From assembly GCF_025457605.1 (NCBI RefSeq), contig NZ_JAMZFY010000002.1:496001-560000 (forward strand): 64,000 nt of DNA. Direction: 5' to 3'. Position 1 is the first letter of the stretch; the number at the start of each line of letters is the position of its first letter. This document shows, one piece after another, positions 1 through 64,000 of this stretch. Below the pieces are notes generated by a model that worked only from the letters and a program-made list of their open reading frames with translations, ran no database searches and had not been told where the DNA came from. The stretch comes from Haloarcula laminariae (GTDB lineage Archaea; Halobacteriota; Halobacteria; Halobacteriales; Haloarculaceae). The position numbers and the translations under genes are program-made.

Positions 1-85
1 GGTCGGAGTCGTCGTCCTGGAAATCGTCGAGGTGCTCGCTGGCCCAGTCGGCCGAGACGAGCACGTCGTTGGCGTATTCAGTCAT
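1..85 (-). CDS. thiosulfate sulfurtransferase (rhodanese), N-terminal fragment
   Basis: Only the first 28 codons lie in the window; the gene runs off the left edge. The visible N terminus, MTEYANDVLVSADWASEHLD, matches the usual opening of haloarchaeal two-domain thiosulfate sulfurtransferases, where VSADW starts the first rhodanese domain. Such enzymes move sulfane sulfur from thiosulfate to an acceptor in the cytoplasm. The ATG at 85 is supported by a TATA-like box 26-35 bases upstream. It is divergent from a second rhodanese gene that also opens with a VSADW stretch. The active site is outside the window, so activity cannot be judged. Confidence 0.75.
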   Translation of the reverse strand, partial: MTEYANDVLVSADWASEHLDDFQDDDSD

Positions 86-110
86 AGTGCATTGAACCGT
101 TGGTCTACCA

Positions 111-120
111 CACATATATT
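111..120 (-). promoter_or_regulatory. TATA box of the left-edge rhodanese gene
   Basis: On the minus strand the sequence reads aatatatgtg, 26-35 bases before the ATG at 85. This is the usual spacing for a leaderless haloarchaeal transcript. Confidence 0.6.
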
Positions 121-342
121 ACCACGAGTGTCGGCATGGACGGCCACTCCTCCCCTCTGACGGCATATGTTGCCTCTACAACGGGAGTGGTGGTTGTCAA
201 CGTTCCACACTAAACTACCCTGAACTGACAGGCGTGAGGCGTGTCGTCGGGAGCCCGCGAGACAGATGCGGTAACAATTGCTCTTACCTTCGACCGGCCC
301 GTATGGGAGTTTTCAAGCGGCCCGAGCGGCTACGAGCCGGTA

Positions 343-1122
343 ATGACCGACATCGTCTCCGCCGACTGGGTGGCCGACAACGCCGAGGGGCTCCGCGTCG
401 TCGACGTGCGCGACGGCTGGGAGTACGACGCGATGGCCCACCTGCCCGGGGCCGTCTCGATTCCGTTCGACAGCTTCCGCACCGGCTCGGGCGACAGCGA
501 GGGGATGTTACCCGCCCGCGGCGAGTGGGCCGACCTGCTCTCGGCGAACGGCATCGGCGCCGACAGCGAGGTAGTCGCCTACGACGACCACCACGGCGTC
601 TTCGCCGCCCGCTTTCTGGTGACCGCGGAGCTGCTGGGTCACGACCCCGCGAAGCTCCACCTGCTTGACGGCGACTTCTCCAGCTGGCAGCTCGAACACC
701 CGACGAGCAACGAAGCGCCCGAGGTGGCCTCGACCGACTACAGCGTCGAGCCGCCCGCGTCGACGCCGCTGGTCGACGCCGACCGGGTGGCCGCCGTCGG
801 GGGCGACCCCGACGCCGTCCTCGTCGACACCCGCGACGAGGACGAGTACGCCGAGGGCCACATCCCCGGGGCCGTCCTGCTGGACTGGCGCGACCTCGTC
901 GACGACGAGACGCGCGGCCTGCTCCCCCGCGAGGAGGCCCTCGCCGTCCTCGAATCGGCCGGTATCGTCCCGGAGAAGCGCGTCGTCCTGTACTGTAACA
1001 CGGCCCGGCGCATCAGCCACACCTACGTCGTCCTCCGGCACCTGGGCTTTACCGATGTCGAATTCTACGAGGGGAGCCTCACCGAGTGGGAAGCTCAGGA
1101 CCGTCCCCTCGAATCCGGCTAG
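343..1122 (+). CDS. two-domain sulfurtransferase (rhodanese)
   Basis: Predicted thiosulfate or mercaptopyruvate sulfurtransferase of 259 residues, a cytoplasmic sulfur carrier. There are two rhodanese domains. The second has the active-site loop YCNTARR with the persulfide-forming Cys at about residue 218. The first has Asp-Asp-His-His (YDDHHG) where the Cys would be, so it should be catalytically dead, as is normal for the N-terminal half of this family. I chose the ATG at 343 because MTDIVSADW matches the normal start; an in-frame GTG at 241 would add 34 residues unlike a rhodanese. It is divergent from another rhodanese gene and convergent with the following permease-like gene, which its stop overlaps by 4 bases. 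Confidence 0.85.
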   Translation: MTDIVSADWVADNAEGLRVVDVRDGWEYDAMAHLPGAVSIPFDSFRTGSGDSEGMLPARGEWADLLSANGIGADSEVVAYDDHHGVFAARFLVTAELLGHDPAKLHLLDGDFSSWQLEHPTSNEAPEVASTDYSVEPPASTPLVDADRVAAVGGDPDAVLVDTRDEDEYAEGHIPGAVLLDWRDLVDDETRGLLPREEALAVLESAGIVPEKRVVLYCNTARRISHTYVVLRHLGFTDVEFYEGSLTEWEAQDRPLESG

Positions 1123-2120
1123 CCGAGCTGCTGTTTCGCCGACCGGTCGGCCGACAGCAGGTTCGTCGCCTCGACCAGCAGGGCGATGACGACCGGCCCG
1201 GCGATGAAGCCGATGATTCCCAGCGAGAGCACGCCGCCCGTGAAGCCGACGAAGTAGAGGCTGGCCGGCATCCCCGTCGTATAGCGGGCCAGCCGCGGGC
1301 GGATGACCGCGTCGGGGAGAAAACCAACGAGCGTGAGCCCGAGCACCGTCACGACCGCCGCGCCGGCGGCGTCGCCGGCGACGGCCTCGGACGCGGCGAT
1401 GGCGAGGATGACGACGCTCGGGCCGACGACCGGGACGAACTGGAGGACGCCCGCGGCGACCGCCAGCGCGAACGCGCCGTTGTACCCGAGCAGGGCAAAC
1501 AGCCCCCAGGCCATCACGAAGGTGCCAAACGCCGTCGCCGCCTGCAGGACGTAGATGGCGTACAGCGTCGACCGCAGGCGCCTGTGGAACCGCTTGACGA
1601 CGTCGTGATACGGCGTCGGGACGGTCCGGTAGACGACTTTCCCCGGGGCGCTTGGCTGCCAGAGCATCGCGTAGACCAGAATCGAGAACAGTACGACCTT
1701 GAGGGCGAGAATCGGCGACTCGCTCGCGAGGTCGACCGCCAGGGCCGTGACCCCGTCACGGGCGGTCACGAGCCACGACTGGATGTCGACGGTGTAGCTG
1801 AACTCGGTCACGGTGACGGTTATCTCGTCGGGCAGGCGCTGGAAGAAGGCAAAGAGGTCCCGCCGACGCCGGTAGACGACGAAGACCAGCGGGACCAGCA
1901 CCACCGACCCGGCGACGAAGGCGATAGCCGTCGTCACGGCGGCGGCGATGCGCTTCGAGAGCCCGCGGCCGACGAACCACTCCGAGAGCGGGAAGAGCAC
2001 GTACGCGACAGTTATCGCGAAGAAGACGGTCGCCAGCACGCTCGACAGCAACACCATGGCGAGCAGTACCAGCAGGACGAGCAACCCCGCGAGGACGTAG
2101 GTCCGCTGGCGAGTTGTCAC
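1119..2120 (-). CDS. AI-2E/PerM-family membrane protein
   Basis: A 333-residue polytopic membrane protein with about eight hydrophobic segments: two at the N terminus, a pair at residues 60-85, a long soluble loop, then a cluster from about 190 to the end. The layout and the VLQFVPVVGPSVVILAIAA stretch are typical of the AI-2E transporter (PerM, UPF0118) family. Members export autoinducer-2 or act in Na+/H+ exchange in a few bacteria; the substrate in haloarchaea is unknown. It stands alone on its strand, and its 3' end overlaps the end of the rhodanese gene by 4 bases. Confidence 0.8.
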   Translation of the reverse strand: MTTRQRTYVLAGLLVLLVLLAMVLLSSVLATVFFAITVAYVLFPLSEWFVGRGLSKRIAAAVTTAIAFVAGSVVLVPLVFVVYRRRRDLFAFFQRLPDEITVTVTEFSYTVDIQSWLVTARDGVTALAVDLASESPILALKVVLFSILVYAMLWQPSAPGKVVYRTVPTPYHDVVKRFHRRLRSTLYAIYVLQAATAFGTFVMAWGLFALLGYNGAFALAVAAGVLQFVPVVGPSVVILAIAASEAVAGDAAGAAVVTVLGLTLVGFLPDAVIRPRLARYTTGMPASLYFVGFTGGVLSLGIIGFIAGPVVIALLVEATNLLSADRSAKQQLG

Positions 2121-2227
2121 GGGCTACCTTGTCGAGTGGTTACCAAAAGCGTTCCTCCGCTGCCGGCTGCTCGTCTATTCGACGCTACCGCCCACACGAC
2201 CCACGAACAGACATGCTGTGCGGCGTC

Positions 2228-2908
2228 TCAGGGTGCGACGCCGACGGTGACGAGCGTCCCGAACTCGCGGTAGCGCTCGACCATCGCCTCCCGCGTCTCC
2301 CAGTCGTCGGTGGGGAACTCGCCCGGCGGCGGAATCTCTATCTCACGGTCGGGGACGTTGTCCTGGACGGCGACCGCGAGCCCGGCCTCCCGGAAGGCCT
2401 CGCGGTACTCCCGCCCGCTCCAGCGGGTCATCGGCACCTCGACCAGCTCGTCCCAGGAGTGGGAGTGGACGTTCTCCTCGTAGTAGTTCACCGCACAGTG
2501 AAAGGTGCCGCCGGGCCGGAGCACGCGGGCGACCTCTTCGAGGACGGCGTGGGGGTCGCCCGCGTAGTAGAACGCCTCCATCGAGAAGCAGTGGTCGACG
2601 CTGTCGGTCTCGAAGGGGAGGTGTTCGAAGTCGCCCACCAGAAAGCCCACGTCGCGGTCGTCGGTGTACTCGCGGGCGTTTGCGGCCATCGCCGGCGAGG
2701 CGTCGATGCCGTAGGCCCGGCCGGCGTCGGCGGTCTCCTTCAGCGCGCGGCCGGCGTAGCCGCTGCCCGACCCCAGGTCCAGCACGGTGTCGCCGGCCTC
2801 GACGGGCATGCGCGCGAGGACGTGCTTCGCGGTGTGCCAGTGGCGGTCCTCCATCCCGCGGTCCTTCCCGCTGGCGGCCCAGTCGTCGAACTCGTCGCTG
2901 ACGCTCAT
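2228..2908 (-). CDS. class I SAM-dependent methyltransferase
   Basis: A 226-residue soluble protein with a Rossmann-type methyltransferase fold. Motif I is VLDLGSGSGYAG at residues 42-53; the acidic residue that binds the SAM ribose follows in AYGIDASP, and motif IV is near DSVDHCFSMEAFYY. The arrangement resembles the UbiE/ArsM-like methyltransferase_11 group. The substrate cannot be read from the sequence. The start at 2908 gives MSVSDEFDDW, normal for haloarchaeal members. It is divergent from a small membrane-protein gene, with about 80 bases between the starts. Confidence 0.8.
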   Translation of the reverse strand: MSVSDEFDDWAASGKDRGMEDRHWHTAKHVLARMPVEAGDTVLDLGSGSGYAGRALKETADAGRAYGIDASPAMAANAREYTDDRDVGFLVGDFEHLPFETDSVDHCFSMEAFYYAGDPHAVLEEVARVLRPGGTFHCAVNYYEENVHSHSWDELVEVPMTRWSGREYREAFREAGLAVAVQDNVPDREIEIPPPGEFPTDDWETREAMVERYREFGTLVTVGVAP

Positions 2909-2986
2909 ACCCGAACTGGGGGCCCGCCGCCGAAACCGATTGCGTTTCGAAACGTATTATATCGCCGGGTGTCACTCGCCGGACAG

Positions 2987-3376
2987 ATGCCGTCCGTCGC
3001 CGCTCTCGGAACCGCCGTGCTCGTCTTTGGCGGGCCGCTCGCGGCCGGCTACTGGGTCTTCCGCGACGCGGCCGCCCGCGGGAGCGACCGGGCCGGCCCC
3101 TACGGCGTGGCCGCGACGCTGCTCCCGATTCCGCTGGTCCCGCTGTACCTGTTCGTCCGACGGACGTGGCCCGAACGACGGCACTGGTCCCGGCGCGACC
3201 GGGCGGCCGGGACGGCCGCGGCCGCACTGCTGTCGGCGTGGGCCGTGGCGACGCTGCTCGCGCCGCCGGACCCGGGCTCGCAGTTCTCCTGGGGGGCGGG
3301 CGCGGCGGTCGCCGTCGCGGCCGTCGCTCACCCCATCGCCGTGCGATGGGTCGCCGTCCACGGACCAACCCAGTAG
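2987..3376 (+). CDS. small membrane protein, function unknown
   Basis: A 129-residue protein with about four hydrophobic segments (near residues 5-20, 36-55, 75-95 and 102-120) and basic, Arg-rich loops between them. I do not recognise the family. The ATG at 2987 is favoured because the TATA-like gtattatat at 2954-2962 lies 25-33 bases upstream; a GTG at 2969 would add six residues. The next gene, also a small membrane protein, starts 33 bases downstream on the same strand, so the two may be cotranscribed. Confidence 0.65.
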   Translation: MPSVAALGTAVLVFGGPLAAGYWVFRDAAARGSDRAGPYGVAATLLPIPLVPLYLFVRRTWPERRHWSRRDRAAGTAAAALLSAWAVATLLAPPDPGSQFSWGAGAAVAVAAVAHPIAVRWVAVHGPTQ

Positions 3377-3408
3377 CGTTATCCGCGGCGGTGTCACAAA
3401 GCGTGAGT

Positions 3409-3849
3409 ATGGCACGCCGTCGCCGCTACCGCGTCGCCGACACCGCCCAGCAGGTCGTCGGGGGGTTCCTGCTGGCCGGCCCCTTCGTCGTCACCGAGGA
3501 GGTCTGGGTGCTCGCATCGAACATGACCGGGTATCACGCCGTGCTGGTGGCGGCTATCGTCTTCGCCATCGGCTACGGCGCGCTGTATCAGGCCGACGCC
3601 GGCCGCGACATCGAGACGGAGGCGGAGGTGGCCGGCGTCCCGATACGGTTCGTCTCGCTGATGGTCGTCGCCTTCGGCTCCGTGGCCCTGCTCGCGCTGG
3701 CGCTGACCGCGCCGAACACCTTCCTCGTCGAGGGCGGCATCCTCACAGAGCCCACGCGCCTGGCCGTCGCACTGACGACGGTAAAGGCCGTCAGCGTCGG
3801 CGCCATCTTCAGCGTCGTCGGCGCGGCGACCGCCGACAGCGTGTTCTGA
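3409..3849 (+). CDS. DUF2391-type integral membrane protein
   Basis: A 146-residue protein with four hydrophobic segments and the start RRYRVADTAQQVVGGFLLAGPFVVTEEVW (quoted here only as its opening: RRYRVADTAQQVVGG), which matches the TIGR02587/DUF2391 family of putative membrane proteins found in haloarchaea and cyanobacteria. No biochemical role is known. A Glu pair (TEEVW) inside the first membrane segment and a Tyr-rich second segment are family features. The ATG at 3409 starts the conserved part; longer in-frame readings come from the high GC content. Confidence 0.75.
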   Translation: MARRRRYRVADTAQQVVGGFLLAGPFVVTEEVWVLASNMTGYHAVLVAAIVFAIGYGALYQADAGRDIETEAEVAGVPIRFVSLMVVAFGSVALLALALTAPNTFLVEGGILTEPTRLAVALTTVKAVSVGAIFSVVGAATADSVF

Positions 3850-3952
3850 CAGGGGCTGTCAGTTCGGGGTTTCACGTTCGCTCGAAGGCTACAACCGGGT
3901 CGTCAGGCTGCCTCGCAAAAGTTAAAGCGTGTCGCCCCGCCCTTTGCCTCAC

Positions 3953-4531
3953 ATGGAATACACGCTGGCCATCGACAACACGCCCGAGACCGTCGAGGGC
4001 GGCACCGGCATTCTGCTGGTCCACCCGAGCACCGGTGCGACCGACCGGCTCGACACCGACTTCCTCTCGACGGATACGGACGCGATGCTGGTCATCTCGA
4101 CGCGGACCACCGCCCGCGAGGTCAAACAGAAACTGGAGTACTACGAGGTCGACGAGGACCGCGCGACCATCCTCGATACGCTCTCCGTCGAGCGCGGGTA
4201 CACCCGCCGCCAGTCGGACCAGGTCCGGTACGTCTCCGCGCCCGATGACCTCGACGGCATCGTCGCGGAGACCGAGCAGTTCCTCGCGAGCCACGACGGG
4301 AAGCTGCGCGTGAGCTTCGACTCGCTGACTGAACTCATCTACTACGCCGACGAACAGCGGGCCCTCGAAGCCGTCGACGACATCCTCGAACTCCTCGACG
4401 AGTACGACGCCGTCGGGATGTTCCACCTCGCCCAGGGGGTCCACGACGACGACACCGTCGCGCGGTTCCGTGAGCTGTTCGACGGCGTCGTCGAACTGGA
4501 CGAGGACGGGACCGTCACCAGCGACTTCTGA
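3953..4531 (+). CDS. haloarchaeal DUF7090/DUF835-like protein
   Basis: A 192-residue acidic soluble protein that opens MEYTLAIDNTPETVEGGTGI. It has the fold pattern of a RecA-like or DUF835 domain that has lost the P-loop: hydrophobic strands (GILLVHPS, AMLVISTRT, ATILDTLS, LRVSFDSLTEL, GMFHLAQGVHDD) in the right order but no Walker A. Similar proteins occur across the Halobacteria and are often listed as HTR-like; their role is unknown. The preceding bases hold a TATA-like gttaaagcg (3921-3929), 24-32 bases before the ATG, which fixes the start. It stands as a single gene. Confidence 0.75.
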   Translation: MEYTLAIDNTPETVEGGTGILLVHPSTGATDRLDTDFLSTDTDAMLVISTRTTAREVKQKLEYYEVDEDRATILDTLSVERGYTRRQSDQVRYVSAPDDLDGIVAETEQFLASHDGKLRVSFDSLTELIYYADEQRALEAVDDILELLDEYDAVGMFHLAQGVHDDDTVARFRELFDGVVELDEDGTVTSDF

Positions 4532-4594
4532 GCGTATTGGTAGCATTTGTCACGACATCACAATTAAGGCGATATACTCCGTTTGTCGAGGTGT

Positions 4595-4750
4595 ATGCCG
4601 GAATGCCAGAACTGTGAGAACTTCGTAACTGCCGCATACGCGCGGGTTTTTACGCCCAACGGCGTCGAGAAACCGCGGGTCTGTCCGCAGTGTGAGGACA
4701 AGATACGCGACGGGGCCGACATCCGCGAGGCCCGGTCGACACGCAGATAA
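4595..4750 (+). CDS. DUF7563-type zinc micro-protein
   Basis: A 51-residue protein with two CxxC pairs (Cys4/Cys7 and Cys30/Cys33) joined by a basic and aromatic linker containing ARVFTPNG, which should bind one zinc ion. It fits the DUF7563 group of haloarchaeal zinc-finger micro-proteins, which are believed to act as small regulatory or RNA/protein-binding factors. A paralogue lies at 8316. The start at 4595 is preceded by TATA-like sequence around 4562-4577. It is convergent with the phosphohexomutase gene, whose stop lies 41 bases away. Confidence 0.8.
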   Translation: MPECQNCENFVTAAYARVFTPNGVEKPRVCPQCEDKIRDGADIREARSTRR

Positions 4751-4790
4751 CCGCTCTCTCCCGTGACTGGGTCAGTCACGGGTAGCCCGT

Positions 4791-6107
4791 CTACTCGCGA
4801 GCGGCCGACAGACAGTCCCGCGCCGTCGCCATGACCTCGTCGGCGCGGGCCTCGTCGCGGGCTTCTGCAGTCACCCGGACGAGCGACTGGGTGCCGCTGG
4901 CGCGCAACAGGAACCAGGCGTCGCCCAGGTCGACGCGCACCCCGTCCAGCGTCGTCACGTCGTCGTACTCGGCGCGGATTCGCTCGCTGACCCGCTCCAT
5001 CACCGCGCCTTTCTCCTCGACGTCGACGCTGTCCCGGCGAATCGGGTACGTCGGGACCTCCGCGATGCGCTCGGCCAGCGACCGGTCGGCGTCGAGCGCG
5101 GCGATGGTACAGGCCGCGAGCGGGCCGTCCGGACAGAGCGTGTGGGCGGGCCATATCCACGCGCCGCTCGGCTCCCCGCCGAAGGCCACGTCGGGGGCCT
5201 CGGCGGCCTCGGCGACGTAGACGTCGCCGACCGGCGTGTACTCCACCCCGACGTCTATCTCGGCGAGGTAGTCCGCGACCGCCAGGCTCGTGTCCACCGG
5301 CACGGCGACGCGCTGGCCCGGCTCCGCGGCCGCGCGGGCGAAGAGGGCCAGCGTCACGTCCCCGGTGAGGTAGGTGCCGTCGCCGGCGACCGCCCGCATC
5401 CGGTCGGCGTCGCCGTCGTGGGCGATACCGATGTCGGCGTCGCCAGCCCCTACGAGCGTCGCCAGCGACCGGCAGTTCTCCGGCGTCGGTTCGCTGGGCC
5501 GGCCCGGGAACGCTCCGTCGGGTTGGGCGTTCAGCGTCTCGACGTGACAGCCCAGCGACTGCAACACGTCGACGGTGACGCCGCCGGCGCCGTTGCCAAC
5601 GTCGACGACGACGCGGCTGTCCATCGCCTCGCAGTCGAGTTCCGACCGGATGGCCTCGGCGTGGCGGGCGCGGGCGTCCCACGTCTCGATGCTCCCGCTC
5701 CCGTCCCACGCGGCCGGCTCGAACGCCCCCGACTCGATGCGGTCCTCGATGCGGCGCTGGCCCTCGCTGTCGAAGGCCTGGCCCGAGGGCTGCCAGAGCT
5801 TCAGCCCGTTGTCCTCGGGCGGGTTGTGGCTCGCGGTGATGGAGACGCCGGCGTCGGCGTCGCGCCACCCCACCGCGCGGCCGACGGTGGGCGTCGCCGC
5901 CACGCCCACGTCGACCACGTCGGTGCCGCTCTCGCGCAGTCCGGCGACCAGCGCCGACTGGAGGAACTCGCCGCTCGCGCGCGGGTCACGACCGACGACG
6001 ACGCGGTCGCAGTCGACGCCCAGCGCCCGCCCCAGCGACAGCGCGAGGTCGGCCGTGACCGTCTCGCCCACGGGACCCCTGATACCGCTCGTTCCGAAGA
6101 GTGCCAT
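4791..6107 (-). CDS. phosphohexomutase (phosphoglucosamine/phosphomannomutase family)
   Basis: A 438-residue alpha-D-phosphohexomutase that moves phosphate between C1 and C6 of a sugar phosphate. The phosphoserine loop is ITASHNPPEDNG with Ser93, the Mg site is HDGDADR (Asp231, 233, 235), the sugar-binding loop is FGGEPSG, and the C-terminal phosphate loop is RASGTQ at 402-407, where most family members have RPSGTEP. The start MALFGTSGIRGPV and loops are GlmM-like, so glucosamine-phosphate mutase is plausible, but substrate is not certain. It is divergent from rpiA with overlapping promoter regions, and a TATA-like box lies 20-30 bases before its ATG. A second family member lies at 8887. Confidence 0.85.
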   Translation of the reverse strand: MALFGTSGIRGPVGETVTADLALSLGRALGVDCDRVVVGRDPRASGEFLQSALVAGLRESGTDVVDVGVAATPTVGRAVGWRDADAGVSITASHNPPEDNGLKLWQPSGQAFDSEGQRRIEDRIESGAFEPAAWDGSGSIETWDARARHAEAIRSELDCEAMDSRVVVDVGNGAGGVTVDVLQSLGCHVETLNAQPDGAFPGRPSEPTPENCRSLATLVGAGDADIGIAHDGDADRMRAVAGDGTYLTGDVTLALFARAAAEPGQRVAVPVDTSLAVADYLAEIDVGVEYTPVGDVYVAEAAEAPDVAFGGEPSGAWIWPAHTLCPDGPLAACTIAALDADRSLAERIAEVPTYPIRRDSVDVEEKGAVMERVSERIRAEYDDVTTLDGVRVDLGDAWFLLRASGTQSLVRVTAEARDEARADEVMATARDCLSAARE

Positions 6108-6126
6108 ACGTCGACCGCGGGGGCAG

Positions 6127-6137
6127 CCGAAAAAAGG
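6127..6137 (-). promoter_or_regulatory. TATA-like box of the phosphohexomutase gene
   Basis: Minus-strand T-rich box (ccttttttcgg) 20-30 bases before the ATG at 6107, consistent with a leaderless transcript. It lies within the 102-bp divergent region shared with rpiA. Confidence 0.5.
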
Positions 6138-6177
6138 CTACCGACGTGGGAACCGTTGGCACGACGCTGGAGAACAA

Positions 6178-6186
6178 ACGTTTTGT
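6178..6186 (+). promoter_or_regulatory. TATA-like box of rpiA
   Basis: The sequence acgttttgt lies 24-32 bases before the ATG at 6210, the spacing of a leaderless haloarchaeal promoter. It supports that start over a longer in-frame reading. Confidence 0.5.
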
Positions 6187-6209
6187 CCGCATCCGCTGCA
6201 CGTTCACCC

Positions 6210-6890
6210 ATGAAACAGGGTGGCTCCGACGCGGCGAAACGCGCGGCCGGCGAGTCGGCGGCCGAGGCGGTCGAGGACGGGATGGTCGTCGGGCTGGGCA
6301 CCGGGTCCACGGCGGCCCACGCCGTCCGGGCGCTCGGCCGGCAGGTCGACGCCGGGCTGGACATCGTCGGCGTCCCGACCTCCTTCCAGTCGCGGGAACT
6401 GGCCCGGGAGGCCGGCGTCCCGCTCGCCGAACCGGACGAGGTGCGCGTCGACCTGGCGATAGACGGCGCCGACGAGGTGGCCGGCGGCGACCTGATAAAG
6501 GGCGGCGGGGCGGCCCACGCCCGCGAGAAGATAGTCGACGCGAGCGCCGACCGCCTGCTCGTCGTCGCCGACCCGACCAAGACCGCCGAGACCCTCTCAC
6601 AGCCCGTCCCGGTGGAGGTGCTGTCGGCGGCCCGGACCACGGTTGCAGCGAGCGTCCGCGACCTGGGCGGCGAGCCGACGCTCCGGCAGGCCGAGCGCAA
6701 GGACGGCCCCGTCGTCACCGACAACGGCCATCTCGTGTTGGACTGTGCCTTCGGCGACATCGACGACCCGGCGGCGCTGGCCGGGGAGCTGGCGGCGCTG
6801 CCCGGCGTCGTCGAACACGGGCTGTTCGTGGGGCTGGCCGACGAAGTCCACGTCGGGCGCGAGGACGGCGTGACGGTCGAGCGGCTATAG
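6210..6890 (+). CDS. rpiA: ribose-5-phosphate isomerase A
   Basis: A 226-residue RpiA that interconverts ribose 5-phosphate and ribulose 5-phosphate in the cytoplasm, a step of nucleotide precursor supply. It shows the phosphate-binding GLGTGSTA at 28-35, the AIDGADEV motif with catalytic Asp residues, the KGGGAAHAREKI loop with the catalytic Lys and Glu, and the C-terminal VEHGLFVGLADEV. The length is normal for the family. Haloarchaea lack the full oxidative pentose phosphate route, so this enzyme is expected to work with their own pentose-forming route. It is divergent from the phosphohexomutase. Confidence 0.93.
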   Translation: MKQGGSDAAKRAAGESAAEAVEDGMVVGLGTGSTAAHAVRALGRQVDAGLDIVGVPTSFQSRELAREAGVPLAEPDEVRVDLAIDGADEVAGGDLIKGGGAAHAREKIVDASADRLLVVADPTKTAETLSQPVPVEVLSAARTTVAASVRDLGGEPTLRQAERKDGPVVTDNGHLVLDCAFGDIDDPAALAGELAALPGVVEHGLFVGLADEVHVGREDGVTVERL

Positions 6891-6938
6891 GGGCCGTACT
6901 CGACCTCGGACGACGCTGTCGCTACGCGGTTTGTACGA

Positions 6939-6948
6939 ATAAAAAACC
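6939..6948 (-). terminator. T-run terminator for the DUF1931 gene
   Basis: On the minus strand a run of six Ts (ggttttttat) follows the DUF1931 stop codon by about 16 bases. Archaeal RNA polymerase ends at such T tracts without a hairpin. Confidence 0.5.
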
Positions 6949-6963
6949 GACTGAAAATCGACC

Positions 6964-7131
6964 TTACAGGTCTCGCGGCTGGACTGTCTTCCGGTCGTTG
7001 GCGTCGGCTCGGCGGGCGGCGTCGGCGAGCAGCTCCTCGACCTCGGCGTCGAGTGCGTCGTAGAAGTCCGACGCAACGTTCATGTCATCGAGCTCTTCCT
7101 TCACGGCGGCTTTGACGATTAGGTCTGCCAT
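6964..7131 (-). CDS. DUF1931-type histone-fold protein
   Basis: A 55-residue protein with start MADLIVKAAVKEELDDMNVA and end NDRKTVQPRDL. The pattern of a short helix, long central helix and a final K/R-T-x-x-x-D-L is that of a single histone fold, and matches the DUF1931 family. It is likely a DNA-binding or histone-like protein distinct from the double histone at 18448. The start at 7131 is strongly supported by a near-consensus TATA box, with a purine-rich BRE beside it, 24-32 bases upstream. The longer in-frame reading to 7188 would run through that promoter and is rejected. Confidence 0.85.
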   Translation of the reverse strand: MADLIVKAAVKEELDDMNVASDFYDALDAEVEELLADAARRADANDRKTVQPRDL

Positions 7132-7154
7132 ACACTGCGCTGTGCGAAGGGATT

Positions 7155-7171
7155 GTTTAAATACTTTCCCC
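7155..7171 (-). promoter_or_regulatory. strong promoter (BRE + TATA) of the DUF1931 gene
   Basis: The minus strand reads ggggaaag followed by tatttaaac. The TATA part lies 24-32 bases before the ATG at 7131. It is one of the most consensus-like archaeal promoters in the window, suggesting high expression of the small histone-fold protein. Confidence 0.75.
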
Positions 7172-7232
7172 AATTGGGTCGCTCTCACCGGTACTCACGG
7201 GGGTTTCAGGGCGTTTCGGCCAACTGTACCCA

Positions 7233-7240
7233 TATAAATA
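7233..7240 (+). promoter_or_regulatory. orphan TATA box upstream of larB
   Basis: The sequence tataaata is close to the archaeal TATA consensus. A plus-strand transcript would start near 7263, about 170 bases before larB. No ORF with a good start begins there. The orientation is not certain because the motif is nearly symmetrical in base composition. Confidence 0.4.
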
Positions 7241-7435
7241 AGGCACATTTCGGCGTCATCGGGGCGGCTGGGGCCACATAGTTGATATACGAGGAGCTAT
7301 CGGGCCCCTCACGCACTCTCGCGCGCGCTGCCGGCGGTTTTCCTGTTTGCCGTGTTGACAGGGGACAGGACCCGGTGGCGTCCCGCCCGTGGCGGGAACC
7401 GACGGATAGGAGTGGGCGGCCCTCGGACAGGGGGT

Positions 7436-8206
7436 ATGCGCGAGATACTGGAAGCGGTCGCGGCGGGGGACCTGACCCCCGCCGAGGCCGAGTCGGAACT
7501 CGCCGGCTACGCGACCACCGGAGCCGGCCGCTTCGACGCGGCCCGGGAGGCCCGCTCGGGCGTCCCCGAGGCTGTGCTGGGCACGGGCAAGACGGCCGGG
7601 GAACTCGCCGACCTGGCGACGACCGCCGTCGAGACGACCGGCCGAGCCATCGTCACCCGAATCGATGCGGCCGGTGCGGGCGCCGTCCGTCGAGCGCTGG
7701 CCGAGAGCGCCCCGGACGCCACCGTCCGGTGGGACGAGCGGGCGCGGTGGCTCGTGGCCACCGGCCCCGGCTTCGAGCGGCCAGCTATCGACGCGGACAT
7801 CGGCGTCGTCACTGCCGGCACCTCCGACGCCGTTCCGGCGGGCGAGGCGGCGATGATAGCCCGCGAGATGGGCGCGAACGTGACGCGAATCGACGACGTC
7901 GGCGTCGCCAGCCTCGCCCGGACCGTCGACGCCACAGACCGACTGCGCGACCGGGACGTCCTCGTCGTGGCCGCCGGACGGGAAGGCGCCCTCCCCACCG
8001 TCGTCGCCGGGCTGGTCGACACGCCGGTCATCGGCCTGCCGGTCTCGACGGGCTACGGTCACGGCGGCGAGGGTGAGGCCGCCCTCTCTGGGATGCTCCA
8101 GTCCTGTACGGCGCTCTCGGTCGTAAACGTCGACGCGGGCTTTACCGCCGGCGTCCAGGCGGGGCTCGTCGCCAGACGGGTCGCGGCGGCGCGGGCGGGC
8201 GAATGA
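7436..8206 (+). CDS. larB: LarB, nickel-pincer cofactor biosynthesis carboxylase/hydrolase
   Basis: A 256-residue protein with a short N-terminal helical part (MREILEAVAAGDLTPAEAE, typical of LarB) and a C-terminal PurE/AIR-carboxylase-like domain (GVVTAGTSDAVPAGEAA, VVAAGREGALPTVVAGLV, GLPVSTGYG). LarB carboxylates nicotinic acid adenine dinucleotide and cleaves its phosphoanhydride, the first step to the nickel pincer cofactor of lactate racemase-type enzymes. The partners LarC, LarE and LarA are not in this window. The ATG at 7436 begins the conserved N terminus. Haloarchaeal copies are often annotated as AIR carboxylase-like; the N-terminal part argues for LarB. Confidence 0.88.
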   Translation: MREILEAVAAGDLTPAEAESELAGYATTGAGRFDAAREARSGVPEAVLGTGKTAGELADLATTAVETTGRAIVTRIDAAGAGAVRRALAESAPDATVRWDERARWLVATGPGFERPAIDADIGVVTAGTSDAVPAGEAAMIAREMGANVTRIDDVGVASLARTVDATDRLRDRDVLVVAAGREGALPTVVAGLVDTPVIGLPVSTGYGHGGEGEAALSGMLQSCTALSVVNVDAGFTAGVQAGLVARRVAAARAGE

Positions 8207-8315
8207 GCCGGGCCGATACTGTCAGCGCGGATGGATACCAAAACATTTGGGTAAACGAATATAGGACTAGAGCACCTCTGTTTGTCCGTCGGCGGTGGTG
8301 TCGCCGACGAACACG

Positions 8316-8465
8316 ATGCCTGAATGCAATCACTGCGGCGCGCACGTCTCGGACCAGTTCGCCCGTGTGTTCGCGGACGAGTACGGACACATCCGGGCCT
8401 GCCCGAACTGCTCGGCGAACGCTGGCATCGCCGAGGTCTCGAAAGAGCGTGCCCACGAAGCGTGA
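8316..8465 (+). CDS. DUF7563-type zinc micro-protein (paralogue)
   Basis: A 49-residue protein, MPECNHCGAHVSDQFARVFA at its start, with Cys4/Cys7 and Cys29/Cys32 as likely zinc ligands. It has the same length and spacing as the protein at 4595 (shared MPEC, ARVF and C-terminal E-x-S/R-x-x-R pattern) but is clearly diverged. Small single-zinc proteins of this kind are abundant in haloarchaea and several affect stress or surface phenotypes in Haloferax; the role of this one is not known. It lies just before the GIY-YIG gene. Confidence 0.8.
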   Translation: MPECNHCGAHVSDQFARVFADEYGHIRACPNCSANAGIAEVSKERAHEA

Positions 8466-8492
8466 GACCGACTGGGTCACCAGCATCGTGCG

Positions 8493-8807
8493 ATGACCAC
8501 CACGCGGAGCCCTGACCACTACGCCTACGTGCTGCGGTGTAGTGACGGCAGCTTTTACACCGGCTACACGACCGACGTACAGCGCCGGGTGCGTGAACAC
8601 GACGCCGGCGAGGGCGCGAAGTACACCCGCGGCCGGACGCCGGTCGAACTCGTTCACGTCGAGCGTTTCGAGTCGAAGTCGGCGGCGATGTCCCGCGAGT
8701 ACGAGATAAAACAGCTCACGCGAACCGAGAAGGAGCGGCTGGTAGCGGACGGTACTGCCGCGAGCGGGGAGCCGGGCGACGGGGACGACCCCTCCGCGGA
8801 CCGGTGA
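8493..8807 (+). CDS. GIY-YIG nuclease-fold protein (UPF0213 type)
   Basis: A 104-residue small stand-alone GIY-YIG domain. The motif appears as YVLRCSDGSFYTGYT followed by the conserved Arg/His segment RRVREHDAG and the Glu-containing SREYEIKQLTR. The family (UPF0213, E. coli YhbQ-like) includes structure-specific DNA nucleases, but the archaeal members are uncharacterised. The C-terminal 18 residues are an acidic, probably disordered tail. It lies between the zinc micro-protein and the phosphohexomutase on the same strand. Confidence 0.85.
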   Translation: MTTTRSPDHYAYVLRCSDGSFYTGYTTDVQRRVREHDAGEGAKYTRGRTPVELVHVERFESKSAAMSREYEIKQLTRTEKERLVADGTAASGEPGDGDDPSADR

Positions 8808-8886
8808 GCGGGAGCCAGCCCGACGAAGGCGTCACGCGCTGAGACAGGGGATGACCTTTTTGAGAGCCCCACGTGACTGTTCGGTC

Positions 8887-10275
8887 ATGGACGAAGACGA
8901 TGCCGCAGCGATACGCTTCGGGACGGACGGCTGGCGAGCGACCCTCGACGTGTTCACCGAGCCCCGGGTGCGAATCGTCGGCCAGGCCCTCGCGACGACG
9001 TTCCGCGACCGCGGCGAGGACGGCTCCGTGGTCATCGGCTACGACGCCCGGGAGACCTCGCGGGGGTTCGCCGAGGAGCTGGCCCGGGTGTTCTGTGCCA
9101 ACGGGTTCGACGTACTGCTGCCCGACCGGGACACGCCCACGCCAATCGTCGCCTGGACGGCCAAGGAGGGCGACCACGCCGGGGCGCTCCAGATTACGGC
9201 GAGTCACAACCCGCCCGAGTACAACGGCGTGAAGTTCATCCCCGGCGAGGGCGCGCCCGCGCTGCCCGACCTCACAGAGGAGGTCGAGGACAACCTCGCC
9301 GAGCCCGAGAGCCTCCCCGAGGACGAACACGGCGAGGTCACCGAGCGGGACCTCGTGGCCGACTACGCCGACCACGCCATCGAGTACGCCGACGCCGACC
9401 TCGACGGGCTCACCGTGGCCTACGACGCGATGTACGGCAGCGGCCGCGGCGTCACCGACGCCCTGCTGGAGCGGGCCGGCGCCGACGTGACCGCGATGCG
9501 GGACTACCTCGACCCCGACTTCGGCGGCGGGTCGCCCGAGCCCACGGCCGAGAAGGTCGGCGACCTCATCGAGGCCGTGACCGGGGGCGAGGCCGACATC
9601 GGCTTCGTCAACGACGGCGACGCCGACCGCCTCGGTATCGTCACGCCCGAGCGGGGCTTTCTCGACCCGAACCTCTTCCTCGCGGCGATGTACGACTACC
9701 TCCTTGAGACGCGCGAGGGCGACGTGGTGCGGACGGTCTCGACCTCCTCTATCGTCGACCGCGTCGCCGAGGACCACGGCCAGGCCGTCCACGAGACCGC
9801 CGTCGGCTTCAAGTGGGTCGCCGAGGCGATGGCCGAACACGACGCGCTGTTCGGCGGCGAGGAGTCGGGCGGGTTCGGCCTGACCGACCACCTCCGGAAC
9901 AAGGACGGCGTCCTGCTGGCGTTGGTCGCCGCCGCCGCCGAGTCCGAGCAGTCCCTCGACGCCCGCGTCGACGACCTCATCGAAGCCTACGGGGAGATAC
10001 ACCAGAGCCGAATCAGCGTCGACTGCCCCGACGACCGGAAGGGGCCGGTGCTCTCGGACCTGGAGACCGAACTGCCTGAGACCGTCGCCGGCGTCGACGT
10101 AGACGGCATCAACACCGTCGACGGGTTCAAGGTCCGCCTCGAAGACGGGACGTGGCTCCTGATGCGGCCCTCCGGCACCGAGCCGAAACTCCGCATCTAC
10201 GCCGAGGCCGGGAGCGAGGAACGCGTCGACGAGCTGCTGGCGGCCGGCCGGGACCTGGTCGAGCCGCTGGTGTAG
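8887..10275 (+). CDS. phosphoglucomutase/phosphomannomutase family enzyme
   Basis: A 462-residue alpha-D-phosphohexomutase. Key sites are IRFGTDGWRA at the start, the phosphoserine loop ITASHNPPEYNG with Ser106, the Mg-binding NDGDADR with Asp243, 245 and 247, the sugar-recognition FGGEESGG, and the phosphate loop RPSGTEPKLRIY. All catalytic features are intact, unlike the 4791 paralogue, which has a variant phosphate loop. The GEESGG sugar loop is usual for enzymes that act on glucose or mannose phosphates. I chose the ATG at 8887 because a T-rich TATA-like box lies about 27 bases upstream; an in-frame ATG at 8851 would place that box inside the gene. Confidence 0.87.
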   Translation: MDEDDAAAIRFGTDGWRATLDVFTEPRVRIVGQALATTFRDRGEDGSVVIGYDARETSRGFAEELARVFCANGFDVLLPDRDTPTPIVAWTAKEGDHAGALQITASHNPPEYNGVKFIPGEGAPALPDLTEEVEDNLAEPESLPEDEHGEVTERDLVADYADHAIEYADADLDGLTVAYDAMYGSGRGVTDALLERAGADVTAMRDYLDPDFGGGSPEPTAEKVGDLIEAVTGGEADIGFVNDGDADRLGIVTPERGFLDPNLFLAAMYDYLLETREGDVVRTVSTSSIVDRVAEDHGQAVHETAVGFKWVAEAMAEHDALFGGEESGGFGLTDHLRNKDGVLLALVAAAAESEQSLDARVDDLIEAYGEIHQSRISVDCPDDRKGPVLSDLETELPETVAGVDVDGINTVDGFKVRLEDGTWLLMRPSGTEPKLRIYAEAGSEERVDELLAAGRDLVEPLV

Positions 10276-10282
10276 AACGAGA

Positions 10283-10567
10283 TTACGGTTCGAGAACGAC
10301 GCGACCCGTGCTGTGGGCCGTGACCGTGTAGTCGTGGTAGTCGAACGTCACCGTTCCGGCCGACTCGTCTGCGAACAGCGAGTCGAGGGCGTCGGGGTCG
10401 ATGGCCGTGTACAGCGGGTCGAGGGCCGAATCGGCGTCCGGACCGGGGACGGCGTCCAGACCGGTGACGGCAGAAACGGCCCGGATAACGGTGTCGCTGA
10501 GCGATTCGGATTCGGAGGAAACGAAGTCCCGCGCCGACGTGCGTTGGTCGTATGCGTTGGCTGACAT
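10283..10567 (-). CDS. HalOD1 output-domain protein
   Basis: A 94-residue acidic protein. After a short polar N terminus it carries the roughly 70-residue HalOD1 domain: SLSDTVIRAVSAVTGLD, the DPLYTAIDPDALDSLF segment, and a final beta pair (GTVTFDYHDYTVTAHSTGRV). This domain is found in haloarchaea alone or as the output of response-regulator-like proteins; its molecular action is not known. The gene sits 66 bases downstream of a Bat-type regulator start region on the opposite side of the 10568-10633 gap, both on the minus strand, so they may be expressed together. Confidence 0.8.
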   Translation of the reverse strand: MSANAYDQRTSARDFVSSESESLSDTVIRAVSAVTGLDAVPGPDADSALDPLYTAIDPDALDSLFADESAGTVTFDYHDYTVTAHSTGRVVLEP

Positions 10568-10633
10568 CTGTCCGATATAGGTCTACTGGAGTGTTGGGTG
10601 TGGCTGTTACCTATGTAATCTATTTATATGCCG

Positions 10634-11299
10634 TCAGCTGTTCCCGTCCCGGCCCGAGAGGAGCGTCGACCCGATGAGCGAGCGGTAGCCCCGTCGGAGC
10701 CTGGATGCGAACGCCTGCCGCGTGATGCCGAGCTCGGACGCGAGCGCCGTCTGGTCGACAGCACGGGGGTCGTCGTAGTACCCCGACTCGTAGGCCAGTA
10801 GCAGCGCCTCGTGCTGTTCGGGCGTGAGGTCGTAGCCGGTGTCGGGCGCCATCTCCGAGAGCTGGCTGAGGCGGGCGAGGGTCACGTCGACGTCCAGCTC
10901 CGAACAGCGCTGCTGGAACTGCGAGAGCTGTTCGACCGTCGTCGCGCGAATCTCGAAGTTCCAGCCGTCCGCCGAGCCCGACGCGGCGAGCACCGTCACG
11001 CCGGCCGCCGCGATGGCCTCCATGATGCCCAGATACTCCGGCTCCCACTCGGCGCGGAACAGCCCCTTCTCCCCGGTATCGACCAGCAGGTCCGCCGAGC
11101 GCAGCTCCGGGAGGCCGTCGAACAGCGCCCGGACGCCCTCCAGGTCCCGGCCCGGGTCCTGTACCCAGAAATACGGCATGACCGTGTCGCCGCTCGGGAC
11201 GACGCGGTCGAGTTCGAGCGTCGCCTCGGGCCTGTCCTCGAAGATTTTTCCCAGGGGGAAGTCGGCGGCTGGGAGCGTGAAATCGGCGATGGAGACCAT
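10634..11299 (-). CDS. Bat-type (HTH_10) transcriptional regulator
   Basis: A 221-residue regulator of the bacterioopsin-activator family. Residues 1-155 form the GAF-HTH-associated sensor-like domain (FTLPAADFPLGKIFEDRP, WNFEIRATTVEQLSQFQQ). Residues 160-215 form the HTH_10 domain: YDLTPEQHEALLLAYESGYY, then the recognition part ELGITRQAFASRLRRGY. These proteins activate or repress haloarchaeal genes in response to unknown cues. No ligand site is evident. A related regulator lies at 25355. The next minus-strand gene is the HalOD1 protein. Confidence 0.85.
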   Translation of the reverse strand: MVSIADFTLPAADFPLGKIFEDRPEATLELDRVVPSGDTVMPYFWVQDPGRDLEGVRALFDGLPELRSADLLVDTGEKGLFRAEWEPEYLGIMEAIAAAGVTVLAASGSADGWNFEIRATTVEQLSQFQQRCSELDVDVTLARLSQLSEMAPDTGYDLTPEQHEALLLAYESGYYDDPRAVDQTALASELGITRQAFASRLRRGYRSLIGSTLLSGRDGNS

Positions 11300-11376
11300 A
11301 CCGGCGCTTGGGTTGCCGGGTGCTTAAGTCCGTATGTGTTGACACTATTGGGGCCGGGCGATAGGCATGGCCCGTC

Positions 11377-11751
11377 TCAGCGGCGCTGGCCCCACAGGCG
11401 ACCCGACTCGGCGGCCGGCTCGATGTCGAACCCCAGCCCCTCGTAGAACGGCCGCAGGTCGGCGTCGAACTCGGCGGTCAGGCGGTCCCGGCGCTCGCCG
11501 GCCGCCTCGACCAGCGCCGACCCGATGCCCTGACCGCGGCGCCGACGCCGGACCGCGACGGCCTCGACGTGGTCGCCCGAGAGCACCAGCGCGCCCAGCA
11601 CGCGCTCGCGGTCCGCCGAGACCGCGACGAGCACGTCGCCGCCGTCGATAGCGTCCCCGACCGCGCCGGCGTCGACGGCGAGCGCCGCGCCGTCGAGGAC
11701 GTTCATCACGTCCGGGAGGTCCCGTCCCGTCGCCTCGCGGACGCCGGTCAT
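11377..11751 (-). CDS. GNAT-family N-acetyltransferase
   Basis: A 124-residue short GNAT domain. The acetyl-CoA pyrophosphate loop is RRRRRGQGIGSALV, preceded by the central strand VEAVAVRR, and a C-terminal FYEGLGF completes the fold. It begins MTGVREATGRDLPDVMNV, the usual beta1-alpha1 start. The substrate cannot be told. The protein is a little shorter than most GNATs but has all core elements. It is isolated, with genes on both sides in other arrangements. Confidence 0.8.
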   Translation of the reverse strand: MTGVREATGRDLPDVMNVLDGAALAVDAGAVGDAIDGGDVLVAVSADRERVLGALVLSGDHVEAVAVRRRRRGQGIGSALVEAAGERRDRLTAEFDADLRPFYEGLGFDIEPAAESGRLWGQRR

Positions 11752-11925
11752 CCGTCTCCCGCGTCGTCGGTGGCCGCGGGCTGGTCGCCGAGAGCGGATC
11801 GCGGGAGCGCTGTGGCCGTGACGGGCATACCGGACGTACGCGCTCGGCCGTCAAAAACGGGGGGACAGCGCGGTGTCCGGCCGCGACGACGGGCGACTTT
11901 TCAGCGTGGCTCCGCTACCGCCGGT

Positions 11926-12330
11926 ATGGACGACGCGACCCGCGAGAAACTCCTCCGACGCGTCAACCGACAGGGTGCGACCGTCGGTGCCTCGCTCCCG
12001 GAGACGGTCACGATAGACGGCGAGGCGCTCCCGCTGGCGGAGTTCGTCGTCGAGACCCGGCGGGTCCCGGGCGTCCCGCCGGAGAGCCGGGAGCTGCTCG
12101 CGAGCGCGAAGAAGACGCTGCGGAGCGAGCGCGCCCGGCGGCTGGAGCGCCTGGAGTCAGACCCCCTGGACCGGGAAACCGCCGAGACGCTGGCCGACGA
12201 AATCGTCGGCATCGACCGGGCGCTGAACGCGCTCGACAACATCCGACAGCCCGACTACGGCGATACGGCCAGGGCGGCCGCCATCGACGACCACAAGCGT
12301 TGGACGGGCTTTCTCGACAAACTCAGCTAG
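11926..12330 (+). CDS. DUF5788 family protein
   Basis: A 134-residue charged, mostly helical protein. The opening EKLLRRVNRQGATVGASLPE and the closing DDHKRWTGFLDKL are the hallmarks of the haloarchaeal DUF5788 family. Its role is unknown. A long central helix rich in Arg and Glu (residues 60-110) may form a coiled coil. The ATG at 11926 is the conserved start. It is convergent with the SAMP2 gene; their stops are 8 bases apart. Confidence 0.8.
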   Translation: MDDATREKLLRRVNRQGATVGASLPETVTIDGEALPLAEFVVETRRVPGVPPESRELLASAKKTLRSERARRLERLESDPLDRETAETLADEIVGIDRALNALDNIRQPDYGDTARAAAIDDHKRWTGFLDKLS

Positions 12331-12338
12331 GCGGGCGG

Positions 12339-12539
12339 TCACCCGCCCTTGATGAGCCGGACGACGCGGACGTGGTCGCTCTCGACGGGCTGGTTCGTCG
12401 GCACCGTCCGCTCGTCGACCAGCACCGACACCGCGTGGGGCGAGAGGTCGAGCGGGGCGAGCAGGTCGGCGTAGGTGGCGTCCTCGGCGACGGTGACCTC
12501 GTGGGTCTCCTCGCCGGCCACCTCGACGGTGACGTCCAT
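12339..12539 (-). CDS. samp2: ubiquitin-like small archaeal modifier protein SAMP2
   Basis: A 66-residue beta-grasp protein ending VVRLIKGG. The C-terminal diglycine and the sequence of the whole protein closely resemble Haloferax SAMP2. SAMP2 is activated by the E1-like UbaA and serves two roles: isopeptide-linked tagging of proteins (sampylation) and sulfur carriage for tRNA thiolation. The Lys three residues from the end (KGG) is a known chain-linkage position in SAMP2. The start ATG at 12539 (MDVTVEVAGEE) matches the family; a much longer in-frame reading is an artefact. No partner genes are nearby. Confidence 0.9.
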   Translation of the reverse strand: MDVTVEVAGEETHEVTVAEDATYADLLAPLDLSPHAVSVLVDERTVPTNQPVESDHVRVVRLIKGG

Positions 12540-12728
12540 GCGCGTGTGTAACCGGATCGCCGGCTTCAGTGTGTCGGCTGGAGGCTGTAGTCCGGACGAC
12601 TGCGTATCCCTCTCGGTCCCGACGCCGCGAGCCACAGCCGAACGGCGGGGTAGTCGTTCGACCGCCGCGCCGCCGGAACGCCCCGAACGCGGCACAACGA
12701 CTATCGACGCTCGCGTTGTCGGTTCGAT

Positions 12729-13115
12729 ATGACCGCGGACGAGGAGGAAGACCCGCTCGCGTCCATCGTTGCCGGCAGCGTCACGGCGCTGACGTTCCTG
12801 GTCGGTTTCGGGCTCATGTTCGTCGGCGTCCCCTACTTCTGGGTCGCCTTCCCCGTCGGCTTCGGCGGGCTGCTTCCGGCGGCGATGGGCGCCACGCGGC
12901 TCTACCAGCGCCGACGGGAGGCCGACGGACCCACGAGTGAGGACGACCCGCTGGCGACGCTGCGGGACCGCTACGCCCGCGGCGAGCTCTCCGACGCGGA
13001 GTTCGAGCGACAGGTCGAGCGGCTGCTGGAGACCGAGGACGCCGAGACGGTCCGGGATCCGTCGCCACCCGACTCGTCGAGTCCCGCCGTCGAGCCGGAC
13101 CGCGAGACCGAGTAG
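12729..13115 (+). CDS. SHOCT-domain membrane protein
   Basis: A 128-residue protein with one or two membrane segments (residues 14-58) and a cytosolic part holding a SHOCT motif, DPLATLRDRYARGELSDAEF, followed by a helix ERQVERLLETED. SHOCT (short C-terminal) domains are oligomerisation helices seen on many archaeal and bacterial membrane proteins. The C-terminal 25 residues are polar and acidic. Function unknown. It is convergent with the large glycosyltransferase gene; only one base separates the stops. Confidence 0.78.
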   Translation: MTADEEEDPLASIVAGSVTALTFLVGFGLMFVGVPYFWVAFPVGFGGLLPAAMGATRLYQRRREADGPTSEDDPLATLRDRYARGELSDAEFERQVERLLETEDAETVRDPSPPDSSSPAVEPDRETE

Positions 13116-13116
13116 G

Positions 13117-14895
13117 CTAGAAGGGGTGCTCGTGGGGGCTGGTACAGGGTTTGGTGCGCTGCAGGACGAGCGTGTACTGGTTGGCCGCAAGCTCCTGCTC
13201 GTCGGCGAACTGGTCGGTGTGAGGGACGACGCCGTAGCGCAGCAGGTCGGTGTAGTCGCCGGGCGTCGCCCGCTGTGGGACGAAGTTCGGGGGCCGCTCG
13301 CCGAACTCCGCGACGATTTCGTAGTCCGTTTGCTCCTCGACCAGGTCGCGGACGTAGGTCCGCTGTGCCTCCCCGTTGCGGTAGTAGGTCCCCTGTTTCA
13401 GATACAGGAGGTCGCGGTAGCCGAGCTGGATGTACTCGGGACAGGGGTCGATTTGCTCGGGGGTCTGGAACCGATGGTTGATGGGCATCCCGTGAGGGAC
13501 CGCGGTGTCCTGGAGGTTCACGCGGTACACCTCCACGGTCTCGTTCTGGTCGGCGTTTTCGACCAGCCACTCCTCGGCCTCGTCCCGTGGCATCGAGGCG
13601 AAGCCGACCGCCCCCATGCCGGCGTACACCGCTGTCGTGACCAGCAACAGCGCCATCACCGGCCGAGCGACGGCCGGATTCCACGCGCGCAGGTCCCGCA
13701 AGGCGTTCGCCGACAACAGCGCGAGCAGCGGGAAGGTCGGCAGCAGGTGGTGGACCCGGAAGTCGTGCCACTGGGAGAACATCCCGACGTAGACGACGAG
13801 CATGACGAGTACGAGCGCGATACCGTAGCGACCCTCGCGCCGCTTGCGCAGCCCGATGACGCTCCCGACGACGCCGGCGACCGACGCGAAAAACAGCGGC
13901 AGCCCCATCCCGCTGAAGTACCCCCGGAGGAACCACCACGCGATGGGGGCGTCCGGGCCCGTCGGCCAGCTCACCCGCGAGGCCGACCCGCCGAAGATAC
14001 GCTCGACTAGCTGGTCGACCCCGCCCACGACGAACGTCGGGAAGCCAAGCAGTATCGTCACCAGCCCCAGCGTCGCGCCGATGCCGAGCAGGCGCGGGGC
14101 GAGCAGCGTTTTGAGGGTGTCGTCGGCCTTCAGCGCCCGGAGGACGTGGGCGACGCCGACTCCGAGGATGACCGGCGCGGCGGTGAGCTTGAAGGCGATT
14201 GCGGCCCCGCCACAGGCCGCGCCGACGTAGAAGGGAAGGCGCTCCCCGCTACGGACGTAGACGTACAGGAAGTTCAGCGCGAGCAGGACGAAAAACAGCG
14301 CCGGCATGTCCTCCCCGCCCTCGTGGGCGATAGTGAGAAAGCCGAACGTCAGCGTGAGAAGGGTTGCGGCGAGCCGCCCAGTCAGCCGGTCGACGGCGGC
14401 GGCGCCGAGCCGGTAGGTCAGGTAGACCGAACCCAGCGCGAAGGCGACGTTGAACAGCCGCACGAACGCGAGGCTCCACGTCCACACCCACTCGGGCGTC
14501 CCCGCCCACAGGTCGTAGTAGCCAAACGCGGGTTCGGGGTAGCCGACGGAGGCGAAGATATCCGCGCGGCCGGTCGCCACTGCGACGACGACCACCGGCA
14601 GCAGCGCCAGCGCGAACAGGTACAGCGTCGCGCCGAAGGGGACCCGGCTCCACTGGACGCCGTTCTGTAGCGACTCGACGCTCGGGTCGGCGAGCACCCG
14701 CCCGATGGGGACCACAGCGTCTATCAGGCGGTCTTTCTCGTCCCGGGTCGCGAAGTTCGGGACGCGGTGGAAGAACCAGAAACTCGCCAGCAGGGCCGCG
14801 GCGACCATGATGTACGGGAGATACGGGTCGGCGCGGAAGTCCTCGCGGACCTGCGACCGCACCCGGTCGAACGGCTCCCGCCCGGGACCGAACAT
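13117..14895 (-). CDS. ArnT/PMT-like membrane glycosyltransferase
   Basis: A 592-residue integral membrane protein. After a short cytoplasmic N terminus and a first membrane segment it has the acidic extracytoplasmic loop FATRDEKDRLIDAV with the D/E pair expected of GT-C fold enzymes, then about ten further membrane segments to residue 430, and a soluble C-terminal domain of about 150 residues with several Cys and Tyr. GT-C enzymes transfer sugars from a dolichol phosphate carrier to proteins or lipids outside the membrane. Acceptor and sugar are unknown. I start at the ATG at 14895 (MFGPGREPFD); an upstream start at 14922 would add nine residues. Confidence 0.75.
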   Translation of the reverse strand: MFGPGREPFDRVRSQVREDFRADPYLPYIMVAAALLASFWFFHRVPNFATRDEKDRLIDAVVPIGRVLADPSVESLQNGVQWSRVPFGATLYLFALALLPVVVVAVATGRADIFASVGYPEPAFGYYDLWAGTPEWVWTWSLAFVRLFNVAFALGSVYLTYRLGAAAVDRLTGRLAATLLTLTFGFLTIAHEGGEDMPALFFVLLALNFLYVYVRSGERLPFYVGAACGGAAIAFKLTAAPVILGVGVAHVLRALKADDTLKTLLAPRLLGIGATLGLVTILLGFPTFVVGGVDQLVERIFGGSASRVSWPTGPDAPIAWWFLRGYFSGMGLPLFFASVAGVVGSVIGLRKRREGRYGIALVLVMLVVYVGMFSQWHDFRVHHLLPTFPLLALLSANALRDLRAWNPAVARPVMALLLVTTAVYAGMGAVGFASMPRDEAEEWLVENADQNETVEVYRVNLQDTAVPHGMPINHRFQTPEQIDPCPEYIQLGYRDLLYLKQGTYYRNGEAQRTYVRDLVEEQTDYEIVAEFGERPPNFVPQRATPGDYTDLLRYGVVPHTDQFADEQELAANQYTLVLQRTKPCTSPHEHPF

Positions 14896-14985
14896 ACCCT
14901 CACAAACCCCCAGGGACGACAAAAGTTGTCTGGTCTCACCCGCACGACCGACGCCGCACTCCTCGAGACGTTCGGGCCGTATCAG

Positions 14986-15753
14986 CTACGGCGCCCGGGA
15001 CTCGTCGACCCAGTCGGGCTGGGACACCGTGATATCGTCGTAGCGGAACGCCATCTCGGTGCCGTAGGTGCCCTCCGGCGTCTCGATTGTGACTGTGAGC
15101 GAGTGTATCCGGCCGTCCGGACCGACGACCGCCCGGCCGTCGACCGACTGCACGTCGCTCCGGGCGAAGCCGGACTCGGTGGTGTTGCCGCTCAACTCGC
15201 TCTCGTTGAGCGACGCTCCCTCGTAGACGACTGCGTCCTCGCCGTCGACGGTCGTGGTCCCGGTCTCCGTCCACTCCACGAACCCGGTGTACAGGAAGCC
15301 CCCGATGACGGCGGCCCCCGCCTTGATGTTCGTCGCGACCCCGACGGTGCTGTTGGTTTCGCCGTACTGCACGTCCCCGGTGGTCCCGTTCCGAGCGGCG
15401 ACGTAGTCGGCCGTGGAGTACACCGCCGTCGTTCCCGACGGTCGAGTGAGCTCCACGAGTTCCCGGCCGGCAGCCGTATCGTTTCTTATCAGCACGTTCG
15501 TCTGGTCGGAGCCGTTGAACACCGTCACGTTGGTCTCGGTGGCGCTGTCGATCAGGTTATCGCCCCCGGCCGTCGACAGCGACCCGGTGCCGCCCGACTC
15601 CGCGCCGTCACCGCCCGCCGTCGGTGTCCCCTCGATTTGGGTCCCGGTTTCGGTGCCGTCTGCCGTTCCGGGCTCGGTCGGTGACACGTCGCCGCCGCTA
15701 CAGCCGGCGAGCAGCAGCAACGCCGCTACCACGATAACTGTCGATTTTCTCAT
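14986..15753 (-). CDS. haloarchaeal lipoprotein (DUF7537-like)
   Basis: A 255-residue secreted lipoprotein. The signal peptide is MRKSTVIVVAALLLLAGCSG with a clear lipobox (LLAGC, Cys17), followed by a Ser/Thr/Gly/Glu-rich linker and a beta-rich domain that contains VELTRPSGTTAVYSTADYVA and a C-terminal YGTEMAFRYDDITV strand pair. The pattern resembles LolA-like haloarchaeal lipoproteins. No enzymatic residues stand out; a role at the cell surface is inferred. The start at 15753 puts a normal n-region before the hydrophobic core; an earlier in-frame start at 15780 is less likely. Confidence 0.75.
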   Translation of the reverse strand: MRKSTVIVVAALLLLAGCSGGDVSPTEPGTADGTETGTQIEGTPTAGGDGAESGGTGSLSTAGGDNLIDSATETNVTVFNGSDQTNVLIRNDTAAGRELVELTRPSGTTAVYSTADYVAARNGTTGDVQYGETNSTVGVATNIKAGAAVIGGFLYTGFVEWTETGTTTVDGEDAVVYEGASLNESELSGNTTESGFARSDVQSVDGRAVVGPDGRIHSLTVTIETPEGTYGTEMAFRYDDITVSQPDWVDESRAP

Positions 15754-15876
15754 CACCCCGTAATGGAAATGAGATAGCAAATAGCTTCGGCCAACAGCTC
15801 TTTAAAACCCTCCGCGGGACCGCCGTTCGGCCCCGTGGGGCTCGCGTGCTCGAAGGTCTGCAGGGGTTACGCAATC

Positions 15877-15925
15877 GCCTCGCTGTCGCTCGGCGGTTCG
15901 CGTCGGTAGAAACGTCCGGACGGAG
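15877..15925. repeat. 49-bp direct repeat, outer copy (tRNA-Arg tail)
   Basis: Identical to 16075-16123, 198 bases away. The last 13 bases are the final bases of tRNA-Arg (cgtccggacggag in plus-strand sense) and the rest is the tRNA's 3' flank. The identity stops within the T arm: this copy continues ttccac, the tRNA continues atttgaac. Confidence 0.85.
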
Positions 15926-15977
15926 TTCCACACGAGCGAAGCGAGCGTGGAGCACGTCCGTACGTGCACGAAGTGAA

Positions 15978-15999
15978 CGTCCGAACGGAGATTTGAACC
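15978..15999. repeat. third copy of the tRNA-Arg 3' end
   Basis: This 22-base stretch matches the last 22 bases of tRNA-Arg at 16111-16132 with two differences: an a for g at the seventh base and the final base. It includes the T-loop part atttgaac, which the 49-bp outer copy lacks, so it is an independent copy. Confidence 0.7.
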
Positions 16000-16074
16000 G
16001 AGGCGAGAAATGCTCGCTTCGCTGCGCGGTCCTCGCGTGTTCACATATCCGCGCAGAGTTTCACCGACGCGGTT

Positions 16075-16123
16075 GCCTCGCTGTCGCTCGGCGGTTCGCG
16101 TCGGTAGAAACGTCCGGACGGAG
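16075..16123. repeat. 49-bp direct repeat, inner copy (joined to the intact tRNA-Arg)
   Basis: Exact match to 15877-15925. It overlaps the 3' end of the complete tRNA-Arg gene by 13 bases, so the repeat boundary is inside the T arm, where archaeal and bacterial integrases often recombine. Confidence 0.85.
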
Positions 16124-16183
16124 ATTTGAACTCCGGTCCCTGGCTCCGCAAGCCAAGAGGATAGTCCACTACCCTACCCGGAC
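16111..16183 (-). tRNA. tRNA-Arg (anticodon GCG)
   Basis: A complete cloverleaf on the minus strand. The 7-bp acceptor stem pairs GTCCGGG with TCCGGAC and ends with discriminator G. The anticodon arm TTGGC-TTGCGGA-GCCAG gives anticodon GCG, which reads CGC and CGU arginine codons. The T arm is CGGAG-TTCAAAT-CTCCG. CCA is not encoded. No intron is present at the usual position after base 37. The region downstream carries repeated copies of its 3' end. Confidence 0.9.
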
Positions 16184-16317
16184 TCATATTGAAGGAGGGT
16201 GGTCGCTTTGAAAAGGGTGACGGTTCGACCCCCACCACGCGAGGGGTGCCCACACCTCGCTCAAAGCCGTCTTTGACTCACCGAAAGGGGCTTTCTTTCA
16301 GGGGCTGTACCCCGGAT

Positions 16318-16821
16318 ATGGACAGACGAACCCTCCTCGGTACTGTCAGCTCCATCGGCGTCGCCGCACTTACCGGCTGTCTCTCAGACGGTACCGGCGA
16401 CAGCACCCCGAGTGCTACCGGAACCGGCGCTACCACCGCGACTCCCAGCCCCACGCCGACGCCGAACACGACGCTGAGCGACTTCACGTTCTCGGTCTCC
16501 GGAATCGAGAGCGGCATACAGACCGACTCGGCGACCGTCTCGGCCGACGACGGAAACGTCGTCGTCGAGGGTACCATCTGGGGCGCCGACGGCTGTCGGA
16601 CCGCCGAACTCCCCAGCGTCAACTACGACGGTACGACCGACGGGCTGACCGTCCCAGTCGAGACGACCGAGCGTGCGGACGCCGGCGACGGCTGTACCCA
16701 GGCGACCGTAGAAATAGCGTACACGGCAACGATATCCTTCGAGAACGGACTGCCGGACACCGTCGTCGTCACGCACGACCGCGGCGACGGGCCGGCGACG
16801 GTCACGACCACCTCGCTGTAG
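16318..16821 (+). CDS. Tat-type lipoprotein, unknown function
   Basis: A 167-residue secreted lipoprotein. The signal MDRRTLLGTVSSIGVAALTG has an RR pair and a lipobox Cys (LTGC) at about residue 21, suggesting twin-arginine export and lipid anchoring, which is the common route in haloarchaea. A Thr/Pro/Ser-rich linker (residues 27-51) follows, then a beta-rich domain of about 115 residues with the Cys pair GADGC and GDGC that could form a disulfide. I do not recognise the domain; it resembles small FxLYD-like surface domains. It stands between tRNA-Arg and the RPA gene. Confidence 0.72.
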   Translation: MDRRTLLGTVSSIGVAALTGCLSDGTGDSTPSATGTGATTATPSPTPTPNTTLSDFTFSVSGIESGIQTDSATVSADDGNVVVEGTIWGADGCRTAELPSVNYDGTTDGLTVPVETTERADAGDGCTQATVEIAYTATISFENGLPDTVVVTHDRGDGPATVTTTSL

Positions 16822-16954
16822 GGCGGACGTTTATATCCGATGCCGGAACCAGCCCGGCGTATGGTGACGCCGAGGACAGAACCGACAGACGGCAGCGGGT
16901 CGCTGGGGCAACGACAACGCTTAAGCGCGCCCCTGACCTGGCTCCCATAGATAG

Positions 16955-18394
16955 ATGGGCGAGATAGGGGATATCTACGCGGACCTCGAAACCGACGTCT
17001 CCGAGGAGGAGTTCCGCGAGGCCGTCGAGGAGAAGGTCGAACAGATGGGTGGCCTCGCCGACGAGGAGACCGCGGCGATGTTGCTGGCCCACGAGCTGAA
17101 CGAGGGTGAAGTCGAAACCGTCGCCGATATCGAACCGGGGATGGACGAGGTGAAGTTCATCGCGAAGGTGATGGCCATCGGCGACCTGAAGACCTTCGAG
17201 CGGGAGGGCGAGGACGAGGACGGCCGCGTCATCAACGTCGAGGCCGCCGACGAGACCGCGAGCGTCCGGCTGGCCTTCTGGGACGGGCAGGCCGTCGACA
17301 TCGCCGACGGGATGCTCTCCGTGGGCGACGTGCTACGCGTGAAGGGTCGTCCGAAAGACGGCTACAACGGGCTGGAGGTCTCGGTCGACAAGGCCGAACA
17401 GGACGAAGACGCCACCGTCGACGTCGAACCCGGCGACGGCTCGACCGTCGACGCGCTCACGATGGGCCAGTCGGACGTGACCCTGCGCGGGCTGGTGCTC
17501 GACACCGACAGCGTCCGGACGTTCGACCGCGACGACGGCAGCGAGGGGAAGGTGTCGAACCTCACACTGGGCGACGAGACCGGCCGCGTGCGCGTCACGA
17601 TGTGGGACGACCGGGCCGACCGCGCGACCGAAATCGAGCCTGGCACCGCCGTCGAGGTCGTCGACGGCTACGTCCGCGAACGCGACGGCGCCCTGGAACT
17701 GCACGTCGGCGACGACGGCGCCGTCGACGAGATCGACGAGACCGTCGACTTCGAGCCCGACGCCGACCCCATCGACAGCGTCGAGCTGGAGGCGACCGTC
17801 GACATCGCCGGCGTCGTCCGCTCGGCTGACCCCGTCCGGACGTTCGACCGCGACGACGGCAGCGAGGGGCAGGTACGCAACATCCGCGTTCAGGACGCCA
17901 CCGGCGACATTCGGGTGGCGCTGTGGGGCGACAAGGCCGACAAGGACATCCAGCCCGGCGACGAGGTGCTGGCCGCCGACGTGGAGATACAGGACGGCTG
18001 GCAGGACGACCTCGAAGCCTCCGCGAGCTGGAACTCGACTATCGTCGTCCTCGACGACGGTGCGACCCCCGCGGCCACGCCCGAGGAGGCCGACGACGAC
18101 CAGCACGCCGGGCTCTCCTCTTTCGCCGACGGCGATGATGGCAGCGATGCGACGGCAGCGGCCGACGCCGACGGCGGGGCGACGACCGACAGCGGTGACG
18201 CCACCGGCGGCACACAGGCCGCCGAACAGGTCGAATTCACGGGCACCGTGGTCCAGACCGGCGACCCCGTCGTGCTGGACGACGGGGAGCAGACGATGAG
18301 CGTCGAGACGGGCGAACGCGTCCAGTTGGGTCAGGAAGTCACCGTCCGCGGGGTCGTCGAGGACGGCCGACTCGACGCCGACGGCGTGTTCTGA
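16955..18394 (+). CDS. rpaC: single-stranded DNA-binding protein, RPA (multi-OB-fold)
   Basis: A 479-residue replication protein A. An N-terminal helical segment (1-60) is followed by three OB folds at about 66-145, 174-250 and 280-365, an acidic, Ala/Asp-rich linker (370-425) and a fourth OB-like C-terminal piece (428-479). Each of OB2 and OB3 starts with the same V-R-T-F-D-R-D-D-G-S-E-G loop. It coats single-stranded DNA in replication and repair. A single-chain RPA next to a histone gene matches the Haloferax RpaC locus, from which I take the symbol. The histone follows after 53 bases and has its own promoter. Confidence 0.85.
   Translation: MGEIGDIYADLETDVSEEEFREAVEEKVEQMGGLADEETAAMLLAHELNEGEVETVADIEPGMDEVKFIAKVMAIGDLKTFEREGEDEDGRVINVEAADETASVRLAFWDGQAVDIADGMLSVGDVLRVKGRPKDGYNGLEVSVDKAEQDEDATVDVEPGDGSTVDALTMGQSDVTLRGLVLDTDSVRTFDRDDGSEGKVSNLTLGDETGRVRVTMWDDRADRATEIEPGTAVEVVDGYVRERDGALELHVGDDGAVDEIDETVDFEPDADPIDSVELEATVDIAGVVRSADPVRTFDRDDGSEGQVRNIRVQDATGDIRVALWGDKADKDIQPGDEVLAADVEIQDGWQDDLEASASWNSTIVVLDDGATPAATPEEADDDQHAGLSSFADGDDGSDATAAADADGGATTDSGDATGGTQAAEQVEFTGTVVQTGDPVVLDDGEQTMSVETGERVQLGQEVTVRGVVEDGRLDADGVF
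17512..17548. repeat. 37-bp exact repeat inside the RPA gene, copy 1
   Basis: Identical at DNA level to 17833-17869, 321 bases (107 codons) away and in frame. It encodes the loop VRTFDRDDGSEG at the start of OB2. Third-position identity suggests recent conversion or duplication rather than conservation of protein sequence alone. Confidence 0.85.
17833..17869. repeat. 37-bp exact repeat inside the RPA gene, copy 2
   Basis: Second copy, in the equivalent loop of OB3. Flanking sequences differ at both DNA and protein level, so the match is confined to this stretch. Confidence 0.85.
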
Positions 18395-18415
18395 GGGGAA
18401 ACGACGCTACGGAAA

Positions 18416-18424
18416 CTCTTAAGA
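18416..18424 (+). promoter_or_regulatory. TATA box of the histone gene
   Basis: The sequence ctcttaaga lies 24-32 bases before the ATG at 18448 in the 53-bp gap after RPA. It indicates that the histone and the deacetylase-family gene can be transcribed independently of RPA and that the histone mRNA is leaderless. Confidence 0.65.
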
Positions 18425-18447
18425 CCGCAACACTCCCGGTTGTGGGT

Positions 18448-18885
18448 ATGAGCGTCGAGCTTCCGTTCGCGCCCGTGGACGCGGTCATCCGACGGAACGC
18501 GGACGGGTTGCGGGTGAGCGCCGGCGCGGCAGAGGAACTGGCTCGCCGAATCCAGGAGCGGGGCGCCACACTCGCCACGGCGGCCGCCGAGGAAGCGACG
18601 CGGGACGGCCGCAAAACGCTGATGCCGTCCGATTTCGGCGTCGAGGCCGTCCCCGACAAGGACGGTCTGGAACTCCCGGTCGCACCGGTCGACCGCATCG
18701 CCCGCCTCGACATCGACGACGACTACCGCGTCGCGATGGACGCCCGCGTGGCGCTTGCCGACATCCTCGAATCGTTCGCAGACGACGTCGCTGCCGCCGC
18801 GGCCGACCTCGCCCGCCACGCCGACCGGCGGACAGTGAAGGCAGCAGACGTCGAGACGTACTTCGAACTCGCCCAGTACTACTGA
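18448..18885 (+). CDS. hstA: archaeal histone with two fused histone folds
   Basis: A 145-residue double histone. The first fold (about 1-68) begins MSVELPFAPVDAVIRRNADG and ends RDGRKTLMPSDFGVEA; the second (about 76-145) begins VAPVDRIARLDIDDDYRV and ends RRTVKAADVETYFEL. Each keeps the R-T/K-x-x-x-x-D pair that closes the fold, so the chain makes an intramolecular dimer, as in other haloarchaeal histones. It is acidic, unlike eukaryotic histones, and studies in Halobacterium suggest a role in gene regulation more than packing. The stop is followed without a gap by the deacetylase-family start, so the two are translated from one mRNA. Confidence 0.93.
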   Translation: MSVELPFAPVDAVIRRNADGLRVSAGAAEELARRIQERGATLATAAAEEATRDGRKTLMPSDFGVEAVPDKDGLELPVAPVDRIARLDIDDDYRVAMDARVALADILESFADDVAAAAADLARHADRRTVKAADVETYFELAQYY

Positions 18886-19893
18886 ATGAACTTCGGCTAC
18901 CGCGAGATATGTCTCGACCACGACACCGGTGAGCGCCACCCCGAGAGCCCCGACCGCCTGCGGGCGGTCCGGCGCGCGCTCAAGGAGTGCCACGGCGTCC
19001 AGTACGTCGCGGCCGACGACGCCGACGTCGACCTCATCCGGGCCGTCCACGACGCCGACTACATCGAGGAGTTCCGCGAGTACTGCGAGGACGGCGGCGG
19101 CCACTGGGACGCCGACACGGTCGCCGTCGAGGCCACGTGGGACGCCGCGCTGGCCTCGGCCGGCCTGGCCGTCTGGGCGGCCGAGAACGCCGGGACGGAC
19201 GTCCCGGCCCGCCGGACTCCCTTCGCGCTCGGCCGCCCGCCGGGACACCACGCCGTCGGCGACGACGCGATGGGCTTCTGTTTCATCAACAACGCGGCCG
19301 TGGCCGCACAGGCCGCGCTGGACAACGGCGCCGATGGCGTCGCCATCCTCGACTGGGACGTCCACCACGGCAACGGCACGCAGGACATCTTCTACGACCG
19401 CGGCGACGTGTTCTACGCCTCAATACACGAGGACGGGCTCTACCCCGGTACCGGCGAAATCGACGAGACGGGTACCGGCGACGGCGACGGGGCGAACTGC
19501 AACGTCGTCTACCAGCCCGGCGCCGACACTGCCGACTACCTGGCGGCCATCGACGAGGTCATCGCGCCCGCAATCGCCGACTACGACCCCGACCTGGTGC
19601 TCGTGAGCGCCGGCTTCGACGCCCACGAACACGACCCCATCTCTCGGATGCGTGTGAGCACCGAGGGGTACGGGCTGATGACCGACCGGATGGTCGGGCT
19701 CGCCGACGACTGCGACGCCGGGCTCGGTTTCGTCCTGGAGGGGGGCTACGGCCTGGACACGCTCTCGGATTCCGTCAAGATGGTCCACGAGGTCTTCGAC
19801 GGCTACCAGCCCGTCGAGCCGGACGACGGCGTGAGCGAGGAGGCCCGCGAGGTGCTCGACGCGCTCGAACGTCAGGGCTTTGGCTCGAAGTAG
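18886..19893 (+). CDS. histone deacetylase-family protein (AcuC/HDAC-like amidohydrolase)
   Basis: A 335-residue zinc amidohydrolase of the HDAC superfamily. The charge-relay histidines are in RPPGHHAV (His121, His122), zinc ligands are in LDWDVHHGNGTQDIFY (Asp158 and His160) and SAGFDAHEHDP, and the late GGYGLD loop is present. All catalytic residues are kept. Substrates could be acetyl-lysine on proteins or acetylated polyamines. It starts on the base after the histone stop codon, so a link to chromatin is suggested by context but not shown. Its 3' end overlaps the CCA-adding enzyme gene by 22 bases. Confidence 0.9.
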   Translation: MNFGYREICLDHDTGERHPESPDRLRAVRRALKECHGVQYVAADDADVDLIRAVHDADYIEEFREYCEDGGGHWDADTVAVEATWDAALASAGLAVWAAENAGTDVPARRTPFALGRPPGHHAVGDDAMGFCFINNAAVAAQAALDNGADGVAILDWDVHHGNGTQDIFYDRGDVFYASIHEDGLYPGTGEIDETGTGDGDGANCNVVYQPGADTADYLAAIDEVIAPAIADYDPDLVLVSAGFDAHEHDPISRMRVSTEGYGLMTDRMVGLADDCDAGLGFVLEGGYGLDTLSDSVKMVHEVFDGYQPVEPDDGVSEEAREVLDALERQGFGSK

Positions 19894-21260
19894 GTCGCCA
19901 ACTCGACACCGAAACCGTCCGCCAGTGCCGCGATATCTTCGCCGACCAGTACCTCGTAACCGTCCTCCAGCGCCGACGAGATGTGGGGGCCGAGGCGGAC
20001 GTCGAGCAGGGCGTCGCTGTCGAGAAACGCACCGGCCGTCCGGAACTCCCGCGGCCGCTCGACCACGTAGCGGTCGCCCTCGATGAACGGCCCCGTCACG
20101 TCCGGGTCGTCGGCGTAGGCGTCGTAGAACCCGCTCGCGTGTTCGCGCACGTGGACCGGCGGCCCCTCGTGGCGCTCGACGGCCGGCCGCTCGAAGACGC
20201 TCAACTCGACGAGCAGGGCGGCGCCGTCCGTCCACGTCTCGCCCTCACCACCCTCCTCATCGGTCGCCAGCGCCGTCGACCGGAACACGTCGAACCCGCG
20301 GCGGTCGAGTTCCTCGGTCAGCCCCGTCAACGACTTTCGGAGCTGGGGCCAGAGCTGGTCGTCGACGATGTCTGGCCTGTCGAACCGCACCGCGACGGGG
20401 GTCGTATCTCGACGCTGGACGGCGGCGGCGACGCGTTCGCCGTCGTGGGCAGCCGGCTCGCTCGGCTCGAACAGCGTCGTCCGGGGCTCGCTCAGCAGCT
20501 CGCGGGCGTAGTGTTGCAGGCGGGCGACGTTCTCGGCCGAACACACTGCCGCGACGTTGCGGTCCGGGTCCGTCGGGTCGACCACGACGAGGGGGTCGTC
20601 GAACTCGGTGGTCCCGTGGTCCTCCGGGTCGAACGTCACCGGCGGCTGCCAGTCGGCCGCCGCCTCGACGAGCGCCCGGAAACTTCCGTACTCGACCGTG
20701 AGCAGTTCCGTCAAATAGCCCGAGAAGCCACGCGTCCGGAGGTCGCTCCCGTAGACGCCGATACCCTTCAGGAACTGTTTGGTGACGCGGACCTCGCCCG
20801 CGAGGCCGTCGTCCAGCCGGTCCGCCAGATACCGCGTGTGGAACGGCGTCCGGTCGACGGCCGACTGGATGGCCCTCGCCGACTCGACGGCGTAACACGG
20901 CACGAGGTCGACCGCGTACCCGTCCACTTCGCCGACGACGTAGGGGTGCTCGGCGTACTCCTCGTGGCCGTCCGGGAGGACGGCGTGACCCACCGAGAGC
21001 CCGTACTCCTCCAGTTCCGACCGCTCCAGGTCGGGCGAAAAGGCGACGAACACGTCCACGTCGCGGTCCCCCGCGGTCCACGTCCCCCGGGCCGTCGAAC
21101 CGACCTGCAGCACCTCGGCTTCGACCGGCAGGTCAGCCACTGCCTCCCTGGCCCGCTCCATCACCGTAGCTGCGGCCCCCTGTAACCGCTCGCGCTCCCC
21201 GTCGTCCGGCGTGACCCGCTCTCGGACCCGCGAGACGACGGCGTCGAACTCCTCACTCAT
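19872..21260 (-). CDS. cca: CCA-adding enzyme (archaeal tRNA nucleotidyltransferase)
   Basis: A 462-residue class I CCA-adding enzyme. The nucleotidyltransferase motif is GSTARGTWTAGDRDVDVFVA, with the metal-binding Asp67 and Asp69 and a third carboxylate in AVDLVPCY. The central and tail domains (VTKQFLKGIGVYGSDLRTRGFSGY and the C-terminal beta-rich region) match archaeal Cca proteins. It adds CCA to tRNA 3' ends, which is needed here because the three tRNA genes in this window do not encode CCA. I choose the ATG at 21260; an upstream ATG at 21275 adds only five residues. Confidence 0.93.
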   Translation of the reverse strand: MSEEFDAVVSRVRERVTPDDGERERLQGAAATVMERAREAVADLPVEAEVLQVGSTARGTWTAGDRDVDVFVAFSPDLERSELEEYGLSVGHAVLPDGHEEYAEHPYVVGEVDGYAVDLVPCYAVESARAIQSAVDRTPFHTRYLADRLDDGLAGEVRVTKQFLKGIGVYGSDLRTRGFSGYLTELLTVEYGSFRALVEAAADWQPPVTFDPEDHGTTEFDDPLVVVDPTDPDRNVAAVCSAENVARLQHYARELLSEPRTTLFEPSEPAAHDGERVAAAVQRRDTTPVAVRFDRPDIVDDQLWPQLRKSLTGLTEELDRRGFDVFRSTALATDEEGGEGETWTDGAALLVELSVFERPAVERHEGPPVHVREHASGFYDAYADDPDVTGPFIEGDRYVVERPREFRTAGAFLDSDALLDVRLGPHISSALEDGYEVLVGEDIAALADGFGVELATYFEPKP

Positions 21261-21353
21261 TGCCTGTGGCTTCACCGAGAGTGCGTGAAAGCGTGTCGAT
21301 GGACGACTGAAACGAAAGCCCTAATTACCAACTCGGGTTACAACCGAGTGCGA

Positions 21354-21426
21354 GCCGCCGTAGCTCAGTTGGTAGAGCACCTGGTTGTTACCCAGGTTGT
21401 CCCAGGTTCGAGCCCTGGCGGTGGCG
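21354..21426 (+). tRNA. tRNA-Asn (anticodon GTT)
   Basis: A 73-base cloverleaf. Acceptor GCCGCCG pairs with CGGTGGC and is followed by discriminator G. The D arm is GCTC-AGTTGGTAGA-GC, the anticodon arm CCTGG-TTGTTAC-CCAGG gives GTT, and the T arm is CCAGG-TTCGAGC-CCTGG. No intron and no encoded CCA. Confidence 0.95.
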
Positions 21427-21597
21427 TACTTCTGCGGCCAATCTGACGGTGAGCACAGCGAGCTGTTCGTGAGCGACGCGGATGTTTCCTGCTTGCACCG
21501 GGGTGTCGGAACGTCCGCGTGTGAACCTCCGGCCACGCGTTGTACAACGACTCCGACCCGACAGGCTAAAGATGCGGACCCAAGAAATCCCTCGTGA

Positions 21598-21672
21598 GGG
21601 CCCTTAGCTTAGTCTGGTTAAAGCGATCGGCTCATAACCGATTGAGCGCTGGTTCAAATCCGGCAGGGCCCA
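21598..21672 (+). tRNA. tRNA with anticodon CAT (probably Ile2, or elongator Met)
   Basis: A 75-base cloverleaf. Acceptor GGGCCCT pairs with AGGGCCC and discriminator A follows. The anticodon arm ATCGG-CTCATAA-CCGAT gives CAT; the T arm is GCTGG-TTCAAAT-CCGGC. It lacks the GGG:CCC anticodon stem pairs of initiators, so it is not tRNA-iMet. Elongator tRNA-Met genes in several haloarchaea carry an intron, and none is present here, which favours tRNA-Ile with agmatidine-modified C34. This is inference; identity elements alone do not settle it. Confidence 0.8.
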
Positions 21673-22026
21673 CTTACTGAACGTGCCATGCCGTATCCGG
21701 CAGGCGCCACAACAATATGTTCCGAGAGTCGTGACTAATCTGTTTGACGTGCTCGCTCTCAGCCGACCGTGAGTCATCTATCGTCCGAACGGAAAATTCG
21801 GGGCCGCCGCAACGCTCTGTTTTCGCACGGTGTCTTTACGAGTAGCGGCGGCTCGCTGTCTGAGTCGCTCTTCGTCACGCCAAACAGTATCGGTCTCTGG
21901 CCAAGTTTGATATAGCAGATAACGATATAACACCGCTCACAGCCGAACTGCGGATTCGACCGGAAACAGCTCCTTCACCTCTCCAATCGGCGAAATCCTT
22001 CAGTGGATGGCCAAAATACTGTTAGT
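21673..22026. other. 354-bp geneless, AT-richer stretch after the CAU tRNA
   Basis: No supported gene. It holds a 10-base echo of the tRNA 3' end (atccggcagg, 21695-21704), which is too short to call an attachment site, and an AT-rich motif gatatagcagataacgatataac at about 21909-21931 that resembles two other sites in the 22-27 kb region. The alpha/beta hydrolase promoter must lie at its right end, but no clear TATA box stands at the normal distance. Confidence 0.55.
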
Positions 22027-22869
22027 ATGGAGACAGAACGTACTGTCACGGTCGACGGGTCCCGAATCCGCTACCGCGTTGTCGGCGATGGGGCGCCCGT
22101 CGTTTTGCTTCACGGTGGCCGTATCGATGCCGCACGGGTCTCTTGGCCGCCCGTCATCGAGCGACTCGCACCCGACTATCGGGTCCTGGCCCCGGACCTG
22201 CTGGGCTACGGTGAGAGCGACCTACCGCCAGGTCCGTACTCGATACCGCGCCACGCGGGGATCGTCGCCGACGTGCTCGACGAGCTCGCTCTCGGACCGG
22301 TGACGCTCGTCGGCCTCTCCTTGGGCGGTGGCGTCGCGATGCAGGTCGCGTTGGACCGCCCCGACCTCGTCGAGCGGCTGGTTCCCATCGACCCGTTTGG
22401 CCTCGGTCGCGCGCTGCCAAACGGCCAGCTCTCGTACGCGTTCGCGCGCGTGCAACTGTGTAACAAGCTAGCTATCGCCGCTTTCCGACGGAGCCGCCGA
22501 CTCACGCGGGCGAGCCTCGGCGGTATCGTCCACGACCTCGATAGCCTGTCCCCAGCGGCCGTCGATGCCGTCTACCGAGAGGTCCAGCGACCCACCGCCG
22601 GTGCGGCCTTCCGACGCTTTCGGGACAGCGAGGTCACCCGCGAGGGCTATCGAACGACGTTTACCGACCGGTTCGACGAGTTCTCGATGCCGACGCGGTT
22701 CCTTCACGGAGCTCACGACGACCTGTTCCCGGTCGGGTGGGCCCGGCGGGCGGCTAGCGAGGTTCCGGACGCCGACCTGACCGTCCTGGACGACTGCGCT
22801 CACTGGGCGCCCCGTGAGAACCCCGACGCCGTCGCTACCCATGTCAGCGACGCGATTCCGGACCAGTGA
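22027..22869 (+). CDS. alpha/beta-hydrolase fold protein
   Basis: A 280-residue soluble hydrolase. The oxyanion region is VVLLHGGR, the nucleophile elbow GLSLGGG has Ser98, the acid is in HGAHDDLF (Asp231 or Asp232), and the base is His259 in DDCAHWAP. The triad and spacing fit the peroxidase/esterase-like alpha/beta-hydrolase_1 group, so a small ester or C-C bond substrate is possible; the true substrate is unknown. The ATG at 22027 opens METERTVTVDGSRIRYRV, a usual start; a GTG at 22003 would add eight residues. It lies in the looser region after the two tRNA genes. Confidence 0.85.
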   Translation: METERTVTVDGSRIRYRVVGDGAPVVLLHGGRIDAARVSWPPVIERLAPDYRVLAPDLLGYGESDLPPGPYSIPRHAGIVADVLDELALGPVTLVGLSLGGGVAMQVALDRPDLVERLVPIDPFGLGRALPNGQLSYAFARVQLCNKLAIAAFRRSRRLTRASLGGIVHDLDSLSPAAVDAVYREVQRPTAGAAFRRFRDSEVTREGYRTTFTDRFDEFSMPTRFLHGAHDDLFPVGWARRAASEVPDADLTVLDDCAHWAPRENPDAVATHVSDAIPDQ

Positions 22870-23040
22870 GGGCCTGTCGATAGATGCCACTGTTGTCGGA
22901 CTGTTCTGCGAACGTGCTACAATAAATCATATAGCGCGATATAGAACGGACTAATCGCGACTGAACCGTATCGCAAGTGGCGTCGTCGACCGGCCGGCAA
23001 CCACGGCCTGTTTTGCCCGTGACGGTCGAACGGGACGAAC

Positions 23041-23967
23041 ATGCAATCGGTCCATTCCCACTGTATGGTCGAGACGGCGCTCCCGTCGGCGGTGGCGGAG
23101 TATTTCGCGCCCGAACGGGAGACGCTGGCCGCATATCTCGACCAGGTGCCGGCACGACTCGACCCGACGGCGGGGGACCCTACCGTCGGCCCCGTCCACG
23201 CCCTGCCGTGGCTGTACGTCGCGGACCTGACCGGCTGGCGCGGGTTCGCCCTCGCACGGTTGCTCGCGGCCGAAAGGGACTGTCCCTGTTACCGGCTGTC
23301 GCCGCTGGCCCGCGACAGCGTCGACACGCTGTGGCGGGTGCTCGACCGGAGTAGCGAGGGGCCGGTCGTGCTCCACGTCGAGCTTCGGGGCGACACCGGC
23401 CCGGTGCCGGGGACACTCCGGGAGGCGCTGTGGCGGGGGTACGACCAGCCGGCAGGTGCCGACGACCCCGCCTCGGGCGACCCGGCCAACCTGCACGTCG
23501 TCTTCACCGATACGCGGCCGTCGAAGCGGCTCACGTCGCCGCTGCCGGACGCGACCGCGCCGGTCAGCGGGGCCGCGCTCTCGTATGCGCCCAGGGAGAG
23601 CATGACGCCCGAACACCCACACGGGACGACGACGCTCGCGTCCCCGCCCCGCCTCTCCGAGCGGACCGACCGGCTTCAGGCGCTGCTCTCGGCCGCCCTC
23701 GACGGCGTCGGGACCGACGAGGCGCGGGCGGCCTTCGTCGACAGCGCGGTCGAGGCGCTGGTCATCACCCACTCCACTATCGGTAAGCAGGACCTCCTGT
23801 TCGACGTATCGCCCCGAATCGCGCTGCAACACGGTCACCGGCTGGACTCGCTCGGGGTCGAGGGAACGCTCGCGGCGCTGCGGAAGGACCTGCTCGCACA
23901 GGTGCCACAGAGCCCGACCACCGGGGAGCTCCGACGGACGCTGGCGTCGCTGCTCGACGCCGACTAG
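23041..23967 (+). CDS. unrecognised 308-residue protein
   Basis: I do not recognise this family. The protein is soluble and acidic with no signal peptide or membrane segment. The N-terminal part has WLYVADLTGWRGFALARLLA, followed by alternating hydrophobic strands (VVLHVELRG, LHVVFTDTRPSKR) that recall a nucleotide-binding fold, but there is no Walker A or clear Walker B motif. The last 90 residues are helical and contain IGKQDLLFDVSPRIALQHGH, the most distinctive stretch. The ATG at 23041 is supported by a T-rich box about 28 bases upstream; an ATG at 23065 is possible. Its stop overlaps the M48 protease gene end by 4 bases. Confidence 0.65.
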   Translation: MQSVHSHCMVETALPSAVAEYFAPERETLAAYLDQVPARLDPTAGDPTVGPVHALPWLYVADLTGWRGFALARLLAAERDCPCYRLSPLARDSVDTLWRVLDRSSEGPVVLHVELRGDTGPVPGTLREALWRGYDQPAGADDPASGDPANLHVVFTDTRPSKRLTSPLPDATAPVSGAALSYAPRESMTPEHPHGTTTLASPPRLSERTDRLQALLSAALDGVGTDEARAAFVDSAVEALVITHSTIGKQDLLFDVSPRIALQHGHRLDSLGVEGTLAALRKDLLAQVPQSPTTGELRRTLASLLDAD

Positions 23968-24884
23968 CCGCGCCGTCGGGCCAGCCGCTCCAAGCGCGCG
24001 ACCCGGTCGTCCATCGGCGGGTGCGTCGACAGCAGCCGCGACAGCCGACTCTCCTCGGTACCGTGAACGTACAGCGGCGTCAGCGGCCCCAGGTCCGGGG
24101 TCGAGGCCCGTTCTATCTTCCGTAGCGCCCGAGCCAGTGCCAGCGGCTTCCCCGTCAACGCGGCGGCCCGGTCGTCGGCCGCCCACTCCCGGCGCCTGGA
24201 GTACGAGAGGACGAGCAGCGTCACGGCAAAGCCCGCCAGCGCGACGGCGCCCAGCGCCCCCCGGTGGGTCCGCCCGAGCAGCGACTGCGACCACGAGCCG
24301 GGGTCGCCACGGAGCAGGGCGACCGCCCGCGCGATGCCGCCGGTCAGTACCACCACCGGAAACAGGACGACACCGACCAGCCCGACGATGCTCTGGGTGA
24401 GGCTATAGCCCAGCGTCTGCACCAGCGCGTCCCGGCGCTCGAAGTGCGCCAGTTCGTGGGCCAGCAGCGTCTCCAGTTCGTCGAGCGACAGCAGGGCAAA
24501 GAGGCGCCGGTCGACGACGATGGCCCCGCCCGGTCCGCCGACGGCGAAGGCGTTGGGCACCGGGAGCCGCGCGACCAGCAGCGACGGTTCGCCGGCCCGC
24601 ATCCGCTCGGTCAGGCGGTCGTACCGACGGTACAGCGCCGGGGCCCGGGAGCGGGGCAACTCCACCGCGTCGAGCGACCGCTTGAGCCGCGCCGTTCCGG
24701 TCCAGTAGCTGAGGGCGCCAAAGAGCAGGGCCGTCCCGAGGACGGTGGCGACGACGACCATCACCGGTGGCCGCTGGGTCCACAGCGCGCGGAGGAGCCA
24801 GTAGCCGACGACGCCGGCGAGGAGGTAGATGACCAGCGTCCCCAGCCCTAACACTCCCAGCACCACCCGCCGACTGGAATTCAT
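23964..24884 (-). CDS. HtpX-like M48 membrane metalloprotease
   Basis: A 306-residue membrane protease. Two N-terminal membrane segments (8-32 and 40-62) precede the cytosolic zinc domain with HELAH at 143-147 and a downstream Glu in REWAADDRAA as the third ligand; two more membrane segments lie between them. The preceding FAVGGPGGAIVV and later THPPMDDRVARLERLA motifs are typical of HtpX. HtpX cleaves misfolded membrane proteins. The order matches active members and the length is normal. It is convergent with the unrecognised gene at 23041. Confidence 0.9.
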   Translation of the reverse strand: MNSSRRVVLGVLGLGTLVIYLLAGVVGYWLLRALWTQRPPVMVVVATVLGTALLFGALSYWTGTARLKRSLDAVELPRSRAPALYRRYDRLTERMRAGEPSLLVARLPVPNAFAVGGPGGAIVVDRRLFALLSLDELETLLAHELAHFERRDALVQTLGYSLTQSIVGLVGVVLFPVVVLTGGIARAVALLRGDPGSWSQSLLGRTHRGALGAVALAGFAVTLLVLSYSRRREWAADDRAAALTGKPLALARALRKIERASTPDLGPLTPLYVHGTEESRLSRLLSTHPPMDDRVARLERLARRRG

Positions 24885-24921
24885 GTGGGGCCGTAGGCGA
24901 CGGGCCGCGAAATTCCTTGGG

Positions 24922-25119
24922 TCAGCCCTCGTCGTCGGTCCGTTTCGCCAGTTCGGTGACGTTGACCTCCCAGTCGTGGGGCGACCCGCGGGTCCGGCAC
25001 TCCCAGGCGCCGCGAACGTCGACCCCCTCCTCGACGGCGGTCTCGACGAGCGCTGTGAGCGCTGCTTCGAACTCGGCGGGCGTGGTGATATCGACGGCTG
25101 ATTTGTAGTTGTCTTTCAT
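24922..25119 (-). CDS. small haloarchaeal protein, unknown function
   Basis: A 65-residue protein, MKDNYKSAVDITTPAEFEAA at its start, with a helix-rich N-terminal half and a beta-strand pair (RGAWECRTRG, DWEVNVTELAKR) at the end. The layout suggests a small alpha/beta domain, and similar short proteins occur across haloarchaea, but I cannot name the family. The ATG at 25119 is the natural start; a reading to 25161 adds an Arg/Gly/Pro-rich run unlike a protein N terminus. It follows the M48 protease start on the same strand side by 37 bases. Confidence 0.6.
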   Translation of the reverse strand: MKDNYKSAVDITTPAEFEAALTALVETAVEEGVDVRGAWECRTRGSPHDWEVNVTELAKRTDDEG

Positions 25120-25354
25120 GATCGGTGGCGCTCGGCCGCGACCCGAAGAAAGGGCGTCCATCGCCTCGCCGTGCTAATGTACGTGGCTGGTCTCCGCGAA
25201 GGGCGTTTATCCGTGTCGTCCTAGCACACCTGTCCACAAAGGTCTGCCGAGGGCATGGTGTATCATGCAAAACCGGAATTCGGGCGTGTCAACTCCGGCC
25301 TGGCTGGTGTGCCATGCCGCCGATATTTACGGCACACAGGCGAACCCTCACGTA

Positions 25355-26035
25355 ATGAGCGTCATTGCGACTCTGCGGGTCTCCGCCGACTGCTTCGAAC
25401 TGGGCCGGATACTCAGCGTCAGTTCCGGGTGTAGCATCGTCCTCGAGAACCTGGTTCCCCTCGGCGAGCAGGCCGTCCCCTTCTTCACTATCTTCGGTAC
25501 CGACGAGGGAAATGATTTCAGGACCGCGGTGCAGGACCACCCGTCCGTGTCGGATATCCAGCAGGTCAGTTCTCAAAACGACCGGACGCTGTTCGCTCTG
25601 GACTGGGACATTTCCGAGGACCGCCTGTTCCGGGGTATCCACGAAATGCAAGCCCACCTGTTGAGTGCCACTGGCGGCCGGGACACGTGGGAATTCGAGC
25701 TGCGATTCGCGTCTCACGAGCGTTTGAGCGAGTTCAAGGAGTACTGTTCGGACGCCAACATCGACCTCGAAGTCGGCCACATCTACAATCCGACCCGACC
25801 GGAGAGCGGCCCGTTCTACGGACTGACGCAGCGACAGCGGGACACGCTGGTCCGTGCGGTCCAGGGGGGCTACTACTCGCTGCCTCGGGAGCTGTCCACG
25901 CAGGACCTGGCCGAGGAGTTCGGCATCTCCGACCAGGCGGTGACCGAGCGGCTCCGCCGGGCCATCGTCGCGCTGGTGGACAACTCCCTGGTCGCGGCGA
26001 TGGAGGACGGGGAGTTCGAGGTACCCCAGCCGTAA
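25355..26035 (+). CDS. Bat-type (HTH_10) transcriptional regulator
   Basis: A 226-residue regulator of the bacterioopsin-activator group. Residues 1-150 form the sensor-like GAF-HTH-associated domain, here with the FGTDEGNDFRTAV and WEFELRFASHERLSEFKEYC stretches. The HTH_10 domain (about 160-215) includes YGLTQRQRDTLVRAVQGGYY and the recognition helix EFGISDQAVTERLRRAI. The ATG at 25355 (MSVIATLRV) is supported by the TATA-like cgatattta at 25320-25328. An in-frame ATG at 25265 would add 30 residues with no family match. It is convergent with a DUF7344 gene 9 bases away. Confidence 0.85.
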   Translation: MSVIATLRVSADCFELGRILSVSSGCSIVLENLVPLGEQAVPFFTIFGTDEGNDFRTAVQDHPSVSDIQQVSSQNDRTLFALDWDISEDRLFRGIHEMQAHLLSATGGRDTWEFELRFASHERLSEFKEYCSDANIDLEVGHIYNPTRPESGPFYGLTQRQRDTLVRAVQGGYYSLPRELSTQDLAEEFGISDQAVTERLRRAIVALVDNSLVAAMEDGEFEVPQP

Positions 26036-26044
26036 CGCGGCCCG

Positions 26045-26377
26045 TTACAGCCAGTCGGCCGGCAGCTCGTTCCGGTGGTCCGCTATCAGTCTGAGGACGG
26101 GTTCGATGTCCGCCCAGTCGGGCCCCTTCGATATTTTCCCGGTGTCCCGGTCCCACTCGATGAACCCCAGCTCTTCGAGCTTCGGCAGGTGTTCGTGGAA
26201 CAGCTCGACTTCCAATACTTCGGGTTCCAGCGGCGGGTCGATGATGTCGAGCGGGTCGCGGTCGGCGTCGTCCTGTGGGTTGTGTTCGAGCAGGGCCAGT
26301 AACAGCTCGCGGCGGTAGCTGTTGGACAACACCTCTAAGGCGTGACCCAGTTTGGTATCGCTCTCTTGGTGTGGCAC
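26045..26377 (-). CDS. DUF7344-type winged-helix protein
   Basis: A 110-residue small regulator-like protein. LGHALEVLSNSYRRELLLAL opens the winged-helix domain of the haloarchaeal DUF7344 family, followed by the recognition region ELFHEHLPKLEELGFIEWD and a wing. Members are thought to bind DNA. No ATG stands near the domain start; the GTG at 26377 (VPHQESDTKLG) gives the expected length, and the only in-frame ATG, at 26470, would add 31 residues rich in Cys and Tyr that do not resemble the family. The true start is therefore uncertain. It lies next to a hairpin-rich geneless region. Confidence 0.75.
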   Translation of the reverse strand: MPHQESDTKLGHALEVLSNSYRRELLLALLEHNPQDDADRDPLDIIDPPLEPEVLEVELFHEHLPKLEELGFIEWDRDTGKISKGPDWADIEPVLRLIADHRNELPADWL

Positions 26378-26721
26378 GGTCGATATATGTGTGGTAGGAG
26401 GATAGGTGGCGTAAGGGTTTGCTATGGTACACCATGCTCTGAAACACAAGTGGCAAGAAAAACACGGCATATCGGATATTTTGGAGGTTTGAACCGCTAT
26501 TTTCGACTGTCTGTGGCGCCAGTCGAGTTTCGACTGGACAGCGTGCTGTCCCTGAGTTGGGGAGAGTTCCGCGACAGCGAACGGATTTAATATAGCGTGA
26601 TACGATTTACTGCTGCCAGGCGGCGCTGTCTACCGAGGCGGCTGAAATAGCTATTCTCCCGGCTTTCGGCGCCGCTACGCGGCGTCTTACAGCTGCGGAT
26701 GCGTCGACTATCACGCCCCCC
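26378..26721. other. 344-bp geneless stretch with perfect hairpins
   Basis: No supported gene. It is AT-richer than its surroundings at 26430-26500 and 26585-26610. Two perfect inverted repeats stand back to back at 26519-26537 and 26537-26550, a third (cgccgc-tac-gcggcg) is at 26670-26684, 38 bases after the uvrC stop. An AT-rich motif at 26589-26604 resembles those at 21.9 and 22.9 kb. An 82-codon ORF at 26342 has no family features. Confidence 0.6.
26519..26550. repeat. two adjacent perfect hairpins
   Basis: The first has 8-bp arms (ccagtcga and tcgactgg) around gtt; the second has 6-bp arms (gacagc and gctgtc) around gt. They share the base at 26537. Nothing coding overlaps them. They could be part of a small RNA, a tandem operator or a transposon end remnant. 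Confidence 0.7.
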
Positions 26722-28455
26722 TCAGAGCCGCGTCCGAATCGTGTCGGCGGTGGCGCTCCCGACGCCCTCGACCTCGGTCAGCTCCGCGCTGTCGGCCGCG
26801 CGGATGCGCTCGACGCTACCGAACCGACGCAGTAGCGCTTTCCGCGTCTCGGGGCCGATGCCCGGCAGGTCGTCCAGCGGCGTCGACACCTCGTCACGCA
26901 GGGTCTGGTGGTACTGCACCGCAAAGCGGTGGGCCTCGTCCCGGACCCGCTGGAGGAGATGCAGATGGGGGGCGTCGTCGTCCCAGTCGTACACCCGGTC
27001 CGGCGTTATCACGAGTTCCTCGTCTTTCGCCAGTGCGACACACGGCACGTCCCAGCCGGTCTCGGCCAGGGCGTCCCGGGCCGCGCCCAGTTGCCCGTCG
27101 CCGCCGTCGATGAGCAACAGGTCGGGGTCGGGCCGGTCGTCCCGGCCCTCGATAGCGCGTTCGGCCCGCCAGCGGACCAGTTCGCGCATGTTTGCGTAGT
27201 CGTCGTTGCGCTCGGTGAGCTTCTTGCGCCGGTAGCCGCTCGTGTCCGGGTCGCCGGAGACGGCGAGGACGTTCGAGCCGACGGCGCTTTTGCCCTGGGC
27301 GTGGCTCACGTCGAACCCCTCGATGCGCTCGGGCCTGTCGATGCCCAGCGCGTCGGCCAGCGCCCCGACGCTGTCGTCCTGTCCCCCGCGCTGTCGCGCG
27401 TTCTTCAGCGCCAGTTCGACCAGCGTGGCCTCGCGGCCGGCCCCGGGGACCCCCAGCGTGACGCCCTCCGCGTCGAGCCACTGCTCTATCTCGGTGTCGG
27501 CGGGGTCCTCGGCACAGAGGATTCGGCTCGGTAGCTCGCGCTCGGCGTAGTACTGGGGGATGAAGGCCCGGTAGACACCGGCGGGCCCCTCGCCGTCGGG
27601 GGCGTCCAGCGTGTAGCGGTCCCGCTCGACGAGTTTGCCGCCCTCGGCGTGGAGGCGGGCGACGACCGCCCGGTCGCCCTCGACGACGGCGCCCAGCACG
27701 TCCGTCGTGGCCCCGCTTTTGGCGTCGCTGACGGCGGTGTCGCTTTCCCCGTGGAGGGCCTCGACGGCGCCCAGTTTGTCCCGCAGGTTCGCCGCCCGCT
27801 CGAACTCCTGGTCCTGGGACGCCCGTTCCATCGCCCGCCGGAGCGGGTCCGCCAGGACGCCGACCTCCCCCTCGAAGAACCGTTTCGCGCTCTCGGCGTC
27901 GGCGGCGTAGTCGGCCTCGCTGATTTCGCCGGTACAGGGCGCCGTACAGATACCCATCTCGTAGTCCAGACAGGGCCGCTCGCGGCCGCTGTACTTGTAG
28001 TCCGAACAGCCCCGGAGCCCGTAGGTCTCCCGCAGCGCCTTCACGACCGTCTCGACCCGCCCCTTGTCGGTGAAGGGGCCGTACACCGTCGCGCCCTCGT
28101 CGGGGTCACGGGTCACCTGGATGCGCGGGACGGGGTGGTCGGTCAGCTGGACCAGCGGGTAGGACTTGTCGTCTTTCAGCCGGACGTTGTACGGCGGCCG
28201 GTGGCGCTTGATGAGGTTGGCTTCGAGCAGGAGCGCCTGCGTCTCCGTGTCGGTGACCGCGAAGTCAAGCACCGCCGCCCGCTCGACCATCTTCGCGATG
28301 CGGCGGCTCCGCGGGTCGGCGTAGGAGCGCACCCGCTCGCGCAGCGAGACGGCCTTGCCGACGTAGAGGACTCTCCCGTCGTCGTCCTCGAACTGGTAGA
28401 TACCCGGCTCGTCGGGTAGCTCGCTCGCCCGGCGGCGCACGCCGTCTGTGTCCAT
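26722..28455 (-). CDS. uvrC: excinuclease UvrABC subunit C
   Basis: A 577-residue UvrC, which makes both incisions around damaged bases in nucleotide excision repair with UvrA and UvrB. The N-terminal GIY-YIG nuclease has [18 protein letters not shown] (Tyr20, Tyr31), the Cys-rich segment [21 protein letters not shown] follows (quoted here only as [13 protein letters not shown]), then the UVR helix pair near residue 205, the RNase H-like second nuclease domain ([21 protein letters not shown]) and a C-terminal helix-hairpin-helix pair ([31 protein letters not shown]). The length is slightly below the bacterial norm. UvrABC was acquired from bacteria by haloarchaea. No uvrA or uvrB in this window. 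Confidence 0.96.
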
Positions 28456-28488
28456 CACCGGGGCGTAGTCGCTCGGCGGAGTTGAACG

Positions 28489-29097
28489 TCACGCCACGGC
28501 GTCGTCCGTCGGCGCGTCCGGCCGCTCGGGGGACGAGCCCAGGGCGGCCCGCAACCGGTCGAGTACCGCGTCGTCGTCCGGCGCCGCCAGTTCGATGTCG
28601 TCCCCGCCCGCGACGGCGACGACCAGCAGCCGCTCCCGGCTCCGGAGATACACCGCGAGGACGACGGCGCCGAACGCCAGCGCCAGGCCGCCGAACACCC
28701 GCATCAGGTCGTCGAGCTGCGCGAGCAGGCCGAGCATCGTCTGTAGCAGTCCCAGCATGCCGCCGATGCCGACGGCGCTCGCGGCCCCGTTGCTCTCGAG
28801 CGAGATGCCCTGGACCATCCCGTCGAGGCTGACGGTGAACCCGGCGACGAGGAGGGCGACGCCGACCACGATGGCTTTCACCGATAGTTCGAGGAACCGG
28901 AACTCGCCGCCGGTGTCGACCTCGACGCCGTCGACGTTGGGGCGGTCGACCTGGCTGAAGTTCGGCCCGTCCCGGTCGGGGGTAAAGGCCAGCAGCCGGT
29001 GGCTCGTCACGACCACGCCGCCGGCGCCGACGGGGACCCGCTCCTGTATCGACTCGCCGTCGTACAGGAGCTCCTCGACCCGTTCGACCCAGTCCAT
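28489..29097 (-). CDS. PH-like/membrane protein, unknown function
   Basis: A 202-residue protein. Residues 1-70 look like a small PH-type beta domain (VEELLYDGESIQERVPVGAG, GVVVTSHRLLAFTPD), a pattern seen in bacterial PH-domain membrane proteins. Two hydrophobic hairpins follow (about 82-105 and 120-175), and the C terminus is an acidic helix rich in Asp and Pro. I start at the ATG at 29097; the reading to 29154 would extend through the divergent promoter region. Function unknown; a membrane-associated role is inferred. It is divergent from a zinc-ribbon membrane protein. Confidence 0.68.
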   Translation of the reverse strand: MDWVERVEELLYDGESIQERVPVGAGGVVVTSHRLLAFTPDRDGPNFSQVDRPNVDGVEVDTGGEFRFLELSVKAIVVGVALLVAGFTVSLDGMVQGISLESNGAASAVGIGGMLGLLQTMLGLLAQLDDLMRVFGGLALAFGAVVLAVYLRSRERLLVVAVAGGDDIELAAPDDDAVLDRLRAALGSSPERPDAPTDDAVA

Positions 29098-29176
29098 ACA
29101 GTAGGTAGTCTCGTCTTCGGTTATGAATGTGGCCCCGACCCCAACGGCTAACATAGGGTCCTACCGAACGTATCGT

Positions 29177-29665
29177 ATGGTCTCTGACCCCCGCTGTCCG
29201 GAGTGTACCGGGAAGGTCAGCTCGACGGCGACGTGGTGTATGCACTGCGGCGCGGACTTCCCGAACGCTATCGACGCCGACAGCGGGCGCCCCGTCCAGG
29301 ACCGCGCGGACGGGAAGGCGGCCTACGAGTCGTCGGTCGACGGCGGGAGCAGCGACGCCCAGACGGTCGGCTTCCTCGTCGCCGTCTTCGGGCTGGTGAC
29401 GCTGCCCTTCGTCACCCCGCCCGACGTGACGCTGCTCTACGTCGCGGCCGCCGTCGGCGCGGGCCTGTACGCCGCCGGACAGTCCTCGCTGGGACAGGCG
29501 GCCTCCCGGGGCGGTTTCGCGCTGGCTGTGGCGCCTCTGGCTATCTGGACGCTCTCGCTGGCGCTGTCGGGCCCCGCCGACCTCTCGTTTACCGCGCTGC
29601 TGGGGCCGCTGGCGTACGCCCTCGTGGTCTCGGCGCTCGGCAGGGCCGCACAGACCGTCGACTGA
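29177..29665 (+). CDS. zinc-ribbon membrane protein
   Basis: A 162-residue protein. Its first 30 residues form a zinc ribbon, CPEC (Cys7, Cys10) and CMHCG (Cys21, Cys24), followed by an acidic linker and four membrane segments from about residue 60 to the end. This order (N-terminal double-zinc ribbon fused to a membrane domain) is common in haloarchaea, with unknown function. The ATG at 29177 is 79 bases from the divergent start at 29097. Confidence 0.75.
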   Translation: MVSDPRCPECTGKVSSTATWCMHCGADFPNAIDADSGRPVQDRADGKAAYESSVDGGSSDAQTVGFLVAVFGLVTLPFVTPPDVTLLYVAAAVGAGLYAAGQSSLGQAASRGGFALAVAPLAIWTLSLALSGPADLSFTALLGPLAYALVVSALGRAAQTVD

Positions 29666-29734
29666 CACCGCCGACCGGGGGCCAGTGCCGTATCAAAACT
29701 ACCATGCCACCTGGCCCGAAAGTGCCGCTACAAG

Positions 29735-30853
29735 GTGGCTCCCGTGACTAAGAAACAGGAATACACAGACGACTACACGGACAAGACGCTGTATATCCCC
29801 GGCCCGACCGAGGTGCGCGAAGACGTCATCGAGGAGATGGCCCAGCCGATGTTCGGCCATCGGATGGACCGGATGACCGACCTCTACACGACCATCGTGG
29901 AGGACACCAAGGAGTTCCTCGGCACCGACAACGAGGTCGTCATCCTCACGGCCTCCGGCACCGAGTTCTGGGAGGCTTCGACGCTCAATCTCGTCGACGA
30001 AAACATCCTCGTCCCGACCTGTGGCAGCTTCAGCGAGCGCCACGCCAACGTGGCCGAACGGCTCGGCAAGGACGTCGACCGGCTCGAATACGAGTGGGGC
30101 GAGGCTGTCAAGCCCGAGGACATCCGCGAGGAACTCGAGACCAGCGACAAGCAGTACGACGTGGTCGCCACGGTCATGAACGAGAGCTCCACCGGCGTCC
30201 GCAACCCCGTCGAGGAGATCGGCGACATCGTCGACGAGTACCCCGACACCTACTTCGTCGTCGACGCAGTGTCGTGTCTCGGCGGCGACTACGTCGACAT
30301 CGACGAACACGGCATCGACGTCATCTTCGCCTCCACGCAGAAGGCCTTCGCCATGCCCCCCGGGCTGGCCGTCTGTGTCGTCAGCGACGAGGCCTACGAC
30401 CGGGAACTCGAACGGGACCAGGCCTCCTGGTACGGCGGCTTCCAGCGGACCCTCGACTACTACGACCGGAAGGGTCAGACCCACTCGACGCCCGCCATCC
30501 CCATCATGCTGGCCTACCGCAAGCAGATGAAGTACATGCTCGAAGAGGGCCACGAGGCCCGCGACCAGCGCCACAAGGAGATGACGGAGTACGTCCACGA
30601 CTGGGCCCGGGAGCACTTTGACCTGTTCGCCGAGGAGGGGTACGAGTCCCAGACGGTGACCTGCATCGAGAACACCCAGGACATCGACGTGGCCGCGACC
30701 GTCGAGCAGGTCAGCGAGGAGTACGACATGGCCTTCTCCAGTGGCTACGGCGACCTCAGCGAGGAGTCGTTCCGCATCGGCCACATGGGCGAACACACCG
30801 TCGAGTCCATCAAGGAACTGACCGACGCCATCGAGGACGTCGCGGACCTGTAG
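29735..30853 (+). CDS. PLP-dependent class V aminotransferase (alanine-glyoxylate/serine-pyruvate type)
   Basis: A 372-residue fold-type I aminotransferase. The start YIPGPTEVREDVIEEM is the hallmark of the alanine-glyoxylate/serine-pyruvate aminotransferase group; the PLP Asp lies in FVVDAVSCLGG (Asp177) and the Schiff-base Lys in FASTQKAFAMPPG (Lys203). It may convert glyoxylate and alanine to glycine and pyruvate, or use serine or phosphonates; the exact pair is not set by sequence. The start is a GTG at 29735 or 29744; no in-frame ATG exists close by. Confidence 0.85.
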   Translation: MAPVTKKQEYTDDYTDKTLYIPGPTEVREDVIEEMAQPMFGHRMDRMTDLYTTIVEDTKEFLGTDNEVVILTASGTEFWEASTLNLVDENILVPTCGSFSERHANVAERLGKDVDRLEYEWGEAVKPEDIREELETSDKQYDVVATVMNESSTGVRNPVEEIGDIVDEYPDTYFVVDAVSCLGGDYVDIDEHGIDVIFASTQKAFAMPPGLAVCVVSDEAYDRELERDQASWYGGFQRTLDYYDRKGQTHSTPAIPIMLAYRKQMKYMLEEGHEARDQRHKEMTEYVHDWAREHFDLFAEEGYESQTVTCIENTQDIDVAATVEQVSEEYDMAFSSGYGDLSEESFRIGHMGEHTVESIKELTDAIEDVADL

Positions 30854-30908
30854 CGCGCCCGGCCGTCGAGTCCGTACATTGATGTGACCGGTTTCGGTAC
30901 GTCTCTCT

Positions 30909-33661
<2,753 letters not shown>

Positions 33662-34882
33662 TTACAGGTCGACCAGGTCGAAGGTGTAGTAGCTCAGGCC
33701 CGCGGCGAGCGCGACCCATCCGAGCATGAACACCACTACTGCGGGGTCCGAGAAGTAGAACGGTATCTCGGTCCCGCCGCCGGTACAGAACGTGGACATC
33801 TGCGTCTGATTCGCGGTGATGTTGCCCACGTTCTGGAACGTCTGTGTCTGTTCCGCCGTCGTCACGGTCACGGAGTTCGTCTGGTTGTTGGTCGTGAGCG
33901 TGATGTTCTGGAAGGTGCCGCCGGCGACGCTCTCACAGAGGACGCGCTTGTCCTCGGTCGGGAGCCCGGGCGAGAAGAACGAGCCCTGGGTGTTGAACAG
34001 GCTGTAGCGGGAGTACTGCTGGGGCCCGAGCTGACTCAGGTCGAGGTTCCACTGGTCGGCGAACTGCTGGAGGCCCGGCTGGACGTTGTCCGAGAAGCTC
34101 GCCAGCATGCTGCTCACCAGCGTCTTGTAGGCCTGGGTCGGGGACGCCATCTTGAGGAACAGCACTGCGTTCCACCGCAGGGACCGCGAGACGCCGAGGT
34201 CGTTGTAGAGGAACTTGCCGATTCCGTTGGCGATGGAGTTCCAGCCGAAGGTGACGTAGACGTAGAATATCGCGTTCACGATGACCGACCGGAGCGTCGT
34301 CGAGACGGCCCCGGAGATGCTGACCGCGATGGCGACCATCACCACCACGAAGAGCAAGGAGAACAGCACGAACAGCGTGTACATCCCCATGTTGAGGCTG
34401 AGACTCGAAGCCGCCATGAAGACGGCCGTGATCGCCGCGGCGATGAGGAACGGGACGGCGACGACCGCACACCGGCCGATGACCTTGCCGATGATGACCG
34501 ACCGGCGCGAGAACGGCAGCGAGAGGAGCAGCTTCAGCGACCCGCTGGTCTTCTCCTTCGTGATGGCCGCGACGCCGACGAATATCGTCACGATCGGCAG
34601 GACGACCGTCACGAGGTTGAGGTACACGCTCTCGATGACGAACCGGGTGTCCAGCCCGCCGTCCGGCGGTGACGGCCCGATACCATCGGCGTAGAGCCGG
34701 ATGGCGATTGGCGCGATGAAGATGACGGTGAATATCGCCGCCAGCACCCAGAGCCCTTTCGACCGGAGCGCGTCCTTGAAATCCTTCTTGGCGACGGGGT
34801 ACCAGGTGAACTGGTCGTGCAGGGCCCGGTCTACCTGTCGCAACTGTGCTTCGGCGGGACTGTCCGCGCCGCCGTCGCTCAT
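33662..34882 (-). CDS. ABC-2 type transporter permease
   Basis: A 406-residue permease. A first membrane segment (about 35-55) is followed by a large extracytoplasmic loop-like region before more segments at about 90-110, 140-225 and 385-400; a long polar domain (about 225-380) rich in Asn, Gln and Thr lies between them. This layout is that of Nos/Ccm-type ABC-2 permeases. It overlaps the ATPase gene by 4 bases (ATGA), so the two are translationally coupled and form an export system with unknown substrate. Confidence 0.85.
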   Translation of the reverse strand: MSDGGADSPAEAQLRQVDRALHDQFTWYPVAKKDFKDALRSKGLWVLAAIFTVIFIAPIAIRLYADGIGPSPPDGGLDTRFVIESVYLNLVTVVLPIVTIFVGVAAITKEKTSGSLKLLLSLPFSRRSVIIGKVIGRCAVVAVPFLIAAAITAVFMAASSLSLNMGMYTLFVLFSLLFVVVMVAIAVSISGAVSTTLRSVIVNAIFYVYVTFGWNSIANGIGKFLYNDLGVSRSLRWNAVLFLKMASPTQAYKTLVSSMLASFSDNVQPGLQQFADQWNLDLSQLGPQQYSRYSLFNTQGSFFSPGLPTEDKRVLCESVAGGTFQNITLTTNNQTNSVTVTTAEQTQTFQNVGNITANQTQMSTFCTGGGTEIPFYFSDPAVVVFMLGWVALAAGLSYYTFDLVDL

Positions 34883-35802
34883 GCTTCGACCTCCTGTTCG
34901 GTGTAGGCCGTAAACAGCTCTTCGAGGGACTGGTCCTCGGTCTCGAAGTCCTCCACGTCGACGCCCGCGTCGTTCAGCGCGTTGAGGATGTCCATCTTCT
35001 GGGTGCTCTTACAGCTGATTGCGACCTTGGCCCCATCGGTCTCGGTGACGCGGGCGCCGTCGATGCCCTCGACGGTGTCCTCGACGGTGGCCGCATCACC
35101 GGCGGGGTCCGCGAGCGTGACCCACAGCGTCATCCCGCCTTGGACGGCGTTGCGGAGCCCCTCGACGCTGTCCTTGGCGATGAGCTGTCCCTTCTGGAGG
35201 ATACCCACGGTGTCACAGACTGCCTCCACCTGGCTGAGGATGTGCGAGGAGAAAAAGACCGTCGCGCCGCGTTCGCTCTCCTCGTGGATGAGTTCGCGCA
35301 TCTCTCGGGCGCCGTTCGGGTCGAGCCCGGTGGTGGGCTCGTCGAGGATGAGCAGATCGGGGTCGTCGACCAGCGCCATCGCCAGGACCAGCCGCTGTTT
35401 CATCCCCTTGGAGTAGCCGCCGGCCCGGCGGTCGATGGCGTCCGAGAGGCCGACGCGGTCCAGCAGTTCCACCGGGTCGTCGTCGGCGTCCTTGGACTCG
35501 ATGACGAACTCCAGGTGTTCGCGGGCGCTCAGTCGCTCGTACACGTCGTACCCTTCGGGGAGGACGCCGAGCCGTTCCCGGATGGCCGTAGGGTTCTCCT
35601 GGGCGTCGTATCCGAGCACCTCGGCCCGTCCCGATGTCGGACGGACGAAATCGAGCAGGATGTTGATGGTGGTCGACTTCCCGGCCCCGTTCGGGCCCAG
35701 GAAGCCAAACACCTCACCCTCCTCGACGGTGAGGTCGACGCCGTCCAGCGCGACGACGTCCTGATACTCCTTTCGGAGGCCGTCCAATTCAATGGCGGTC
35801 AT
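34879..35802 (-). CDS. ABC transporter ATP-binding protein
   Basis: A 307-residue ABC ATPase of the ABC-2/CcmA type. Walker A is GPNGAGKST at 36-44, the signature is GGYSKGMKQR (YSKGM in place of LSGGQ, as in many exporters), Walker B is LLILDEPTTGLDP, and the H-loop is SSHILSQVE. The C-terminal 80 residues form an extra domain seen in this family. It should energise the permease encoded after it. A TATA-like box 25-32 bases before the ATG marks the operon start. Confidence 0.93.
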   Translation of the reverse strand: MTAIELDGLRKEYQDVVALDGVDLTVEEGEVFGFLGPNGAGKSTTINILLDFVRPTSGRAEVLGYDAQENPTAIRERLGVLPEGYDVYERLSAREHLEFVIESKDADDDPVELLDRVGLSDAIDRRAGGYSKGMKQRLVLAMALVDDPDLLILDEPTTGLDPNGAREMRELIHEESERGATVFFSSHILSQVEAVCDTVGILQKGQLIAKDSVEGLRNAVQGGMTLWVTLADPAGDAATVEDTVEGIDGARVTETDGAKVAISCKSTQKMDILNALNDAGVDVEDFETEDQSLEELFTAYTEQEVEA

Positions 35803-35826
35803 ATGCGTCGGTTGGACCAGCCTGGT

Positions 35827-35834
35827 GTATAGTC
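35827..35834 (-). promoter_or_regulatory. TATA box of the ABC exporter operon
   Basis: On the minus strand a gactatac box lies 25-32 bases before the ATG at 35802, consistent with a leaderless operon transcript. Confidence 0.6.
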
Positions 35835-35854
35835 TTTCATATTAGCCGTCACCT

Positions 35855-36127
35855 TCACACTTCTTCGTCGGGATTGTGGGCCTCGGCCATCCGGCTGGCT
35901 TCGGTCGCGTAGCGCTCGCGGTCGTCTCCGGGCACCGGCTCCAGACGGTCGGGTTCGACGTCGGTGGCCGCCGTCACTCGCTTTCGCCGCAGGAGGTTCG
36001 GCGAGAGCTGTTTCATGAGGTGGCGTTCCCCGTCAGTGGTCGCGTAGACGAGCGTCACCATCCGTTCGTCGCCGTAACTCGACCGCTCGACCAGCCAACA
36101 TCGGACCGTCTCCTCGGACTCTGTCAT
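35855..36127 (-). CDS. small conserved haloarchaeal protein
   Basis: A 90-residue soluble, charged protein. The N-terminal half is a probable beta sheet (TVRCWLVERSSY, RMVTLVYATTDGERHLMKQL), the second half a helix rich in Arg and Glu ending NPDEEV. The pattern of strands suggests a small alpha/beta domain; no catalytic or metal residues are evident. I do not recognise a named family. It stands alone between the ABC exporter operon and metY. Confidence 0.6.
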   Translation of the reverse strand: MTESEETVRCWLVERSSYGDERMVTLVYATTDGERHLMKQLSPNLLRRKRVTAATDVEPDRLEPVPGDDRERYATEASRMAEAHNPDEEV

Positions 36128-36210
36128 TACTCCGGCTTGTGGGGCCGCCCGCTTGTATCCACCGAGCGTGGGACCCTTTCACACTGGGAGAGTTTTGCCG
36201 TAACTCGTGG

Positions 36211-36219
36211 TTATAGAAG
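36211..36219 (+). promoter_or_regulatory. TATA box of the metY-metX operon
   Basis: The sequence ttatagaag lies 25-33 bases before the ATG at 36244. No second promoter is seen before metX. Confidence 0.6.
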
Positions 36220-36243
36220 TCTGGAGATATATGCACAGCACAC

Positions 36244-37530
36244 ATGACCGACCGCTACGGATTCGGGACCCGCTGTGTCCACGCCGGCCAGGAGGAGCCG
36301 GACCCGGCCACAGGGGCCCGAGCCCCGCCGATATATCAGACGTCCTCCTACGTTTTCGACGACGCGGAGACCGCCGCCGACCGCTACGCGCTGGAGGACG
36401 ACGGCAACGTCTACTCGCGGTTCGACAACCCGACCGTGCGGATGCTGGAAAAGCGCCTGGCCTCCTTGGAGGGCGCCGTCGACGCCGTCGCCACCGGCTC
36501 CGGGATGGCCGCCCTGGACGCCGCGACGACCGTCCTCGCGAGCGCCGGCGACAACGTGGTGTCGGCCGCGTCTATCTACGGCGGCACCCACTCCTATCTC
36601 GCCAACACCGCCGGCCAACGGGGCATCGAGACACGCTTCGTCGACACGCTCGACCCCCAGGCCTACGCCGAAGCCATCGACGACGACACGGCCTACGTCC
36701 ACTGCGAGACCATCGGGAACCCCTCGCTCGTGGTCCCGCCCCTGCAGGAGATAGCCGACGTGGCTCACGAGCACGACACGCCCCTCTTCGTCGACAACAC
36801 CTTCGGCACGCCGGCGCTCTGTAACCCGCTCGACCACGGCGCCGACATCGTCTGGGAGTCCACGACGAAGTGGATTCACGGCTCCGGGACGACCGTGGGC
36901 GGCGTGCTCGCCGACGGCGGCTCGTTCCCGTGGGGCGACCACCCGGAGAAGTACCCCGAAATCGGCGGGGAGAACCCCGCCTTCGGCTTCGACTTCAGCG
37001 AGCGGTTCGGCGACCGCGCCTTCGCCATGGCCGCCCGCCAGCGCGGCCTGCGCGCGCTCGGCGACGGACAGAAACCGTTCGACGCGTGGGCGACGCTCCA
37101 GGGCACCGAGACCCTCTCGCTGCGGATGGAGCGGCACTGCTCGAACGCCTTGACCGTCGCGCAACATCTCGACGACCACCCCGGGGTGTCGTGGGTCACC
37201 TACCCCGGCCTCGACAGCCACGAGACCCACGACCTCGCCCAGCAGTACCTCTCGGGCGGCTTCGGCGGCGTCGTCACGTTCGGGCTGGCGGGCGGCTACG
37301 AGGCGAGCAAGGGCTTCTGCGAGGAGACCGACCTCGCGCAGTTCCTCGCGAACATCGGCGACGCAAAGACCCTGGTCATCCACCCAGCCAGCACCACCCA
37401 CGCACAGCTCTCCGAGGAGGAACAGCGCGCCAGCGGCGTCAGCCCGGACCTCGTCCGGATGAGCGTCGGCATCGAGGACCCGGCCGATATCGTCGCCGAC
37501 ATCGACGACGCCATCGACCGGGTGAGCTGA
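36244..37530 (+). CDS. metY: O-acetylhomoserine sulfhydrylase (aminocarboxypropyltransferase)
   Basis: A 428-residue PLP enzyme of the Cys/Met metabolism family. The PLP Lys is Lys209 in [14 protein letters not shown], with the phosphate-binding [10 protein letters not shown] at about 84-93 and [11 protein letters not shown] containing the PLP Asp. The long loop after residue 220 ([15 protein letters not shown]) is the mark of the O-acetylhomoserine sulfhydrylase group as opposed to cystathionine synthases. It converts O-acetylhomoserine and sulfide to homocysteine. The next gene, metX, makes its substrate and starts one base after the stop codon, so the two form one operon. Confidence 0.93.
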
Positions 37531-37531
37531 G

Positions 37532-38728
37532 ATGGACTCGAACGCCGTCTCCGTCGGCGAGTTCGAGTTCCAGTGTGGCGAGACCATCGAGGACCTCGAA
37601 CTGGCCTACGAGACCTACGGCGACTTCACCGGCGACAACGCCGTGCTGGTCTGTCACGCGCTGACCGGCAGCGCCCACGTCGCCTCGCGGGGCCGGTTCG
37701 AGGAGGGCGACCAGGCCTACGCCTGGTGGGACGACATCGTCGGGCCGGGCAAGGCCATCGACACCACGGAGTACTTCGTCGTCTGCGTGAACGTCCCCGG
37801 CTCCTGTTATGGCTCCAGCGGCCCCGCCACCGAGGACCCCGAGACGGGCGAGCCCTACGGACCCGACTTCCCGCCGGTCACCGTCGCCGACTGGACCGAG
37901 GCCCAGCGCCGGGTCCTCGACGAGCTGGGCGTCCCCGCTCTCTATGCGGTCGTCGGCGGCAGCGTCGGCGGCATGAACGTCTTGGAGTGGGCCAAACGCC
38001 ACCCCGACCACGTCGAGAAGATAGCGCCCATCGCCGCCGCGGGCCGTCTGGACCCCCAGTGTCTCGCGCTCGACGGCATCGCCCGGCGCGCGATAACGAC
38101 CGACGAGAACTGGCAGGGCGGCCACTACTACGACGGGGAGCATCCCGACCAGGGACTGGCGCTGGCCCGCCAGATCGGCCACGTGATGTACTTCTCGAAG
38201 ACGAGCATGGACCGTCGGTTCGGCCGTCGCGCGGCGACGCGGGAGGCCGAGCGGGCCTTCCCCACGGACCCCGCCGGTCGATTCTTCCCGTACCGGGACG
38301 TGGAATCCTACCTCGACTACAACGCCTCGAAGTTCGTCGAACGGTTCGACGCCAACAGCTACCTCTATCTCACGCGGGCGATGGACAACTACGACCTCGC
38401 CAGCGGGTTCGAGTCCGACGCCGACGCGCTCGCCGCCTTCGACGGCGACGCCCTCGTCATGTCGTTCACCGGCGACTGGCACTTCACCAGCGAGCAGAGC
38501 GAGGTCCTGGCCGACGCGCTCCGGGCCACCGACACCGACGTGGCCCACCACGTCGTCGACTCCGACTACGGCCACGACGCCTTCCTCGTCGAGCCCGACA
38601 ACGTGGGTCCGCCCCTGGCCGATTTCCTCGATGTGGGCCTCTCCGGGAGCGCTATCTCCGACACCGAGGAGTCCGAAGACGACACCTCCGATTTCGCCCC
38701 GGTCCACACCAGCCTCTTTTCGCGCTAG
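37532..38728 (+). CDS. metX: homoserine O-acetyltransferase
   Basis: A 398-residue alpha/beta-hydrolase-fold acetyltransferase. The nucleophile Ser144 is in [15 protein letters not shown], the family-typical [13 protein letters not shown] precedes it, and the base His lies in [10 protein letters not shown]. It makes O-acetylhomoserine from homoserine and acetyl-CoA, feeding metY. The C-terminal 40 residues (after DFLDVG) are an acidic, probably disordered extension. A few relatives use succinyl-CoA; the absence of the succinyl-specific Leu/Arg changes cannot be judged by eye, so acetyl is inferred from the metY neighbour. Confidence 0.92.
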
Positions 38729-38762
38729 TCTTTATCACACTTCGACTCGTCTATATATGTGT

Positions 38763-39068
38763 ATGACTGATATGTTCGCCACAGCCGACCAGGAGGACCT
38801 CGCGTTCGGGATGACGGTGTACGACGAGTCGGGCGAGGAGCTCGGGACCATCCGGGGGTTCGACAAGCACGGGTTCTACGTCTCCGTCGAGGACGGCATC
38901 CAGTCGCTGACCGACGACCACCGCACCACCGGTGCCGCCGGCGAGGCCGAACTGATGTGGCGCTGCTGGGAGTGTGGCGCTATGGGCGAGATAGACGAGG
39001 ATATCCCCGAGACCTGTCCCGATTGTGGCGCCCCCAAAGAGGAGATATACTACTGGACCGAGGACTGA
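38763..39068 (+). CDS. DUF7130 rubredoxin-like zinc/iron protein
   Basis: A 101-residue protein. Residues 12-50 form a PRC-like or SH3-like beta segment (GMTVYDESGEELGTIRGF), and the C-terminal half holds a rubredoxin knuckle pair: Cys68/Cys71 (RCWECG) and Cys85/Cys88 (TCPDCG). The spacing fits a single metal site. The family (DUF7130) is haloarchaeal. Whether it binds iron or zinc is not known. The ATG at 38763 or an in-frame ATG at 38757 may start it; a TATA-like tttatcaca at 38731-38739 is 24-32 bases before the former. Confidence 0.78.
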   Translation: MTDMFATADQEDLAFGMTVYDESGEELGTIRGFDKHGFYVSVEDGIQSLTDDHRTTGAAGEAELMWRCWECGAMGEIDEDIPETCPDCGAPKEEIYYWTED

Positions 39069-39102
39069 CCGGCGGCGAACTGCGGCCTCGGCCCCGCGGG
39101 GC

Positions 39103-39549
39103 CTACTCCACTTGCTCGATGCGCTCCGCGTCGACCGCCGCCCGAACCCGCGATACGGCGTCGGACGGGAGCGCGAACCGCAGCCGCTCGTCACGCCACT
39201 CGGCGACAGCGACGCCGTCTGCGTCCCGCACGAGGGCACGCTCGACGTCTTCGAACAGCTCCGCCAGGGCGTCGAAGGTCTCGCCCGTGAGCGGGACGGT
39301 TCCGGCGGTCGTGCCTGCGTCGACGGTCACGTCGGGATACCCCGACAGCGCTTCGAGGGCCTCGCGCCGCGGCCCGATTACGTCCGTCTGTCGGCCGATA
39401 CGGAGCTTGACGGTCGCCGTCTCTGGTTGCCGTGGCGTCGCGTCCAGCGCGGCCGCGAGCCCGTCCAGTCCGGCCGACAGGTCGGTGGCCGGGGGACGCA
39501 GCCGGTAGGACGGTTCGCGCTCGGGCCACGTCGGCGTCTGCTCGGTCAT
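39103..39549 (-). CDS. conserved haloarchaeal protein, unknown function
   Basis: A 148-residue soluble protein, MTEQTPTWPEREPSYRLRPP at its start. A proline-rich N terminus precedes an alpha/beta domain with TATVKLRIGRQTDVIG, TVPLTGETFDALAELF and an acidic C-terminal helix. No metal or catalytic motif is visible. I do not recognise the family. It faces away from the ketopantoate reductase gene, with 80 bases between the two starts. Confidence 0.6.
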   Translation of the reverse strand: MTEQTPTWPEREPSYRLRPPATDLSAGLDGLAAALDATPRQPETATVKLRIGRQTDVIGPRREALEALSGYPDVTVDAGTTAGTVPLTGETFDALAELFEDVERALVRDADGVAVAEWRDERLRFALPSDAVSRVRAAVDAERIEQVE

Positions 39550-39629
39550 ACGCACCGTTTGCCGCGGGCGCTGTTGTGCGTGGTGGTTCCGACCGGCCGC
39601 TTTTGTAGCCCGCTGTCCTCCCCTCGGAC

Positions 39630-40508
39630 ATGGACATCGCCGTCGTCGGCGCCGGGAGCCTGGGGAGCCTGCTGGGCGGGCTGCTCGCCCGCGAGCACGA
39701 CGTGACGCTGGTCGGCCGGGACCCACACATGCAGCGGGTCGCGGCCGAGGGGCTCCGCGTCGCGGGCGTCGAGCAGTTCCGCGTCACGCCGGCGGCTCGA
39801 ACCGACGTACCCGACAGCGCCGACCTCGCCGTCGTCGCCGTGAAGAGCCACGACACCGCCGCCGTCGCCGACCAGCTCGCCGGCTGCGAACTCGGCGCGT
39901 GCCTCTCCGTTCAGAACGGGATGGGCAACGAGGCGACGCTCGCGGCCGCGCTGGACTGTCCGGTGCTTGCGGGCACCTGCACCTACGGTGCTCGACTCGA
40001 CGAGCCCGGAACCGTCGCGTTCACCGGTCGGGGAGAGGTGGTGCTCGGGCCGCCAGCTGGCGGGCGTTCCGAGACGGCCGAGCGGGTCGGCGCGGCGTTC
40101 GGGGGAGCCGGCGTCGAGACGACCGTCGCGGCGGACATGCCCAGCCGGCTGTGGGCGAAACTGGCGGTCAACGCCGCTATCAACGCCGCGACGGCGCTGG
40201 CCCGCGTGGAAAACGGCGCGCTCGCCGACGGGCCGGGCGCCGCCCTCGCGGCCGACGCCGCCCGCGAGACCGCCCGCGTCGCCCGCGAACAGGGGGTCGA
40301 CCTTGCCGACGAGCGCGCCGTCGAGCTGACCCGACAGGTCGTCCGGGACACCGCGGCGAACCGCTCGTCGATGCTGCAGGACGTCGAGGCCGGGCGGGCG
40401 ACCGAAATCGACGCGATAAACGGCTACGTCGTGGCCGCGGCCGACGGGCCGGTGCCGGTCAACGAGACGCTGACGCGGCTGGTCCGGACGCGGGAGCGGG
40501 CCGACTAG
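39630..40508 (+). CDS. panE: ketopantoate reductase family (2-dehydropantoate 2-reductase)
   Basis: A 292-residue NADPH-dependent reductase. The Rossmann motif is VGAGSLGSLLGGLLA at the N terminus. The conserved VKSHDT and SVQNGMGNE segments form the active-site loops; the catalytic Lys lies in RLWAKLAVNAAINAATAL. It makes pantoate for coenzyme A; haloarchaea use PanE-type reductase with archaeal pantoate kinase. The start MDIAVVGAGSLG is unambiguous. The 3' end overlaps the flippase-like gene by 4 bases in convergent orientation. Confidence 0.9.
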   Translation: MDIAVVGAGSLGSLLGGLLAREHDVTLVGRDPHMQRVAAEGLRVAGVEQFRVTPAARTDVPDSADLAVVAVKSHDTAAVADQLAGCELGACLSVQNGMGNEATLAAALDCPVLAGTCTYGARLDEPGTVAFTGRGEVVLGPPAGGRSETAERVGAAFGGAGVETTVAADMPSRLWAKLAVNAAINAATALARVENGALADGPGAALAADAARETARVAREQGVDLADERAVELTRQVVRDTAANRSSMLQDVEAGRATEIDAINGYVVAAADGPVPVNETLTRLVRTRERAD

Positions 40509-41530
40509 TTGCGCCGGAGGACGTACAGCGCCGCCACGCCGCCCAGTACCAGCGCGAACAGGTAGCTGGCCACGCGATAGAGGATGGCGATGACGGCCGC
40601 GTCGGTCCCGCCGACGGCGGTCAGGGCCACGACCAGCACGACGAGGGCCGTCTCGACGGCCCCGGAGCCGCCGGGGGAGGGGACCAGCCCGGCCAGCGTC
40701 GAGGCCGGAACGATGAAGAAGACGAGCAACAGCGGCAGTTCGGCGCCGACGGCCTGGGCCGAGAAGTACAGCGGCAGAGCGAAGAAGACCCAGCCGATGT
40801 AGGAGACGCTCAGCGCCTTCGCCAGCGCCCGGCGGTCCCGCGCGATGCGCTCGAAGGCGCTCTCGGTCTCGCGGATCCGCTCGCGGAGCCCGTCGAGGCT
40901 GAACACCGGCAGCCGTCCGACCAGCGGCGCGGCGGCCCGGAGTATCGCGGCCCGGAGCCGGTCGCGATAGCGCCACCCGACGGCGGTGACCAGCGGGACG
41001 CCCACCGAGAGGACGACCAGCCCGCCCGCAAGCGGTTCGATGGCCGCGGGGAGCGAACTCCCGTACAGCAGCGCCGCGAAGCCGACCCCGGAGAAAGTGA
41101 CAAAGGGGAACAGGTTCAGGAGATCCGCGGTGACGACGCTGGCGAGGCTGTCCTGGTAGCTCGCGTCCGTGTCCCGCGAGAGGACGTAGGCGATGAAGGG
41201 CTCGCCGCCGGCCTGGCCCAGCGGGGTAACGTAGTTGGCGAAGGTCGCCGCGTAGTAGGTCACGACGAGCTTCGGGAACGACTCCTCGATGCCCGCCACG
41301 CCCAGCACGATTTGCCAGGCTTTCCCCCACGCGGTGAGGCAGACGGCCGTCGAGAGACAGGCCAGCGCCAGCCAGCCGAGGTCGGCGCGGCGGAGCCCAG
41401 CGAGCACGCCCTCGGTGCCGACGAAGTCGACCAGCAGGGCGAGTACGCCGCCCGCGACCAGAAACCCCAGGAGTATCTGGGCGACGGTCCTGCGGTCGAG
41501 CAAGTCCAGGGCCGAGCTGTCCGAGCTCAC
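40505..41530 (-). CDS. lysylphosphatidylglycerol-synthase-TM/UPF0104 membrane protein
   Basis: A 341-residue protein with about eight membrane segments in the pattern of the LPG_synthase_TM (UPF0104, PF03706) family. The conserved YYAATFANYVTPLGQAGGEP and the late VPSPGGSGAVE segments are family hallmarks. Members flip lipids or lipid-linked intermediates across the membrane. The GTG start at 41530 gives VSSDSSALDLLDRR; no ATG is near. The gene begins one base after the stop of the sulfatase-fold gene, so they form an operon and may share a surface-lipid or glycan function. Confidence 0.83.
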   Translation of the reverse strand: MSSDSSALDLLDRRTVAQILLGFLVAGGVLALLVDFVGTEGVLAGLRRADLGWLALACLSTAVCLTAWGKAWQIVLGVAGIEESFPKLVVTYYAATFANYVTPLGQAGGEPFIAYVLSRDTDASYQDSLASVVTADLLNLFPFVTFSGVGFAALLYGSSLPAAIEPLAGGLVVLSVGVPLVTAVGWRYRDRLRAAILRAAAPLVGRLPVFSLDGLRERIRETESAFERIARDRRALAKALSVSYIGWVFFALPLYFSAQAVGAELPLLLVFFIVPASTLAGLVPSPGGSGAVETALVVLVVALTAVGGTDAAVIAILYRVASYLFALVLGGVAALYVLRRN

Positions 41531-41531
41531 G

Positions 41532-43034
41532 CTATTCGAGGTAACCCAGGTCCTGTAGTCTGTCTTTCGTCTCGCCGTCCATCCCGGAGAGCACGTCGCC
41601 GTCGGCGCCGTCGGCCTCGTCGGGCCAGGTCGCCCCGACTGCGTCGACGAACTCGAACAGCGCCCGCCGCAGGTGTTCGGGCTCGTCGTCGGTGCCGACG
41701 AGGTTCTCGGTCTCGCCGGGGTCCCGGCCCACGTGGTAGGCCTCGTCCGGGATGCGCGTGCAGTGGATGTACTTCTCCTCGGTGGTCCGCGCGGCGCCCA
41801 TCCGGGAGTAAAAGCGGGACTGCTCGTCCAGTTCGATGCCGGCCCCGCTGGCTTTCCCCTCCAGCTGCCGGAGTTCGACGACGGGCTGGTGGTACTCGAC
41901 GAAGCCGACGTCGCCGCGGGGTACGCCGCCCGTCTCCTCGGCGAAGTCCCGGTAGTCAGCCGACAGCAGCGAGCGGGCCGACTGCAGGGGCTCGCCCCGG
42001 CCCTCGGCGCCCGCCGCGTCAAGAACAGTGTGATAGAGGTCCACGAGTTCGACGGTCGTCTCGTCGTCCCGCTCCGGCTCTATGTCGGGGTGTTTGACCA
42101 TCAGCGGGACGTTCACCAGCGGGTCGTAGATGCCGAACTCGTGGCCGTAGAGGCCGTGTTCGCCGAACAGCTCGCCGTGGTCGGCACAGACGACGACGGT
42201 GGTGTCCTCCCACTGGCCGGTCTCCTTGAGATGCGAGAACAGCCGGTCGAGCTGGTCGTCGATGTGGGCCAGCTCGGCGTCGTAGAGCCCCCGGATGTCG
42301 TCCCACTCGTCGTCGTCGATGTCGCGGGCGCCGCAGTTGAACTCCTTGGAGTTCTGGCACACCTCCGTGGGGTCGACGCCGGGGGCGAACCGCTCGGCGT
42401 ACTCCTCGGGCGGGTGATAGGGGAGGTGGGCGTCCATCAGGTTGATGAAGGCGAAGAAGTCGTCGCTCTCGTCGACGAAGTCGATGGTCTTGTCGATGAC
42501 CTGCGGGGTTTTCGTGTCGCCGCCGCCTCCCTCGGCGAGGTGTTCGTGTATCTTGTTGCCGACCTGGACCATCCGGTCGGCGACCCCGCGCAGGGTGTCG
42601 TTGTCGTTCATCGTCTTCCACAGCGAGGCCAGCGGGCCCGACAGGAGCTCGCTGGGCATAATCTGGAAGAAGTTGTCGTGGTCGGAAAAGCCCGCGGTGA
42701 GGTTCGTGTAGCTCGTTATCCAGGCGTTCGAGGAGTAACAGGCGGTGTCGTACCCCGCCGCCGACAGCGACTCCGCGAGCGTCGTGGCCCCCTCCAGATA
42801 GGGGTCCTCCTGGGTGGCCTCGTGTTCGCTCGGATAGAGGCCGGTGAACATCGAGGCGTGGACCGGCAGCGTCCACGGCGCCGGCGCGACGGCGCCTTCG
42901 AAGACGGCCGCCTCGTCGGCGAACTCGGCGAGGTTCGGTGTCGTCTCGAGCTCGTCGTCGTAGACGGTCAGGCGGTCCTTTCGGACCGTGTCCAGCACGA
43001 CGAAGAGAACGTTGTCACCGTCCGTATCGCTCAT
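41532..43034 (-). CDS. sulfatase/alkaline phosphatase-superfamily hydrolase or transferase
   Basis: A 500-residue soluble member of the sulfatase fold. The first metal site is VLDTVRKDRLTVYDD. The nucleophile position (C/S-x-P-x-R in sulfatases) reads PWTLPVHASM with Thr55, so it does not have the formylglycine Cys or Ser; Thr is used by phosphodiesterases and phosphoglycerol-type transferases of this fold. The second metal site is CADHGELFGEHG. The substrate is unknown. A TATA-like box 24-31 bases before the ATG marks the start. A flippase-like gene follows immediately, suggesting action on a lipid-linked or exported surface molecule. Confidence 0.8.
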   Translation of the reverse strand: MSDTDGDNVLFVVLDTVRKDRLTVYDDELETTPNLAEFADEAAVFEGAVAPAPWTLPVHASMFTGLYPSEHEATQEDPYLEGATTLAESLSAAGYDTACYSSNAWITSYTNLTAGFSDHDNFFQIMPSELLSGPLASLWKTMNDNDTLRGVADRMVQVGNKIHEHLAEGGGGDTKTPQVIDKTIDFVDESDDFFAFINLMDAHLPYHPPEEYAERFAPGVDPTEVCQNSKEFNCGARDIDDDEWDDIRGLYDAELAHIDDQLDRLFSHLKETGQWEDTTVVVCADHGELFGEHGLYGHEFGIYDPLVNVPLMVKHPDIEPERDDETTVELVDLYHTVLDAAGAEGRGEPLQSARSLLSADYRDFAEETGGVPRGDVGFVEYHQPVVELRQLEGKASGAGIELDEQSRFYSRMGAARTTEEKYIHCTRIPDEAYHVGRDPGETENLVGTDDEPEHLRRALFEFVDAVGATWPDEADGADGDVLSGMDGETKDRLQDLGYLE

Positions 43035-43057
43035 ACGCTACCAAAATCCGCCGCCGG

Positions 43058-43065
43058 GTTAATAC
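43058..43065 (-). promoter_or_regulatory. TATA box of the sulfatase-fold/flippase operon
   Basis: On the minus strand a gtattaac box lies 24-31 bases before the ATG at 43034, the standard spacing for a leaderless transcript. Confidence 0.55.
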
Positions 43066-43119
43066 AGTGTGTTTTTCGGTCCGGACGGTCGCCCGCTCGA
43101 CGGAGCCCGAGAACGGCCT

Positions 43120-43497
43120 CTAGAACGGCGCTTCCGGGCCTTCGTCGTTGCCGCCCACGTCGCCGCCGCGGGAGTCGCCGCCGGGGAAGGAGGGGCTCAT
43201 GCCGCCGTCGGCGCCGCCGGCCATTCCTTCGCCGCCTTCCATGCCGGTGCGGGCGACGACCTCGCTGATTTCGGGAATCTCCTTCGTCATGCGGGTCTTG
43301 ATGGCCTGGATGGTCATCGGGGAGATGCCACAGCCGGAACAGGCCCCGCCCAGGCGGATGGTGACGCTGCCCTCTTCGCGGTCTATCTCCTCGATGGCCG
43401 CGCTGCCGCCGTGCATCTGAATCTGTGGGAAGTTCCGGCGCAGGAAGTTCGTGATTCGCTCGCGCAGGTCGTCCCCGTCCTCGGTTTCCGTGCTCAT
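43120..43497 (-). CDS. NifU C-terminal-domain Fe-S carrier
   Basis: A 125-residue protein. The NifU C-terminal domain (about 12-75) has LGGACSGCGISPMTI with Cys53 and Cys56, the two ligands that hold a [4Fe-4S] cluster between two protomers. The C-terminal 45 residues form a Gly/Met/Asp-rich tail, longer than normal for the family and low in complexity. It likely carries or delivers Fe-S clusters. The N terminus MSTETEDGDDLRERITNFLR is normal. It stands alone on its strand. Confidence 0.88.
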   Translation of the reverse strand: MSTETEDGDDLRERITNFLRRNFPQIQMHGGSAAIEEIDREEGSVTIRLGGACSGCGISPMTIQAIKTRMTKEIPEISEVVARTGMEGGEGMAGGADGGMSPSFPGGDSRGGDVGGNDEGPEAPF

Positions 43498-43673
43498 AGT
43501 AGCAAAACGTGGGGGCCGGGGAGGCTTAGACCTTTGGACTCTGACCACCCCGGGGCCGCAGACGCGCCGCGTCTGGCCGCCGAGCGAGCCGTCGCCCGGC
43601 GTCTGACGCAGGGCTGACGCGCCGAGGGGAGCCCCGTCACGTCGGGCGGTTTCACTTCCGGGCCGGTTGGCTG

Positions 43674-43682
43674 GCGTATATG
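43674..43682 (+). promoter_or_regulatory. TATA box of the zinc micro-protein at 43707
   Basis: The sequence gcgtatatg lies 25-33 bases before the ATG at 43707, which decides that start over an in-frame ATG at 43680 that would sit inside the box. Confidence 0.6.
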
Positions 43683-43706
43683 CGTCACCCGCTCCATCGG
43701 ACGGAC

Positions 43707-43853
43707 ATGTTCCAAGAACTGAAACGCCTCATCCGGCGGGGGACACGGGGTGGGCCCCTCCGGGAGTGTCGCCGCTGTGGCACGACGGTCGAGCACGCGA
43801 CCGGAGACTGTCCGGCGTGTGAGTCGACCGATATCGCACAGTATGACATCTGA
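43707..43853 (+). CDS. zinc-ribbon micro-protein
   Basis: A 48-residue protein with Cys21/Cys24 and Cys35/Cys38 (ECRRCG and DCPACES), a compact zinc ribbon preceded by a basic, amphipathic helix (FQELKRLIRRGTRGG). Small CxxC-CxxC proteins with 11-residue spacing are frequent in haloarchaea and some affect biofilm formation or swarming in Haloferax. This one is not related in sequence to the DUF7563 pair. The TATA box before it supports the start. It lies 88 bases before taw1 on the same strand. Confidence 0.7.
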   Translation: MFQELKRLIRRGTRGGPLRECRRCGTTVEHATGDCPACESTDIAQYDI

Positions 43854-43940
43854 GACGCACGTCTGCCTCCCGTCGAATCTCGGCCGCGCGGTGTCCTTGA
43901 GAGGGAAGGATGTTTGCCTCCGGCGCTGTACCAGCACGAC

Positions 43941-44924
43941 ATGAGCGACAGCGACTCGGGCGGCCCCAAGCAGGTCTCCGACCCCGACTACCACAGCCAG
44001 AACCACACGGCGGCCCAGACCTGCGGCTGGACGGCCAACGCCTTGCGGGGCGAGGGGAAATGCTACAAGTACGCCTTCTACGGCATCGAATCCCATCGCT
44101 GCATCCAGATGACGCCCGTGGTCAAGTGCAACGAGCGCTGTGTCTTCTGCTGGCGCGACCACGCCGGCCACGCCTACGAGCTGGGCGACGTGGCGTGGGA
44201 CGACCCCGCCGCCGTCGCAGACGCGAGCGTCGAACTCCAGCGGAAGCTCCTCTCGGGTTTTGGCGGCAACGACGAGGTGCCCCGAGAGGTGTTCGAGCAG
44301 GCGATGGAGCCCCGCCACGTCGCCATCTCGCTGGACGGCGAGCCGACCCTCTATCCCTATCTCCCCGAACTCATCGAGGAGTTCCACACACGCGACATCA
44401 CCACGTTCCTCGTCTCGAACGGCACCGACCCCGAGATGCTGGCCCGGTGTGACCCGACACAGCTGTACGTCTCCGTCGACGCCCCCGACCGCAAGACGTT
44501 CGACAGCACGGTGAAGGCCGTCGAGGACGACGCCTGGCACAACCTCATCGACACGCTGGACGTGCTGGCCGGGAAAGACGACACCCGCACCGTCATCCGG
44601 AGCACGCTCGTGCGCGACGAGAACATGCACCATCCGGCGTGGTACGCGGCGATGTGTGACCGGGCCGACGCCGACTTCGTGGAGCTGAAGGCGTACATGC
44701 ACGTGGGCCACTCGCGGGGCCGACTCGACAGGGAGTCGATGCCCAGCCACGAGGAGATTCTCGACTTCGCCGAGGAGATTGGGGCCTTCCTCCCCGACCA
44801 CGACACCGTCAAGGAGGTCGAACCCTCCCGCGTGGCGATGCTCGCCCGCGACGCGGACACGTGGGTCCCGAAACTGAACAAGGACAGCGAGTTCTGGGCC
44901 GACGACCCGCTGGCCGAGTACTGA
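43941..44924 (+). CDS. taw1: 4-demethylwyosine synthase (radical SAM)
   Basis: A 327-residue radical SAM enzyme that builds the tricyclic base 4-demethylwyosine from m1G37 in tRNA-Phe. The SAM-cluster motif is KCNERCVFCW with Cys63, Cys67 and Cys70; upstream Cys28, Cys41 and Cys54 match the second cluster found in TYW1. AISLDGEPTLYP and LYVSVDAPD are core strands of the radical SAM barrel. The length and N terminus are normal for archaeal Taw1. Later wyosine enzymes are not in this window. Confidence 0.93.
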   Translation: MSDSDSGGPKQVSDPDYHSQNHTAAQTCGWTANALRGEGKCYKYAFYGIESHRCIQMTPVVKCNERCVFCWRDHAGHAYELGDVAWDDPAAVADASVELQRKLLSGFGGNDEVPREVFEQAMEPRHVAISLDGEPTLYPYLPELIEEFHTRDITTFLVSNGTDPEMLARCDPTQLYVSVDAPDRKTFDSTVKAVEDDAWHNLIDTLDVLAGKDDTRTVIRSTLVRDENMHHPAWYAAMCDRADADFVELKAYMHVGHSRGRLDRESMPSHEEILDFAEEIGAFLPDHDTVKEVEPSRVAMLARDADTWVPKLNKDSEFWADDPLAEY

Positions 44925-45006
44925 CCGGACCGCAGTCCCCGACCGCGTCGTGACCGACACTATCCGGAACCGAGAGGTATACTAATCGCCACACCCGAAC
45001 GGGCGT

Positions 45007-45912
45007 GTGTCCAGCCGGCTGTACACCGTCGGTCTGTTCGCCCTGCTGGCGACGCTGTGGGGCCTATCCTTCCTGGCTATCGAGGTCGGCCTGCGCTCGC
45101 TGGAGCCGGTGCTGTTTGCGGCCTTTCGCTACGGTATCGCCGCCGTGCTCCTGCTGGGGATGGCGCTTGCCCGCCGGGAGGACTGGCGGCCCACGGGGCG
45201 GCCGGACGTCGACGCCATCGTCGGCGGCGGCGCCTTCCTCGTGGCCGGCAACGCGCTCCTGTTCGTCGGCCAGCAGACCGTTCCCAGCGGCGTCGCGGCC
45301 ATCATGCAGAGCCTCGTCCCCGTGTTGACCTCGCTGTGGGCGCTTGCCTTGCTCCCCGAGGAGCGGGTCTCGGCCGTCGGTGCGGTCGGCATCCTGCTCG
45401 GCCTCGTCGGCGTCGGCCTCATCGTCCGGCCGGACCCGGCGAACCTGCTCGGCAGCGACGCGGTCGGCCGCCTGCTCATCCTCGGGCAAGCCGCCAGCGT
45501 CGCGCTGGGCGGCGTCATCATCCAGCGGGCCGGCCCCACCCTCGACCGGGCCGCGCTCTCGGGGTGGTCCATGGCCGTCGGCGGCGCGCTCCTCTTTGCC
45601 GTCAGCGCCGCTATCGGCGAGCCGTTCGCCCTCCCCGCCACCGCGTCCGGGTGGGTCGCCGTCGCCTATCTCGGCGTGTTCGCCACGGCCGTGGCCTTCT
45701 TCATCTACTACACGCTGCTTGAGGTCCGCGGGGCGCTCGAGACCTCGCTGGTCGCCTATCTCGTGCCGGTCGTGGCGACCGTCGTCGGTATCGCCGTCCT
45801 GGGCGAGTCGATCACGCTGCCGACCGTGGTCGGCTTTCTGCTCGTCTTCGCGGGCTTTGTCCTCCTGAAACGCCGGGCTATCGGCGGCCTCCTCGTCGAC
45901 GCGCGGCGCTGA
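45007..45912 (+). CDS. EamA/DMT-family membrane transporter
   Basis: A 301-residue protein with ten predicted membrane segments arranged as two EamA repeats, typical of the drug/metabolite transporter superfamily. The short N terminus precedes the first segment (LLATLWGLSFLAIEVGLRSL, a canonical start) and the second repeat starts near residue 155. Substrates may be metabolites or nucleoside-type compounds; none can be assigned. A GTG at 45007 is the only start that includes the first segment. It is followed by the rbkR-ribB operon, with 72 bases between. Confidence 0.85.
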   Translation: MSSRLYTVGLFALLATLWGLSFLAIEVGLRSLEPVLFAAFRYGIAAVLLLGMALARREDWRPTGRPDVDAIVGGGAFLVAGNALLFVGQQTVPSGVAAIMQSLVPVLTSLWALALLPEERVSAVGAVGILLGLVGVGLIVRPDPANLLGSDAVGRLLILGQAASVALGGVIIQRAGPTLDRAALSGWSMAVGGALLFAVSAAIGEPFALPATASGWVAVAYLGVFATAVAFFIYYTLLEVRGALETSLVAYLVPVVATVVGIAVLGESITLPTVVGFLLVFAGFVLLKRRAIGGLLVDARR

Positions 45913-45952
45913 CGGCCCTGTCCCAATTGTGTGACGAGTTCCATCTTCGATA

Positions 45953-45966
45953 TGCTTATCCGGATA
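45953..45966 (+). promoter_or_regulatory. TATA box of rbkR overlapped by a 10-bp palindrome
   Basis: The box tgcttatcc lies 24-32 bases before the ATG at 45985. A perfect palindrome tatccggata (45957-45966) overlaps its 3' half, so a protein binding there would block TBP. RbkR proteins are known to regulate riboflavin genes by binding operators in their promoters, so this is a candidate autoregulatory operator; the real RbkR motif of haloarchaea was not checked. Confidence 0.5.
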
Positions 45967-45984
45967 TACGCCGTAGACGGTGGT

Positions 45985-46683
45985 ATGGCTGAATCATCGG
46001 GACGGGTCGTGGGGCGGGACGAACTCGCGACGCTGAAGCTGCTCGCGCTCGACGGCGCTCTGGACGAGCCGACGAAGGTCTCCTGTGCGGACCTGGCCGG
46101 CCGGCTCGACGCGTCCAACCAGACGGCCTCCCGGCGCCTCCAGCGCCTGGAAGACGCCGACCTGGTCGACCGCGACATGCTGGGCGACGGGCAGGTTGTC
46201 AGCATCACCGACGCGGGCGAGCGGCGCCTCCAGTCCGAGTACGCCGACTACCGCCGCATCTTCGAGTCCGACGCCAGCGTCCACCTGCAGGGGCTCGTCA
46301 CCTCCGGGATGGGCGAGGGACGCCACTACATCACGCTGCCGGGCTACATGAAACAGTTCATCGACCGCCTCGACTACGAGCCCTTCGCCGGGACGCTCAA
46401 CCTGGAACTGACCGACGACAGCGTCCGCAGACGCGCCCGCCTGGGCGCGCTGGAGCCCGTCACCATCGAGGGGTGGGAGGACGACGAACGCACCTACGGC
46501 CCGGCCTACTGCTACCCCGTCTCCGTCGAGAGCGGCGACGGCGAGTACGAGCCGGCCCACATCATCGCGCCGGAGCGCACCCACCACGGCGAGGAGAAGG
46601 TGGAGATAATCGCGCCGGAGAAGCTCCGCGACATCCTCGAACTCGAAGACGGCGACGAGGTGACTGTCCATGTCTCGGAGTGA
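45985..46683 (+). CDS. rbkR: RbkR: HTH regulator fused to CTP-dependent riboflavin kinase
   Basis: A 232-residue two-domain protein. Residues 1-90 form a MarR/winged-helix type DNA-binding domain ([40 protein letters not shown]). Residues 95-232 form the archaeal CTP-dependent riboflavin kinase: [29 protein letters not shown] with catalytic residues, and the C-terminal [19 protein letters not shown]. It makes FMN from riboflavin with CTP and represses or activates riboflavin genes, as shown for other archaeal RbkR proteins. It overlaps ribB by 14 bases, so both are cotranscribed. Confidence 0.93.
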
Positions 46684-47338
46684 GTCCGCCGACGCCGACA
46701 CCGCACAGGCCGCCGTCGACGCCTTCGCCCGCGGCGAGCCGGTGCTGATTCACGACGCCGCCGACCGGGAGGGCGAGACCGACATCGTCTATCCCGCGGG
46801 CTCGGTCACCCCCGAGGCCGTCGCCCGGATGCGCAACGACGCCGGCGGGCTAATCTGTGCCGCGCTCTCGGACGCCGCGGCCGACGCGCTGGAACTCCCC
46901 TTCATGCAGGACGTGCTCGACCACCCGACGAGCGCCGACCACGAACTCGCCTACGACGAGCGCTCCTCCTTCTCGCTGACGGTGAACCACCGCGACACGT
47001 TCACCGGCGTCACCGACGACGACCGCTCGCTGACAATCACGGAGCTGGCCGCGCTTGCGGCCGACCCGGACCCCGAGGCCTTCGCCGAGTCGTTCCGTTC
47101 GCCCGGCCACGTCCACCTGCTGCGGGCCGCGCCGGACCTGCTCGCGGACCGCGAGGGCCACACCGAACTGGGCATCGCGCTGGCGGCGGCCGCCGACCAG
47201 CCGCCCGCCGTCGTGGTCTGTGAGATGCTCGACGACGAGACCGGCGGCGCGCTCTCGCCGGCCGACGCGCGGGCCTACGCGCGAGAGCAGGGGCTCCACT
47301 ACATCGAGGGACGGGCCATCGTCTCCGCGCTGGCGTGA
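46670..47338 (+). CDS. ribB: 3,4-dihydroxy-2-butanone 4-phosphate synthase
   Basis: A 222-residue RibB that turns ribulose 5-phosphate into the four-carbon unit of riboflavin. The catalytic stretch is [12 protein letters not shown] (acidic residues at 32-39), with [31 protein letters not shown] and the HTELGIALA segment; the closing [14 protein letters not shown] is normal. The ribulose 5-phosphate could come from the RpiA reaction encoded at 6210. It overlaps rbkR and is likely under its control. Confidence 0.95.
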
Positions 47339-47366
47339 CGCACCTGCGAAAACCGCGGTCGACCGG

Positions 47367-48401
47367 TCAGTAACTGGCCGAGTCGCGCTCGACCAGCGAC
47401 CGGAGCTCCTCGGTGGTCCGCTCGACGGAGGCCGTCACGGTCGCCCCGTCGCGTTCGACCGCCACGTCGCCGACGATGTCGGCGACTGTCGCGTCCTGTA
47501 GCTTCGATTCGAGGCGGTCCCGAAGCCGCGAGACCAGGCTCGTCACGTCGCTCGCGGCAGCGATGTCGCTCGCGTCCAGCGTCGTCTCAAGCCCCCGAAC
47601 GTCGCCGTCGCGGTAGACGGCGCCGCCGAGCGTGCTGACGTGGTCGAGCGGGGTGAGGTCTATCGACCGCCCGCCGCCGACGTCGACACTCGCGGGGACG
47701 GCGTCGTTGTCGCTCGGGTCCGGGAGCCGGCCGGCGAACCGAACGGGGCCGTCGCGGGTGTCCGCGAACGCGCCCTCGAGCCGCTCGCTGGCGGCCGCGG
47801 CCTCGCCGTTGCGCACGTCGACCGCGTCGTAGACGGCCGCTTCGGTCCCGACGACGACGCGGTCCGACCCGAGCCCGCCGACCCACGGTCCGTCCGCGGA
47901 CTCCGGCTCGTACACGACCGTCCCGGACGCGTCCAGCTCGGTAAAGGCGACGTTGTCCAGGTTCGCTATCCCGGACTTGATGTCCTCGGCGCTCAGCTCG
48001 GCGTTGAGGACGACGCCGGCGTAGCCGTCGAACAGTTCGCTACCGTCGGCGCCGACGTCGCCGAAGGCGGTCGCGCGGTGGACCTTCTCGGGGTCGGTGT
48101 CGAACTCCGCTTTCACGTCGGCGAGCAGCGCGTCGACGTCGCGTGGGCTCTCGGCGGTGACCTCGGCGGACGCGTACTGCGTGCGCTGTTGCAGGGCGGC
48201 AGTGGTCAGCGTTCGCAGCCCGTCGTCCTGACGGAGGAGGTCAATGTTCGCGTCAATGAGTCCGTCCGCAGTCGTGGGGACAACGTCGGGCGGAGCAGTC
48301 GACGGGGCCGGGTTGTGGCGACCGGCCACTGTACCGATGGCCGTCGCCGACGCGAGGCCGGCGATGACCTGGAGGGTGTCTCGTCTAGCTATCTCTTTCA
48401 C
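47367..48401 (-). CDS. Tat-exported protein, paralogue of the 48613 product
   Basis: A 344-residue secreted protein. The Tat-type signal (RRDTLQVIAGLASATAIGTV) has no lipobox Cys; the mature part starts near residue 28 with a Pro/Thr/Ala-rich stretch. Two related halves of alpha/beta type follow, with GLGSDRVVVGTEAAVYDAVD beginning the second. It shares this order (Tat signal, two-part domain, later strand pattern DRVVVGT/TDAVVF and FA-x-x-LL/LEGAFA) with the divergently encoded lipoprotein at 48613, so they are likely paralogues. No enzymatic motif is seen. Function unknown; surface or periplasm-like location is inferred. Confidence 0.65.
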   Translation of the reverse strand: MKEIARRDTLQVIAGLASATAIGTVAGRHNPAPSTAPPDVVPTTADGLIDANIDLLRQDDGLRTLTTAALQQRTQYASAEVTAESPRDVDALLADVKAEFDTDPEKVHRATAFGDVGADGSELFDGYAGVVLNAELSAEDIKSGIANLDNVAFTELDASGTVVYEPESADGPWVGGLGSDRVVVGTEAAVYDAVDVRNGEAAAASERLEGAFADTRDGPVRFAGRLPDPSDNDAVPASVDVGGGRSIDLTPLDHVSTLGGAVYRDGDVRGLETTLDASDIAAASDVTSLVSRLRDRLESKLQDATVADIVGDVAVERDGATVTASVERTTEELRSLVERDSASY

Positions 48402-48612
48402 GACGGCTACTACTCACGCCTAGCCTTCAATTTACTGGAATGTACGGCGCACGGAACTACCCACTGCGGGACGGCTGGGTGGCCGTGTCCCGCCGGCAAT
48501 CTCCCGTATACCGCCTCACTTGCGTTCGCTTCCGTACCAGCCTGCCGGTCGCTCCGTCCGCTATCCTGTCAGATGGATACTTTCTTGCCGTTCGTCCACT
48601 ACCGTACGCTCC

Positions 48613-49635
48613 ATGTGTGCTCGCCCGTCCCGCAGACGACTGTTACGAACGCTCGGGCTCGCGGCAGTCGGCGGTCTGGCCGGCTGCTCCGGCGGCGGCC
48701 AGGAGCGGACCCCGACGGCGCACACGGACACGCCGGCCGGTCCCCGACGGTCGGTCGACCTCCCCCCGTACGCGACCTTCGTCCCGGACACCACCGACGC
48801 CGTGCTGGTGACGATGTCCGACCGCCGGGTCGATTCGGGGCATCAGGTCGGCAGTCCGCCCGAGACGGTTCGGGACCCGCTCCGGTACGCGTCCATGACG
48901 GCCGCGTACGTCGGGGCGCTGCTCGAGTTGAGCGTCTACGGGACCGACTTCGGGTTCGAACGCGGCCGGCTCGACGTCTCCGGGCTGAGGCGGGCGCTGA
49001 CTGTCGATACCGTCGGGGTGCTGGAACTTCCGGTCGACCTCGCCGGGGCGATAGCGGACGCCAAGGACGGGGCCGGGACCGTGCGATTCGAGGGGGAGGG
49101 GCGCGCGGTCATCGCGAACGCCGACGGCGCCGTCGCCGGGCTGACGACCGACGCGGTGGTGTTCACGCCCCCGCGGCTCGACACCGAGTCGCCGGACCGC
49201 ATCCGCGAGATAGTCGACACGCGGGCCGGCGCCAGACGGCCGAAACACGAGGCCGACGACGGGTTCGCGTCGCTGCTCGCCGAGGCCGACGCCACCGGGA
49301 GCCTCGCCTGCGGCTACGCGCCCGACAGCGCGGTCGAGACGCTGGCCCGCGGGCGGGCCGCGTCCAGCCCGGTCTCCCTCCCGACCGACGGGTTCGGTTC
49401 GGCGACCGGCGCGGTGTTCCGCATCGACCTCGACAACGGCGAGCCGCCCCAGCCCGCGAGCGCCGTCATGCGGTTCTCCGACGGCGCCACGCCCGACTCG
49501 TCGGCGACGGCGTCGGTCGGCTCGGCGGCGACGGACCGGGCCGTCAGTCGCGGCGGGGGGACCGTCCGGATAACGGGGACGTACGGCTGGGACGCGCTCA
49601 GCGAGTTCGAGGGGAGCCTCCTCGACGGGCTGTAG
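48613..49635 (+). CDS. Tat-type lipoprotein, paralogue of the 47367 product
   Basis: A 340-residue secreted lipoprotein. The signal RRRLLRTLGLAAVGGLAGCS has a twin-arginine n-region and a lipobox (GLAGC). A Thr-rich linker leads into a two-part domain: ATFVPDTTDAVLVTMSDRRV at the start and TDAVVFTPPRLDTESPDRIR at the middle, followed by GFASLLAEADATGSLACGY. The gene is divergent from its likely paralogue with about 210 bases between starts. The ATG at 48613 gives the signal directly; earlier in-frame starts would add a long basic run. I do not know its function. Confidence 0.65.
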   Translation: MCARPSRRRLLRTLGLAAVGGLAGCSGGGQERTPTAHTDTPAGPRRSVDLPPYATFVPDTTDAVLVTMSDRRVDSGHQVGSPPETVRDPLRYASMTAAYVGALLELSVYGTDFGFERGRLDVSGLRRALTVDTVGVLELPVDLAGAIADAKDGAGTVRFEGEGRAVIANADGAVAGLTTDAVVFTPPRLDTESPDRIREIVDTRAGARRPKHEADDGFASLLAEADATGSLACGYAPDSAVETLARGRAASSPVSLPTDGFGSATGAVFRIDLDNGEPPQPASAVMRFSDGATPDSSATASVGSAATDRAVSRGGGTVRITGTYGWDALSEFEGSLLDGL

Positions 49636-49813
49636 TCCGCCCGTACCCGCTTCCGCGCCCGCTCGGAGGTGTTCGCGGTGGCGGCGTCCCGGCGTGGTCA
49701 CGCGTTCCGAGCCGAGTAAGCCCGCGCTGTCGCCGCCGTCGTGCCCCTGTGTCGAGCTTACCGCTCGCTACGGCGGTAATAACAAACCGTATTTGCGACG
49801 GTGTTCCGTCCGT

Positions 49814-51997
49814 ATGGAACAGGATTCCAACGGATACCGACGGTCGTATCGTAGACTCGCCACACTGGCAGTCGTTCTGAGTGTCGCTCTGGTACCGCTG
49901 AGCGGACTCGGCGCTGCCCAGCAGGCCGACGCGGCGGGGAACCAGTCCTACGTCGCCGTCCAGGGCGAGGAGTGCACTCCCATCACGTCGTTCTCTGACA
50001 ACAAGTCCGCGCTCGCGTACTACGACTACCGACTCCCGGAGAACTTCTCGGACAACCCCTCGGTGAACCAGACGGGAGACATCTTCGGCTCGGGAGGAAC
50101 GGCAGCCCTCCAGGAGCCGAACACGAGCGCCGTCTTCCTGTACACCGATACCGCGAACAACACCACGTCTCTCGTGTTCGTCCACGGCGAGGTAGAGGAC
50201 GGTAGCGGCGGCGCGGCCACGTTCAACATCACCGGCCTGCCGGAGGACGGCAACTGGACGGTCCGCGACGACGACTTCAACGACACCATGAGCCTCGACA
50301 ACTGGACTGTCAACGGCACGCAGTCCGTCGTCGACTGGGCCTGGCCCTCGGAGACGACTGACGGCGGTGTCTACTCCAACGTCAGCCAGGACACGAACGT
50401 CACCATCGAGCCGGCGTTCAACGAAGAGGCCGAACTGTTCGGCGAGGCCAACAACGGCACCGTCGATACGTGGCAGGTAATCTCGAACGAATCGGACAAC
50501 ACCACCATTTCGAACGAATCGGACGGCATGAACGAATCGGACGGTATGAACGAGTCGGTCAACGTCACCCGGACCGACCTGGTGATGAACGAGTCGCTCC
50601 AGATTTCGGGCGGTACCTGCGAGGACGTCGCTAATGGTACCGACGGCGACGACGCTGACACCGACGGTGGTGCCACGGACGACGCTGACTCCGATGGCGA
50701 TGCCACGGACGACACTGACTCCGATGGCGATGACACCGACGACAGCGAGACGAACGAGACCGCGACGGTCGCGTTCGACGACCAGGAGACCGACGGCACG
50801 ACCGTCACGGTCCAGAACGTGACGGTTCCCGAGGACGGCTACGTCGCCATCCACAACGACAGCCTGCTCGACGGTGACGCAGTCGGGAGCGTCATCGGCG
50901 TCTCCGACTACCTCGAAGCCGGCAGCTACGACAACCTCTCTGTCGAACTGTTCGACGTCCCGGGCGCCGACTTCGACGAGTCGGAGCTGACCGAGAACGC
51001 GACGCTCATCGCGATGCCCCACGAGGAGACGAGCGGCGACGAGAGCTACGACTTCGTCAGCAGTAACGGCGCCGACGACGGGCCCTACACCGACAACGGA
51101 ACGCCGGTGACCGACGATGCCAACGTCACTATCGCCAACGATACTGACGACAACGAGACGAACGAGACTGCGACGGTCACGTTCGATGACCAGGAGACCG
51201 ACGGTACGAGCGTTACCGTCCAGAACGTGATGGTGCCCAACGACGGTTACGTCGCCATCCACAACGACAGCCTGCTCGACGGTGACGCAGTCGGGAGCGT
51301 CATCGGCGTCTCCGACTACCTCGAAGCCGGCAGCTACGACAGCCTCACCGTCGAACTGTTCGACGTTCCGGGCGCCGAATTCGACGAGTCGGAACTGACC
51401 GAGAACGGGACACTCATCGCGATGCCCCACGAGGAGACGAGCGGCGACGAGAGCTACGACTTCGTCAGCAGTAACGGCGCCGACGACGGTCCCTACACCG
51501 ACAACGGGACGCCGGTGACCGACGATGCCAACGTCACGGTCGTCAACGATACCGACGACAACGTGACTGAGACGCCAGAAGAGGACACTCCAGTAGACGA
51601 CACGCCTGTTGATTCCCCGGAAACGGACACCCCAGCAGACGACACGCCGACTGACACGCCGGCAGACGACACGCCAACTGACACGCCGGAAGACGACACG
51701 CCGACCGACACCCCGGCAGACGATACGCCGACCGACACCCCGGCAGACGATACGCCGACCGACACGCCGGAAGACGACACGCCAACTGACACGCCGGAAG
51801 ACGACACGCCGACCGATACGCCGGCAGATGACACGCCGGAAGACGACACGCCAACCGACACGCCGGAAGACGATACGCCAACTGACACTCCAGTAGACGA
51901 CACGCCGACTGACACCCCGGAAGACGACACGCCGGTGGACGACGATGACGAGGTGACGCCCACCGACGACGGCTCGCCCGCTCCGCTCTCCGGATAG
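49814..51997 (+). CDS. large secreted surface protein with duplicated DUF7282-like domains and a TPxDD tract
   Basis: A 727-residue acidic exported protein. Parts in order: a Sec signal peptide (about 12-35, RRLATLAVVLSVALVPLSG), an N-terminal domain of about 240 residues rich in N-glycosylation sequons, a stretch of Asp/Thr/Asn repeats (about 275-312), two nearly identical domains of 136 residues (312-447 and 448-583) that match the DUF7282 pattern VTVQNVTVPEDGYVAIHN...GSVIGVSDYLEAG, and a low-complexity tail of TPTDTPxDDTP units (about 585-715). Unlike most haloarchaeal proteins of this type it ends DDGSPAPLSG with no PGF-CTERM segment. A TATA-like box around 49784-49792 supports the ATG. 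Confidence 0.8.
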   Translation: MEQDSNGYRRSYRRLATLAVVLSVALVPLSGLGAAQQADAAGNQSYVAVQGEECTPITSFSDNKSALAYYDYRLPENFSDNPSVNQTGDIFGSGGTAALQEPNTSAVFLYTDTANNTTSLVFVHGEVEDGSGGAATFNITGLPEDGNWTVRDDDFNDTMSLDNWTVNGTQSVVDWAWPSETTDGGVYSNVSQDTNVTIEPAFNEEAELFGEANNGTVDTWQVISNESDNTTISNESDGMNESDGMNESVNVTRTDLVMNESLQISGGTCEDVANGTDGDDADTDGGATDDADSDGDATDDTDSDGDDTDDSETNETATVAFDDQETDGTTVTVQNVTVPEDGYVAIHNDSLLDGDAVGSVIGVSDYLEAGSYDNLSVELFDVPGADFDESELTENATLIAMPHEETSGDESYDFVSSNGADDGPYTDNGTPVTDDANVTIANDTDDNETNETATVTFDDQETDGTSVTVQNVMVPNDGYVAIHNDSLLDGDAVGSVIGVSDYLEAGSYDSLTVELFDVPGAEFDESELTENGTLIAMPHEETSGDESYDFVSSNGADDGPYTDNGTPVTDDANVTVVNDTDDNVTETPEEDTPVDDTPVDSPETDTPADDTPTDTPADDTPTDTPEDDTPTDTPADDTPTDTPADDTPTDTPEDDTPTDTPEDDTPTDTPADDTPEDDTPTDTPEDDTPTDTPVDDTPTDTPEDDTPVDDDDEVTPTDDGSPAPLSG
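50747..51154. repeat. 408-bp tandem repeat unit 1 (DUF7282-like domain)
   Basis: First of two in-tandem units of 136 codons. The middle parts (for example caacgacagcctgctcgacg) are identical in the two units and differences are scattered single bases, so the duplication is recent or kept uniform by conversion. Confidence 0.85.
51155..51562. repeat. 408-bp tandem repeat unit 2 (DUF7282-like domain)
   Basis: Second unit, directly following the first, and running into the TPxDD tract. It differs by a few silent changes and some replacements near its start (FDDQETDGTS against FDDQETDGTT). Confidence 0.85.
51577..51942. repeat. TPxDD low-complexity repeat tract
   Basis: About 366 bases encode repeating TP-[AVE]-DD and TPTD units built from short variants of gacacgccgac-type DNA words. 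Frequent internal identity makes it prone to slippage. On the protein it gives an acidic, Pro/Thr-rich, probably extended and O-glycosylated stalk. Confidence 0.85.
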
Positions 51998-52012
51998 CGG
52001 CCGGGCTGTCCC

Positions 52013-52022
52013 ACTCTTTTTT
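52013..52022 (+). terminator. T-run terminator after the surface-protein gene
   Basis: A tract of six Ts (actcttttt-type) about 20 bases after the stop codon at 51997, a typical archaeal termination signal. Confidence 0.55.
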
Positions 52023-52072
52023 CGTGTCGTCGGGCGGACACGGTTGTGAACGGTCGACACGGACCGTCAACA

Positions 52073-52081
52073 CTCTTAACG
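52073..52081 (+). promoter_or_regulatory. TATA box for the ilvE leader ORF
   Basis: The sequence ctcttaacg lies 22-30 bases before the ATG at 52103 and about 84 bases before the ilvE ATG. It suggests that the transcript starts at the short ORF and not at ilvE itself. Confidence 0.5.
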
Positions 52082-52102
52082 GAGGACCGCAATGGGGTAG
52101 AT

Positions 52103-52168
52103 ATGACACGCGACGAGCCGTTCGCCGGTACTGACAGCCAGCGAGGAACGCGGGGGCCGACAGCATGA
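52103..52168 (+). CDS. 21-residue leader ORF coupled to ilvE
   Basis: A short ORF, MTRDEPFAGTDSQRGTRGPTA, that starts at the expected leaderless position and ends in an ATGA overlap with the ilvE start codon (TGA at 52166-52168, ATG at 52165). It has no Ile, Leu or Val codons, so it is not a classical attenuation leader. It may be translated as a coupling peptide or be chance. Not longer than many spurious ORFs; context is the only support. Confidence 0.4.
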   Translation: MTRDEPFAGTDSQRGTRGPTA

Positions 52169-53097
52169 GCGGTCGCCCGGAGATGTTCGAGAGTGTCGAC
52201 GAGATATGGCTCGACGGGGAGTTCGTCGACTTCGAGGACGCCCAGATTCACGTCCTCACCCACGCGCTCCACTACGGCACCGGCGTCTTCGAGGGCGTTC
52301 GCTGTTACGGGACCGAGCAGGGGCCGGCCATCTTCCGCTGGGAGGAGCATCTGGACCGCTTCTACGACTCCGGGAAGGTGTACGACATCGACATCCCGTT
52401 CTCGAAGGCGGAACTCACCGAGGCCACGGAGGAGCTCATCCGGCGCGAGGGGCTCGACTCCTGTTACATCCGTCCCATCGCGTTCTACGGCTACGGCCCG
52501 CTGGGCCTGAACCCGGAGGAGTCGCCGGTGCAGGTCGCGCTCGCTGTGTGGCCTTGGGGCGCCTACCTGGGCGACGAGGCCCTCGAAGAGGGCGTCGACG
52601 TGGGCGTCTCCTCCTGGCGCAAGTACGCCTCCAGTCAGATCCCGACCAACGCCAAGACGACGGGCACCTACGTCAACAGCGTCCTCGCCTCCCAGGAGGC
52701 AAAGGCCAACGGCTACGCGGAGGCCATCGTCCTCAACAAGGAGGGCAACGTCGCCGAGGGGCCGGGCGAGAACATCTTCCTCGTGCGGGACGGCGAAATC
52801 TACACCACCGGCCTCGCCGAGTCCATCCTCGACGGTATCACCCGCCAGACGGCCATCGAACTGGCCGAGGACATGGGCTATGTGGTCCACGACGACGCCA
52901 CCATCTCGCGGGGCGAGCTCTACACCGCCGACGAGCTCTTCTTCACCGGGACCGCGGCGGAGGTCACGCCCATCCGGAGCGTCGACGACAACCAGATTGG
53001 CACCGGGACCAAGGGGCCGGTCACCGACGACATCCAGTCTGCGTTCTTCGATCTCGTGGAGTCGGGCGACCGCGAGGAGTGGTTCCGCTACCTCTAG
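52165..53097 (+). CDS. ilvE: branched-chain amino-acid aminotransferase
   Basis: A 310-residue fold-type IV PLP enzyme for the last step of valine, leucine and isoleucine synthesis. The start MFESVDEIWLDGEFVDFEDA and HALHYGTGVFEGVRCY are typical, the PLP Lys is Lys164 in IPTNAKTTGTYVNS, and EAIVLNKEGNVAEGPGENIF with the C-terminal FTGTAAEVTPIRSVD complete the active site. A 21-codon ORF overlaps its start. The stop overlaps the DUF502 gene by 4 bases in convergent orientation. Confidence 0.94.
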   Translation: MSGRPEMFESVDEIWLDGEFVDFEDAQIHVLTHALHYGTGVFEGVRCYGTEQGPAIFRWEEHLDRFYDSGKVYDIDIPFSKAELTEATEELIRREGLDSCYIRPIAFYGYGPLGLNPEESPVQVALAVWPWGAYLGDEALEEGVDVGVSSWRKYASSQIPTNAKTTGTYVNSVLASQEAKANGYAEAIVLNKEGNVAEGPGENIFLVRDGEIYTTGLAESILDGITRQTAIELAEDMGYVVHDDATISRGELYTADELFFTGTAAEVTPIRSVDDNQIGTGTKGPVTDDIQSAFFDLVESGDREEWFRYL

Positions 53098-53750
53098 TCG
53101 TCCTCGCCCGCAACCGGAATCGTCTGTTTTCGGTCGTTCGTGTCGCCAAAGCCAGCCGAGAGGATACGCGTCAGCGCGTCCTCGACGCGTTCGTCGGTCT
53201 CCTCGTACTCGTCGGACTCGACCTCGATGACGTAGCCGGTGGTGATGTTCGGCGCGGTCGGCAGGAAGAGCACGTCGCGGCCGTCCTCGGTCGTCTGCCC
53301 GGTCTTGAACGCCGTCATCCGCAGCCCGTCCCACACTTCGAGCTTGACCGGCGCCTGGAGTTCGTCGGTCCCCCCGACGGCCGTCTCGACCGCCATCTTC
53401 GAGGCGTTGTACACCACACGCAACCCCGGCACCTGGTTCATCGCGTCGTCGAGTGTCTGTTCCACGAAGTCGCCGAAGGCCGTCCGCATCAGATAGCCCA
53501 CGGAGAAGACGATGAGGACGAAAAGGACCATCGCCACGGAGACCCGGACGAACTCGACGGCGGTCGGCGTGGCGGCGCTGGCGGGAACCCCCACTGCGAT
53601 GAGGAGCTCCTCGTCGACGGATGGGAGAAAGACCGACGCACCGGCGAGGATACTGTAGAGATAGACGATGACGTACGTCGTGACGAGTATCGGCAACAGG
53701 ATGATGAGACCGCTCGCGAAGTCCCGCTTCCACGACGAACCCGAGGCCAT
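53094..53750 (-). CDS. DUF502 family membrane protein
   Basis: A 218-residue protein with two membrane segments (about 12-33 and 62-88, opening with the family-typical FASGLIILLPILVTTYVIVY) and a soluble C-terminal domain with GLRVVYNASKMAVETAVGG and VLFLPTAPNITTGYVIEV. DUF502 proteins are widespread in bacteria and archaea but uncharacterised; plant relatives (COV) act in membrane traffic or patterning. A TATA-like ctgattatcc lies 20-29 bases before the ATG. Confidence 0.88.
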   Translation of the reverse strand: MASGSSWKRDFASGLIILLPILVTTYVIVYLYSILAGASVFLPSVDEELLIAVGVPASAATPTAVEFVRVSVAMVLFVLIVFSVGYLMRTAFGDFVEQTLDDAMNQVPGLRVVYNASKMAVETAVGGTDELQAPVKLEVWDGLRMTAFKTGQTTEDGRDVLFLPTAPNITTGYVIEVESDEYEETDERVEDALTRILSAGFGDTNDRKQTIPVAGEDD

Positions 53751-53986
53751 ATCTCCACCTGACGGCGACGGATAATCAGCCCTTCCCTTCTACGCGCCCC
53801 GAGGGCCCGCAGGACAGACGGCCCGTCTTCACTGTGTTCGCGTCGCCGTCGCCGGGACTTATCGGCCACGAGGGGCTCCGGACTGGCGGGTGACGCTCGC
53901 CACACGCCGGACACGGGTGGTCAGATAGCCGGATTTTGCCGCCCGAAGCCACATCCGTTAAGACAGCGCCACGTGACCCCGCGCAC

Positions 53987-54532
53987 ATGGACATACTCGG
54001 GGTCGTCGTAACCGCGGTCTGGGCGATGTTGCCCGCGTACGTACCTAACAACGTCGCGGTGTTGGCCGGCGGCGGCAAACCGATAGACGGCGGGCGGTCA
54101 CTGCCCGACGGCCGCATCCTGGGTGACGGCAAGACACAGCGGGGAACGGTTCTGGGGACGGCGGCGGGGACCGCCGTCGCGCTGGGCCTGACAGCTATCG
54201 AGCCGGGGGTGAGCGCGCTGCTTGGCTACTCGCTGCCCACCTTTTCGGTCAGGGTCGGGCTCGGACTGGCCTTCGGGGCGATGTTCGGCGACATCGCCGC
54301 CTCCTTCCTGAAGCGCCGCACCGGCCGCGAACGGGGCGCGGCGTTTCCCGTGCTGGACCAGCTCGACTTCGCGCTCGGCGCGCTGGCCTGCGTCTGGATA
54401 CTGGCGCCCGCCTGGACCGAGGCGACGTTCACGCGCCCGGTCCTCCTCGCGGTGGTGGTCCTCACGCCGCTCCTGCACGTCCTGACGAACGTCGTCGCGT
54501 ACGCGCTGGGGCTGAAAGACGAGCCCTGGTAG
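53987..54532 (+). CDS. carS: CDP-archaeol synthase
   Basis: A 181-residue integral membrane enzyme that makes CDP-archaeol from 2,3-digeranylgeranyl glyceryl phosphate and CTP, a required step of archaeal membrane lipids. Typical motifs are [22 protein letters not shown] (quoted as [10 protein letters not shown]), [29 protein letters not shown] and VLDQLDF, which carry the DGK and D-x-x-D metal and nucleotide residues. There are about five membrane segments. The TATA-like ccgttaaga (53955-53963) is 24-32 bases before the ATG at 53987. Confidence 0.94.
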
Positions 54533-54600
54533 GACTGGTGGCTGTCCGATAGTCCGTATGAAGTGATGTGCTTTTCACAGCGGCCCGTCCAAGAGTGGGT

Positions 54601-55746
54601 ATGAGTACCTCAGGGGACACACTGCGACTCGCGACACGCGGCTCCGACCTCGCCCTTCGCCAGGCCGCCACGGTTCGCGACTCGCTCGCGAGCCGACGGC
54701 TCACGGTCGAACTGCGGGAGGTCGAGACGACGGGAGACCAGCTCACCGACGAGCTCATCCACCGGCTGGGCAAGACCGGCGCCTTCGTCCACAGCTTAGA
54801 CGAGAAGGTGCTTTCGGGCGACCTCGACGCCGCCGTCCACTCGATGAAGGACATGCCGACCGAACGGCCCGACGAGCTGGTCGTCGCCGGCGTCCCCGAG
54901 CGCGCGGCCGCCGAGGACGTGCTGGTGACGCCCGACGGCGCCGCCCTCGACGACCTGCCGGAGGGGGCCGTCGTCGGCACGTCGAGCCTGCGCCGGAAGG
55001 CCCAACTGCTCGCCGAGCGCCCGGACCTCGTCGTCGAGCCCCTTCGGGGCAACGTCGACACCCGCATCGAGAAGCTGCTCGCCCCGTCGCTCCAGCAGGA
55101 ACACCAGGAGCGCCACGAGGCCGAGGAGGAGCGGAAGGAACACGCGGGCAACGAGGACGACGACTACGAGTTCCCCTACGAGCAGGACGTCGAGGCGTGG
55201 TTCAACGAGCTGTCGGAGCTGGAGCGACGGGCCATGGAACGGGACCCGGACACCGAGTACGACGCCATCGTGCTGGCGAAGGCCGGGCTCGACCGAGCCG
55301 GGCTGACCCACCACGTCAGTACGGTCGAACTCGACCCGGAGGAGTTCATCCCGGCCCCCGGCCAGGGCGCCCTGGCCGTGACGGCCGTCGACGGCGAGCT
55401 CGCGGCGGACATCCGCGACCGCCTCGACGACGACCGGACGCGCGTCGAGACGACCGTCGAACGGACGATTCTGGCGGAGCTGGGCGGGGGCTGTGTCGCC
55501 CCGATCGGTATCTACGCCAGGCTCGCCGGCGGGGTCGTCAGAACCGGCGTCCGCGTGCTCTCCCAGGACGGCACCGAGAACATCCAGGTCACCCGCGACC
55601 TCCCGGTCGAACGCCACATCGACGCGGCCCGGGACCTCGCGGCGGAGCTCGCCGACCGAGGCGCAGACGACCTCATCCAGGCTGCAAAGCGGGACAGCGG
55701 CGGGGCCGACGACGACGCCGCGACCGCGGCGGAGGAAGACGAATGA
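54601..55746 (+). CDS. hemC: hydroxymethylbilane synthase (porphobilinogen deaminase)
   Basis: A 381-residue HemC that joins four porphobilinogens to hydroxymethylbilane. RLATRGSDLALRQA, the catalytic Asp in AAVHSMKDMPTE, GTSSLRRKAQLL and the dipyrromethane-cofactor Cys298 in ELGGGCVAPIG are all present. Residues about 163-215 are an acidic, Glu/His/Asp-rich insertion not found in bacterial HemC, a feature of haloarchaeal members. The stop overlaps cobA by an ATGA, so hemC, cobA and hemD form one operon. A T-rich box about 25 bases upstream of the ATG marks the start. Confidence 0.95.
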   Translation: MSTSGDTLRLATRGSDLALRQAATVRDSLASRRLTVELREVETTGDQLTDELIHRLGKTGAFVHSLDEKVLSGDLDAAVHSMKDMPTERPDELVVAGVPERAAAEDVLVTPDGAALDDLPEGAVVGTSSLRRKAQLLAERPDLVVEPLRGNVDTRIEKLLAPSLQQEHQERHEAEEERKEHAGNEDDDYEFPYEQDVEAWFNELSELERRAMERDPDTEYDAIVLAKAGLDRAGLTHHVSTVELDPEEFIPAPGQGALAVTAVDGELAADIRDRLDDDRTRVETTVERTILAELGGGCVAPIGIYARLAGGVVRTGVRVLSQDGTENIQVTRDLPVERHIDAARDLAAELADRGADDLIQAAKRDSGGADDDAATAAEEDE

Positions 55747-56528
55747 GCGATGGGGCCCACGAAGGCGAGAGCGAATCGACCGTCGGGAAGGTGTATCTCG
55801 TCGGCTCCGGCCCCGGCGACCCGGACCTGCTGACGGTGAAGGCAAAGCGCCTGCTGGAGGAGGCCGACGTGGTGCTCCACGACAAGCTTCCCGGCCCCGA
55901 AATCCTGGGGATGATTCCAGAGGAAAAGCGCGAGGACGTGGGCAAGCGCGCCGGCGGCGAGTGGACGCCCCAGGAGTACACGAACACCAGGCTCGTCGAG
56001 ACCGCCCAGCAGGGCAACGTCGTCGTCCGGCTCAAGGGCGGTGACCCGACCGTCTTCGGCCGCGGCGGCGAGGAGATGGTCCACCTCGCGGAAAACGACA
56101 TTCCGTTCGAGGTCGTCCCCGGTATCACCAGCGCCATCGCCGGGCCGGAGGCGGCGGGCATCCCCGTCACCCACCGCGACTACGTCTCCTCGGTCTCCTT
56201 CGTCACGGGCCACGAGGACCCCACCAAAGACGAGTCGGCGGTCGACTGGGCGGCCCTGGCCGACACCGGCGGTACTATCGTCGTCCTGATGGGCGTCGGC
56301 AAGCTCCCCGCCTACACCGGCGAGCTACTGAACTACGGCATGGACCCGGACACGCCGGTGGCGCTCATCGAACGGGCGACCTGGCCCGACCAGCGCGTCG
56401 CCACGGGCACGCTCGACACCATCGTCGACGTGCGCGACAGCGAGGGCATCGAACCGCCCGCCATCACCGTCATCGGCGAGGTCGCCGGCGAGCGCGAGCG
56501 CGTCGTCGAGTTCCTGGAGGGTGCCTGA
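55743..56528 (+). CDS. cobA: uroporphyrinogen-III C-methyltransferase
   Basis: A 261-residue SUMT that methylates uroporphyrinogen III at C2 and C7 to precorrin-2, which leads to siroheme, the archaeal heme route and cobalamin. The tetrapyrrole-methylase fold shows VYLVGSGPGDPDLLTVKA at the start, RLKGGDPTVFGRGGEE, VVPGITSAIAGPEAAGIPVT and LIERATWPDQ. It has no fused CysG-like or HemD domain. ATG at 55743 overlaps the hemC stop; its own stop shares one base with the hemD ATG. Confidence 0.95.
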   Translation: MSDGAHEGESESTVGKVYLVGSGPGDPDLLTVKAKRLLEEADVVLHDKLPGPEILGMIPEEKREDVGKRAGGEWTPQEYTNTRLVETAQQGNVVVRLKGGDPTVFGRGGEEMVHLAENDIPFEVVPGITSAIAGPEAAGIPVTHRDYVSSVSFVTGHEDPTKDESAVDWAALADTGGTIVVLMGVGKLPAYTGELLNYGMDPDTPVALIERATWPDQRVATGTLDTIVDVRDSEGIEPPAITVIGEVAGERERVVEFLEGA

Positions 56529-57280
56529 TGCGGGAGACGCCACGGCTCCGGGTCGCGGCCTTTCGCCCCGACGACGAGCGCCTCGCCGACGCCGTCGAAC
56601 TGCTGGAATCGCTGGGCGCGGACCCCGTTCCGGACCCGATGCTCGCCGTCGAACCGACGGACGCGACCCCGCGCGAGGACTGTGACTACGTCGTCCTCAC
56701 CAGCAAGACCGGCGTGGAACTGGCCGCCGAGGCCGGCTGGGACCCCGGCGAGGCGACCGTCTGTGCCATCGGCGAGTCGACCGCCGCGGCGCTGCGTGAG
56801 GCGGGCTACACCGTCGACGTGGTTCCAGAGGAGTTCTCCTCGACCGGGCTCGTCGCCACGCTCGAAGCAGAGGTGGCCGGCGCCCGCGTCGAGGTCGCCC
56901 GCTCGGACCACGGCTCCGCGGTGCTGACCGACGGGCTCGACGACGCCGGCGCGTACGTCCACGAGACCGTCCTCTACCGGCTCGTCCGGCCGCCGGAATC
57001 GGGCGAGTCGGCCGAGCTCGCGGCCGACGGCGACCTCGACGCCGCCCTGTTTACCTCCTCGCTCACCGTCGACCACTTCGTCGACGCGGCCGATGAGCGC
57101 GGCGTCCGGGACGATGCCCTCGAAGGACTGAAGGACGCGACCGTCGGAACGATTGGGAATCCCACGAAGGAAACGGCGGAAGCGGCCGGGATACGGGTCG
57201 ACGTCGTCCCCGACACCGCCGACTTCGAGACGCTGGCCTGCGAGGTTGTCGAGGCGGCCGCCCCCACCCACCGCGAGTAG
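56528..57280 (+). CDS. hemD: uroporphyrinogen-III synthase
   Basis: A 250-residue HemD that closes hydroxymethylbilane into uroporphyrinogen III. The family is poorly conserved; support comes from DYVVLTSKTGVELAAEAG, VCAIGESTAAALREAGY, FTSSLTVDHFVDAA and VGTIGNPTKETAEAAGIRV, which form the two-lobed fold, and from the position at the end of the hemC-cobA operon. The length is normal. No obvious terminator follows before the convergent PspA gene. Confidence 0.9.
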   Translation: MRETPRLRVAAFRPDDERLADAVELLESLGADPVPDPMLAVEPTDATPREDCDYVVLTSKTGVELAAEAGWDPGEATVCAIGESTAAALREAGYTVDVVPEEFSSTGLVATLEAEVAGARVEVARSDHGSAVLTDGLDDAGAYVHETVLYRLVRPPESGESAELAADGDLDAALFTSSLTVDHFVDAADERGVRDDALEGLKDATVGTIGNPTKETAEAAGIRVDVVPDTADFETLACEVVEAAAPTHRE

Positions 57281-57304
57281 CCCGGGCTCGGCCAGACGCC
57301 GTAT

Positions 57305-58030
57305 TCAGTCGGCGGGTTCGGTCGCCCGGTCCTCGCTCGCCAGCTGGGCCCGGAGGGTGTCGAGTTCGTTCTCGACGGACCGCTCGGTCGAGAGCCGGTC
57401 TAGCTCCCGGTCGATGTCGTCGCCCTCCGCCAGGACGCTCTCCAGTTGGCCCGTCTCCTCCAGTTCCTCCAGCGCCTCGGCGCGGGCCTCCATGCGCTCG
57501 GTGCGCTCGGTGGCCCGCTCCATCGCTCGGCCCACGTCGTCTATCGTCTCGCCGACGCCGGTGAAGGCCTCGCTGACGCGGGCCGACGCCTCGGCGGCCT
57601 CGTAGCGGGCCTTGACGGTCTCCTTGCGCGCGCGGAACTGTTCTATCTGGCTCGCAAGCTCCGCCCGCTTGCCGACCAGCCGGTCCTGGGTCTCCTGGAG
57701 GCTCGTTATCTGCTCGCCGAGTTCGGTTATCTGGGAGACGTGGGCCTGTTTCTTCTCTAGGGCGCGCCTGGCGAGGTCCTCCCGGTCCTGGCGCATGGCT
57801 TCCCGGGCCTGCCCGTCGTACTTCTCGACGTTCTCGCGGAGCCGCCGGCGGTGTATCTCCAGGCGTTTCTTCTGGGTCGTCACGTCGGCGACGGCCCGCG
57901 TGACTTCCTGGAGTTCGTCGCGTAGCTGTTCGTAGGAGTAGTCGAGTTCGCTTCCGGGGTCCGAGCTCCGGTTTATCAGCGCCGACAGCTTCGAGCGGAT
58001 GGCGAAGGCGAGGCGGCTGAGCAGGCTCAT
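57305..58030 (-). CDS. PspA/IM30 (ESCRT-III-like) protein
   Basis: A 241-residue coiled-coil protein. The N terminus MSLLSRLAFAIRSKLSALIN is an amphipathic helix that would bind membranes, followed by long Glu/Arg/Gln heptad-rich helices (residues 30-200). This is the PspA/Vipp1 plan, a membrane-remodelling family related to ESCRT-III. In bacteria it protects membranes under stress. The ATG at 58030 is the natural start; a much longer reading upstream is an artefact. It is alone on its strand, with no PspC/F-type partners here. Confidence 0.85.
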   Translation of the reverse strand: MSLLSRLAFAIRSKLSALINRSSDPGSELDYSYEQLRDELQEVTRAVADVTTQKKRLEIHRRRLRENVEKYDGQAREAMRQDREDLARRALEKKQAHVSQITELGEQITSLQETQDRLVGKRAELASQIEQFRARKETVKARYEAAEASARVSEAFTGVGETIDDVGRAMERATERTERMEARAEALEELEETGQLESVLAEGDDIDRELDRLSTERSVENELDTLRAQLASEDRATEPAD

Positions 58031-58345
58031 CGACCGACCCCGGCGATAGCGCGGCAGTGATTCATGCGTTCGTATAGGAGTGACGACAAGATAACGCCAT
58101 CGGGAGAAAAGTGGCGGTCCGCTCGCTCGGCGTTCACGCGTTCCTGTCGGTCTATAAGCCACGCATACCGTAAGTAGCTGCGAGGTTGTTACCAATCTCG
58201 GATTATTGATATGATTGCCCAGCGTACGCTGGGTATCGATGGCGAGACCCCGTTCGACGGCCGACGCCCCGCTGGCCGGCCCCTCGCTGCCGACTGTGGG
58301 GGCCTGCGGGTCGGCGACTGATGGCGACACGGAGCGGCGGGACTG
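58031..58345. other. 315-bp divergent region between pspA-like and the CARDB-like gene
   Basis: No supported gene. It contains a perfect 16-bp palindrome (58218-58233), an AT-rich patch just before it (gattattgatatg, 58201-58213) and GC-rich DNA to the right. A 36-codon ORF from 58211 runs across the palindrome and is judged chance. Confidence 0.55.
58218..58233. promoter_or_regulatory. perfect 16-bp palindrome, possible operator
   Basis: The sequence cccagcgtacgctggg is its own reverse complement. It lies next to an AT-rich patch in a divergent intergenic region, about 110-190 bases from the two starts. It may bind a dimeric regulator. There is no T tract after it, so it is not a terminator. 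Confidence 0.45.
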
Positions 58346-58876
58346 ATGGCCGACGACTGGCCGGTCGTCGGGCTCCTCGCGGTCCTCGGCGTCCTCCTGG
58401 TGGTGACGGCCGGCGTGGCGCTGACCGGCCTGTTCGGGCTCTTTGGCTCCGGCGGGACGGGCACTGCGACCGAGTCGGCGGCGGTGCCGACCCCCACGGA
58501 GACGCCGCCCGCCGAGCGGGGGACGACCGCGGGCGAGCCCTTCACGCTCGACACCCGCCGGGTCGACCCGTGCGGGATGCTGTGTCGCAACGTGACCTCG
58601 ACGGTGACCAACGAACAGTCCACAGTCGCACGCGACCTGACTGTCCGGACGCGGCTCTACGCGGGCAACGACACCGACGGCGAGGTCCGCTGGCGGGGGA
58701 CCGAGCGAGTGGCCCGGCTCGGTCCCGGTGAGACCTACACCGCGACCCAGCGGGTCGAACTCCAACTGGACGCCGCCCTCGCAGTCCGCGACGCCGACGG
58801 CTGGGTGACTATACGCACGACCGTCGAGAGCGCCGACCAGTCCGTCACCATCACTGACCGTCGACAGGTCACCTGA
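58346..58876 (+). CDS. membrane-anchored extracytoplasmic protein, CARDB-like
   Basis: A 176-residue protein with one N-terminal membrane anchor (about 7-33), a Pro/Thr-rich linker (CARDB-type stalk) and a small beta-sandwich domain: CRNVTSTVTNEQSTVARDLT, TRLYAGNDTDGEVRWRGTER and GETYTATQRVEL. These turns resemble CARDB or FxLYD adhesion-like domains. Two Cys near residue 76-80 (DPCGMLC) could form a disulfide. The start at 58346 gives MADDWPVVGLLAVLGVLLVV. Its substrate or partner is unknown. Confidence 0.68.
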   Translation: MADDWPVVGLLAVLGVLLVVTAGVALTGLFGLFGSGGTGTATESAAVPTPTETPPAERGTTAGEPFTLDTRRVDPCGMLCRNVTSTVTNEQSTVARDLTVRTRLYAGNDTDGEVRWRGTERVARLGPGETYTATQRVELQLDAALAVRDADGWVTIRTTVESADQSVTITDRRQVT

Positions 58877-58892
58877 GCCGGCGCTCCTGAAG

Positions 58893-58901
58893 GCTTTTAT
58901 C
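58893..58901 (+). promoter_or_regulatory. TATA box of the DHH nuclease gene
   Basis: The sequence gcttttatc lies 25-33 bases before the ATG at 58926 in the short gap after the preceding gene, giving this gene its own leaderless promoter. Confidence 0.6.
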
Positions 58902-58925
58902 CGGGGGCGCTCCTACCTCGCCACG

Positions 58926-60380
58926 ATGAGTGCTCCCGTCCCCGCGCTGGCCGACCGCGCGACGTCGTGTGCCGACCGACTCCGCGCGGCCGACCGCGTG
59001 TTGCTCGCCTCCCACATCGACGCCGACGGCCTGACCAGCGCCGCCATCGCCGCGTCGGCGCTGTCGCGGGCGGGGATTCCGGTCGAGACGGTGTTCAAGA
59101 AGCAACTGGACGCCGACGAGATAGCATCCATCGCCGCGAGAGACGAGGCGCTAGTGCTGTTCACCGACTTCGGCTCCGGGCAGCTCGACGCCATCTCCGA
59201 ACACGTCGCCGCGGGCGACTTCGAGGCCGTCGTCGCCGACCACCACCAGCCCGCCGACCCCGAGGACTGTCACCCTGACGCCGTCTACGACACCGACGGC
59301 TACGCCGACTTCGACTACCACTGTAACCCGCTGCTGGTCGGCATCAACGGGGCCTCGGAGCTGTCGGGGGCCGGGGCGGCCTACGCGCTGGCCCGGGCGC
59401 TGGAGTCCGAGGACGGGGACAACCGCGACCTCGCGGCGCTGGCCGTCGTGGGCGCCGTGGGCGACATGCAGGCCGTCGGCGGCGAACTCGTCGGGGCAAA
59501 CAGCGGTATCGTCGAGGAGGGCGTCGCCGCCGACGTACTGACCGAGGGGACGGACCTCTCGCTGTACGGCAAGCAGACCCGCCCGCTCCCGAAGCTCCTA
59601 GAGTACGCCACGGAGGTCCCGATTCCGGGCATCTCGAACGACCAGGCCGGCGCCACCCGGTTTCTGGAGGAGCTCGGGCTGGACCTGAAACGGGAGGGCG
59701 AGTGGCGGACCTGGGCGGACCTCACCGACGACGAGCGCCAGACCGTCGCCAGCGCGCTGGTCCAGCGCGCCGTCAAACGCGGCGTCCCCGCCGACAAGAT
59801 AGAGTCGCTGGTGGCCACGACCTACACGCTGACTGCAGAGCCGACCGGGACCGAGCTCCGGGACGCGAGCGAGTTCTCGACGCTGCTGAACGCCACCGCC
59901 CGCTACGAGCGGGCCGACGTGGGGCTTGCGGTCTGTCTCGGCGACCGCGAGGCCCCCCTCGAACAGGCCCGGAAACTGCTGGCGAACCACCGCCGCAACC
60001 TCTCACAGGGGCTCGACCTGGTCAAGGAGCGCGGCATCACCCACGCCGACCACGTCCAGTACTTCGACGCCGGCGACGCCATCCGGGAGACCATCGTCGG
60101 CATCGTCGCCGGGATGGCGCTGGGAACCGACGGCGTCGACGCCGACAAACCCATCGTCGCCTTCGCCGACGCCGACGGCGAGACGAAAGTGTCGGCACGG
60201 GCGACCGGCCCGCTCGTCGGTCGGGGCGTCGACCTCTCGGTCGTGATGAGCGAGGCCGCCCGCTCGGTCGGCGGCGACGGCGGGGGCCACGACATCGCCG
60301 CCGGCGCGACGGTGCCGGCGGGCGAGGAAGAGGCCTTTATCGCCGCCGCCGACGAGATCGTCGCCGACCAGCTCGGCTGA
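58926..60380 (+). CDS. DHH-family single-strand exonuclease (RecJ-like/GAN-like)
   Basis: A 484-residue DHH phosphoesterase of the RecJ-like group. Motif I is LLASHIDADGLTSA (His30, Asp32, Asp34), motif II is LFTDFGSGQLD (Asp81), motif III is VVADHHQPAD (Asp105, His106, His107) and the DHHA1 domain ends with GGDGGGHDIAAGA near residue 455. All metal ligands are kept, so it should be an active nuclease. Haloarchaea have several such proteins; some associate with the GINS complex at replication forks. The paralogue group cannot be fixed from this window. Confidence 0.9.
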   Translation: MSAPVPALADRATSCADRLRAADRVLLASHIDADGLTSAAIAASALSRAGIPVETVFKKQLDADEIASIAARDEALVLFTDFGSGQLDAISEHVAAGDFEAVVADHHQPADPEDCHPDAVYDTDGYADFDYHCNPLLVGINGASELSGAGAAYALARALESEDGDNRDLAALAVVGAVGDMQAVGGELVGANSGIVEEGVAADVLTEGTDLSLYGKQTRPLPKLLEYATEVPIPGISNDQAGATRFLEELGLDLKREGEWRTWADLTDDERQTVASALVQRAVKRGVPADKIESLVATTYTLTAEPTGTELRDASEFSTLLNATARYERADVGLAVCLGDREAPLEQARKLLANHRRNLSQGLDLVKERGITHADHVQYFDAGDAIRETIVGIVAGMALGTDGVDADKPIVAFADADGETKVSARATGPLVGRGVDLSVVMSEAARSVGGDGGGHDIAAGATVPAGEEEAFIAAADEIVADQLG

Positions 60381-60494
60381 GTCGGCTCGCCGTGGCGTGT
60401 CTGGACCGGGTCTGAACGCCCGTCGAACCCCGCTCCCGCTCGGTACCCGTTCGGCAGCAAGAGCTATACGCTATCACGCGAGATACTCCGACAC

Positions 60495-60731
60495 ATGGAC
60501 CGCCGCGTACTGTTCGACGCTCTGCTGGTCGTCGTCGGCGGGCTCGTGGCCTACACCGAGACCTTCGGCTTCGCCGACCCGCGGGCGACTATCCGTGAGA
60601 TACTGGTCGTCTTCCTGAATCTGGACGTTCGCGTTTACCTCGTTCTCAGCGGTCTCTTCGGTATCGTGTTCGTCGGCTACCTCGTGGTCTACCTGCCACA
60701 GAAGGACGCCCAGACCGTCCGCTCGCGATAG
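60495..60731 (+). CDS. small two-segment membrane protein
   Basis: A 78-residue protein with two membrane segments (about 6-22 and 48-68), joined by a polar helix-like segment DPRATIREILVVFLNLDVRV. The C terminus is short and basic. I do not recognise a family; similar small proteins are conserved in haloarchaea. It is followed 61 bases later by the DUF5783 gene on the same strand. Confidence 0.62.
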   Translation: MDRRVLFDALLVVVGGLVAYTETFGFADPRATIREILVVFLNLDVRVYLVLSGLFGIVFVGYLVVYLPQKDAQTVRSR

Positions 60732-60792
60732 CCGCCCCACCGTGTGGCGGGACTCCGCACCACCTTTATTGTGGGCGACCCTCCCCCCGGTC

Positions 60793-61113
60793 ATGACCGA
60801 CTTCGACCCCGAGCAGTTCGAGGACAAGTACGCCAACTACTTTCCACAGCTCCAGAAGGCGTATCAGCAGGCGTTCGAAGTGATGAACGACCGCTACGAC
60901 TCCGAACTCGTCCACGCCATCGACCAGCAGATACTCAACGAGTCCGAGCCGTTCTACGACGACGACCAGGGGTTCTACGTCGAGCTTCCCGAGAGCCCGG
61001 TCGACCGACTCACGGCGATTATCGTGGACGACGAGAAGCTCTCGACCGTCCTGGAGGAGTACGTCGGCCAGATAGAGACCGAACTCCACGATATCTTCGG
61101 CGTCGAGCGCTGA
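60793..61113 (+). CDS. DUF5783 family protein
   Basis: A 106-residue soluble acidic protein. MTDFDPEQFEDKYANYFPQL and the later EPFYDDDQGFYVELPESPVD and LSTVLEEYVGQIETEL are typical of DUF5783, a haloarchaeal family of unknown role. It is mostly helical, with a central acidic loop. The ATG at 60793 is preceded by a T-rich box (tttattg, about 60765-60771), 22-28 bases upstream. Confidence 0.82.
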   Translation: MTDFDPEQFEDKYANYFPQLQKAYQQAFEVMNDRYDSELVHAIDQQILNESEPFYDDDQGFYVELPESPVDRLTAIIVDDEKLSTVLEEYVGQIETELHDIFGVER

Positions 61114-61120
61114 AAAAAGC
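61112..61120 (-). terminator. T-run terminator for the peptidase-operon transcript
   Basis: On the minus strand six Ts follow the stop of the DUF4350-like gene by about 16 bases (gcttttttc). It lies at the convergent boundary with the DUF5783 gene. Confidence 0.5.
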
Positions 61121-61134
61121 GACCGCGAGGGTTT

Positions 61135-62160
61135 CTACGGAGCTATCGGCGTCGGCGTGGTCTCGTCACTGCCGCCGACACTGCCCGTCCCGGTGCCGGT
61201 GTCGCCGGTACCGGTGCCGGGTCGACCGCCGAAGCCGCTGCTTCCGGGCGCGTCTTCGGGCGACTTATCGCCGGACACGAGGAAGTCGAGCAGGTTCCCG
61301 ACCAGCACTTCGTTGTCGGCCCGGTAGAGCCACTCCTGGTCCATGATGCTCGAATCGCCGACCGCGACGAGGTTCCCGGTCCGCGTGAGGACGGGGTAGG
61401 TCTCGGAGCGGCGGGTCGTCGACTGCGTCGTCCCCTCGGTGGCGGTCAGCGCCGCCTGACCGCCGTTGACACCGACCGACTCGTGGAGTACGACCCGGTC
61501 GACGCCCTCGGTGAGCGAGGAGTCACCGGACGGCGTCGCGTAGACGTTCCGGTAGTTGTTGGAGTTGTCCCCCATGTTGTACAGGTAGCCGTTGTCGTAG
61601 GACAGCCCGTACTCGTTGGTCAGGGGCAACAGCGGGTTCGGGGACCCGGCCGCGGCGGAGCCCAGCAGCCCCCCGAGGCTGACGGTCGACCCGCCCTGTG
61701 GCTCGTTCAGCAGGACGACGCGGCCACCGGCGTCGGTGAACGCCTGCATCCCCGCGATATCAGATTCGGGGATAGTCCGGCTGGCACCGATGAGGATGTA
61801 CGCGTCGGCCTCGCTCAGCGTGCTGTTCAGGCCAAAGCCCGAGCCGCCGGAGCTAAACCGGACCTCGGCTCCGTTCTCGGTCAGCGTGTTGGCCATGGGC
61901 GTCACCGTCTCCGGCGTGACGCTGGAACTGTAGGTGGTGTCGATGACGACCACCTGTCCCTCGGCGTCTTCGGACATCGTCAACTCGCCACTCTCGTCGG
62001 GGACCTCCGCGACCGAGTCGCCGGTGTTGAACGCCGAGGCGTCCGCGTCGTTGGTCGCGGGTGCGGACTGGCCGCCGACCCCGTACGCGAGGGAGCCGAC
62101 GACGACGGCGAGGACCAGGACCCCGACGAAGACGCCGGCGCGTTTCGCGGCGCTACTCAT
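61135..62160 (-). CDS. secreted DUF4350-like protein
   Basis: A 341-residue exported protein. The signal or anchor is residues 8-28 (GVFVGVLVLAVVVGSLAYGV), followed by a linker rich in Ala, Asp and Ser, then a Rossmann-like alpha/beta domain: GQVVVIDTTYSSSVTPETV, DAYILIGASRTIPESDI and GGRVVLLNEPQGG, the latter two typical of DUF4350 (GATase-like) domains in prokaryotes. The last 40 residues are a Gly/Thr/Pro-rich, low-complexity tail. The gene overlaps the S49 peptidase gene by 8 bases and is translated after it, so they probably act together at the membrane. Confidence 0.75.
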   Translation of the reverse strand: MSSAAKRAGVFVGVLVLAVVVGSLAYGVGGQSAPATNDADASAFNTGDSVAEVPDESGELTMSEDAEGQVVVIDTTYSSSVTPETVTPMANTLTENGAEVRFSSGGSGFGLNSTLSEADAYILIGASRTIPESDIAGMQAFTDAGGRVVLLNEPQGGSTVSLGGLLGSAAAGSPNPLLPLTNEYGLSYDNGYLYNMGDNSNNYRNVYATPSGDSSLTEGVDRVVLHESVGVNGGQAALTATEGTTQSTTRRSETYPVLTRTGNLVAVGDSSIMDQEWLYRADNEVLVGNLLDFLVSGDKSPEDAPGSSGFGGRPGTGTGDTGTGTGSVGGSDETTPTPIAP

Positions 62161-63085
62161 CGCGAACACCTCCCTGGGCGGTGTCGTTGTACGGGGTCTG
62201 TTCGTTCTCCAGCGTGCCGTAGAGCATGAGGAATCTGATTCTGTCGACGCCGCTGTTGCCGCTCGCCGACTCCTCGGCGGTCGCGGTGCTGTTCGCGTCT
62301 GTACCGTTCGATGTCAGCAGGCTCAGCGACTGCGTCGGGTCGGCCGGGTCCCGGTAGCTCACCTGGTAGTTCGAGACGCCGGCGTCGTCGGCGGCCGCCG
62401 CGATGGCGTCCTCGGTGTTCCCGAGCTCGTCAGCGTAGCCGGCCTCGACCGCGCGGCCGCCGACGAAGACGGTCGCCTCCGCGACCGTCTCGCGGGGGAC
62501 GGTGAGGTTGTCACCGCGTTCTTGCATCACCGAGCCGACGAACGCGCGCCGCATCGACTCGATTGCGGCGTAGTACTCGTCCTGTGTCATCTGGCCGGCC
62601 TTGTCCGGGCCGGTGGTGACGCCGCTCGGGAGGCCACTCGACGGGACCGCCCCGCGGACGCCGACGCTGCCGACGAGGCTGCCCGGCGTGACGAAGATGC
62701 CGTCACTGGGAATGGCGGCGTAGTATCCGCCCGAGGCGGCGGCGCCCCCGACGCTCGTGTACACCGGCTTCTCGTTCGAGAGCCGCTTTATCGACATGTA
62801 CATCGATTCGCTGGCCGGGGCACTGCCACCGGGGGTGTTGATGTCCAGTACGACTGCTTTCACGGAGTCGTTGTTCCGGAGGGCGCGGATTTCCTGGACG
62901 GTCTGCTCTGCGGACCCTTCAGTTATCGGTTCGTCTATACTTACCACGACGACGTGGTTCTGATTGCTTTCCGCGACTGCCACCGCGTACGGTGCCACTG
63001 CGGCGCCGATGAGGAGGGCGACGATCGCGAGGACTGTGTACGACTGGAGGGCAGTCGCCACATATTCATCAATTTGATTATCCAT
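62153..63085 (-). CDS. sppA: S49-family signal peptide peptidase (SppA-like)
   Basis: A 310-residue membrane-anchored serine protease. One N-terminal membrane segment (about 18-38) precedes the ClpP-like domain: VVLDINTPGGSAPASESMYM, the nucleophile Ser118 in GGAAASGGYYAA, and GSLVGSVGVRG. The general-base Lys is likely Lys161 in TTGPDKAGQM, 43 residues after the Ser, a little shorter spacing than in bacterial SppA. It degrades cleaved signal peptides and misfolded membrane fragments. The ATG at 63085 is supported by a TATA box 26-39 bases upstream; an upstream in-frame ATG at 63151 would include that box. Confidence 0.88.
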   Translation of the reverse strand: MDNQIDEYVATALQSYTVLAIVALLIGAAVAPYAVAVAESNQNHVVVVSIDEPITEGSAEQTVQEIRALRNNDSVKAVVLDINTPGGSAPASESMYMSIKRLSNEKPVYTSVGGAAASGGYYAAIPSDGIFVTPGSLVGSVGVRGAVPSSGLPSGVTTGPDKAGQMTQDEYYAAIESMRRAFVGSVMQERGDNLTVPRETVAEATVFVGGRAVEAGYADELGNTEDAIAAAADDAGVSNYQVSYRDPADPTQSLSLLTSNGTDANSTATAEESASGNSGVDRIRFLMLYGTLENEQTPYNDTAQGGVRDE

Positions 63086-63110
63086 GGGCACTACATTTCG
63101 CCGGTAACGC

Positions 63111-63124
63111 GTATAGATTATAAA
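63111..63124 (-). promoter_or_regulatory. TATA box of the sppA operon
   Basis: On the minus strand the sequence tttataatctatac lies 26-39 bases before the ATG at 63085. It is one of the most consensus-like promoters in the window. Confidence 0.65.
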
Positions 63125-63188
63125 ACTACATGACTGGACCAAGCGGCGCACAGCTTCAAACAGCGTCGGTCACGGCGATATGGCAAGG

Positions 63189-63197
63189 TTCCTTATG
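63189..63197 (+). promoter_or_regulatory. TATA box of the HemQ-like gene
   Basis: The sequence ttccttatg lies 21-29 bases before the ATG at 63218, fixing the start of the right-edge gene. Confidence 0.5.
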
Positions 63198-63217
63198 CTC
63201 GCCCTGCAAGCGCCGAT

Positions 63218-64000
63218 ATGGACCAACGGACGCCACCCCAGACCGAGGAGGGCTGGTACGTGCTCCACGACTGTCGCCGCGTCGACTGGGACGCCTGGCG
63301 CGACGCCCCCGAGCGGGCGCGTGACCGAGCGCTCACGGAGGGTATCGACTTCCTCGAGGGATACGAATCGGTCGCGGACGCCGAGGAGGGCCAGACGGCT
63401 GTCTACACCGTCATGGGCCACAAGGCCGATATCATGATACTGCATCTGCGGCCGACGATGGCCGACTTGGACGCCGCGGAGCGCCACTTCGAGCAGACCG
63501 ACTTCGCGGCGTTCACCGAGCAGGCCTACTCCTACGTCTCGGTCACGGAGGCGTCGGGCTACACGGAGAAGTCCCGGGAGTACTTCGACGGCGAGGTCGA
63601 CGACGACTCCGGCCTGGCCCAGTACATCCAGGCGCGGCTCCACCCCGACGTGCCCGACGAGGAGTTCGTCTGCTTCTACCCCATGAGCAAGCGCCGGGAC
63701 CCCGAACAGAACTGGTACGACACCGACTTCGAGGAGCGGGCCGCCCACATCAAGCGCCACGGCGACATCGGCCGGGGCTACGGCGGGGACGTGAACCAGA
63801 TGATCTGTGGCTCCATCGGCTTCGACGACTGGGAGTGGGGCATCACGCTGTGGAGCGAGGACATGACCAACATCAAAGAGCTGCTGACGGAGATGCGCTT
63901 TGACCCCTCGACCTCCAAGTTCGCGGAGTTCGGCCCGTTCTACGTCGGCCGCCGGTTCGAGCCGGCGGACCTCCCCGCCGTCATGGCCGGGCACAGGGTC
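63218..64000 (+). CDS. chlorite-dismutase/HemQ-family heme protein, C-terminally cut
   Basis: The first 261 residues of a longer gene. They match the chlorite-dismutase superfamily in its coproheme-decarboxylase-like (HemQ) form: HLRPTMADLDAAERHF, the YPMSKRR signature at 154-160, the candidate axial heme ligand His181 in RHGDIGRGYGG, and GSIGFDDWEWGITLW. In Haloferax the related PitA carries this domain plus a C-terminal monooxygenase-like (ABM) domain; the reading frame here is still open at the edge, so a similar fusion is likely. Residues needed for chlorite breakdown (distal Arg) cannot be assigned with confidence. It may act in heme supply, fitting the haloarchaeal siroheme-based heme pathway. 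Confidence 0.82.
   Translation, partial: MDQRTPPQTEEGWYVLHDCRRVDWDAWRDAPERARDRALTEGIDFLEGYESVADAEEGQTAVYTVMGHKADIMILHLRPTMADLDAAERHFEQTDFAAFTEQAYSYVSVTEASGYTEKSREYFDGEVDDDSGLAQYIQARLHPDVPDEEFVCFYPMSKRRDPEQNWYDTDFEERAAHIKRHGDIGRGYGGDVNQMICGSIGFDDWEWGITLWSEDMTNIKELLTEMRFDPSTSKFAEFGPFYVGRRFEPADLPAVMAGHRV

Follow-up and report, generated by a model that had tools for sequence, protein, structure and literature searches.

The window, by which we mean the whole 64,000-nucleotide stretch of Haloarcula laminariae DNA analysed here, carries a tRNA-Arg(GCG) gene that ARAGORN and Rfam (RF00005) both end at 16111, as had been proposed in an earlier note made from the sequence alone. Because the gene is encoded on the minus strand, 16111 is its 3' end and all of the repeats lie downstream of it. 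The features of the locus, with the basis for each, are as follows.

16111..16183, minus strand: tRNA-Arg(GCG) gene, 3' end at 16111 (ARAGORN and Rfam RF00005)
16111..16131, minus strand: copied segment, tRNA positions 53-73, from the T-loop to the discriminator base (sharp identity boundaries in 65 copies from 3 genomes)
16059..16110, minus strand: unit 1, T-rich start and hairpin 1, 52 nt (RNA fold, z -5.9; covarying family)
16039..16050, minus strand: unit 1, inverted T-loop arm GGATATGTGAAC, complementary to the tail at 10/12 positions (direct reading; arm family-wide)
15999..16038, minus strand: unit 1, inner hairpin between the two arms (fold)
15978..15998, minus strand: unit 1, copy of tRNA positions 53-73 with one change in 21 nt (sequence comparison)
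15913..15977, minus strand: unit 2 ('A'), a 65-bp hairpin unit with a 13-nt tail copy (15913-15925) at its end (present in most Haloarcula loci)
15877..15912, minus strand: second copy of the hairpin-1 start, 36/36 identical to 16075-16110 (sequence comparison)
16075..16123, plus strand: 49-bp repeat, copy overlapping the tRNA (from the earlier note; exact match confirmed)
15877..15925, plus strand: 49-bp repeat, distal copy (from the earlier note; exact match confirmed)

The exact 49-bp repeat comprises 13 nt of tRNA tail and 36 nt of flank of the tRNA-Arg(GCG) gene. Its similarity reaches 57 nt at 95%, and 0/100 dinucleotide shuffles of the window produced a chance match to it with up to 3 mismatches allowed. 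The further 22-base tail copy with two changes reported at 15978-15999 was likewise recovered, matching the tRNA tail at 20/22 positions. The segment between the gene and this copy contains two hairpins (z -3.8 over 133 nt, z -5.9 over the first 52 nt) and an inverted T-loop arm, all of which the earlier note had overlooked. The 451-bp repeat region occurs at a single place in the whole genome and its 30-nt core at two places, both at the tRNA-Arg(GCG) locus (up to 3 mismatches); the block is thus not the scattered general intergenic repeat that the earlier note had said would count against its own reading. Up to E = 1, Rfam returned no match at the locus besides the tRNA, and no phage or plasmid record matching the repeat region was found. 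The other two tRNA genes in the window, tRNA-Asn (21354-21426) and tRNA-Met (21598-21673), have no copy of their own tail, and such units are therefore not obligatory.

The repeat unit and its match to the local tRNA

Comparable segments were gathered as 272 distinct units, with a median length of 124 bp, behind about 30 isoacceptors. In each, a T-rich hairpin comes directly after the tRNA tail; next are the inverted T-loop arm and the inner hairpin, and a repeat of tRNA positions 53-73 closes the unit. In 65 aligned copies from 3 genomes, identity to the tRNA is near 1 across these positions and falls sharply on both sides, from 0.94 at position 53 to 0.72 one base outside and then about 0.4, and from 0.92 at position 73 to 0.62 one base beyond. 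The inverted T-loop arm was present in 58/58 distinct units. A first count in the H. laminariae genome gave own-tail copies at 11/43 tRNAs, against 9/1806 cross matches; own-tail copies were found at 12/45 tRNAs in this genome and at 19/29 and 13/27 tRNAs in two genomes of other families.

Among the 272 units, 158 pairs have inner cores that are at least 90% identical and tRNA tails that differ at 4 or more positions. At the discriminating positions of these pairs, the right-hand copy agrees with its own tRNA 1960 times and with that of its partner 57 times, and the inverted left arm agrees with its own tRNA at 311 and with its partner's at 50 of 472 positions. Both arms hence match the local tRNA even where a near-identical inner core is found at different tRNAs. 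Either the core moves between tRNAs and has its arms formed anew from the target, or gene conversion maintains the right arm and hairpin repair or selection the left. Intragenomic homogenisation of the inner cores was not significant.

Hairpin-1 starts identical at 20 or more of 24 positions occur in 21% of units lying two apart, 12% of adjacent units and 0.8% of random pairs, and many arrays alternate hairpin types (L138, L139, L207, L221, L274, L279 and others). In G068, the tRNA-Lys(TTT) gene is followed by identical tandem units (4 x 111 bp). In the same genome, two tRNA-Asp genes about 100 bp apart lie inside an alternating-unit tail array (L196/L197, G068:C1:2843194-2843368), and the whole tRNA seems to have been duplicated together with the array. 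At two loci of G231 (L151, L153), tRNA-Lys(TTT) and tRNA-Lys(CTT) have an identical tail and are followed by the same hairpin-1 sequence, a pattern that would fit a transfer of units between such same-tailed loci.

Distribution of the units and variation of their arrays

A strict motif defined by the arm pair (T-loop sequence GGATTYGAAYC / GRTTCRAATCC) was detected in 259/292 Halobacteria genomes, covering 69/77 genera, with 0 matches to the reversed control, and in 0/242 genomes that belong to the phylum but not to Halobacteria. A sub-type motif matched 98 stretches in a named collection of 84,980 species, and 80/80 among the matches listed were haloarchaeal. Motif matches lie 3' of a tRNA in 30/31 cases of one set, nearly all of them sharing that tRNA's strand and carrying its tail. 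Of 81 matches in named genomes, 76 are accompanied by a tRNA, 67 of them by its own tail; for the remaining 5 no tRNA was within reach, 3 of these matches being within about 350 bases of a locus end. With the family located 3' of tRNAs in both sets and the H. laminariae core confined to two places, a dispersed MITE or general intergenic repeat was rejected. An assembly artefact was rejected because the arrays recur in many independent genomes. We found no description of this family in the open-licence literature, and it is apparently an undescribed, class-wide variant of tRNA-tail repeats.

Among viral contigs, 1/10 hairpin-motif matches (L124) is a unit of the same kind, 3' of a tRNA-Glu gene; the other 9/10 are tRNA genes or other palindromes, and a viral origin of the unit was not found. 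The IMG/VR viral contigs L126-L131 contain near-perfect palindromes with outer arms GGATTTGAAC...GTTCAAATCC that look like head-to-head tRNA tails and differ from the haloarchaeal unit.

Within Haloarcula in the broad sense, the tRNA-Arg(GCG) locus is present in 32/32 genomes. Of the 30 loci read in detail, 25 carry a downstream tail copy (at least 18/22 or at least 11/12 matching positions), and the same two kinds of unit vary in number and order. Arrays thus differ between species, and the most decayed copy is often the distal one. Between related species, complete units have been inserted or lost precisely at the tail of the tRNA. In G013 the tRNA is followed directly by the flank (an empty site), whereas in G030 a 196-bp block with a terminal tail copy lies between the tRNA and the same flank (a filled site). 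G031 and G027 are distinguished by a 65-bp difference that starts at the tRNA tail and has a tail copy at its end. In G003, G008, G023 and G029 a block of about 200 bp separates the tRNA from an older unit with a decayed tail, which is also found in G024 beside its shared flank.

Integrative elements and known repeats at tRNA genes

Integrated elements do occur at these tRNA tails. In one Haloarcula genome (G019), a 14.7-kb element lies exactly between tRNA-Arg(GCG) and the tail array, at positions 2580-17408 of L033 (G019:C2:56000-75500). It encodes a tyrosine integrase (PF00589, E 8e-19), a primase (Prim-Pol protein) and a type I restriction-modification system, and its far end is marked by a 47-bp att copy reaching from the tRNA anticodon arm to the 3' end. 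Given this element, tRNA-Arg(GCG) does serve as a site of integration, although the short repeats are something else. A second element, 10.4 kb long and also with a tyrosine integrase, lies in G187 between tRNA-Val(CAC) and a displaced tail copy (L300/L133, G187:C1:24651-64600, from the tRNA-Val to about position 9956 of L133). Its att is segment 53-73, present as a 20-nt copy; the element sits between the tRNA and a unit, has its integrase gene at the far end, by the att copy, and carries an Eco57I/MmeI-like methylase. In the window, where only 112 bp and 52 bp separate the tail copies, an integrated element of this kind was rejected.

Precise excision by an integrase leaves a single att copy, not tandem copies with spacers. 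The excision scar that the earlier note had read into the locus was rejected accordingly, since two downstream tail copies with their spacers persist where one would be expected. The same unit architecture, moreover, recurs behind dozens of different tRNAs in nearly all haloarchaea, and the att duplication of the G019 element is 47 bp long and starts in the anticodon arm, as opposed to 21 nt for the units. The scar interpretation is therefore wrong in detail and right in taking the tRNA tail for a working attachment site. The earlier note had also named repeats in all relatives, with an element in none, as telling against it: the first part is largely what the Haloarcula loci exhibit, and the second does not hold, given the element in one relative.

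The closest known thing to the haloarchaeal unit is the tyrT/rttR 178-bp repeat of Escherichia coli. In strain MG1655, tyrV is followed directly on its 3' side by three tail copies (19 nt, exact), which have a 178-bp period and share the strand of the tRNA; each repeat ends in the last 19 nt of tRNA-Tyr, and the repeats overlap the rttR RNA. The layout is common to both because each tyrT/tyrV unit also holds an inverted arm, GGGGAAGGAT, whose sequence complements the preceding tail copy: in both systems the units lie 3' of a tRNA on the same strand, with a copy of its own tail at the end and an inverted arm complementary to that copy within. The likeness is one of layout, inner cores having been compared by inspection. 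The tail copy is 19 nt long and includes CCA in E. coli, whereas it is 21 nt long without CCA in haloarchaea, and the E. coli unit overlaps a small ORF (tpr), with none evident in the haloarchaeal unit. Compared with the single E. coli locus examined, the haloarchaeal units, of other size and sequence, are widespread and tRNA-specific at many isoacceptors, lying behind roughly a quarter to two thirds of sampled tRNAs per genome in nearly all genera.

Tyrosine recombinases that use tRNA 3' ends, with the lengths of their att sites, are listed in a review of archaeal integrases (PMC8371274). The units share with such integrative elements a duplicated tRNA 3' segment, an intact tRNA on one side, empty and filled sites and, in the case of G187, the att segment 53-73 itself, but they have no integrase or genes, measure about 124 bp and carry arms matched to each tRNA. 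Integron cassette arrays (attI/attC) also consist of small tandem cassettes at a fixed site, with a terminal imperfect palindrome whose arms are core-site sequences. This is a resemblance only: the haloarchaeal units have no ORFs, their arms consist of tRNA T-loop sequence (GGATTYGAAYC / GRTTCRAATCC) and do not match the attC consensus core boxes, and no integron-type integrase was seen among the flanking genes scanned. The small mobile repeats and MITEs of haloarchaea described in Haloquadratum (PMC3119063) are equally short, palindromic and non-coding, but they are dispersed and unmatched to tRNA tails, whereas in H. laminariae the 30-nt core is found only at its own tRNA.

Origin of the tRNA-tail units

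We favour the interpretation, at a probability of about one half, that the repeats are a two-unit array of haloarchaeal tRNA-tail hairpin cassettes, non-autonomous and att-type, that move at tRNA tails. An integrase crossing over in the T-loop would need segment 53-73 to restore the tRNA, and this is also the segment used by the G187 element; the units are therefore favoured as cassettes. The 21-nt tail would be an attachment segment of the kind used by such integrases, and the units small, gene-less cassettes, with site-specific exchange at tRNA tails accounting for their entry, exit and reshuffling. On entry, the tRNA 3' end would stay intact and each unit would carry a right-hand att copy; arrays may also grow or shrink through ordinary recombination or slippage between tail copies. 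We infer the movement, the putative enzyme and the step that would copy the arms.

Counted in favour of cassettes are the exact 53-73 boundaries, the tRNA specificity, the class-wide distribution and 3' position, the empty and filled sites (G013/G030 and G031/G027), the species-variable arrays with their decayed distal copy, the use of the tail segment as att in G187, and the near-identical cores with locally matching arms. Counted against them is that no recombinase, circular form or strain-level movement of the units was seen. A double-stranded circle of 124 bp would, furthermore, be very small, and a tyrosine recombinase would require a unit tail already matching the target, yet the cores carry both local arms. 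Homologous recombination alone can yield precise loss between tail copies, and the perfect tandem units of G068 show that ordinary duplication occurs too.

The strong, partly covarying hairpins would also fit a functional RNA, the main rival to cassettes and a possibility that we rate as tentative. The unit would then correspond in archaea to the rtT RNA of E. coli, as a putative structured trailer RNA or an element that forms the 3' end, co-transcribed with the tRNA, freed by processing and kept by selection, with tail copies that arose by duplication and are held identical through gene conversion with the tRNA. Consistent with this, the hairpins are more stable than shuffles (median z -4.6 for H2), and the units lie on the tRNA strand. 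A gappy alignment of 51 sequences gave no consensus structure, and pairing was therefore examined by an alignment-free test, in which the T-arm stem and hairpin 1 paired better with their own partner than with the partners of other units, exceeding 5000/5000 permutations, and the inner stem did not exceed all 5000. At stem positions 55-64, G-U pairs on the sense strand show no clear excess over A-C (52 versus 91). The fraction of T is 0.49 after the tRNA and 0.48 after each copy, compared with 0.17 in the unit. In E. coli, rttR overlaps a tail repeat, and the rtT family is reported to be RNA that is set free from the tyrT transcript and affects the stringent response (PMC4986893). Against a trailer RNA, the tail copy is no less identical in its acceptor part, although that part is not included in the stem; many tRNAs, moreover, have no unit, and close species differ.

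A dedicated haloarchaeal DNA rearrangement system following an integron-like logic appears doubtful. In such a system, gene-less hairpin cassettes of about 124 bp would fold so that a double-stranded T-loop att site is rebuilt from their arms; they would be placed behind tRNA genes and acquire the sequence of both arms anew from the local tRNA. We know of no described system that copies target sequence into both arms of a hairpin cassette.

It is unlikely that the arrays are passive, functionless DNA lacking a dedicated recombinase, in which slippage and unequal crossing-over between tail copies would have multiplied an old hairpin repeat beside tRNAs. The identical tandem units of G068 and the alternating identical hairpin-1 starts within arrays fit such a process, and Haloquadratum has been reported to have partial tRNA duplications and deletions mediated by repeats, two of which occurred between partial copies of tRNAs, 22 and 43 bp long (PMC3119063). 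Passive multiplication does not account, however, for boundaries that fall exactly at 53-73 behind about 30 isoacceptors, for inverted arms that match the local tRNA or for the persistence of the units in 69/77 genera. The weakest reading, and a highly improbable one, is that a provirus or plasmid integrated and excised repeatedly at tRNA-Arg(GCG) and left these repeats behind, for although a real element is integrated at this tRNA in G019, its att copy differs from the 21-nt unit copy in length and start, precise excision leaves no duplication, the unit is repeated at many tRNAs across almost all haloarchaea, and phage and plasmid records gave no match.

Short tRNA-tail copies in haloarchaea should accordingly not be taken for provirus scars by default; real att duplications can be distinguished by an integrase-bearing element, often by their length, and by the absence of a hairpin unit. 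What has long been regarded as a peculiarity of a single E. coli tRNA operon is matched, in almost every haloarchaeal genus, by repeats behind many tRNA genes; the precise boundaries and tRNA-specific arms of these repeats make their origin and use testable by comparison and by genetics in tractable haloarchaea.
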